NCBI GenBank assembly: GCA_003576805.1
Contig: QEVM01000020.1
Location: 1-38,576 of the forward strand
DNA from: Pseudomonadota bacterium
GTDB taxonomy: Bacteria > Myxococcota_A > UBA9160 > PR03
DNA length: 38,576 nucleotides
Direction: 5' to 3'
The notes under the pieces were generated by a model. That model had not been told where the DNA came from. It searched no databases and saw only the letters and a program-made list of their open reading frames with translations. Positions 1 through 38,576 of the stretch are shown piece by piece; positions within the stretch are counted from its first letter, which is position 1, and each line of letters starts with the position of its first letter. The translations under genes were made by a program, and so were the position numbers.

Positions 1-645
1 CGGGCGCTCGGCGGCGAGCGCCGCCTGCTGCTCTTCCCGCCGGTGCTCGGGCTCGACGGCCACGCGGGCGTGCGGAGCTGGATCGCGGAGGAGGCCGGCT
101 GCCGCGTGGCGGAGCTGGTCGGCGCGCCGTCGCTCTCGCTGGCCGGCTATCGGCTCGACCGCGCGCTGCAGGGTGCGCTCGCGCGCGCGCGCGTCGCGGT
201 CGTCCCGGGGCGCGCGGCGTCGGTCGAGAGCGAGGGCGCGCGCGCGCGCGGCGTGCGTATCGAGGGCGGCGAGACGCTCGCGTGCGACGCGCTCGTGATC
301 GCGAGCGGTCGCTTCGTAGGGGGCGGCGTCGCGGACCGCGGCGGCGCGCTCGCCGAGACGCTGCTCGACCTGCCGCTCCACGACCTCGCCGGCCGGCGCG
401 TCGACGGGCTCGCGCCGCACCGCCTCGTCCGGCGCGACTACGAAGGCGAGCAGCCGCTCTTCGCAGCCGGCGTGCGCACCGACACGCGACTGCGTCCGCT
501 CGGCGCCGGCGGCGCGCCGCGCTTCGCGAACTGCTTCGCGGCGGGCGACCTGCTCGGCGCCTTCGATCCGGCGCGCGACCGCACGGGGCTCGGCGTCGCG
601 CTGCTCTCCGGCCGCCGCGCGGGCGAAGAGGCGGCGGCGTGCTGA
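1..645 (+). CDS. glpB: GlpB-like anaerobic glycerol-3-phosphate dehydrogenase subunit B (5' truncated)
   Basis: The reading frame is open from base 1, so this is the C-terminal part of a gene that begins upstream. The visible 214 residues resemble the flavoprotein GlpB: an FPPVLGL segment near the start, a mid-region [13 protein letters not shown] typical of FAD-dependent oxidoreductases, and a C-terminal [14 protein letters not shown] segment that resembles the flavin-contacting end of these proteins. GlpB acts with GlpA and GlpC to oxidise glycerol-3-phosphate at the membrane and pass electrons to quinone. The next gene overlaps it and encodes an iron-sulfur protein, which supports the glpABC reading; glpA would be expected just upstream. 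The family assignment rests on residue patterns, so a related FAD oxidoreductase remains possible. Confidence 0.7.
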
Positions 646-1100
646 GCGGCTATCGCGGCTTCCGGCGCGAGTTGGCGCGCACCGGCTCGCTGCGCGCGCT
701 GTGGCTCCAGCTCCGCACCGGCGCGCGCCACCTCGGGCGCCAGCTGCTCGGCCGGCGCGACGGAGATCCGGTCGAACGCTTCTTCCGCAACTACGCGGAC
801 GACGGCTTCCGCCTGCCCGACCCCGCCGCGGCGGCGCTGCAGCTCGACGCCGAGCGGTGTCTCGTCTGCGGGCTGTGCTCGGCGGAGTGCGCGCGCGTGG
901 GCGGCGCGCCCGCGCTCGATCCGCGCGACGCGGTGATCGCCGCCGCGCGGCTCGCGATCGACTGGGTGCGGCTCGACGTCTCGCCGCTCGGCGCCGGCGC
1001 GTCCGCGTCCGCGTGCGCCGGTTGCCGCGCCTGCGACGCGGTCTGCCCGGCCGCGATCCCGATCTCGCGCGTGCAGAGCTGGCTGGCGCGCACGGACTGA
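639..1100 (+). CDS. short GlpC/HdrC-like dicluster ferredoxin subunit
   Basis: This 153-residue protein has two 4Fe-4S binding patterns, [11 protein letters not shown] near residue 70 and [12 protein letters not shown] near residue 127, each C-x2-C-x2-C-x3-C. It would relay electrons from the GlpB-type flavoprotein to the membrane. Enterobacterial GlpC is about 400 residues and carries two C-terminal cysteine-rich CCG domains. Those are absent here, so the protein looks more like HdrC or the iron-sulfur half of GlpC. The GTG start at 639 overlaps the glpB stop by several bases, implying translational coupling. The N-terminal 60 residues are basic and lack a clear membrane helix. The ferredoxin nature is certain; the exact partner is inferred from position. 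Confidence 0.72.
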
Positions 1101-1115
1101 GAGAAGAGGAGGCGC

Positions 1116-3998
1116 ATGCGCGCGCTCGCGCTCGCCGTGACGGCGCTCACCGGCTTCGCCGGCCTCGTGTACGAGGTCGCCTGGCAGAAGTACCTCGCGA
1201 TCCTGATGGGCGCGCAGAGCGAGGCGACGGCGGCGATCCTCGCCATCTTCCTCGGCGGCCTCTCGCTCGGCTACTGGCTCTGGGGCCGCGCGAGCGTGCA
1301 CGTCTCGGCCGCCGATCCGGCCGCGCGCGCCGCGCGGCTGCTCCTCCTCTACGCGGCGATCGAGGCCGCGATCGGCGTCTGGGCGCTGCTTTTCCCGCTG
1401 CTGTTCCGCGCCGCGCAGGCCGCGACGGGCCTGTTCGCGATCGAGAGCCCGGCGCTCGGCCTCGCGCTCGACGGCCTGCTCGCGACGCTCCTGATCGGCC
1501 CGCCGACCATCTTGATGGGCGCGACGATCCCGTTGCTCACCCAGGCGCTGGCGCGCGACCTCGACGACGCCACGCGCATCCACGCGCTCGTCTACGGCTT
1601 CAACACGGCGGGCGCGTTCGCCGGCGCGCTGGCGGCGGGCTTCTGGCTGATCGCGGCGCTCGGATTGGTCGGCGTGCTCGTCGCGATGGCCGCGCTGAAC
1701 CTCGCGGCCGCCGCCGTCTTCGCGGCGATCGCGCGGCGCGCGGCGCGCGGCGTGGCCGCGCCCGCCGCGGAGGCCCCGAGCCGCGTCGCGGGCTTCGCGA
1801 TCTACGCGGCCGCCGCGCTCTGCATCGGCTTCGCGATGACGACGCTGCAGGCCGTGCTGATCCGCGTCGGCGGGCTCGCGCTCGGCGCCTCGCACGTCAC
1901 GTTCTCGCTCGTCGTCTCGGTGTTCGTGCTGTGCATCGCGCTCGGCAGCTTCGGCGTGTCGGCGCTCTCGCGCATCCGCGGCGGGCTGCTCGTCGCGAAC
2001 GCCTGGCTGCTCGCGCTCGCGTTCGGCGCGCTCTACTTCGGCGTGCAGGACGCCGGCTACTGGACGCACGCGCTGCGCAGCCTGTTCCGCGACGATCCGC
2101 ACGGGCTGTGGCTGTTCCGGCTGGCGGTGTTCGGCGGCCTGCTCGTCGCGATCGGTCCGGCCGTGGTGCTGTCGGGCGCGACGCTGCCGCTGCTCTTCCA
2201 CCACCTGCGCCACTACGTGACCGATCTCGGCGCCGTCGCGGGGCGGCTCTACAGCTGGAACACCGTCGGCTCGGTGCTCGGCGCCGTCGTCGGCGGCTAC
2301 CTGCTGTTCCTGCCGCTCGACCTCGACGGCGTGTTCCGCGTCGCCGTCGCGGCGCTCGCGGTGGCCGCCGCGCTGCTGACGACGCGCGTCGCGCGCGTGC
2401 GCTGGCTCGGGCTGGCCGCGCTGGCGCCCGCACTCGTCGCGCTCGCGCTGCTGCCGCGCTGGGATGCGTACCGGCTCTCGCTCGGCACGTTTCGCTACCG
2501 CCAGCCGCAGGCGACGACCTTCGCCGGCCCCGACGCCTACTTCCGCGATCGCCAGCAGCGCTCGGGCGAGCGCATCCTGTTCTACGACGACGACCCGATC
2601 GCGTCGGTGGCGGTGCGCGAGTTCCCGTACGGCGAGACGCGCTCGCGCGCCATCCTGACCAACGGCAAGTCCGACGGCGCGCTCGTCGGCGACTACACCA
2701 CGACCGCGCTCGCCGCCGTGCTGCCCGCGCTCTTCGCGGAGCGCACCGAGCGCGCGCTCGTGATCGGCTGGGGCACCGGCGTCACGGCCGGCGAGCTGGC
2801 CTCGCTCGATTCGATGCGCGAGGTCGTGGTCGCCGAGATCTCGCGCGGCGTGATGGCCGCGGCGCCCTGGTTCGAGCACGGCAATCTCGGCGCGCGCGCC
2901 AACCGCAAGGTGCGCGTCGTCCAGACCGACGCCTACCGCGCGCTGCTGCGCAGCGAGGGCCGCTACGACCTGATCGTGTCCGAGCCGAGCAATCCGTGGG
3001 TGAGCGGCGTCGAGATGCTGTTCAGCCGCGAGTTCCTGGAGGCGGCCCGCGACCGCCTGAACCCGGGCGGCGTCTACACGCAGTGGTTCCCGCTGTACGA
3101 GACGGACGACGAGACGGTGGCGCTGGTGCTGCGCACGCTCGCGAGCGTGTTCGGCGACGCCGCCGTCTGGAACACGACCGGCCCCGACCTGCTGCTGCTG
3201 GGCTTCCGCGAAGGCGGCGCCGGCGCGGACGCGGACCTCGCACGCCTGCTCGAACGCAAGGCGCGCGCCGACTTCGCGGCGACGCTCGAGCGCGCGGGCA
3301 TCCGCGACGTGCCCGCGCTGCTGGCGCACGAGCTGATGCCGCGCGGCGCGCTCGCGCAGCTCGAGCTGCCCGGCGCGGTGCACACGCTGCTGCACCCGCT
3401 GCTCGCCGACCGCGCGGCGCGCGCCTTCTTCGCAGGCGACCGCGGCCGCTTGCCGTCGCTCGCGGCGGCGGACGCCGCGCGCGCCGGCGCGAGCCGCTCG
3501 CTGCTGCGGCGCTGGGCCGCGTCGCGCGAGGGCGGCAAGCTGTCGGTCGTCGAGCGCGACGCGGCCGCGCGCGAGGCGTGCCGCTACCGGATGCGCGAGT
3601 GCGCCGTGCTGCTCGCGCAGTGGCGCGCCGAGCAGCCGGACAATCCGCTGCTGCGCGTGCGGATCGAGGGCGCGCGCCGCCAGCCGCCATCGGGCGACGC
3701 CATCGACGAGCACCTCGTCGGCAATCTGTCGCTGCTCTTCGACGCGCGGCGGATCGCGCCCGCCGATCCGGGCACGTCGCTCGCGATCGCCGAGCAGGCG
3801 AGCGAGCTCTTCGTCGAGTACTTCCATCCGGCCGCGCCGTTCTCGCGCGACGCGCTGCGCGCGCTCTGGTCGCAGTGCGCGGCGGACGCGCGCCTCGCGG
3901 AGCGCTGCGCAGCGTCGCGCGCCGCGCTCGAGCGGCGCATCGGCTCGCTGGCGCAGAGCGTCGACGGCGCCGCTGCGTCCGCGTCCGCGGCGCCCTGA
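1116..3998 (+). CDS. membrane-anchored spermidine synthase-like protein (fused transporter-like and methyltransferase-fold domains)
   Basis: This 960-residue protein has three parts. Roughly residues 1-450 hold a dozen or more hydrophobic helices, beginning with a [12 protein letters not shown] segment that is diagnostic of the fused-MFS/spermidine synthase family. Residues about 500-720 form a spermidine-synthase fold: [13 protein letters not shown] near residue 547 is the nucleotide/SAM-type loop, and [10 protein letters not shown] near 622 sits in the active-site position. The last 240 residues are a soluble extension of unknown role. A GAGGAGG ribosome site lies three bases before the ATG. 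True polyamine synthesis is not demonstrated; many members have no assigned substrate. It follows the glp genes by 15 bases and may share their transcript. Confidence 0.8.
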
Positions 3999-4032
3999 GC
4001 GCGCGCTGGCATCGCTTCCCCGAATCCTCTAA

Positions 4033-6291
<2,259 letters not shown>

Positions 6292-6300
6292 GAGAAGCGC

Positions 6301-7464
6301 TTGAACGTCCACGAGTACCAGGCGAAGGAGCTGCTGCGCTCCTACGGCGTGCCGGTGCCCGCCGGCAAGCTGGCGACGACGCCGGCCGAGGCGGAGAGCG
6401 CGGCGCGCTCGCTCGCGACGAACGTCGTCGTGGTGAAGGCGCAGGTGCACGCGGGCGGCCGCGGCAAGGCGGGCGGCATCAAGGTCGCCAAGTCGCCGGC
6501 CGAGGCGAAGCGGATCGCGAGCGAGATCCTCGGCATGACGCTGCGCACGCACCAGACCGGCGCCGAGGGCAAGCTCGTGCGCAAGGTCTGGATCGAGGCC
6601 GGCTGCGACATCGCGCGCGAGCTCTACCTCGCGATCGTGCTCGACCGCGCCGCCGAAGACCTGGCGATCATCGCCTCGACCGAGGGCGGCATGGAGATCG
6701 AGGAGGTCGCGGAGCGCTCGCCCGAGAAGATCCTCACCGTGCACGTCGACCCGGCGGCCGGGCTGCAGCCGTTCCACGTGCGGCGCGTCGCCTTCGGGCT
6801 CGGCCTGCCGGCCGAGTCGGTCGCGAAGCTCGAGGTCTTCCTCGGCGGCCTCTACCGGCTCTTCACGGAGAAGGATGCCTCGCTCGCGGAGATCAATCCG
6901 CTGGTGGTGACCGGCGGCGGCGACTTCCTCGCGCTCGACTGCAAGCTCAACTTCGACGACAACGCGCTGTTCCGGCACGCCGACGTGCGCGAGCTGCGCG
7001 ACCCCGACGAGGAGGACGCGCGCGAGCGCGAGGCGAACGAGCTCGACATCGCCTACGTCGGCCTCGACGGCGACGTCGGCTGCCTCGTCAACGGCGCCGG
7101 CCTCGCGATGGCGACGCTCGACATGCTGCGCGCCGCGGGCGGCTCGCCGGCCAACTTCCTCGACGTCGGCGGCGGCACCAATCAGGAGCGCGTCGCCGCC
7201 GCGTTCAAGCTGATCCTCCAGGACCCGCAGGTGAAGGCGATCCTGGTCAACATCTTCGGCGGCATCGTGCGCTGCGACCTGGTCGCGGAGGGCGTCGTCG
7301 CCGCCGCGCGCGAGCTCGGCGTCGCGGTGCCGCTCGTGGTGCGGCTGCAGGGAAACAACGCGGCGGAGGGCCGTCGCATCCTCGAGTCGTCGGGGCTGAA
7401 CATCACGCCCGCCGAGACGTTCCGCGAAGCGGGCGAGCGCGCGGTCGCGGCGGCGAGGGGCTGA
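6301..7464 (+). CDS. sucC: succinyl-CoA synthetase (ADP-forming) beta subunit
   Basis: The 387-residue product has the full family length (E. coli 388). It opens with [12 protein letters not shown], the conserved start of the ATP-grasp beta subunit, and carries [14 protein letters not shown] in the nucleotide-binding domain. EINPLVVT supplies the metal-binding residues, and [10 protein letters not shown] lies in the CoA-ligase domain. With SucD it converts succinyl-CoA to succinate while making ATP, or runs the reverse reaction. The start is TTG at 6301, supported by an AGGAGA site that overlaps the mdh stop and by homology of the first residues. Confidence 0.97.
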
Positions 7465-7469
7465 GCACG

Positions 7470-8345
7470 ATGTCGATCCTGTGCGACCGCGACACGAAGC
7501 TGTTGATCCAGGGCGTCGGCAAGACCGGGCGCCTGCACGCGAAGCTCTCGCGCGAGTACCACACGCAGGTGGTCGGCGGCGTCGCGCCCGGCAAGGGCGG
7601 CACCGAGGTGGACGGCATCCCGTGCTTCGACACGGCGCGCGAGGCGGTCGCGGCGACGGGCGCCGACGCGTCGGTCGTGTTCGTTCCGCCGCCGGGCGCG
7701 GCGGACGCGATCCTCGAGGCGGCGGACGCGGGCATCGGCCTCGTCGTCTGCATCACCGAGGGCATTCCCGCGCTCGACATGCTGCGCGCCAAGCGCGCGC
7801 TGCGCGGCTCGCGGACGCGGCTGCTCGGGCCGAACTGCCCGGGCGTCGTGACGCCGGGCCAGTGCCGCATCGGCATCATGCCCGCGCACATCACCAAGCC
7901 GGGCCCGGTCGGCGTCGTGTCGCGCTCGGGGACGCTGACCTACGAGGCGGTCGACCAGCTCTCGCGCCTCGGCATCGGCCAGAGCAGCTGCGTCGGCATC
8001 GGCGGCGATCCGATCATCGGCACCACCTTCGTCGACGCGCTCGCGCTCTTCGAGGCGGACCCGGAGACGAAGGCCGTGATCCTGATCGGCGAGATCGGCG
8101 GCTCGGCCGAGGAGACCGCGGCGGCGTTCGTGAAGGAGCACATGACGAAGCCCGTCGTGGCCTTCATCGCCGGCCAGAACGCGCCGCCCGGCAAACGCAT
8201 GGGGCACGCCGGCGCGATCATCGCCGGCGGCAAGGGCCGCGCGTCCGACAAGATCGCCGCGCTCGAAGCAGCCGGCGTGCGCGTCGCGCCGTCGCCCGCC
8301 GAGATCGGCGAGACGCTCGCCAAGCGCTGCCCCGATCTGCGATGA
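7470..8345 (+). CDS. sucD: succinyl-CoA synthetase alpha subunit
   Basis: The 291-residue alpha subunit starts five bases after the sucC stop. It shows the CoA-binding [11 protein letters not shown] segment, [31 protein letters not shown] and the active-site segment KRMGHAGAI. His246 in that segment aligns with the E. coli residue that is phosphorylated during catalysis. The stop codon overlaps the ATG of the cupin gene as ATGA, so that gene is probably translated from the same message. Confidence 0.97.
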
Positions 8346-8677
8346 AGCGCGTCGCGCTCGCAGAGCTCGCTCTCGAGCGCGTCGTGCACAATCCGGAGAT
8401 CGCGAAGCGGGTGCTGCTGCGCGCGGGCGACGTCCCGCACCTCGTGCAGCTCGCGCAGGCGCGGCTCGCGCCGGGCCAGATCGCGCCGGGCCACGCGCAC
8501 GCCGACATGTGGGAAATCTTCTTCGCGCAGGAAGGGGAGGGCGCGCTCGCCGTCGACGGCGCCGTGCACGCGCTGCCCGCCGGCGCCTGCATCGCGGTCG
8601 CGCCCGGCGAAGTCCACGAGCTGCGCAATCCCGGCGCGCGCGAGCTCGTCGTGCTCTACCTCGGGATCAAGGCGTAG
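8342..8677 (+). CDS. small cupin-domain protein
   Basis: This 111-residue protein is a single cupin barrel. Its first motif is [13 protein letters not shown], with two histidines and a glutamate as metal ligands, and the second is [11 protein letters not shown], with one histidine. The ATG overlaps the sucD stop by four bases, so it belongs to the TCA operon by translational coupling. The substrate cannot be told from sequence; small cupins range from isomerases and dioxygenases to sensors. The last 11 bases overlap the 3' end of the convergent VOC gene. A link to TCA metabolism is only an inference from position. Confidence 0.85.
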
Positions 8678-9434
8678 CGGCTTCCACCAGCCGCAGCGCG
8701 GTGCCCGCGATCCACAGCGAATCGCCCTCGACGCGCAGGCCGCGCTGCGCCGCCGTCGCGAGCGCCCGCTCGCGCGCGCCGCGGCTCGCCTCGACGAGCT
8801 CCACGCAGGCGAGTCCTTCGCCGGCGCCGCGCGCCGGGCAGAAGTGCAGCGTGCCGCCGTCGAGCGCGATCGCGAACACGTCCCCGCCGAGCGCCGACGC
8901 GGGGCGGTCGATCAGCGCCGCCCAGTGCGCGGCCAGGCCCGCGGGCGCGTCACTCGTGAGCGTCGCGCCCGCGAGGCCCGTGACGACGTCGCGCCGCACG
9001 TGCGCCTCCCAGTCGGGCCCGGCCCAGTCCCAGCTCTGCGCCGGCTCGGCGCAGTCGAACGAGAGGATCGCGCCGCCGACGTCGCGCGGATGGAGGTGGA
9101 GCGTCGCGATGCGCGGCGCGGCGTGCTCGAACACCACGCGGACCTCTTCCCGCTGCGCGCGCGCTCGCGCCGCGGCCAGATCGCCGGTCTGGACGATCAC
9201 CATGTAGCCGCAGTCCCCGCCGCGCCGCGCGAGCAGCCGCGCGCCCGAGGCGTCGTCGCGGATCGGCGACACCACTTCGAGGAAGCAATCGCCGACCGGC
9301 AGCACGGCGTTCGCGAGCCCGAACGCCGCGACGTCGGGATCGCGGAACGCGACGTCGAGGCCGAGGACGGCGCGCAGATGCTCGACGGTCGCGTCGAGCT
9401 CGCGCGCGAGCAGGGCGATCTGGCGCAGGCGCAT
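8667..9434 (-). CDS. glyoxalase-like (VOC superfamily) protein
   Basis: The 255-residue protein begins with a classic VOC opening, RQIALLARELDATVEHLRAVLGL, followed by AVLPVGDCFLEVVSPI. This pattern resembles the Glyoxalase-like domain group (Glyoxalase_3). A second, weaker VOC-like half spans about residues 130-250. The reaction is unknown, since the family includes lyases, dioxygenases and binding proteins. The ATG at 9434 was chosen because the fold starts immediately after it; the frame stays open upstream but without recognisable protein. It is convergent with the cupin gene and overlaps it by 11 bases. Confidence 0.75.
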   Translation of the reverse strand: MRLRQIALLARELDATVEHLRAVLGLDVAFRDPDVAAFGLANAVLPVGDCFLEVVSPIRDDASGARLLARRGGDCGYMVIVQTGDLAAARARAQREEVRVVFEHAAPRIATLHLHPRDVGGAILSFDCAEPAQSWDWAGPDWEAHVRRDVVTGLAGATLTSDAPAGLAAHWAALIDRPASALGGDVFAIALDGGTLHFCPARGAGEGLACVELVEASRGARERALATAAQRGLRVEGDSLWIAGTALRLVEAATP

Positions 9435-9460
9435 GCCGCGAGCGTACCGCGTGCGCGCGC

Positions 9461-9910
9461 TCAGCGGCGTCCGAGCAAGAGCCCGAGCGCCGCACCCCAG
9501 ACGAGGTGCGACGCGATCATCATCGCGTTGCGGCCGGCCGGCTCGCGCGTCGCGGGCGGAAGGATGCCGGCCGCGGGCAGCCAGCCGAGATAGCTGCCCG
9601 CCCACACGCCGAGTCCGAAGAGCGCGCCGCGCGCCGCGGGCGGACCCGGCAGCAGCGGCGCGACGGCCGCGTACACCGCGCCGGCAGCGGCGCCGTAGCC
9701 GAAGTGCGCCGCCGTCGCGGTCGCGAGGCGCGTCGACGGCTCCATGTGCTCCGCGACACCGCTGGCGCGCAGCGTCTTCTCCGTGATCTGCTGCGGCGGC
9801 AGCGCCTGCGCGCGCGCGCCCGCGAGTCGCCGGTGCAGCAGCTCCATCGCGATCGTCATCGGGACCGTCGCAGCCGATCCGGCCAGCGTTCCGCCGAGTG
9901 CACGCAGCAT
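9461..9910 (-). CDS. small membrane protein, possibly DUF1440/YagU-like
   Basis: The 149-residue protein contains about four hydrophobic stretches: near residues 5-22, 66-87, 95-112 and 130-146. AHFGYGAAAGAVYA and a C-terminal ASHLVWGAALGLL resemble the poorly characterised YagU/DUF1440-type membrane proteins. No catalytic motif is visible. A GGAGGTGG ribosome site precedes the ATG at 9910, which supports this start over the longer open frame upstream. It lies downstream of korB on the same strand after a 173-base gap and just before the VOC gene. Confidence 0.65.
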   Translation of the reverse strand: MLRALGGTLAGSAATVPMTIAMELLHRRLAGARAQALPPQQITEKTLRASGVAEHMEPSTRLATATAAHFGYGAAAGAVYAAVAPLLPGPPAARGALFGLGVWAGSYLGWLPAAGILPPATREPAGRNAMMIASHLVWGAALGLLLGRR

Positions 9911-10083
9911 GGGCGCCACCTCCGCGCGAGGTGCAGAGCAAGTGACGTGCCGCGGCGTGCGCGCGCGCCGCGCGCGTGCGCCGGGCCGGCGCGCTGCGTT
10001 GGAACAAAGTTCCTGCCGTGCGAGCGGCGCCTCGCGTGCGGCCGGCGGTGGCGGCGCGCCGAGCGCGCGGCGGCGGAGCGCGT

Positions 10084-11112
10084 TCAGCCTTCGACCGTCC
10101 AGGTGTCGCCGGAGCGCAGCAGCTTGTCGAGCTTGCCCGGGCCGCGCGCCTCGACGGCGCTCTCGATCTGGGACTGGAGCATGCGCTCGTAGGTCGGCCG
10201 CTCGATCGCGCGCAGCACGCCGACGGGGATCGGGAACTCCGGCGGCGCCAGCGTCGCGAGCGCGAAGTGGTAGGCCGGGCTCTGCGCGCGCTCGTCGTGC
10301 ACCGTGACGCCCGCGGCGATCGGGTCCTCGTCGTCCCGCAGCGGGACGACGGTGGGCACGCCGTGCTCGATCCGGATGCCGCGGCGCTGTCCCTTGGCGC
10401 CGTAGACGAGCGGCTGCCCGTGCTCGAGCCGCAGCGCCGTGTCGACGCGCGTCTTCTTGTCCTCGATCGCCGCCCACTCGCCGTCGTTGTACACGGGGCA
10501 GTTCTGGAGGATCTCGACGAACGCCGCGCCGCGGTGATCGTGCGCGCGCCGCAGCACCTCCTGGAGGCCCGGCGCGTCGACGTCGACGGTGCGCGCGACG
10601 AACGTGGCGCCGGCGCCGAGCGCGAACGCGCTCGGCTCGATCGGGTAGTCGATCACGCCCATCGGCGTCGACTTGTTGCGCATGCCGACGCGCGAGGTCG
10701 GCGAGTACTGGCCCTTGGTGAGCCCGTAGATGCGGTTGTTGAAGAGCAGGATCTGGAGGTCCACGTTGCGGCGGATCACGTGGAGCATGTGGTTGCCGCC
10801 GATCGAGAGCCCGTCGCCGTCGCCGGTGATCACCCAGACCGACAGCTCCGGCCGCGCCAGCTTGATCCCGGTCGCGAAGGCCGGCGCGCGGCCGTGGATG
10901 GTGTGGAAGCCGTAGGTGTTCATGTAGTACGGGAAACGGCTCGAGCAGCCGATCCCCGACACGAACACGAAGTTCTCGCGCGGCACGCCGAGCTCCGGCA
11001 TCACGCGCTGGACGTTGGCCAGCACGCTGTAGTCGCCGCAGCCGGGGCACCAGCGGACCTCCTGGTCCGACTCGAAGTCCTTCTTGGTCAGCTTGGCGAG
11101 CGGTTCCGCCAT
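10084..11112 (-). CDS. korB: 2-oxoglutarate:ferredoxin oxidoreductase (2-oxoacid) beta subunit
   Basis: The 342-residue protein is the thiamine-diphosphate subunit. CPGCGDYS supplies Cys22 and Cys25, GIGCSSR supplies Cys56 and NCPVYNDG supplies Cys205; together these are the four ligands of the 4Fe-4S cluster expected in this family. The TPP-binding motif runs from GDGDGLSIGG (about 98) to FNN (about 126). With KorA it oxidises 2-oxoglutarate plus CoA to succinyl-CoA and reduces ferredoxin. The ATG shares its first base with the korA TGA stop, so the two are translationally coupled. Substrate choice is inferred from family resemblance and from nearby TCA genes; a pyruvate-active relative is less likely. 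Confidence 0.92.
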   Translation of the reverse strand: MAEPLAKLTKKDFESDQEVRWCPGCGDYSVLANVQRVMPELGVPRENFVFVSGIGCSSRFPYYMNTYGFHTIHGRAPAFATGIKLARPELSVWVITGDGDGLSIGGNHMLHVIRRNVDLQILLFNNRIYGLTKGQYSPTSRVGMRNKSTPMGVIDYPIEPSAFALGAGATFVARTVDVDAPGLQEVLRRAHDHRGAAFVEILQNCPVYNDGEWAAIEDKKTRVDTALRLEHGQPLVYGAKGQRRGIRIEHGVPTVVPLRDDEDPIAAGVTVHDERAQSPAYHFALATLAPPEFPIPVGVLRAIERPTYERMLQSQIESAVEARGPGKLDKLLRSGDTWTVEG

Positions 11113-12968
11113 CACGCGACTCCCAGCAGCCGGTCGATGCCCGACCGCACTTCCGACACCTTGAACGGCTGGCCCTGCACCTTGGTGAGGCTCTGCGCGT
11201 CGACGAGGAACTCGGCGCGCAGCAAGCGCGAGAGCTGTCCGGTGTTGAGCTCGGCCACCATCACGCGCTCGAAGCGGCGCAGCACCTCGCCGAGGTTCGG
11301 CGGCAGCGGATTCAGGTGGCGCAGGTGGACGCTCGCGACGTCGTGGCCGGCGGCGCGCGCCTCGTCCACCGCCGACGTGATCGCGCCGTGCGTGCCGCCC
11401 CAGCCGACGATGAGCAGCTTGCCGGCGTCGGCGCCGTGGCATTCGACGGGCGGCAGGTCCTGCGCGATGCGCGCGATCTTGGCGTGGCGCAGGTCGGTCA
11501 TGCGCTGGTGGTTCTCGGGGAGGTACGAGACGTTGCCCTTGCCGTCCTGCTTCTCCAGCCCGCCGATGCGGTGCTCGAGGCCGGGCGTGCCCGGGATCGC
11601 CCACGGACGCGCGAGCGTCTCGTCGTCGCGCACGTACGGGAAGAAGCCGTCGGGGTCGGTGCGGAAGCGGATCTGCTGCCGCGGCAGCTCCGCGACGTCC
11701 GGCAGCCGCCACGGCTCCGCGCTGTTGGCGAGGTAGGAGTCCGAGAGCACGACGACCGGCGTCATGTACTTCACGGCCATCGCGAACGCCTCGATCATGA
11801 TCGAGAAGCAGTCCGACGGCGTGGCGGCCGCGAGCACGGGCAGCGGGCTGTCGGAGCTGCGGCCGTGGAGCGCGCAGAGCAGGTCGGCCTGCTCCTCCTT
11901 CGTCGGCAGGCCGGTGGAGGGTCCGGCGCGCTGGACGTCGACGATCACCAGCGGCAGCTCCGCGACGACCGCGAGATTGATCGCCTCCTGCTTGAGCAGG
12001 AAGCCGGGGCCGCTCGTCACGGTGAGCCCGAGCATGCCCGCGAACGACGCGCCGACCGCGGCCGACACCGCGGCGATCTCGTCCTCGGCCTGGAACGTCT
12101 TCACGCCGAAGCTGCGGTGCTTGGCGAGCTCGTGCAGCACGTCGCTCGCCGGCGTGATCGGATACGCGCCGACCACGAGCGGGCGGTCCATGCACACGCT
12201 CGCCGCGACGCAGCCGTAGGCGAGCGCGGTGTTGCCCGTGATGTTGCGGTAGGTGCCGGGCTCGATCTTGGCGCGCGGCACCTCGAACGAGACGGGGAAC
12301 AGCTCGCTCGTCTCGCCGAAGTGGTAGCCCGCCATCAGCACGCGCCGGTTGGCCTCGCGGATCTCGCCCTCGAAGCGGCTGCCGATCCACTCGAGCGTCG
12401 CCTCGAGCGGTCGCCCGTAGAGCCAGTACAGAAGGCCGAGCGCGAAGAAGTTCTTGGAGCGGCCCGCTTCGCGCTGCGAGAGCGAGAGGTCTTTCAGCGC
12501 CTCGAAGGTGAGGCGCGTCACCGGCACCTCGACGACGCGGTAGCGCTCGTGCAGCGCGGGCAGCGGATCCTCGGTGTAGCCGGCGCGCTCGAAGTTCTTG
12601 TCGGTGAAGGCGTCGCTGTTGACGATCACCATGCCGCCCGCGCGCACGTCGGCGAGACAGGCGCGCAGCGCGGCGGGGTTGAACGCGACGAGCACGTCGG
12701 CCTGGTCCGCGGGCGTGCGGATGTCGGCCGACGCGAAATGGATCTGGTAGCCGGACACGCCGGCGAGCGTGCCGGCTGGCGCGCGGATCTCGGCTGGGAA
12801 GTCGGGCAGCGTCGAGAGGTCGTTGCCGGCGAGCGCGGTCGACTCCGTGAACTTCGTGCCGGTGAGCTGGACTCCGTCGCCGGAGTCTCCGGCGAACCGG
12901 ATCGCGACGCGCTCGACGCGCTGGGACTTCTTGGGAGAGGGACCGGCAGGACCTTGCGACGACGACAA
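11112..12968 (-). CDS. korA: 2-oxoglutarate:ferredoxin oxidoreductase alpha subunit with fused gamma domain
   Basis: The 618-residue subunit combines an N-terminal gamma domain (about residues 20-200, starting at RFAGDSGDGVQLTG) with the pyrimidine-binding alpha domain (about 215-600, with GAYPITPASDVLH and FQAEDEIAAVSAAVGAS). This gamma-alpha fusion is the two-subunit KorAB arrangement known from mycobacteria and other bacteria. I place the start at a TTG at 12968 because a GGAGG site lies five bases upstream; the frame upstream of it gives no recognisable protein. It is divergent from the unknown gene at 13173. It supplies the 2-oxoglutarate step that would connect icd with sucCD. Confidence 0.92.
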   Translation of the reverse strand: MSSSQGPAGPSPKKSQRVERVAIRFAGDSGDGVQLTGTKFTESTALAGNDLSTLPDFPAEIRAPAGTLAGVSGYQIHFASADIRTPADQADVLVAFNPAALRACLADVRAGGMVIVNSDAFTDKNFERAGYTEDPLPALHERYRVVEVPVTRLTFEALKDLSLSQREAGRSKNFFALGLLYWLYGRPLEATLEWIGSRFEGEIREANRRVLMAGYHFGETSELFPVSFEVPRAKIEPGTYRNITGNTALAYGCVAASVCMDRPLVVGAYPITPASDVLHELAKHRSFGVKTFQAEDEIAAVSAAVGASFAGMLGLTVTSGPGFLLKQEAINLAVVAELPLVIVDVQRAGPSTGLPTKEEQADLLCALHGRSSDSPLPVLAAATPSDCFSIMIEAFAMAVKYMTPVVVLSDSYLANSAEPWRLPDVAELPRQQIRFRTDPDGFFPYVRDDETLARPWAIPGTPGLEHRIGGLEKQDGKGNVSYLPENHQRMTDLRHAKIARIAQDLPPVECHGADAGKLLIVGWGGTHGAITSAVDEARAAGHDVASVHLRHLNPLPPNLGEVLRRFERVMVAELNTGQLSRLLRAEFLVDAQSLTKVQGQPFKVSEVRSGIDRLLGVA

Positions 12969-13172
12969 CTGGACCTCCGCGGGCGGGCTCAGTGTATCCG
13001 GCGGAGAGTGCGGCGAAAGTCCCGAGATTGCGCGGGATTTCGCGAGTTCCGCGCGGTCGCGGCGGCGTCTCCGGGCCGGCGCCCGAACCCGTCGCTGCGA
13101 CGCGCGCTTCGGCGCGCCGGCTGCGGCCTCGCGATCCTCAAGCGCACACCGGGGAAGGCCGATACCCGCGTC

Positions 13173-13994
13173 ATGTTCGCGCCCCGCCATCGCCCGCTGC
13201 TGGTCGTGGAGGAACGCCTGCTCGCATTGCGGCAGTCGCTCAACACGCCGGTGGTCTCGACCGCCGAGCTCGCGGCCGGACCCGCGCGCGCGGTGATCGT
13301 CGTCTACGGCGAGGGGCCGGCGCGCCGCTTCGCCGTCGTCGTGCGCTCGCTGCGCGACGGCGCGACGGTCGTCTACGAGCTCGACGCCGAGGACGCGCGC
13401 GACGAGGACGGCTGGAGCGTCGCGCTCGACGCCTCGCTCTCGTTCGGCGAGAGCATGGGCTTCCTGTTCGACGACGAGACGATCGTGGACCGGCGTCCCG
13501 AGACGCTGCGCCGCGCGCTCGCCTGTCTCCACGAGATCCTGGCGCCGCCCGACGTCGAGCAGGACGCGCCGCTGCGCGCGCGCACCGGCCCGAAGCTGGG
13601 TTCGGATGCAGGCGCGAAGAGTGCGGCGCGCGTCGGCTCGCCCGACGAGATGGCGGAGATCCTGCTCGAGGACGAGCTCGACGCGCTCGCACCGGATCCG
13701 AACGACGCGACGGGCGCCGAGCTCACCGGCCCGTTCGCGCTGCGCGCGCCGCCGGCGGAGACGCAGCCCGCGGTCGCCGCGGCCGCCGCGCCGGCGGCTC
13801 CCGCAGCCAGCCCTTCGCTCTCGAAGTTTCGCGGGGCGCCCGCCGCCGCCGCCGCGCCGCCCGAGGCCGATGCGCCCGGCGCGTCGCAGCGCTCGGTCGC
13901 GACGCTCGGTCGCGTGCGTCCGGTCCGCCTGCGCGTCGACGCCGAGGCCGCGCCCAAGTCCGATCCGCTCGTGCGACTGCTCGCCGACTTCTGA
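13173..13994 (+). CDS. unrecognised protein with conserved-looking N-terminal domain and Ala/Pro-rich tail
   Basis: I do not recognise the family. The 273-residue protein has an orderly N-terminal part of about 115 residues with alternating hydrophobic strands (PLLVVEERLLALRQ, AVIVVYGEG, RFAVVVRSL). A low-complexity Ala/Pro region follows at about 180-235, and a short C-terminal patch ends in DPLVRLLADF. There is no signal peptide or membrane helix. Codon use matches the neighbours, and the frame is intact for its whole length, so it is probably a real gene. It is divergent from korA and 29 bases upstream of the TPR lipoprotein. No function is proposed. Confidence 0.6.
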   Translation: MFAPRHRPLLVVEERLLALRQSLNTPVVSTAELAAGPARAVIVVYGEGPARRFAVVVRSLRDGATVVYELDAEDARDEDGWSVALDASLSFGESMGFLFDDETIVDRRPETLRRALACLHEILAPPDVEQDAPLRARTGPKLGSDAGAKSAARVGSPDEMAEILLEDELDALAPDPNDATGAELTGPFALRAPPAETQPAVAAAAAPAAPAASPSLSKFRGAPAAAAAPPEADAPGASQRSVATLGRVRPVRLRVDAEAAPKSDPLVRLLADF

Positions 13995-14023
13995 ACCGAC
14001 CGGGACGCGTCCCAGGAGGCCCC

Positions 14024-14890
14024 ATGCACCGCTCTCTCCGCTTCGTCCGAGCTCTGCGCCCGCTCATCGCAGCGGCGTTCGTCGCCGCGCTGCCCGGCTG
14101 CGCGTCGATGCGTTCGCCGGAGGGCGAGGTGACGAAGCCGGCGGCCCGTCCCGCGCGGCCTGCCGCATCGAGCCAGACGCTCGCGGAGGAGCAGCAGATC
14201 ACCGACGCGCAGCGACGCGCGCGCATGAACTATCAGGTCGGCGTCGAGAACCTGCGCCAGGGACGCCCGCCGCAAGCGGTCGCGGCGCTGCTCGAGGCGG
14301 AGCGCTGGGATCCTCACAGTGAGCGCACGCAGCTCGCGCTCGCGGAGGCGTATCGCCAGCAGGGCCGCAATCGCGAGACCGAGGCCCACCTGTTGCGCGC
14401 ACTCCAAATCAACCCGCGTTACCACGAGGCCGCGCTCAACCTCGCGGCGCTCTATCTCCAGACCGAGCGCTACGAGGAATCGATTCCGCCGCTCGAGCGG
14501 CTGCTCGACGATCCCACCTTTCCCGGTCCGTGGCGCGCGCTGACCAACCTCGGTTGGGCGGAGTACCGGCTCGGCCGTCTCGACGACGCGTATCGCCATC
14601 TCTCGCTCGCCGTCGACTACCGGCCCGACCACTGGCCCGCGCGGCTCAATCTCGGCATCCTGGAATCGGAGAGGGGCAACCGCGCCGAGGCGATCGCGCA
14701 CTTCCAGCGCGTCCTCGAGAACCAGCCGGGACCGTCCGCCGAAGCCGAGGTGCGCTTCCGCCTGGCGGAGCAGCTGGAGTCGCTCGGAGATCGCCGGGGC
14801 GCCGTCCGCCAGCTCACCACTGCCAGAGACCTCGAGCCGAGCGGTCCTTGGACGCAGCGGAGCGCCGAATTCCTAAAGAGCCTGCAGTAG
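14024..14890 (+). CDS. TPR lipoprotein, PilF/PilW-like
   Basis: The 288-residue protein begins with a basic stretch and a hydrophobic segment ending in AALPGCAS, a lipoprotein signal with the acylated Cys at about residue 26. The rest consists of five or six tetratricopeptide repeats, for example VENLRQGRPPQAVAALLEAE and the repeat that includes LNLGILESERGN. This matches the architecture of PilF/PilW, the outer-membrane lipoprotein that helps assemble the type IV pilus secretin. In gammaproteobacteria pilF sits next to rodZ, and here a RodZ-like HTH gene overlaps the 3' end. An AGGAGG site precedes the ATG. General TPR lipoproteins are common, so the pilus role is likely but unproven. Confidence 0.75.
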   Translation: MHRSLRFVRALRPLIAAAFVAALPGCASMRSPEGEVTKPAARPARPAASSQTLAEEQQITDAQRRARMNYQVGVENLRQGRPPQAVAALLEAERWDPHSERTQLALAEAYRQQGRNRETEAHLLRALQINPRYHEAALNLAALYLQTERYEESIPPLERLLDDPTFPGPWRALTNLGWAEYRLGRLDDAYRHLSLAVDYRPDHWPARLNLGILESERGNRAEAIAHFQRVLENQPGPSAEAEVRFRLAEQLESLGDRRGAVRQLTTARDLEPSGPWTQRSAEFLKSLQ

Positions 14891-15420
14891 CGCGAGGCGA
14901 GCGCGCCGAGCCGATCGGCGCCTACCTGAAGCGCCAGCGCGCGCTCCGCGGCATCAGCCTCGAAGAGCTCGCCGGCGCGACGCGCATTCCGCTGCGCTCG
15001 TTGCAGCGCCTCGAGAGCGGCGCCTTCGACGCGGATCCCGACGGCTTCGCGCGCGGCTTCGTCCGCACCGTCGCGAACGCGCTCGGCCTGCCGCCGGACG
15101 AAACCGTCGCGCGCATGCTGCCCGAGGTCACCGACGACGGCGCACGCGCCGGACGCCGGCGCGCGCGGGTGCGGCGCGCGCTCGCCGTCGTCGCGCTGCT
15201 CGGCGTCGGCGCGGTGGGCGCGATCGCGTGGAGCGGCGCACGGCTGCTGCCGACGAGCTGGACCCGCAGTCGCGACGAGCTCGTGATCCGGCGCGATGCG
15301 GTTCGCGCGCTCGCGCTCGAGCACGGCATGCTCGCGCCGCCCGCGTCCGAGGCGCCGCCGCCGGTCGCCGCGGGCGTCCTCCAAGCGCCGGCGCACGAGG
15401 GAACGGCGCCGCCCGAGTGA
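14848..15420 (+). CDS. RodZ-like helix-turn-helix membrane protein lacking the C-terminal domain
   Basis: The protein of about 190 residues has a cytoplasmic helix-turn-helix of the RodZ type near residues 24-85, with IGAYLKRQRALRGISLEELA and IPLRSLQRLESG. A single membrane helix (LAVVALLGVGAVGAIAW) and a short Pro-rich tail follow. RodZ proteins normally end in a periplasmic beta domain (DUF4115), which is absent here. No ATG or GTG fits the frame; the first usable start is TTG at 14848, inside the 3' end of the TPR gene. It may contribute to cell shape or act as a membrane-tethered regulator. The HTH call is solid, the start is uncertain. Confidence 0.65.
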   Translation: MDAAERRIPKEPAVARGERAEPIGAYLKRQRALRGISLEELAGATRIPLRSLQRLESGAFDADPDGFARGFVRTVANALGLPPDETVARMLPEVTDDGARAGRRRARVRRALAVVALLGVGAVGAIAWSGARLLPTSWTRSRDELVIRRDAVRALALEHGMLAPPASEAPPPVAAGVLQAPAHEGTAPPE

Positions 15421-15466
15421 GCCGGGCAGCCGCACCGCGCGACCGGCGCGGAGCTAGGCTGCGCGC

Positions 15467-16276
15467 GTGGCCACCATCGAGACGCAGGCGCTCGTGCTGC
15501 GCGTCGTCGACTTCGGCGAGTCGGACCGGATCGCGCACCTGCTGACGCCGGTGACGTCGCGGCTCACGGTGATCGCGAAGGGCGCCAAGCGCAGCAAGCG
15601 TCGCTTTCCGGGGACGCTCGATCTCTTTCACCTGCTCGACGTGCGCATCGAACGGCGCCGCCCGACGTCGATGGCGCGGCTCGAGCAGGCGAGGCTGCTC
15701 GACGCGTGGACGCCGCTGCGCCGGCATCCCGCGCGCTTCGCGCTCGCCTGCTATCTCGCCGAGCTGGTGGACCGGCTCGCGACCGAAGGCACCGGCGGTC
15801 GCGAGGCGCGCGATCTGTTCGCGGCGGTGCTCGGCGCGCTGCGCGCCGCCGCGAGCCGCGAGCCGACGCCGCGCATGCGCGCGCTGCTCGAGCTGCGCGT
15901 GCTCGCGGCGATCGGCCTCGAGCCCGAGCTGCGCCGCTGCGTGCGCTGCGGGCGCGACGCCGACGCGTCCGGCGCGGCGGCGGGCGAAAGCGCCAAGGTC
16001 GCGTTCCACGTCGCCGAGGGCGGACCGCTCTGTGTCGGCTGCACGGCAGTCGGCGATCCGTGCATGACGCTGCACCGCGGCACGCTGCGCGCGCTGGAGC
16101 AAGGGCTGCGGCTGCCGTTCGATCGCATCGATCGGCTCGCGCTCGGCGCCGAGCCGACCGCCGAAGCGCGCGCGCTCCTCGCGCGCTTCCTCCGCTTCCA
16201 CGTCGGCTTCGAGCTGCGCAGCGAACGCTTCCTCGACTCGCTGCTCGCGAGCGGCACGGTGCGCGCGTTGGCTTGA
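15467..16276 (+). CDS. recO: DNA repair protein RecO
   Basis: The 269-residue protein opens with TQALVLRVVDFGESDRI and GAKRSKRRFPGTLDLFHLLD, the N-terminal OB-fold of RecO. A helical domain follows, with a zinc-finger-like C-x2-C pair at CVRCG and another at CVGC. RecO works with RecF and RecR to load RecA on gapped DNA covered by single-strand binding protein. The start is GTG at 15467, with a weak GGAG site about 15 bases upstream. It is 46 bases after the RodZ-like gene. Length is slightly above the E. coli protein (242). Confidence 0.93.
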   Translation: MATIETQALVLRVVDFGESDRIAHLLTPVTSRLTVIAKGAKRSKRRFPGTLDLFHLLDVRIERRRPTSMARLEQARLLDAWTPLRRHPARFALACYLAELVDRLATEGTGGREARDLFAAVLGALRAAASREPTPRMRALLELRVLAAIGLEPELRRCVRCGRDADASGAAAGESAKVAFHVAEGGPLCVGCTAVGDPCMTLHRGTLRALEQGLRLPFDRIDRLALGAEPTAEARALLARFLRFHVGFELRSERFLDSLLASGTVRALA

Positions 16277-16317
16277 CCCGCCGGGGATGGCTCGCGATCA
16301 TGCTCCGGCTGTAGATT

Positions 16318-16491
16318 CTCGCCGCTCGCCTTCGGCTCGCTACGCGGGAATCGAGCACGGAGGCGCATCGGTGCACGGCGATTCATTGGCGGCTCGCCGC
16401 TCGCCTTCGGCTCGCTACGCGGGAATCGAGCACGGAGGCGCATCGGTGCACGGCGATTCATTGGCGGCTCGCCGCCCGCGTTCGGCTGGCT
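16318..16491 (+). repeat. 75-bp direct tandem repeat, two exact copies plus a degenerate partial third
   Basis: Copy one spans 16318-16392 and copy two 16393-16467, identical at every base. A third partial copy from 16468 matches the first 24 bases with three changes and then diverges. Each unit contains a self-complementary block: GAATCG at its left edge pairs with CGATTC at its right edge (16348-16384 in copy one, 16423-16459 in copy two), with a nested GCAC/GTGC pair. The hairpin loop includes GGAGGC. The array fills most of the 231-base gap between recO and glyQS and ends about 16 bases before the glyQS start. The unit is a multiple of three, but the short open frames across it look non-coding. 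Confidence 0.95.
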
Positions 16492-16507
16492 CGGCGGGGG
16501 GGGCAGC

Positions 16508-17847
16508 GTGAGCGAGGACGCACTCGACGCCGCTTCGCTGCCGCGCATGGACGACATCGTCTCGCTGTGCGCCCGGCGCGGCTTCATCTGGCAGTCGAGC
16601 GAGATCTACGGCGGCATCAACGGCTTCTGGGACTACGGGCCGCTCGGCGTCGAGCTCAAGAACAACCTGAAGGCGCTGTGGTGGCAGAAGGTCGTGCGCG
16701 AGCGCGACGACGTCGAGGGCATCGACTCGTCCATCATCGCGCACCCGCGCACCTGGGAGGCGTCCGGGCACGTCGAGCACTTCAGCGACCCGCTCGTCGA
16801 CTGCCGCGCGTGCAAGAAGCGCATGCGCGCCGACCAGCTCGACGACGCCGGCCCGTGTCCCGCGCGCCAGGGCAGCTCCGAGCACGACTGGACGCCGGCC
16901 CGCAACTTCAACCTGATGCTCAAGACCTTCGTCGGCGCGCAAGAGGACCAGGCGGCCGTCGCGTTCCTGCGCGCGGAGACGTGCCAGTCGATCTTCCTCG
17001 ACTTCAAGCGCGTGCGGGAGAGCGCGCGGCAGAAGATCCCGTTCGGCATCGCGCAGATCGGCAAGGCGTTCCGCAACGAGATCAACCCGCGCAACTTCAC
17101 CTTCCGCTCGCGCGAGTTCGAGCAGGCGGAGCTGGAGTTCTTCGTCCATCCGAGCGAGCGCGAGCAGTGGTTCGAGCACTGGCTCGAGCAGCGCGTCGCG
17201 TTCCACCGCGCGCTCGGCTTCGGCGACGACCGCCTGCGCGTGCGCCCGCACCGCCCCGACGAGCTGGCCCACTATGCCAAGGCCGCCGCCGACATCGAGT
17301 TCCGCTTCCCGTTCGGCTGGCAGGAGATCGAGGGCGTCCACGATCGCGGCGACTGGGACCTGCGCCGCCACGGCGAGTTCTCCGGCAAGGAGCTCGCGGT
17401 CACCGACGAGGACACCAAAGAGCGCTACGTCCCGATGGTGATCGAGACCTCCGTCGGCGTGGATCGCACCTGCCTCGCGCTGCTGTGCAACGCCTACGAG
17501 GAGGAGAAGCTTCCCGACGGCGAGACCCGCACGGTGCTGCGCCTGCCGTTCGCGGTCGCGCCGATCCAGGTCGCGGTGCTGCCGCTCTCGAAGAAGCTCG
17601 CGGAGCCGGCCGAGCGCCTGGTGCGCGACCTGCGCCGCCGCTTCGCCGTCTTCTACGACGAGGCGGGCAACATCGGGCGGCGCTACCGCCGGCAGGACGA
17701 GGTCGGCACACCGTTGTGCGTCACTGTCGACTTCGAGACCGAGGCGGACGGCAAGGTGACGGTGCGCGAGCGCGACTCGATGCAACAGGAGCGGGTGCCG
17801 GTGGACGGCGTCCGCGGACATCTGCAGGACCGATTGGAGGGATCCCG

Positions 17848-17851
<4 letters not shown>
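16508..17851 (+). CDS. glyQS: glycyl-tRNA synthetase, homodimeric class II type
   Basis: The 447-residue enzyme charges tRNA-Gly with glycine. SLCARRGFIWQSSEIYGG and GFWDYGPLGVELKNN mark the alpha2-type synthetase rather than the alpha2beta2 GlyQ/GlyS type. FRNEINPRNFTFRSREFEQAE holds class II motif 2, and VIETSVGVDRTCLALL holds motif 3. A CRACKKR segment near residue 100 may be a zinc remnant. The GTG at 16508 lies just after a run of eight G and has no clean ribosome site; ATG 16547 (MDDIVSLC) is a credible alternative that keeps the whole domain. The last codons overlap ppdK by four bases. Confidence 0.95.
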
Positions 17852-20648
<2,797 letters not shown>

Positions 20649-20652
<4 letters not shown>

Positions 20653-21206
20653 GCCCCGCGGCCCGACGACTCCTGGTGGTGGCCGTGGCGATCGTCCTCG
20701 GCGGCTGTGCGCGCCCGTCGTGGATGTCGCTTCCGGACATGCCGGACGTCGACATGCCGAGCATCGATCTGCCGTCGTTCGTGGGCGGCGACGACGATCC
20801 CGAGCCGGCGCGCGTGAGCGAGGTCGAGGTCGCGTCCGCCGGTGAGGTCACGGACTTCTACGTCCGCGCCACCGAGTTCTACCGGCGCCTGGAGGGCCGG
20901 CGCTTCAACAGCGTCGCCGCTTTCCGCGACGCAGGACTCCGCGAGTACTTCCAGAACGACCAGGCCTTCACCGACTACTACGCCGACCTCGCGGACGATC
21001 TCGCGCGGGCGCACTTCGAGCGCAGCGTGCCGGTGAGCACCTCGGTGGACGAGTTCCTCGTGGACGGGCCGGGGCGGGCGCGCGTGAAGGTCCGAGTCGC
21101 CGGGCGCGACGGGCGGCCCCTCCGCTTCTGGAGCACGGCCGTCGCACGCGAGGATCGCTGGGAGCGTCGCGACGGCCGCTGGTGGATCACGCCCGGGCGG
21201 CCCTGA
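20649..21206 (+). CDS. lipoprotein with NTF2-like C-terminal region; probable CTG start
   Basis: The protein (185 residues from 20649) has RRLLVVAVAIVLGGCARP, a lipoprotein signal with lipobox LGGC and acylated Cys20. A linker follows with repeated DMP/DLP units, and then a domain with EVTDFYVRATEFYRRLEGR and DRWERRDGRWWITPG that resembles NTF2-like or DUF4440-type folds. No ATG exists. GTG 20676 would leave a signal without basic residues. A CTG at 20649 gives the expected charged N-terminus, sits seven bases after a GGAG and overlaps the ppdK stop as CTGA, the same overlap style used elsewhere here. Function unknown, probably periplasmic face of a membrane. Confidence 0.65.
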
Positions 21207-21547
21207 CGCAGCCAGCCATTCCGACGGCTCGCTCGGACCCCACCGATTGCGAGCCGGGGCGCCTCGAAATCCGAGTGGTTGCGCGCTCTGTCGCGAGTCC
21301 GGATCGGATTTTTTCCCAACATGGGAAACGCGCTTCTCGCGACGCACCGCGGCGCAGATTCTGGCCAATCCGCGGATGACACCGACATTTCGTTCTACTG
21401 GCACGGGATTCGGGCCCCGGATGCGACCGTGATGCGCGATGGCACGCCGGTTGCTCTGAGCACACGCGGGACTTCGGTCCCCCTTTTTCGGAGAGACCGG
21501 ACGCCGCGCGGGCCCTTGGGCCAAGCGGGTAATGGAGTGCGGGATTC
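21207..21547 (+). other. gene-free stretch with one long hairpin and one short palindrome
   Basis: No convincing gene is seen. A strong hairpin at 21226-21255 pairs GGCTCGC with GCGAGCC and, nested, TCGG with CCGA around a six-base loop, with a two-base bulge. It lies 20 bases after the lipoprotein stop and could end that transcript, although no T-run follows. Further on, 21312-21328 is a perfect inverted repeat, TTTCCCA-ACA-TGGGAAA, set in a locally AT-richer patch. The remainder up to the sigma factor start shows no recognisable promoter. Confidence 0.7.
21312..21328. promoter_or_regulatory. operator-like palindrome upstream of the sigma factor gene
   Basis: TTTCCCAACATGGGAAA is a perfect 7+3+7 inverted repeat, about 220 bases before the GTG of the sigma factor gene. 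It is AT-richer than anything nearby, as is common for binding sites of dimeric regulators. No matching regulator is encoded next to it, and I see no second copy in the window, so the role is inferred from symmetry alone. Confidence 0.35.
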
Positions 21548-22264
21548 GTGCGTAGAAACATCCTCCCGAAGACCACGGGGGTGCGTCGCGGCGCAGTCGC
21601 GGCGCGCACTCAGCTGGCCCCGACCACCCGATGCCGCCTCGCGATCGTGCGATCGCCCGAGGAGACCGCCGAAGCGCCTGCCGAGGCGCGTCCCGCGGGT
21701 GCCTCGGCGCGGGACCTCGAGCTCGTCTCGGGGATCCTGGCCGGCGAACGGGCGCACTTCGACGCCCTGTACGCGAGCTACTTCCCGCGCGTCTACCGGT
21801 TCGCGCTCAAGCGCCTGGGCGACACCGCCGAGGCCGAGGACGTCACGCAGGAGGTCTTCGAGACGATCTTCAAGGCGCTTCCGAGCTATCGGGGCGACTC
21901 GAGCCTGATCGTCTGGATCTTCGGGATCACCCGCAACAAGGTGAACCGGCGCTTCCGCGGGGCGCGCCCTCGCTTCGAGTCCATCGACGACGCTCACGCC
22001 GAGTCGATGGCGGCGGAGCAGGCGCCCGCGGACCTTGCGGTCGACGCGCGCCGCATGCTGGCCCGCTGCGACGAGGTGATCGCCGAGCACCTGACCCCGC
22101 TCCAGCGACGCATCTTCCACCTGAAGCACTTGCGCCGGCAGCCGATCCGAGCCATCGCGGAGGCGCTCGGCAAGTCCGAGGACGCGATCAAGGCCAACCT
22201 GTACCGGATGCGGCGCGCGCTCGCCGAAGGCGCTCCGGGTCTCGAGGCCTTCCTGGGCTCCTGA
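21548..22264 (+). CDS. RNA polymerase sigma factor, ECF (sigma-70 family) type
   Basis: The 238-residue frame holds sigma region 2 at about residues 70-140 (FPRVYRFALKRLGDTAEAED, VTQEVFETIFKALPSYRG, VWIFGITRNKVNRRFRG). Region 4 lies at about 178-228 (LTPLQRRIFHLKHLRRQPIR, IAEALGKSEDAIKANLYRMR). Regions 1 and 3 are missing, as in extracytoplasmic-function factors. The GTG at 21548 gives an unusually long 65-residue leader; a GTG at 21647 (MRSPEETAEAP) would give the more typical length. No membrane anti-sigma factor with a zinc HxxxCxxC motif follows. The gene downstream is a small soluble ORF preceded by a structured leader. What signal it answers is unknown. Confidence 0.88.
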   Translation: MRRNILPKTTGVRRGAVAARTQLAPTTRCRLAIVRSPEETAEAPAEARPAGASARDLELVSGILAGERAHFDALYASYFPRVYRFALKRLGDTAEAEDVTQEVFETIFKALPSYRGDSSLIVWIFGITRNKVNRRFRGARPRFESIDDAHAESMAAEQAPADLAVDARRMLARCDEVIAEHLTPLQRRIFHLKHLRRQPIRAIAEALGKSEDAIKANLYRMRRALAEGAPGLEAFLGS

Positions 22265-22279
22265 AGTCCGCGGTGCGCC

Positions 22280-22309
22280 GGCGGAAACGGGCCACCCACA
22301 ATTTCCGCC
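22280..22309 (+). terminator. hairpin after the sigma factor gene (no T-run)
   Basis: GGCGGAAA at 22280-22287 pairs perfectly with TTTCCGCC at 22302-22309 around a 14-base loop, starting 16 bases after the stop codon. There is no poly-T tail, so this is not a canonical intrinsic terminator; it may protect the 3' end or assist termination. Confidence 0.4.
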
Positions 22310-22376
22310 CGGCGTGCCACGGATGGACCGCGCTGCCCACCTAGTAGACGGGTCGGATGTACCCCCGGGGTCTGGA

Positions 22377-22458
22377 CCGATGCAAGGAGGCATCGGCCGC
22401 GCTGACGGGTACGCTCGCCCCGCACTGGGGAAGGGGACACGCGAGGAGCCTGCGTGTC
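22377..22458 (+). promoter_or_regulatory. two leader hairpins with GGAG motifs in their loops
   Basis: The first hairpin (22377-22396) has perfect 7-bp arms, CCGATGC and GCATCGG, around the six-base loop AAGGAG. The second (22436-22458) has perfect 7-bp arms, GACACGC and GCGTGTC, around a nine-base loop containing GAGGAG. An ACACGTGT palindrome follows at 22477-22484. All lie in the 245-base gap before the ORF at 22510, whose own site GGAGG is at 22500-22504. GGA in a hairpin loop is the recognition form of CsrA/RsmA proteins, so translational control is a possible reading. No known riboswitch pattern is seen. Confidence 0.4.
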
Positions 22459-22509
22459 TCTCCGAGGCCTTGTGGTACACGTGTGCAGCGACCCCCCCCG
22501 GAGGTGCCG

Positions 22510-22815
22510 GTGAAGCCGGAGACAGCGAGGGGTGTACGTCGGCTCGTGCCGCGCCGCAGGCGCGCCCGCGCCCGCCGGCCCGACCCGCTCGGGAGCACGG
22601 ATCCCGGCGCGGATTCGCGCTGGACCGCCGAGTTCGGCGAGTTCGATCCCGCCGAGTTCGCGGAGTTCCTCGACGCCGACGACAGTCCGGTGCCGGTGGA
22701 CCCCGCCTTTCGGGAGCGGCTGCGGCAGCAGCTCTGGGGTCTGGTGCGAGAGCGCTCGGGTCGAGATCCCAGTCCGCCACAGACGCCGGGCAAGGACCCG
22801 AAGCGCCCGCGTTGA
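22510..22815 (+). CDS. small unrecognised protein downstream of the sigma factor
   Basis: The 101-residue protein has a very basic N-terminus ([14 protein letters not shown]), an acidic middle with FGEF-DPAEFAEF-LDADD, and a predicted helix VDPAFRERLRQQLWGLVRER. It has no membrane helix, cysteines or zinc motif, so it is not a standard anti-sigma factor. The GTG at 22510 has an excellent GGAGG site five bases upstream, which argues strongly that it is translated. Because it follows an ECF sigma gene on the same strand, it may be a partner or target, but that is only positional. Family not recognised. Confidence 0.6.
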   Translation: MKPETARGVRRLVPRRRRARARRPDPLGSTDPGADSRWTAEFGEFDPAEFAEFLDADDSPVPVDPAFRERLRQQLWGLVRERSGRDPSPPQTPGKDPKRPR

Positions 22816-22891
22816 TTCCGCCGGCCGCGCGCCGCGCGGTCGTCGCGAGCGGCGCATCGCGCGCAGGCGGCGTAGGCCGTAGGGTTCGGCC

Positions 22892-23533
22892 GTGACTCCG
22901 TCCGAACCCGCCGCACCGCCCGTGCCGCGCGCCGAGCTCGCGGCGCGCACCGCCGCGGTGCTCCACCGCGGCCGCGCCCGCAACCCCGACGTGCTGCTCG
23001 TCGAGAGCGAGGCGGGACGCATCGTGGTGAAGGACTTCGCGCCGCGCGGCCCGGTCGTGCGCGCGTTGCTCGGTCGCTGGCTGACGCGCCGCGAGATGCG
23101 CGTCTACCGCAGGCTCGCAGGGCAGCGCGCGGTTCCGCGCCTGCTCGGGCGCGTCGACGCGCTCGCGTTCGCGGTCGAGTACCGGCCGGGACGCCGCATG
23201 TCGCGCCGGCTCGCCGGGCAGATCGCGCCAGGCTTCATCGACCGTCTCGCCGCCGCCGTCCGCGAGATGCACGCGTGCGGCGTCTTCCATCTCGACCTGC
23301 GCCACCGCAGCAACGTGCTCGTCGACGACGCGGGCGACCCGGTGTTGATCGACTTTGCCTCCGCGCTCATGGTGCCGAGGCGGGGCATCGTCGCGGCGAT
23401 CGCTGCGCGGCTGCTCGCGCGCTTCGACGACGCGGCCGTCGAGAAATGGCGTCAGCGCGTGGAGCCGGGAACGGCGACGGGCGCTTCGACCGCGTCTTCG
23501 GGCGCGCGCCGCGGAGCGAGCCGGCCGACGTAG
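22892..23533 (+). CDS. kinase-fold protein, lipopolysaccharide-kinase-like
   Basis: The 213-residue protein has the core of a small protein-kinase-like fold: a VVKDF lysine at residue 47, a glutamate near 69 in RREMRVYRRLAG, the catalytic loop VFHLDLRHRSNVLV (His133, Asp135, Asn141) and the metal site LIDFASA (Asp154, DFA in place of DFG). This resembles the Kdo/WaaP/RIO-type small-molecule kinases that phosphorylate lipopolysaccharide sugars. The substrate is not known. The start is GTG at 22892 with only a weak upstream site. Its last 82 bases overlap the 3' end of the convergent exonuclease gene, and this tail (Ala/Arg/Ser-rich) is likely unstructured. Confidence 0.72.
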   Translation: MTPSEPAAPPVPRAELAARTAAVLHRGRARNPDVLLVESEAGRIVVKDFAPRGPVVRALLGRWLTRREMRVYRRLAGQRAVPRLLGRVDALAFAVEYRPGRRMSRRLAGQIAPGFIDRLAAAVREMHACGVFHLDLRHRSNVLVDDAGDPVLIDFASALMVPRRGIVAAIAARLLARFDDAAVEKWRQRVEPGTATGASTASSGARRGASRPT

Positions 23534-24060
23534 TGGCGGAACGTCTCGAGCGTGAGCCGCGCGTCGGCGAGCGCGCGGTGCGGAACGGCGCCCTGCACGA
23601 GTCCGGCGGTCGTCGCGGCCTGGCGCAAAGAGAGCGCGGGCACGGTCTCGCCCACCACGAGCGACCACGCGTAGTACAGCGTCGCGAGATCGATCACGTG
23701 GTAGTCGAACGGGAACGGGACCTCGCACGCCTTGAACGCGCGCTCGAGGAAGATCACGTCCATGCGGACGTTCTGGCCGGCCGGCACGACCTTCTTGTCC
23801 TTCGGCAACAGCTCGACGATCTCGCCGAGGACCTGGCGTACGGGGATGGACTCGGCCTCCCACACGGCAGCGTCGTAGCCCTGGATCTCCGCGGCCTCCT
23901 TCGAGATGCGATCGGGGCGTGCGCGCACCTTCCACTCGCGCGCGCCGAGCTCGACGAGGCGGTAGTCGGTCACGATGATCGCGACCTCGGTGATGTCGTG
24001 GAGATCGGGATCGAGCCCGCCGAACTCGCAGTCGAGGAAGGCGAAGGCGAACTCGGTCAT
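23452..24060 (-). CDS. DEDDh 3'-5' exonuclease (DnaQ-like)
   Basis: The 202-residue protein carries the exonuclease motifs: FLDCEFGGLDP with Asp10 and Glu12, HDITEVAIIVTD, NVRMDVIFLERAF with a third acidic residue, and PHRALADARLT with the His and Asp of the last motif. The family includes the proofreading epsilon subunit, RNase T and oligoribonuclease. This member lacks further domains, so the substrate (DNA or RNA) is open. ATG 24060 was chosen because the fold begins there; the open frame upstream runs through the tRNA gene and is not coding. It is tail-to-tail with the kinase-like gene, overlapping by 82 bases. Confidence 0.85.
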   Translation of the reverse strand: MTEFAFAFLDCEFGGLDPDLHDITEVAIIVTDYRLVELGAREWKVRARPDRISKEAAEIQGYDAAVWEAESIPVRQVLGEIVELLPKDKKVVPAGQNVRMDVIFLERAFKACEVPFPFDYHVIDLATLYYAWSLVVGETVPALSLRQAATTAGLVQGAVPHRALADARLTLETFRHYVGRLAPRRAPEDAVEAPVAVPGSTR

Positions 24061-24119
24061 GCGGCAAGGATCCTTCGGAAGCGCGCAGTGCGGGTGCGGT
24101 GCGCGAGCTCGGGGACTTC

Positions 24120-24143
24120 GCTCGCCTTCGGCTCGCTGCGCGG
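24120..24143 (+). repeat. dispersed copy of the first 24 bases of the glyQS-leader repeat core
   Basis: This 24-base stretch (GCTCGCCTTCGGCTCGCT followed by GCGCGG) matches 16324-16347 and 16399-16422 inside the tandem repeat with one A-to-G change. It lies between the exonuclease start and the 3' end of tRNA-Glu. A GGCC-TTC-GGCC mini-hairpin follows directly. Confidence 0.8.
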
Positions 24144-24160
24144 CCTTCGGCCTTGCGCGT

Positions 24161-24236
24161 TGGCGCTCCCACCGGGAATCGAACCCGGGTCTTGGCCTTG
24201 AGAGGGCCACGTCCTAGACCGCTAGACGATGGGAGC
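24161..24236 (-). tRNA. tRNA-Glu (anticodon CUC)
   Basis: The minus strand reads as a complete 76-base tRNA. The acceptor stem is GCTCCCA pairing with TGGGAGC, with an encoded CCA end at 24161-24163. The D arm has the GTCTAGCGGTCTAGGAC pattern typical of tRNA-Glu, and the anticodon loop CTCTCAA gives anticodon CTC. The T arm is GGGTTCGATTCCC. It decodes GAG, the dominant Glu codon in so GC-rich a genome. Confidence 0.95.
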
Positions 24237-24254
24237 GCTGCGGAACGAGGGCGC

Positions 24255-24284
24255 AACCTAACCAGCCCCCGGGAAGGGTGTCAA
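24255..24284 (-). promoter_or_regulatory. sigma-70-type promoter of tRNA-Glu
   Basis: On the minus strand a perfect -35 box TTGACA (24284-24279) is followed after 18 bases by TAGGTT (24260-24255), a 3/6 match to the -10 consensus. Transcription would begin about 10-12 bases before the tRNA 5' end at 24236. A perfect -35 box is notable in DNA this rich in GC. Confidence 0.6.
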
Positions 24285-24478
24285 CCCGGCGTGCGCCCTG
24301 CGCGCGGCGCGTCGCGGGTGACGAAACGCGGCGCTCGCAGCGACGGAAATCGTCGCTTCGCGCGCACTGCGGCGCCGCGGCGCTGCCCCGTGTCGGCCGC
24401 AGCGTCGCGCGCGCTTTCGCCGATCCCGTCTCAACTCGCGCGCGGTGCCTGCCGATGCGAGAGGCGGCAGATGGGCGC

Positions 24479-24495
24479 TTGGCACGTCGGTTGCT
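24479..24495 (+). promoter_or_regulatory. consensus sigma-54 promoter of the pilin gene
   Basis: TTGGCACGTCGGTTGCT matches the sigma-54 consensus YTGGCACGrNNNTTGCW at nearly every specified base, with the GG of the -24 element at 24481-24482 and the GC of the -12 element at 24493-24494, exactly 12 bases apart. It is in the same orientation as the pilin, 117 bases before its start codon. In many bacteria pilA is transcribed by sigma-54 under the PilS/PilR two-component system; no pilS or pilR lies in this window. Confidence 0.88.
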
Positions 24496-24611
24496 CAATG
24501 GCCCTGCGGAATCGGGAATCGAGCGCTTCGCCGGTCGAAAGACCGGCGCCGGCCACGAGCAAGGTGTTCGTTGTGTTTCGGCTCGCGCTCTACGAGAGGA
24601 CGAATCAAGGA

Positions 24612-25205
24612 ATGAAGACTCTCAGCACGCGCAAGGGCGGCTTCACGCTCATCGAGCTCATGATCGTGGTCGCCATCATCGGCATCTTGGCGGCCATCGC
24701 CATTCCGAACTTCCTGCGCTTCCAGCTGCGGTCGCGCTCGAGCGAGGGCAAGACGAACCTCGCCGCGATCCGCACGGCGGAAGAGGGCTACAACGCCGAG
24801 TTCGGTACGTACCTCGATGCGGCGGCCAACCCGCCGGCGTCGTCGGGCTCGGCGAAGCAGGTGTGGAACCCGGCTGCGCCGGCTCCCGTCCCGGGCTTCG
24901 ACACGCTGGGCTGGGCGCCCGAGGGCCAGGTGTACTTCCAGTACGAGGTGGCGGGCACGCCGCCGGCGCCGGGCATCCCGATGCCGGAGTACCACGCGGT
25001 GGCGTCGGCCGACCTCGACAACGACGGCGTGTTCCAGGACTGGGGCTACGTGAAGGGCATCGCCGGCGCCGCGTACGGCGGCCCCGGCCCGGGCATCGGC
25101 ACCCTGTGCGTGGCGAGCGGCGTGTACAACGCCACCAGCCAGGCGCAGGACCTGCTCGAGACGGTCGGCCCCTGCGACAACCAGTCGGGTCAGGCCGAGT
25201 TCTAG
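24612..25205 (+). CDS. pilA: type IV major pilin-like prepilin
   Basis: The 197-residue prepilin has a short basic leader cut after Gly10, then the mature start [24 protein letters not shown] with Phe1 and Glu5. The globular part has AEFGTY, a G-W-APEG-VYFQYEV strand, a DLDNDG loop (Asp134, Asp136, Asp138) that looks able to bind calcium, and a C-terminal cysteine pair (Cys166, Cys188) in the position of the pilin disulfide loop. It would be processed by the PilD-like peptidase at 28560. A sigma-54 promoter lies upstream and a strong terminator downstream, so it can be transcribed alone at high level. The ATG is preceded by purine-rich AGAGGA and AAGGA. Confidence 0.93.
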
Positions 25206-25219
25206 GACTCGTTCGGATG

Positions 25220-25253
25220 CCGGGGGCCGGCTGTCCGGCCCCCGGTTTCTTCT
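25220..25253 (+). terminator. strong intrinsic terminator after the first pilin
   Basis: CCGGGGGCCGG at 25220-25230 pairs perfectly over 11 bp with 25235-25245 around the loop CTGT and is followed by TTTCTTCT. It begins 15 bases after the pilin stop and lies before the second pilin, so most transcripts should end here while some readthrough feeds the downstream pil genes. Confidence 0.92.
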
Positions 25254-25293
25254 CCGAGCCTTCTCATCGGGCTCCGGAACGTTGGAGGCGAAG

Positions 25294-25857
25294 ATGCGAC
25301 GCGCACCCCGAACGCGAAGTGGCTTCACGATGATCGAGATGATGATCTCCGTCGCGATCATCGGGATCCTCGGCACGATCGCGATCCCCGCGTTTCAGAA
25401 CTACCAGAACCGTTCGAAGCGCAGCGAGGCCTTCGCCAACCTCTCCGCGATCGAGAAGCTCGAGAAGAGCCGCTTCGGAGAGTTCGCCGCCTTCGCGGAC
25501 AGCGGCGGCGTGAGCTGGCCGGCGACCGCGCTGCCCCAGAGCAAGCGCGCCTGGACGCCCGCCGCGGATGCCGCCTTCGGCAACATCGGATTCCGCCCGG
25601 AGGGCGCCGTCTACTACGACTACGAGGTCAACGTCGACCTCGGCGTGTGCCCGCTCCAGGATTGTTTCACTGCGACGGCCTACGGCGACGCCGACGTGGA
25701 CGGTCTGCTCGCGGTCGTCCAGTACGTGCAGCGCAACACCGCCGGCGCGTTCTCGCCGAGCTTGATCCCCCCGCCGGTTCCGTTCCCCATGGATCCCGCG
25801 ACGGGCACCCGCCGCTTCGAAGAGGTGGCCGTCAACTACAGCGCCGACTTGTACTGA
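25294..25857 (+). CDS. second type IV pilin-like protein
   Basis: The 187-residue prepilin is cut after Gly10 to give [24 protein letters not shown]. It is a paralogue of the upstream pilin: both share a G-x2-PEG-x-VY-x2-YEV strand and a DxDxDG loop (here DADVDG, Asp132-Asp136). The cysteines lie differently (Cys119 and Cys124 in CPLQDC) and it lacks the C-terminal disulfide loop. ATG 25294 is supported by GGAGG five bases upstream. It may be a minor pilin, or an alternative fibre subunit. Expression probably depends on readthrough of the terminator or on an unseen promoter. Confidence 0.9.
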
Positions 25858-25867
25858 GCCTGCGGAA

Positions 25868-25888
25868 GCGGGCGCTGCCGGCGCCCGC
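25868..25888 (+). terminator. GC hairpin between the second pilin and the PilG-position gene
   Basis: GCGGGCGC (25868-25875) pairs perfectly with GCGCCCGC (25881-25888) around the loop TGCCG, starting 11 bases after the second pilin stop. No T-run follows, so it may stabilise the upstream 3' end or attenuate rather than terminate fully. Confidence 0.45.
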
Positions 25889-25914
25889 CCGCGGAGCCGC
25901 CGTGGAGGGACGGA

Positions 25915-26844
25915 TTGGCACCGCTCGCCGTACGAGGTTTGATCGCCGTCGCGGCCGTCGCGACGACGGTCGCCGCCCAAGCCAGTCTTCCGGTCGTTCC
26001 CGCCGCGGAGCGACCGGAAGCGCGCGCTTCGACGCTGCGCTTCGGACGCCTCGCGACGCTCGGCTTCGACGCGCTCGTCGCCGACTACCGCTGGCTGCAG
26101 GCGGTGCAGGTGGTCGGGCACGAGCGGGCGGACCTGGTCGCCGCTGCACCTGCGCTCGCCACGCTGGTGGAGGCGGTCGTGGAGCTCGATCCCTGGGTGG
26201 ATCACCCGTATCGCTTCGCCTCGGTGCTGCTGACGCACAGCCGCGACCAGGTCGTGCGCGCCAACCGGGTCCTCGAGCGCGGCATCGCGTACCACCCCGA
26301 CGACTGGCGCAACCGCTTCTATCTCAGCTTCAACCACTTCTTCTACCTGAACCAGGCGGAGGACGCGGCGCGCGAGCTCGAGCGCGCGGTCGAGCTGCCC
26401 GGCTCGCCCCGCTATCTCGGTCGGCTGCTCGCGCGCCTGCGTTCCGAGGGCTCGGGCGGGCTCGAGGCGGCGCGCACCTATCTCGAGGAGCTGCTCCGGC
26501 AGAACGAGGATCCGTGGAAGCAGGCGGAGTACGAGAAGGCGCTCGACGAGATCGAGACCGAGCAGCGCGCGCGCTTCCTCGATCAGGCGCGCGAAGTGTT
26601 CGTGAAGCGCAACGGGCGCGACATCCAGAGCGTGGAGGAGCTGACGGCCGGTCCATCGCCGGTGCTGCGCGAGCTGCCCCCCGACATCCACGGCTGGGGC
26701 TGGGTGATCGACGAGAAGACGCAGCAGATCGTCTCCGCCTACTACGGGCGGCGCTATCGGGTGAATCTGCATCCGATCGACCTCGAGCGCCGCGAGCAGT
26801 TCTCGAAGCAGGCGACCGGCTCGGAGGAGGGAGAGAGCAGGTGA
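25915..26844 (+). CDS. PilG-position protein: exported/anchored helical-repeat protein
   Basis: The 309-residue protein has an N-terminal hydrophobic segment (LIAVAAVATTVAAQA) that could be a signal or anchor. A TPR-like helical region follows (LDPWVDHPYRFASVLLTHS, GIAYHPDDWRNRFYLSFNHF), and the C-terminal part includes GWGWVIDEKTQQIVSAYYG. Its place between the pilins and the ABC transporter genes is that of pilG in Myxococcus xanthus, an accessory gene needed for pilus export. That match is positional; I cannot align the sequences. The TTG start at 25915 has GGAGGG five bases upstream. Its stop overlaps the next gene. Confidence 0.7.
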   Translation: MAPLAVRGLIAVAAVATTVAAQASLPVVPAAERPEARASTLRFGRLATLGFDALVADYRWLQAVQVVGHERADLVAAAPALATLVEAVVELDPWVDHPYRFASVLLTHSRDQVVRANRVLERGIAYHPDDWRNRFYLSFNHFFYLNQAEDAARELERAVELPGSPRYLGRLLARLRSEGSGGLEAARTYLEELLRQNEDPWKQAEYEKALDEIETEQRARFLDQAREVFVKRNGRDIQSVEELTAGPSPVLRELPPDIHGWGWVIDEKTQQIVSAYYGRRYRVNLHPIDLERREQFSKQATGSEEGESR

Positions 26845-27785
26845 GCGAGCGCAGAGCGGTCGTGAGCGTCGAAGCGCTCTCGAAGCAGTTCCAGGGCGGC
26901 ATCGGGCGGCGCGCCAAACGCGCGCTGCGCGACGTGACGTTCTCGGTGCGCGAGGGCGAGATCTTCGGCTTCGTCGGACCCAACGGCGCGGGCAAGACCA
27001 CGACGCTGAAGATCCTGATGGGGCTGATCCGCGCCGACGCGGGGCGCGCCACCGTGCTCGGCCACGACGTGCGCGAGACGGAGTTCCGCCGCCACGTCGG
27101 CTTCCTGCCCGAGGCGCCGTATTTCTACGACTACCTGACCGGCCGCGAGGTGCTGGAGTTCTACGCGCGCGTGTGCGGCGTCGAGCGCGCGCGGCGGCGC
27201 GAGCGCGTCGAGACGCTGCTCGAGTGGGTCGGGCTCTCGCACGCCGGCGACGCACGCCTGCGCACCTACTCGAAGGGCATGCTCCAGCGCGTCGGCATCG
27301 CGCAGGCGCTCGTGCACGATCCGCAGGTCGTCTTCCTCGACGAGCCGATGAGCGGGCTCGACCCGATCGGCCGCAAGGAGATCCGCGACCTCGTGGTCCG
27401 GCTGCACGCCGAGGGCAAGACCGTCTTCATGAACACGCACATCCTCTCCGACGTGGAGATGCTGTGTCACCGCGTCGCGATCATCGTGCAGGGCGAGATC
27501 CGCTACGAAGGCGATCCGCACGCGATGCTCGAAGGCGAGGTGCGCGATACCGACGTCGTGCTGACGGGCGTCGCGCCGGCGCTGATCGAGTCGCTCGACG
27601 CGAGCGTGCAGGGCGGCCTGCGCGGCGTCGGCGACCGCATCGAGCTGCGCGTGCCGCACAAGGCGGTGGGCGACCTGCTAGGCAAGGCGCTCGCGGCCGG
27701 CGCCGAGGTGGTCTCGGTGTCGCCGCGCCGCGCGACGCTCGAGAGCCTGTTCCTCACCGCGGTCGAGCAGGGGGGACGGCAGTGA
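26841..27785 (+). CDS. pilH: ABC transporter ATP-binding protein, PilH-like
   Basis: The 314-residue ATPase has Walker A GPNGAGKTT (about residues 46-54), the signature YSKGMLQR (143-150), where the usual LSGGQ has become YSKGM, and Walker B VVFLDEP (163-169). A C-terminal extension of about 90 residues is typical of ABC-2 type exporters. In M. xanthus PilH is an ABC ATPase required for pilus biogenesis, encoded after pilA and pilG; here the same order holds. GTG 26841 overlaps the upstream stop by four bases and follows a GGAGGGAGAG tract. The ABC call is certain; the pilH name rests on gene order. Confidence 0.88.
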   Translation: MSERRAVVSVEALSKQFQGGIGRRAKRALRDVTFSVREGEIFGFVGPNGAGKTTTLKILMGLIRADAGRATVLGHDVRETEFRRHVGFLPEAPYFYDYLTGREVLEFYARVCGVERARRRERVETLLEWVGLSHAGDARLRTYSKGMLQRVGIAQALVHDPQVVFLDEPMSGLDPIGRKEIRDLVVRLHAEGKTVFMNTHILSDVEMLCHRVAIIVQGEIRYEGDPHAMLEGEVRDTDVVLTGVAPALIESLDASVQGGLRGVGDRIELRVPHKAVGDLLGKALAAGAEVVSVSPRRATLESLFLTAVEQGGRQ

Positions 27786-28558
27786 GCGGGATCGAGCGCA
27801 TCCTGGCGATCGCGGGCAACACGGTGCGCGAGGCGATCCGCCATCGCGTGCTCTACACGCTCGTCTTCTTCGCGCTGGCGCTGATCGGGACGGGCGTGCT
27901 GCTGGCGTCGCTCTCGTACGTGGAGCGCGAGCGCATCCTCCAGGACGTCGGCTTCGCCGCGATCCGCGTGTTCGCCGTCGCGATCGCGATCTTCGTCGGC
28001 ATCCACCTCGTGCACCGCGAGGTCGACCGCCGGACCATCTTCACGATCCTCTCGAAGCCGATCGCGCGCAGCGAGTTCCTGCTCGGCAAGTACTTCGGGC
28101 TGCTGGTGACGCTCTGGCTGCAGATCGCGGTGATGGGCGCCGGCTTCGTGGTGATCTCGATGCTGGCCGGCGCGCCGCTCGAGGTCGCGCACGCCGCGGC
28201 GCTCGGGCTCGTCGCGGCCGAGGTCGCGGTCGTCGTTTCGGTGGCGCTGCTCTTCTCGGCCTTCACGACTCCGATGCTGGCGTCGCTGTTCACGGCCGGG
28301 CTGTGGCTGATCGGCCACCTCTCGCGCGACCTGCGCGCGCTCGGCGCGCAGTCGGAGAGCGACGTCGTGCGCCGCGCCACCGAGGCGGTCTACCGCGTGC
28401 TGCCGGATCTCTCCGCGTTCGATCTGACGGTCCACGCGGCGCGCGGGCTCGAGATCGCGGCGTCCGACGTCGTGATGCCGCTCGCGTACGCGTTCGGCTA
28501 CGCGACGCTCGTGCTGTTCGCGGCCACCTGGATCTTCGAGCGCCGAGACTTCCGCTAG
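27782..28558 (+). CDS. pilI: ABC-2 type permease, PilI-like
   Basis: The 258-residue protein has about six membrane helices, near residues 22-42, 58-80, 110-132, 140-165, 168-186 and 232-252. A cytoplasmic coupling segment, HREVDRRTIFTILSKPIAR, is typical of ABC-2 permeases. Its GTG overlaps the stop of the ATPase gene by four bases, so the two are made together. By order it matches PilI, the membrane partner of PilH in M. xanthus. The transported molecule is unknown in that system as well. Confidence 0.85.
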   Translation: MSGIERILAIAGNTVREAIRHRVLYTLVFFALALIGTGVLLASLSYVERERILQDVGFAAIRVFAVAIAIFVGIHLVHREVDRRTIFTILSKPIARSEFLLGKYFGLLVTLWLQIAVMGAGFVVISMLAGAPLEVAHAAALGLVAAEVAVVVSVALLFSAFTTPMLASLFTAGLWLIGHLSRDLRALGAQSESDVVRRATEAVYRVLPDLSAFDLTVHAARGLEIAASDVVMPLAYAFGYATLVLFAATWIFERRDFR

Positions 28559-28559
28559 C

Positions 28560-29423
28560 TTGGAGCACGTGGACCCGCGGGCCTTCGTCGCCCTGGCGTT
28601 CGTGATCGGCTCCCTCGTGGGGTCGTTCCTGAACGTCGTCATCCACCGGCTTCCGCGCGGCGAGTCGATCGTGCACCCGGGCTCGCGCTGCCCCGCCTGC
28701 GGCCACGCCATCCGGCCGTGGCACAACGTACCGGTGATCGGCTGGCTGCTGCTGCGCGGCCGCTGTCGCGACTGCGGCGTCCGCATCAGCGCCCGCTATC
28801 CGCTCGTCGAGCTCGCGACCGCGCTGCTCTTCGCCGCCGTCGCGGACCGCTTCGGCGCGTCGCCGCTCGGCTGGATGTGGATGGCCTTCGTCGCGGCGCT
28901 GTTCGCCGCCGCGGCGATCGACTTCGACCACCGCATCATCCCCGACGAGATCTCCGTCGGCGGTCTCGTCGCCGGGCTCACGGTCGCGCCGGCGCTGCAG
29001 GCGTGGGAGGGAGCGCCGGCGGGCGCGGCTTGGCTGCATGCGGTGCTCGGCGCGGCGCTCGGCGGCGGCCTGTTGTGGATCGTGGGCTTCGCGCACGCGC
29101 GCTTGTGCGCGGTGGGCGGGCGGCGCTTCGAGCACTGGCCCGGCGACGGCGAGGACTTCCCCGCGCCGCGCTCGCTCGACTACTGGACCTGGTTTCCCGG
29201 CATGGGCTTCGGCGACGTGAAGCTGCTCGCCATGATCGGCGCCTTCCTCGGCCCGGTCGGCGTGGTCGAGACGCTCGTCGCGGCGTCGGCGGTCGGGCTG
29301 CTGTTCGGGATCGGCTGGGCGATCGCGCGACGCAGCTTCGCGTCGCCTTTCGGCTTCGGCCCGATGCTGGCCGCCGGCGCGCTCGTCGCGCTGCTCGTTC
29401 CGTTCGGCCCGCTCGCGCCCTGA
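28560..29423 (+). CDS. pilD: prepilin peptidase / N-methyltransferase
   Basis: The 287-residue membrane enzyme cleaves prepilin leaders after the conserved Gly and methylates the new N-terminal Phe. It starts with GSLVGSFLNVVIHRLPRGES and has the zinc tetrad CPAC-(21 residues)-CRDC (Cys44, 47, 69, 72). The two catalytic aspartates sit in AIDFDHRIIPDE (about 121) and GMGFGDVKLL (219). About 30 residues before the second aspartate (GRRFEHWPGDGEDFPAPRS and on) form a longer loop than in E. coli-type peptidases. The start is TTG 28560 or GTG 28569 (GGAG three bases away). It closes the pil block, whose two pilins are its likely substrates. Confidence 0.95.
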   Translation: MEHVDPRAFVALAFVIGSLVGSFLNVVIHRLPRGESIVHPGSRCPACGHAIRPWHNVPVIGWLLLRGRCRDCGVRISARYPLVELATALLFAAVADRFGASPLGWMWMAFVAALFAAAAIDFDHRIIPDEISVGGLVAGLTVAPALQAWEGAPAGAAWLHAVLGAALGGGLLWIVGFAHARLCAVGGRRFEHWPGDGEDFPAPRSLDYWTWFPGMGFGDVKLLAMIGAFLGPVGVVETLVAASAVGLLFGIGWAIARRSFASPFGFGPMLAAGALVALLVPFGPLAP

Positions 29424-29424
29424 G

Positions 29425-30294
29425 TCAGAACGCCCCGAGGCTCCACAGCGTCGCGAGCAGCCAGCCGACCGCGCAGATCTGCAGCGGGCGGGAGCTCCAT
29501 GCCATCTCGACCGGGCCCACCTGCACCAGGTCGAGGTGCGCGAGGCGCAGGTAGTGCAGCAGCCCGAAGGCCACGAACGGCATGCCGGCCAGCTCGCGTC
29601 CCTTCACGAACACCGCCGCTTCCTGGCTGTAGAGCCCGTACGAGACCAGCGTGATGCCGGCTGCGATGCTCATCGCCTGGTCGAGAAAGGTCGCGCTGTA
29701 GCCGATGCGCGTCGGCTGCGCCTCGGCGCCGCTGCCGCGCGCGAACTCGGCGCGGCGCTTCGCGAAGCCGAGGAAGAGCGCGATCCACAGCGAGCAGGTG
29801 AGCAGCCAGCTCGACGGCGGCGCGTCCACTAGCGCGCAGCCGACGAGCACGCGCAGCACGAAGCCCGACCCGAGCAGGAAGACGTCGAGGATGGGGACGT
29901 GTTTGCCCCAGAGCGTGTACACCACGTTCGTCGCGACGTAGACCGCGAGGTAGGCCGGCACGTCGACGTGTCCCGTCGCGTAGCCGAGCCCGAACCCCGC
30001 CGCGAGCAGCGCGACGCCGTAGGGCGCCGCGACGGCCGGCGGCACCGCGCCCGACGCGATCGGACGCATCTTCTTGCGCGGGTGCGCGCGATCGGCCTCC
30101 GCGTCGCGCAGGTCGTTCATCACGTACACGCCCGACGCCGTCAGGCAGAACGCGGCCACGCCGAGCGCGAACTCCCAGGGATCGAGCCGCGCGCCTGCGC
30201 GCAGCGCGAACGGCAGCGGCAGCACCACGAACACGGACTTCGCCCAGTCGCGGGGACGCGCGAGGCGCACGAGGGCGGCGGCGAGTCTCGGCAT
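29425..30294 (-). CDS. UbiA-family prenyltransferase, decaprenyl-phosphate phosphoribosyltransferase-like
   Basis: The 289-residue protein has about eight or nine membrane helices and one clear prenyl-diphosphate motif, NDLRDAEADRAHPRKKMRPI (Asn60, Asp61, Asp64, Asp68). The RPIASG ending and the opening LARPRDWAKSVFVVLPLPFA resemble the branch that transfers phosphoribose to polyprenyl phosphate, the first step toward lipid-linked arabinose. A quinone or other UbiA role cannot be excluded. ATG 30294 fits the family start. It is convergent with pilD with a single base between the stops. Confidence 0.82.
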   Translation of the reverse strand: MPRLAAALVRLARPRDWAKSVFVVLPLPFALRAGARLDPWEFALGVAAFCLTASGVYVMNDLRDAEADRAHPRKKMRPIASGAVPPAVAAPYGVALLAAGFGLGYATGHVDVPAYLAVYVATNVVYTLWGKHVPILDVFLLGSGFVLRVLVGCALVDAPPSSWLLTCSLWIALFLGFAKRRAEFARGSGAEAQPTRIGYSATFLDQAMSIAAGITLVSYGLYSQEAAVFVKGRELAGMPFVAFGLLHYLRLAHLDLVQVGPVEMAWSSRPLQICAVGWLLATLWSLGAF

Positions 30295-30372
30295 CGACGG
30301 ACGATGGTAGACGCTCGCCGCGGCTCGAGCCTCCGTCTACCGTCGCGGGCGCGCTCGCGAGGAGGAAACTGC

Positions 30373-31224
30373 GTGTCGAACGACGAGATGCTCCGGTACT
30401 GGAACGAGGCGGCCGGCCCGGTTTGGGTCGAGCACCAGGAGCGCCTCGACGCACAGCTCGCGCCGCTCGGCGCGCGCGCGCGCGAGCGCGCCGCGATCGC
30501 GGCGGGCGAACGCGTGCTCGACGTCGGGTGCGGCTGCGGCGGTACGACGCTCGAGATCGCGGCCCATGTCGGCGCAAGCGGGCGGGTCGTCGCCGTCGAT
30601 CTCTCGCAGCCGATGCTCGAGCTCGCGCGCGAGCGGGCGCAGCGAGCCGGTGTCGGCGAGCGCATCGAGTTCCGGCGCGACGACGCGCAGACGGCGGCGC
30701 TCGAGCCCGGCGGCTACGACGTCGTCTACTCGCGCTTCGGCGTGATGTTCTTCGACGATCCGGTCGCCGCGTTCGCGAACCTGCGGCGCGCGCTGCGTCC
30801 GGAGGGGCGGCTCGCGTTCGTGTGTTGGCAGCGCCGCGAGAAGAACCCGTGGATGATGGCGCCCGCGATGGCGGCCGCGCAGCACGTCGCGTTCCCCGCG
30901 CCGCCGCCGCCCGACGCCCCGGGACCGTTCGCGTTCGGCGACCCCGACCGCGTGCGCGGGATCCTGGCCGACGCGGGCTTCGCCGCGCCGGAGGTCGACG
31001 CGCTCGAAGGGCCGATGCGCCTCGGCGGCGACACCTTCGAAGAAGCGCTCGACCTCTACCTCGCGGTGGGGCCGGTCGGCGCCGCGCTGCGCGAGGCGAA
31101 GCCGAGCGAGGCGCAACGCGCGCGCGTCGTGGAGGCGGTCCGCTCCGTGCTCGAGGGCTTCGCGACGCCGCGTGGACTCGAGGCGCCGGCGGCCGCGTGG
31201 ATCTTCACGGCGCGGCGCGGATGA
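30373..31224 (+). CDS. class I SAM-dependent methyltransferase
   Basis: The 283-residue protein has the SAM-binding loop VLDVGCGCGGTTLEIA near residue 50, an acidic VVAVDLSQPML strand, and a YDVVYSRFGVMFFDDP motif of the UbiE/type-11 methyltransferases. The C-terminal half varies, so the substrate is unknown. Start at GTG 30373 has GGAGGAAA about six bases upstream. It is divergent from the UbiA-family gene with a 78-base gap; a joint role in quinone or lipid modification is possible but not shown. Confidence 0.85.
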   Translation: MSNDEMLRYWNEAAGPVWVEHQERLDAQLAPLGARARERAAIAAGERVLDVGCGCGGTTLEIAAHVGASGRVVAVDLSQPMLELARERAQRAGVGERIEFRRDDAQTAALEPGGYDVVYSRFGVMFFDDPVAAFANLRRALRPEGRLAFVCWQRREKNPWMMAPAMAAAQHVAFPAPPPPDAPGPFAFGDPDRVRGILADAGFAAPEVDALEGPMRLGGDTFEEALDLYLAVGPVGAALREAKPSEAQRARVVEAVRSVLEGFATPRGLEAPAAAWIFTARRG

Positions 31225-31248
31225 CGGTGCGAGCGAAAGAGAAAGAGG

Positions 31249-31322
31249 TGGATCCCCGGTAAGGATTCGAACCTTAATTGACGGGGCCAGAACCCGTTGT
31301 CCTACCGTTAGACGACCGGGGA
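31249..31322 (-). tRNA. tRNA-Gln (anticodon CUG)
   Basis: The minus strand forms a full 74-base cloverleaf. The acceptor stem is TCCCCGG with CCGGGGA, with an encoded CCA at 31249-31251. The D arm is GTCTAACGGTAGGAC, the anticodon stem ACGGG/CCCGT closes a loop TTCTGGC (anticodon CTG), and the T arm is TAAGGTTCGAATCCTTA. It lies 35 bases after the gltX stop on the same strand and may be carried on the gltX transcript. Confidence 0.94.
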
Positions 31323-31357
31323 ATCGCGCAGAGTGTTAGCCGAGCGCCCGGGGCTTC

Positions 31358-32770
31358 TCAAGCCGCGGAGAGCGCTCCGAGCGCGCGCTCGATCCGCGCG
31401 CGCGCGCGCTCGCGACCGAGCACGAAGACCGTCTCGAAGATGCCGGGCGAAGCGGCGGATCCCGTCACGGCGATGCGCACCGGCTGCGCGAGCTTGCCGA
31501 GCGCGAGTCCCTCGTGACGGCCGAGCACGTTCGAGAACGCCGCCTCGATCGACGCCAGGTCCCAGCGCTCGCAGCGCGCGAGCTCGTCCGCGAGGTCCTT
31601 CAGCGCGGCGAGCGCGGCCGGCTTCCAGTGCTTGCGCACCGCGTCGGCGTCGTAGGCGATCGCGTCGTCGGCGACCGCGAAGAAGCGCGCGCGCTCGGCC
31701 ATCTCGACGAGCGTCTTGCTGCGCTCGCGCAGCAGATCCACGAGGAACCCGAGCGACTCGCTCGGCTCGACCGGCGTGCCCGCGGCCGCAAGGAAGGGCA
31801 GCAGCTCGCGCACGAGGGCGTCGCGCGGCCGCTCCTTGATGTAGTGCTGGTTCAGCCAGTCGAGCTTGCCGGGATCCGCCTGGCCGGACGAGCGGTGCAC
31901 CTCGGAGAGATCGAAGAGCGCGCGGATCTCGTCGCGCGAGAAGATTTCCTGGTCGCCGTGCGACCACCCGATGCGCACCAGCCAGTTCAGCATGGCGTCG
32001 GGCAGGTAGCCCGCGTCGCGGAAGTGCTGGACCGACACGGGATCGCGTCGCTTCGAGAGCTTGCGCCCGTCGGTGCCGACGATCAGCGGCACGTGCGCGA
32101 ACTGCGGCGGCGTCGCGTCGAGCGCGCGGTAGAGCGCGAGCTGGAAGGGCGTGTTGTTGAGGTGGTCCGCGCCGCGGATCACGTGCGTGATGCCCATCGC
32201 GACGTCGTCGACCACGCCCGCGAGGTGGTAGAGCGGCGTGCCGTCGGTGCGGCGGATCACCATGTCGCCGAGCTCGCGCGCCTCCTGGCCGCTCGGGCCG
32301 AAGACGCCGTCGTCGAAGCCGAGCTTGCCCTCGCGCGGGACGCGCAGGCGCACCGCGTGCGGCCCGCACGCGGGCCCGTGGTTGGCCTCCGCGCAGCGCC
32401 CGTCGTAGGTCCACTTGCCGCCGGTCGCGACGACCGCCTGGCGCCGCGCCTCGATCTCGTCGGGCGTGCAAACGCAGCGGTAGGCGCGGTCCTGCGCGAG
32501 CAGTCGCTCGATCGCGGCCGCGTACAGCTCGGCGCGCTCGCTCTGGCGAAACGGGCCCTCGTCCCAGTCGATGCCGAGCCATTCGAGACCGCCGAGCACG
32601 GCAGCCTCCGACTCCGCGGTCGAGCGCTCGCGATCCGTGTCCTCGATGCGCAGCACGAAGCTGCCGCCGAGGCGGCGCGTGTAGGCCCAGTTGTAGAGCG
32701 CCGTGCGCGCGCCTCCGATGTGCAGGAAGCCGGTCGGGCTCGGTGCGAAACGAGTGCGGAGCGTTGCCAC
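31358..32770 (-). CDS. gltX: glutamyl-tRNA synthetase
   Basis: The 470-residue class I synthetase has the HIGH-type motif RFAPSPTGFLHIGGARTA (HIGG at 17-20) and the KMSKS-type motif GRKLSKRR. RIEDTDRERS and GDMVIRRTDGTPLYHLAGVV are also typical. Length agrees with the family. The GTG at 32770 is the only start that fits the conserved beginning. It attaches glutamate to tRNA-Glu; whether it also misacylates tRNA-Gln, which is encoded just downstream, depends on residues in the anticodon-binding domain that cannot be judged by eye. It is divergent from yceD. Confidence 0.96.
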   Translation of the reverse strand: MATLRTRFAPSPTGFLHIGGARTALYNWAYTRRLGGSFVLRIEDTDRERSTAESEAAVLGGLEWLGIDWDEGPFRQSERAELYAAAIERLLAQDRAYRCVCTPDEIEARRQAVVATGGKWTYDGRCAEANHGPACGPHAVRLRVPREGKLGFDDGVFGPSGQEARELGDMVIRRTDGTPLYHLAGVVDDVAMGITHVIRGADHLNNTPFQLALYRALDATPPQFAHVPLIVGTDGRKLSKRRDPVSVQHFRDAGYLPDAMLNWLVRIGWSHGDQEIFSRDEIRALFDLSEVHRSSGQADPGKLDWLNQHYIKERPRDALVRELLPFLAAAGTPVEPSESLGFLVDLLRERSKTLVEMAERARFFAVADDAIAYDADAVRKHWKPAALAALKDLADELARCERWDLASIEAAFSNVLGRHEGLALGKLAQPVRIAVTGSAASPGIFETVFVLGRERARARIERALGALSAA

Positions 32771-32886
32771 GGCGCGCGCAACGTAGCGTCCCGAAACGGG
32801 CCCGCCTCGCTGCGCGCGCGCTCCTGGCAGCGCGTATGCGCGTCTGCTAACCCCGCGAGATCCCGCACATCTCGCCATGGCACGGC

Positions 32887-33456
32887 ATGAAGATCCTGGT
32901 CGACCGACTGAAGGACAGCCCGACTGCGTTCCACTTCTCCGAGACGGAGGCGTGGCGCGCCGACGCCGAGGCGATGCTCGAGGAGCTGCGCGGACCGCTC
33001 GCTGCGCCGATCGAAGCCGACGTCCGCGCGCACCGCATGGGGCAGGACATCTACCTCGAAGGCGAGCTGCGCGGGGCCATCGAGCTCGAGTGCGGGCGCT
33101 GCCTCGCGCGCTATCGTCAGCCGCTTTCCGAGCCCTTCCGGCTGGTGCTGACCCCGGCGGGCTCCCGGGTTCCCGCCGAGCCCGAGGCCGCGCAGGCGCT
33201 CGCCCGCGACGGCATGTGCCTCGGCGACGAGCTCGATACCGGCTGGTTCCAAGGATACGAGATCGATCTCGGCGGACTGTTCCGGGAGATCGTGACGCTC
33301 GCGATCCCGGTCCAGCCGATCTGCAAGGACGATTGCCGGGGCCTGTGCCCGCGCTGCGGCGCCGACCGCAACGCCGGCGACTGCGGCCACGGAGACGCGA
33401 GACCGAATTCGCCGTTCGCGGCGCTCGAGCGCCTGCGAACCCGAGGAGAGAGCTGA
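32887..33456 (+). CDS. yceD: DUF177 (YceD-like) protein
   Basis: The 189-residue protein shows the DUF177 pattern: [10 protein letters not shown] in the middle, and [19 protein letters not shown] near the C-terminus with a cluster of cysteines that may bind zinc. YceD genes are almost always located before rpmF, as here, and E. coli YceD affects 23S rRNA accumulation. Its TGA shares the A of the rpmF ATG, so the two are translationally coupled. Confidence 0.92.
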
Positions 33457-33641
33457 TGGCCGTTCCGAAGCGCAAGACGTCGAAGAGCCGGAAGAACAAG
33501 CGCCGCTCGCACCATGCGCTCGTGGCGCCCGCGCAGGCGCGCTGCCCGCAGTGCGGCGAGCCGCGCCTTCCGCACCGCATCTGCGCCTCGTGCGGCGTGT
33601 ACGCCGGCGAGGTCCGGCTGGTGATCGCGGAAGAGGAATAG
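33456..33641 (+). CDS. rpmF: 50S ribosomal protein L32
   Basis: This 61-residue basic protein begins [20 protein letters not shown], the signature L32 start, and carries four cysteines (30, 33, 43, 46) as a zinc ribbon. The zinc-binding form is one of two known variants. It overlaps yceD by one base and precedes fabD by eight bases, so ribosome and fatty acid genes are probably co-transcribed, as in many bacteria. Confidence 0.97.
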
Positions 33642-33649
33642 GCGCAGCG

Positions 33650-34618
33650 GTGCTCGCGCTCCTGTTTCCGGGGCAGGGGTCGCAGGCCACCGGCATGGGG
33701 CGCGACGCCTGCCAGATCTCTCAGGCGGCGCGCGCGGTCTTCGAGGAGTCCGACGACGTCCTCGGCTTCGCGCTCTCGAAGCTCTGCTTCGAAGGTCCCG
33801 ACGAAGCGCTGCTGCCCACCGAAGTGCAGCAGCCCGCGATCCTCGCGGCGAGCGTCGCGTGGCTGCGCGCGCTGGAAGAGCGCTGCGGCGGGATCCGCGC
33901 GGCGTACGTCGCGGGGCACAGCCTCGGCGAGTACACCGCGCTGGTAGCGAGCCGCGCACTCGGGCTGCGCGACGCACTGCGCCTGGTGCGCGCGCGCGGC
34001 CTCTACATGCGCGACGCGGCGCCGCCGGGCACCGGCGCGATGGCGGCCATCCTCGGCTGCGAGCGCGGCGTCGTCGAAGCGGCCTGCGAGCGCGCCCGCG
34101 CGCAGACCGGCGAGGTGGTCGAGCCCGCCAACTTCAACGCGCCCGCGCAGACCGTCGTGGCCGGCACGGTCGCGGCGGTGCAAGCCGCCTGCGAGGCGGC
34201 GCGGGCCGCGGGCGCGCGGCGCGCGCGGCCGCTGCCGGTGTCGGCGCCGTTCCACTGCTCGCTGATGGCGCCCGCGGCCGAGCGGCTCGCACGGGATCTC
34301 GCGGGGGTGGCGCTCGCAGATCCCGACCCGCCGGTGATCGCGAACGTCACCGCCGAGCCGAACGCGCGCGCCGCGTGCATCTCCGACCTGCTCACGCGGC
34401 AAGTGGCGGCGCCGGTCCGCTTCACCGAGAGCGTCGAGCGACTCGCGTCGCTCGGCGTCACGCGGGTGCTCGAGGTCGGCCCGGGGCGGGTGCTGACGGG
34501 GCTCGTGGCGCGGATCGTGCCCTCGCTGCGCCGGGCGAACCTCGGCTGCGCCGGTGAGCTGGACGCAGCCGCCGATTTCGTGACACGCCCCGCAGCGGAC
34601 GCGAAACCCGCAGGCTAG
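33650..34618 (+). CDS. fabD: malonyl-CoA:ACP transacylase
   Basis: The 322-residue enzyme loads malonate on acyl carrier protein. It has LLFPGQGSQ, the nucleophile elbow GHSLGEY with Ser91, an arginine in LVRARGLYM for carboxylate binding, and the second active-site histidine in SAPFHCSLM (His202). It starts at GTG 33650 eight bases after rpmF. In most bacteria plsX and fabH lie between these two genes; here they are missing. Confidence 0.96.
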   Translation: MLALLFPGQGSQATGMGRDACQISQAARAVFEESDDVLGFALSKLCFEGPDEALLPTEVQQPAILAASVAWLRALEERCGGIRAAYVAGHSLGEYTALVASRALGLRDALRLVRARGLYMRDAAPPGTGAMAAILGCERGVVEAACERARAQTGEVVEPANFNAPAQTVVAGTVAAVQAACEAARAAGARRARPLPVSAPFHCSLMAPAAERLARDLAGVALADPDPPVIANVTAEPNARAACISDLLTRQVAAPVRFTESVERLASLGVTRVLEVGPGRVLTGLVARIVPSLRRANLGCAGELDAAADFVTRPAADAKPAG

Positions 34619-34727
34619 GATCGCGCCCATTCGGCGCGGCCGAGTCGATTCGCGAAGCGCCGCGCGTCTCCGCATCTCGAACGCCGGCATCGCCGGAGCG
34701 CTTCGAAGCCTCGCAGCTCGCATCCTC

Positions 34728-34744
34728 GTAGTGGAGGGGACTAC
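34728..34744 (+). promoter_or_regulatory. short hairpin presenting the acpP ribosome site in its loop
   Basis: GTAGT (34728-34732) pairs with ACTAC (34740-34744) around the seven-base loop GGAGGGG, which is the ribosome site of acpP (ATG at 34748). The arms are short, so the fold could breathe, but the layout resembles the loop-GGA sites seen in the leader at 22377-22458 and may tune acpP translation. Confidence 0.35.
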
Positions 34745-34747
34745 CAG

Positions 34748-34984
34748 ATGGGTCTCGAAGACCGCGTCACCGAGATCATCGTCGAACAGCTCGGCGTCTC
34801 GAAGGAAGAGGTCGTTCCGGAAGCTTCGTTCATCGACGACCTCGGCGCCGACTCGCTCGACATCGTGGAGCTCGTGATGGCGATGGAAGAAGAGTTCGAC
34901 ATCGAGATCCCGGACGAGGACGCGGAGAAGATCCAGACCATCGCCGACGCGATCTCGTACATCCGGGAGCGCGCCACGGGGTAG
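34748..34984 (+). CDS. acpP: acyl carrier protein
   Basis: The 78-residue acidic protein has the canonical [20 protein letters not shown] motif with Ser36 as the phosphopantetheine site. It carries growing acyl chains for fatty acid synthesis. It is separated from fabD by 129 bases, which hold a GC hairpin CGCGCC/GGCGCG and the ribosome-site hairpin, and from fabF by seven bases. Confidence 0.98.
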
Positions 34985-34991
34985 CTCGATC

Positions 34992-36245
<1,254 letters not shown>

Positions 36246-36256
36246 GAGGAGATCGG

Positions 36257-37978
36257 ATGGCGCGGATGGTTCTGGCGAGCGATCACCGGGGCGTCGCGCT
36301 CAAGCGCGCGCTGCGCGAACGGCTCGAGGCGGCCGGCCACGAGATCGTGGACTTCGGAACCGACGGCGAGGGCGCCGTCGACTATCCCGATCTCGCCGGC
36401 CCCGCCGCCGAGGCGGTGTCGCGGGGCGACGCCGAGCGCGGGATCGTGATCTGCGGCTCGGGACAGGGCGTCGCGTACACCGCGAACCGCTTCCCCCACG
36501 TGCGCGCCGTCGTCGCGATCGATCCCGCCTCCGCCGAGATGGCGCGCAGGCACAACGACGCCAACGTGCTGGCGCTCGCCGCCGACCGGATCGATCCGGC
36601 GGCCGCCTGGAAGATCGTCGAGACCTGGCTCGCCACCGAGTTCGAGGGCGGCCGCCACGTGCCGCGCGTCGCCAAGATCGACACCGCGGCGCGCCGCGCT
36701 TGGGAGCGCGAGCTCACGCATCACGCGCGACTCGACGACGTCGATCCCGAGATCGCGCCGCTGCTGCGCGACGAGGCGCGCCGCCAGGCGCTCGGCATCG
36801 AGCTGATCGCCTCCGAGAACTTCGTGTCCGAGGCGGTCCTCGAGGCGGTCGGCTCGGTGCTCACCAACAAGTACGCCGAGGGTTACCCCGGGCGCCGTTA
36901 CTACGGCGGCTGCGAGGTGGTGGACCGGGTCGAGCAGATCGCGATCGACCGCGCGAAGGCGCTGTTCGGCGCCGGCCACGCCAACGTGCAGCCGCACGCG
37001 GGCTCGCAGGCCAACGAGGCCGTGTACCGCGCCGCGATCGAGGTGGGCGACACGATCCTCGCGATGAACCTCGACCACGGCGGCCACCTGACGCACGGCA
37101 GCCCCGTGAACTTCTCGGGCAAGCTGTACAAGGTCGTGCCCTACGGCGTGCGCCGCGACACCGAGCAGATCGACTACGACGAGGTGCGGCGGCTCGCGCA
37201 GGAGCACCGGCCCAAGCTGATCCAGTGCGGCACCACCGCGTACTCGCGCGTGCTCGACTTCGACGCGTTCCGCTCGATCGCGGACGAGGTGGGCGCGGTG
37301 CTGTTCGCCGACATCGCGCACATCGCGGGCCTCGTCGCGGCGGGCGTGCACCCCTCGCCGATCGGCAAGGCGCACATCGTGACGACGACTACGCACAAAA
37401 CGCTGCGCGGGCCGCGCGGCGGCCTGATCCTGTGCGACGCCGCGTGGGCCAAGAAGGTGGACAGCGCGGTGTTCCCGGGCGGCCAGGGCGGGCCGCTGAT
37501 GCACGTGATCGCGGGCAAGGCGGTCGCGTTCCTCGAGGCGTCGCGCCCGTCGTTCCGCGACTACGCCCGCCAGATCGTCGCCAACGCCCGCGCGCTGTGC
37601 GACGGCATGAAGCGGCGCGGCTTCCGCGTGGTGTCGGACGGCACCGACGTGCACCTGTTCATGCTCTCGCTGGTCGACCGCGACGTCACCGGCAAGCAGG
37701 CGCAGGACGTGCTCGAGCGCGCCGGCATCACCACCAACAAGAACATGGTGCCCTTCGATCCGCGCAAGCCGGCCGTCACGTCGGGCGTGCGCGTCGGCAC
37801 CCCGGCCGTCACGACGCGCGGCATGAAGGAAGGCGAGATGACGCTGCTCGCCGACCTGATGGCGCGCGTGCTCGAGAGTCCCGACGACGCGGCGACCGCC
37901 GCCGCCGTGCGCAGCGAGGTCGAGGCGCTGTGCCGCCGCTTCCCGCTCTACCCGTCGCGCTGGAGCGACGCGCGGTGA
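36257..37978 (+). CDS. fused ribose-5-phosphate isomerase B / serine hydroxymethyltransferase
   Basis: A single uninterrupted 573-codon frame encodes two complete enzymes. Residues 1-142 are RpiB: ASDHRG at the start, Cys66 in ICGSGQG and His99 in RRHNDANVL sit at the E. coli catalytic positions, and the domain ends normally in [10 protein letters not shown]. Residues about 160-573 are Gly[35 protein letters not shown] and the PLP lysine in [14 protein letters not shown] (Lys381). About 20 linker residues hold no stop and no ATG, GTG or TTG; the nearest possible internal start is a GTG at 36659 inside the RpiB end. TAGGAGGAG precedes the ATG. Separate rpiB-glyA neighbours are common in bacteria; fusion is not the usual form. 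Confidence 0.93.
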
Positions 37979-38017
37979 GGCGCGGCCGGTGGACGGGGGC
38001 GGGGCCGGCCTAGCCCG

Positions 38018-38545
38018 ATGCGGTGTCCGTTCTGCGGAGACGACAGCAACCGCGTGATCGACTCGCGCCTCGGGCGCGACGACACCGAGATCCGGCGGCG
38101 CCGCGAGTGCCAGGAGTGCGGCCGGCGCTTCACCACGCGCGAGCGCGTCGAGGACGTGCTGCCGCGCATCGTGAAGCGCGACGAGCGCCGCGAGGACTTC
38201 GACCGGCGCAAGCTGCTCGCCAGCCTCGAGAAGGCGTGCGCGAAGCGGCCCGTCGCGGTGGACGCGCTCGAGCGGCTCGCCGACCGCATCGAGAAGCGCG
38301 CGCAGGAGAGCGGGGATCCGGAGGTGCCGAGCGATCGGATCGGCGAGTGGGTGCTCGACGACCTCGTCCAGATCGACACGCTGGCGGCGGCGCGCTTCGC
38401 CTCGGTGTTCCGCGACTTCCAGAACGCGCGCGACTACGCGGCTTTCTTCGAGGACGCCGCGGCGCGCCGCAGCGCGGCGGCCGCCCAGCGCGACGAGCTT
38501 CCCCCGCTGCGCGCGCCCGAGCCGCCGCGCCGCCAGCCGGCTTGA
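38018..38545 (+). CDS. nrdR: transcriptional repressor NrdR
   Basis: The 175-residue regulator has an N-terminal zinc ribbon, with Cys3 and Cys6 in MRCPFCG and Cys31 and Cys34 in ECQECG, followed by an ATP-cone ([19 protein letters not shown]) and a 30-residue Ala/Pro-rich tail beyond the usual 150. NrdR senses dATP/ATP and represses ribonucleotide reductase genes. It lies 39 bases after the RpiB-GlyA gene, in the conserved glyA-nrdR order. No NrdR box is recognised in the window. Confidence 0.96.
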
Positions 38546-38576
38546 CGCCCGAGGCCGCGATGCGGCTCGCACTCGC
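38542..38576 (+). CDS. start of the next gene, possibly ribD (3' truncated)
   Basis: A TTG at 38542 overlaps the nrdR stop as TTGA and opens a frame reading [12 protein letters not shown] before the window ends. RibD proteins begin with a similar short lead and an M-x2-AL-x-LA helix, and ribD often follows nrdR. Only 11 codons are visible, so this rests mainly on gene order. Confidence 0.4.

Follow-up and report, generated by a model that had tools for sequence, protein, structure and literature searches.

Why does an exactly duplicated 75-bp sequence stand between recO and the gene for glycine--tRNA ligase? The locus lies in a window of 38,576 nucleotides, the whole stretch of DNA analysed here (contig C390, 72.6% GC), which stems from G000, the 5.54-Mb draft genome of an uncultured soil bacterium. 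As the preliminary description had stated, the recO-glyS gap contains two units, 100% identical and arranged head to tail, and a decayed third copy (Table 1). The array occupies most of the gap and its TRF call runs to position 16498 with 2.4 copies and 95% matches; since only draft MAGs represent the genus, assembly could affect the exact copy number. Three readings had been offered, namely a leader regulator, a small RNA duplicated in tandem and a mobile palindromic repeat. We argue here that the array is, with high probability, one site of a genus-specific family of GTAG-tagged, REP-like hairpins that has spread as small non-autonomous mobile DNA.

The downstream neighbour had been named glyQS, after the alpha/beta type, but TIGR00389 and NF003211 assign the enzyme to the single-chain (dimeric, glyS) type. 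Its reading frame is open through the array, yet an N-terminal GlyRS extension was rejected, since no ATG, GTG or TTG lies in frame upstream of 16508. An Rfam scan of the window found two tRNAs only and neither a T-box nor any other family at the array, in agreement with the earlier statement that this is not a T-box. In the inverted-repeat scan of 16200-16620 the sole pair was a palindrome in recO.

Table 1. Features of the recO-glyS array and related elements (window positions unless a locus is named)
Feature	Position	Strand	Remarks
recO	15467..16276	+	upstream neighbour; PF02565/PF11967
Sigma-70-like promoter	16273..16301	+	TTGACC-17-GATCAT, at the recO stop
Probable remnant of the linker found before heads elsewhere	16305..16317	+	compare CGGCCTCATGGAGA at the matching place of G001
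Unit 1	16318..16392	+	REP-like head, variable middle and tail; GGCGATTCATTGGCGG
Unit 1 head	16318..16350	+	33-base part shared genome-wide
Unit 1 head, outer stem	16318-16322 with 16344-16348	+	
Unit 1 head, inner stem	within 16324-16340	+	around the variable triloop 16331-16333
GTAG tag, unit 1	16340..16343	-	CTAC on +; foot of the inner hairpin
Unit 1 tail	16377..16392	+	GATTCATT type, as at about ten other copies
Unit 2	16393..16467	+	same letters as unit 1
Unit 2 head	16393..16425	+	
GTAG tag, unit 2	16415-16418	-	equivalent of the unit 1 tag
Decayed third head copy	16468..16498	+	26/31 identical to the first 31 bases of the unit
glyS	16508..17851	+	single-chain glycine--tRNA ligase, downstream neighbour; GTG start 16508
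Second, order-wide relative of the head	24114..24146	+	core CGCTCGCCTTCGGCTCGCTGCGCGG; GCAG, not GTAG
In-frame heads (uvrC, moeA, PBP1A/PbpC-like, nadE, hisF)	L096 1780-1870; L170 1780-1870, 4480-4590; L149 1800-1900; L094 1822-1860		

The array is not alone in its genome. A search with the 75-bp unit matched 87 places; the tandem array of the preliminary description was recovered, but it belongs to a dispersed family and is no lone array. The pattern of the head, allowing at most 3 mismatches, occurs at 202 places in the genome (83 on one strand, 119 on the other), and the reversed pattern used as control at none. With at most 1 mismatch we counted 162 heads in G000, 71 in G001 and 39 in G002, which form one genus, and 0 in the family members G003, G004 and G005. 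In a sample of 282 genomes of the phylum that did not include the congeners G001 and G002, the window's own genome was the sole match, the other 281 giving 0. Carriers of the head include the MAGs CTSoil_098 (labelled Deltaproteobacteria) and Prado149 (labelled Myxococcota), the latter with the same head counts and places as G001. One G001 candidate (10183-10221) turned out to be a false match when its sequence was read and was dropped. The head had no match in the plasmid and phage collections. Publications containing the letters GGCTCGCTACG concern, to judge from their titles, subjects unrelated to the repeat, and among publications on Myxococcota intergenic repeats or on RAYTs with Myxococcota or Deltaproteobacteria no title describes it. 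The family looks genus-specific, and it appears to be a new addition to the REPs, a known class of small mobile repeats. Further families of the order have a shorter related core that carries GCAG, with some match in 20 of the 60 genomes searched. The copy of this type in the window is older-looking and adjoins a tRNA gene on the other strand.

The head is defined by a hairpin that has changed its letters while keeping its pairs. Seventy-two distinct heads share the fold (((((.((..(((...)))..))...))))), and 91.9% of cells are paired in it. Without exception, pair 3-29 is either CG (52 heads) or GC (20 heads); pair 4-28 is GC in 49, CG in 20 and something else in 3. The outer stem covaries between CG/CG and GC/GC, and both sides have changed in 42 cells of these 72 heads, compared with 15.1 +/- 2.8 in shuffles. 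Roughly one head in three does not form the two outermost pairs of the stem, and few ancestral events may account for the exchange. RNAfold returned the same hairpin for both heads of the window and for many, though not all, other heads, while in single-strand folding of the window head with DNA parameters it was not the minimum (z about +0.5). The strings on which the fold had been drawn earlier (GAATCG, CGATTC, GCAC, GTGC, GGAGG) are all present; the covarying stem, however, is CTCGC/GCGGG and not GAATCG/CGATTC, which is unpaired in the minimum-energy RNA structure of the 75-nt unit. Elsewhere the GAATCG arm mostly reads GAAAC (98 of 146 own-genome heads), and GAATC occurs in just 4 of the 146, so that the GAATCG/CGATTC pairing is nearly private to the glyS locus.

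Read on the reverse strand, the head consists of GTAG and an imperfect hairpin, GC-GA-GCC-NNN-GGC-GA-GC. GTAG is unpaired and conserved on this strand. It was present in 143 of 192 heads, with GCAG in 8, in a search that left columns 24-26 unconstrained; the 72 distinct heads carry GTAG (66), GCAG (5) or GTGG (1). Of these 72, 68 retain the mismatch in the stem (TC/TC, read as GA/GA on the GTAG strand). The triloop varies (TGC, GTT, TTC and others). Elsewhere, the full unit opens with a linker whose last letters are CCTNATGGGG or TGAT; the head CTCGCCGCTCGCC-NNN-GGCTCGCTACGCGGGAA, about 20 variable bases and the tail follow. Copies also form tandem arrays: successive heads on the same strand are spaced 90-99 bases in 46 of 77 cases, 40-44 in 19 and 75-79 in 6, the period differing by locus (near 42, 75 or 94-95 bp). 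Neighbouring heads at most 300 bp apart have the same orientation in 77 of 78 cases and the opposite one in a single case. Alleles of triloop and stem are mixed within arrays. A coding repeat in general was rejected, the periods of 94-95 being no constant multiple of three.

Placement among genes was studied in 62 regions of the window's genome, a sample of the 202 heads chosen from the first 100 head places and the 75-mer matches, with genes called by a codon model trained on this genome itself. Most heads (134 of 146) lie outside called genes, while 235,662 of the 270,676 examined bases were called coding, in regions that had been picked around repeats. The 72 head clusters, collected at no more than 4 mismatches and including a few doubtful ones, are distributed over convergent gaps (20 clusters), codirectional gaps (26), divergent gaps (14) and called genes (12). 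Convergent gaps are enriched (20 of 61, versus 4 of 90 head-free gaps of at least 20 bp; Fisher p 4.7e-6), a value that is indicative because the regions are head-centred. A role as terminator only was rejected, since copies also stand upstream of genes and inside them. Besides glyS, two further head sites are common to G000 and Prado149, and a head that G001 carries in a convergent gap is without an equivalent in the window; the sites are therefore partly old and inherited, partly recent. At one gene, seen in L130 (G000) and L161 (G001), a head stands just 3' of the stop in opposite orientations relative to the gene, as if this gene end had been struck twice.

Mobility is supported by heads within conserved genes, of which filled and empty versions exist. 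In uvrC of G000, 29 extra codons (87 nt) hold linker, head and tail, and this insert is absent in all six informative relatives (G001, G002, G004, G005, G007 and G008), the match in G003 having stopped short of the site. The moeA gene of G002 has about 43 extra codons with two heads, which are absent in the seven relatives shown, G000 included. For nadE, one head is found in G002 and two in G000, and none in G001, G003, G004, G005 and G008 (5 informative, G006 being uninformative); the insert is a net gain of 36 nt. In hisF, (F)PRSEP.ASGE or a variant is encoded in G000, G001 and G002 and absent in G005 and, at the DNA level, in G004; rows L178 and L179 of the protein alignment were misplaced and not used, and L178 was taken from the DNA. 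In phmmer comparisons with solved structures, NadE and MoeA have additional residues around the heads and the match to PBP1A is split there, and Pfam domains are whole or split around the inserts. Inspection by eye showed no target-site duplication at the edges of the uvrC, nadE and moeA inserts. Of the marks of a MITE, neither terminal inverted repeats at the array nor such a duplication at these edges were found.

Orientation within genes is strongly one-sided. Antisense heads in called genes number 17; they are spread over 13 gene copies at 12 sites, since nadE is shared, and are translated as FPRSEPKASGE or SRVASRRRAA and variants. Sense heads number 2, both in the doubtful call L099, which was not counted as an in-gene insertion: its N-side has a coding score of 0.14 and the orthologue match begins downstream, and the called gene probably has a later true start. 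L098, which matched only at 3 mismatches, was likewise left uncounted.

These features recall GTAG REPs, which are moved by RAYT proteins and which have, according to the excerpts of PMC3733652 and PMC8266576, GYAG variants of the tag, a stem mismatch that is needed in E. coli and sub-families with alternative complementary stem bases. Within the same excerpts, the GTAG REPs of E. coli (y/z), S. maltophilia and Pseudomonas resemble the head as imperfect hairpins of 20-40 nt with GTAG or GYAG at the foot, and share the conserved stem mismatch (group 2 REPs) and the sub-families with exchanged stem bases. They also occur, as far as the excerpt of PMC3733652 describes them, in high copy number, mostly between genes with many in convergent gaps, and sometimes within genes, DNA repair genes included. 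The head family differs from GTAG REPs in its head-to-tail arrays instead of the usual inverted pairs, in an extra covarying outer stem that encloses GTAG, in its longer unit of about 90 nt and in that no head adjoins a RAYT-like gene in the regions read. A REPIN is made of two REPs in inverted orientation. REPINs and BIMEs share with the head family their construction from REP hairpins, their dispersion and a plausible movement by a RAYT in trans; BIMEs, however, carry REPs in alternating orientations (PMC2817692, in excerpt), and the same orientation of 77 of the 78 close pairs of heads fits neither.

With respect to insertion into proteins, there is a likeness to the Rickettsia palindromic elements (RPE), which in the excerpt of PMC2229807 are short palindromes both between genes and in frame in conserved protein genes; palindromic repeats coding for protein are likewise named for Wolbachia in a title cited there. 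Compared by description only, RPE are unlike the head family in their size of 105-146 bp, their terminal inverted repeats and, in R. conorii, their CGTC tag (PMC2229807 and PMC3733652, in excerpt); the tag here is GTAG and the host genome has 5.5 Mb. PARCELs are also repeated palindromic DNA that gets translated, but by the excerpt of PMC2996958 they are tandem protein domains, many of them in membrane proteins, whereas the head unit is mostly non-coding and enters unrelated enzymes.

A RAYT would be the expected mover of a GTAG REP. In the window's genome PF01797 was found over its cut-off once (26.3 bits), and NF047646 reached 37.1 bits, below its cut-off of 80. A RAYT-like subgroup has 3 matches in G000, 3 in G001 and 2 in G002 and none in G003-G005; it was found as well in 7 of 37 further genomes, with up to 50 matches in G030. 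Related RAYT-like genes are also present in genomes without heads, G030 among them. No head stands beside the RAYT-like genes read in L080, L081, L083, L216, L223 and L224, nor in the 16-kb region L156 at up to 3 mismatches, this reading having covered part of the RAYT-like copies in these genomes. A RAYT flanked by heads (REPtron) is ruled out for the regions read. RAYT-like genes are present and flanking heads were not found, so that RAYT-type mobilisation of the heads is, by analogy with GTAG REPs, plausible and no firmer than that. Two observations stand apart. G030 (for example L220), a relative from the order, has some 50 RAYT-like matches, of which many lie at the ends of contigs, compared with the few copies usual for RAYTs. 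In G005, some 0.8 kb separate the order-wide core (L077, 79-100) from a RAYT-like gene, which could be chance.

The lack of flanking heads leads to the strongest alternative, in which the same dispersed repeat has spread without a transposase, by gene conversion or template switching between hairpins. The mixed triloop and stem alleles within arrays also suggest conversion. Against this, GTAG and the conserved mismatch match what the TnpA-REP enzyme needs (PMC8266576, in excerpt), and the RAYT-like subgroup is present throughout the genus (three genomes), whereas the three further genomes of the family that were examined lack it. We regard such a spread as a serious possibility, short of even chances; it is a variant compatible with our main explanation.

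Under that main explanation, a small mobile repeat, the conserved part is the head, on the GTAG strand GTA-GC-GA-GCC-NNN-GGC-GA-GC, within a short covarying outer stem. The moving unit would be head, linker and tail, about 90 nt as in the 87-nt uvrC insert, or little beyond the head, as in the 36-nt net gain of nadE. A RAYT-like HUH transposase may move it in trans, as single-stranded DNA, and after insertion the copies would expand in place, head to tail, with periods near 42, 75 or 94-95 bp, local duplication proceeding by slippage or unequal exchange. At glyS, the element would have landed in the 5' leader just after the promoter, in an ancestor shared with G001, and the unit would then have been duplicated exactly and recently in the window's genome. 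A more specific picture can be put forward tentatively, although we think it unlikely to hold in all its parts: in this Myxococcota genus, the repeat would be a GTAG monomer of about 90 nt made of linker, hairpin (enclosed by a second covarying stem) and tail. A distant RAYT-like enzyme would move it in trans; it would multiply in head-to-tail fashion and not as inverted REPINs, and would enter conserved enzymes repeatedly, in frame and in one orientation only, as an RPE-like source of new protein loops.

Does the element nevertheless serve glyS? As a cis-acting leader, its hairpins would control translation or termination, and the decayed last copy may mask the G-rich ribosome-binding region. 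A conserved promoter precedes the array and the start codon follows it. The promoter motif was found once, compared with 0.0 in shuffles, and the array begins 16 bases after it. In the third copy a hairpin is still predicted (-17.5 kcal/mol), the 3' arm of which is the start of the GGCGGGGGGGG stretch, with its G-rich 3' side just upstream of the GTG start. The site is filled in both genus members in which it can be read: G001 has heads at the same place and in the same orientation, while the G002 contig begins within glyS. However, middles and tails differ between G000 and G001. In six relatives from outside the genus (L050, L051, L053, L054, L055 and L059) the recO stop overlaps or adjoins a TTGACA or TTGACC promoter with an AATACT-like -10, and no array was found in their glyS leaders, which are short (part of L059 reads N). 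The promoter is present in relatives without the array and therefore belongs to glyS. A seventh relative, L064, has a related core upstream of the promoter. The arrangement of the glyS promoter at the recO stop (TTGACA...AATACT) recurs across families of the order.

The regulator reading is further weakened by the same element standing beside and within unrelated genes, by the absence of any Rfam leader family and by the folding of the leader, which is no more stable than its shuffles (z -0.61; z -1.21 for the 75-nt unit). Neither of the regulatory suggestions made earlier, the leader device or the duplicated small RNA, gains positive support from an element that occurs in convergent, divergent and codirectional gaps and in genes and from a leader of ordinary structure; both keep a chance at this locus because the array probably lies within the transcribed glyS leader. 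We consider a glyS regulator improbable and the element in the leader most likely tolerated rather than selected for such a role. The suggestion of a mobile palindromic repeat, in turn, is backed by the dispersion, the filled and empty sites, the covarying hairpin and the GTAG tag.

Still less probable, in our view, is a neutral minisatellite formed by replication slippage without any mobile element. Neighbouring units are identical over 75 bp, compared with 84% identity to the next best full-length copy in the genome, which indicates local duplication and bears out the recent event proposed from the identity alone; the differing periods among loci point the same way. Slippage alone leaves the 202 dispersed copies, the conserved GTAG and stem and the clean insertions in uvrC, moeA and nadE unexplained. 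It probably accounts for no more than the last step, and the exact doubling at glyS is best seen as a later local event. A small RNA gene in tandem duplicate, for which the promoter-like site just upstream could speak, is the least credible reading, given that no Rfam match was found, that this promoter is the one of glyS, conserved in relatives without the array, and that middles and tails vary freely between copies.

The odd repeat in the glyS leader is now explained as an element of a family, and it illustrates that reading a single locus can mislead. The array is most likely not a glyS device, and what makes the family moderately interesting is its in-frame insertions. Annotators should take FPRSEPKASGE-like stretches that recur in the proteins of this group for inserted repeats, not for domains. 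Since the same genes are available in filled and empty form in three related genomes, the length of DNA that moves, how well proteins tolerate it and the role of the distant RAYT-like enzyme are directly testable.
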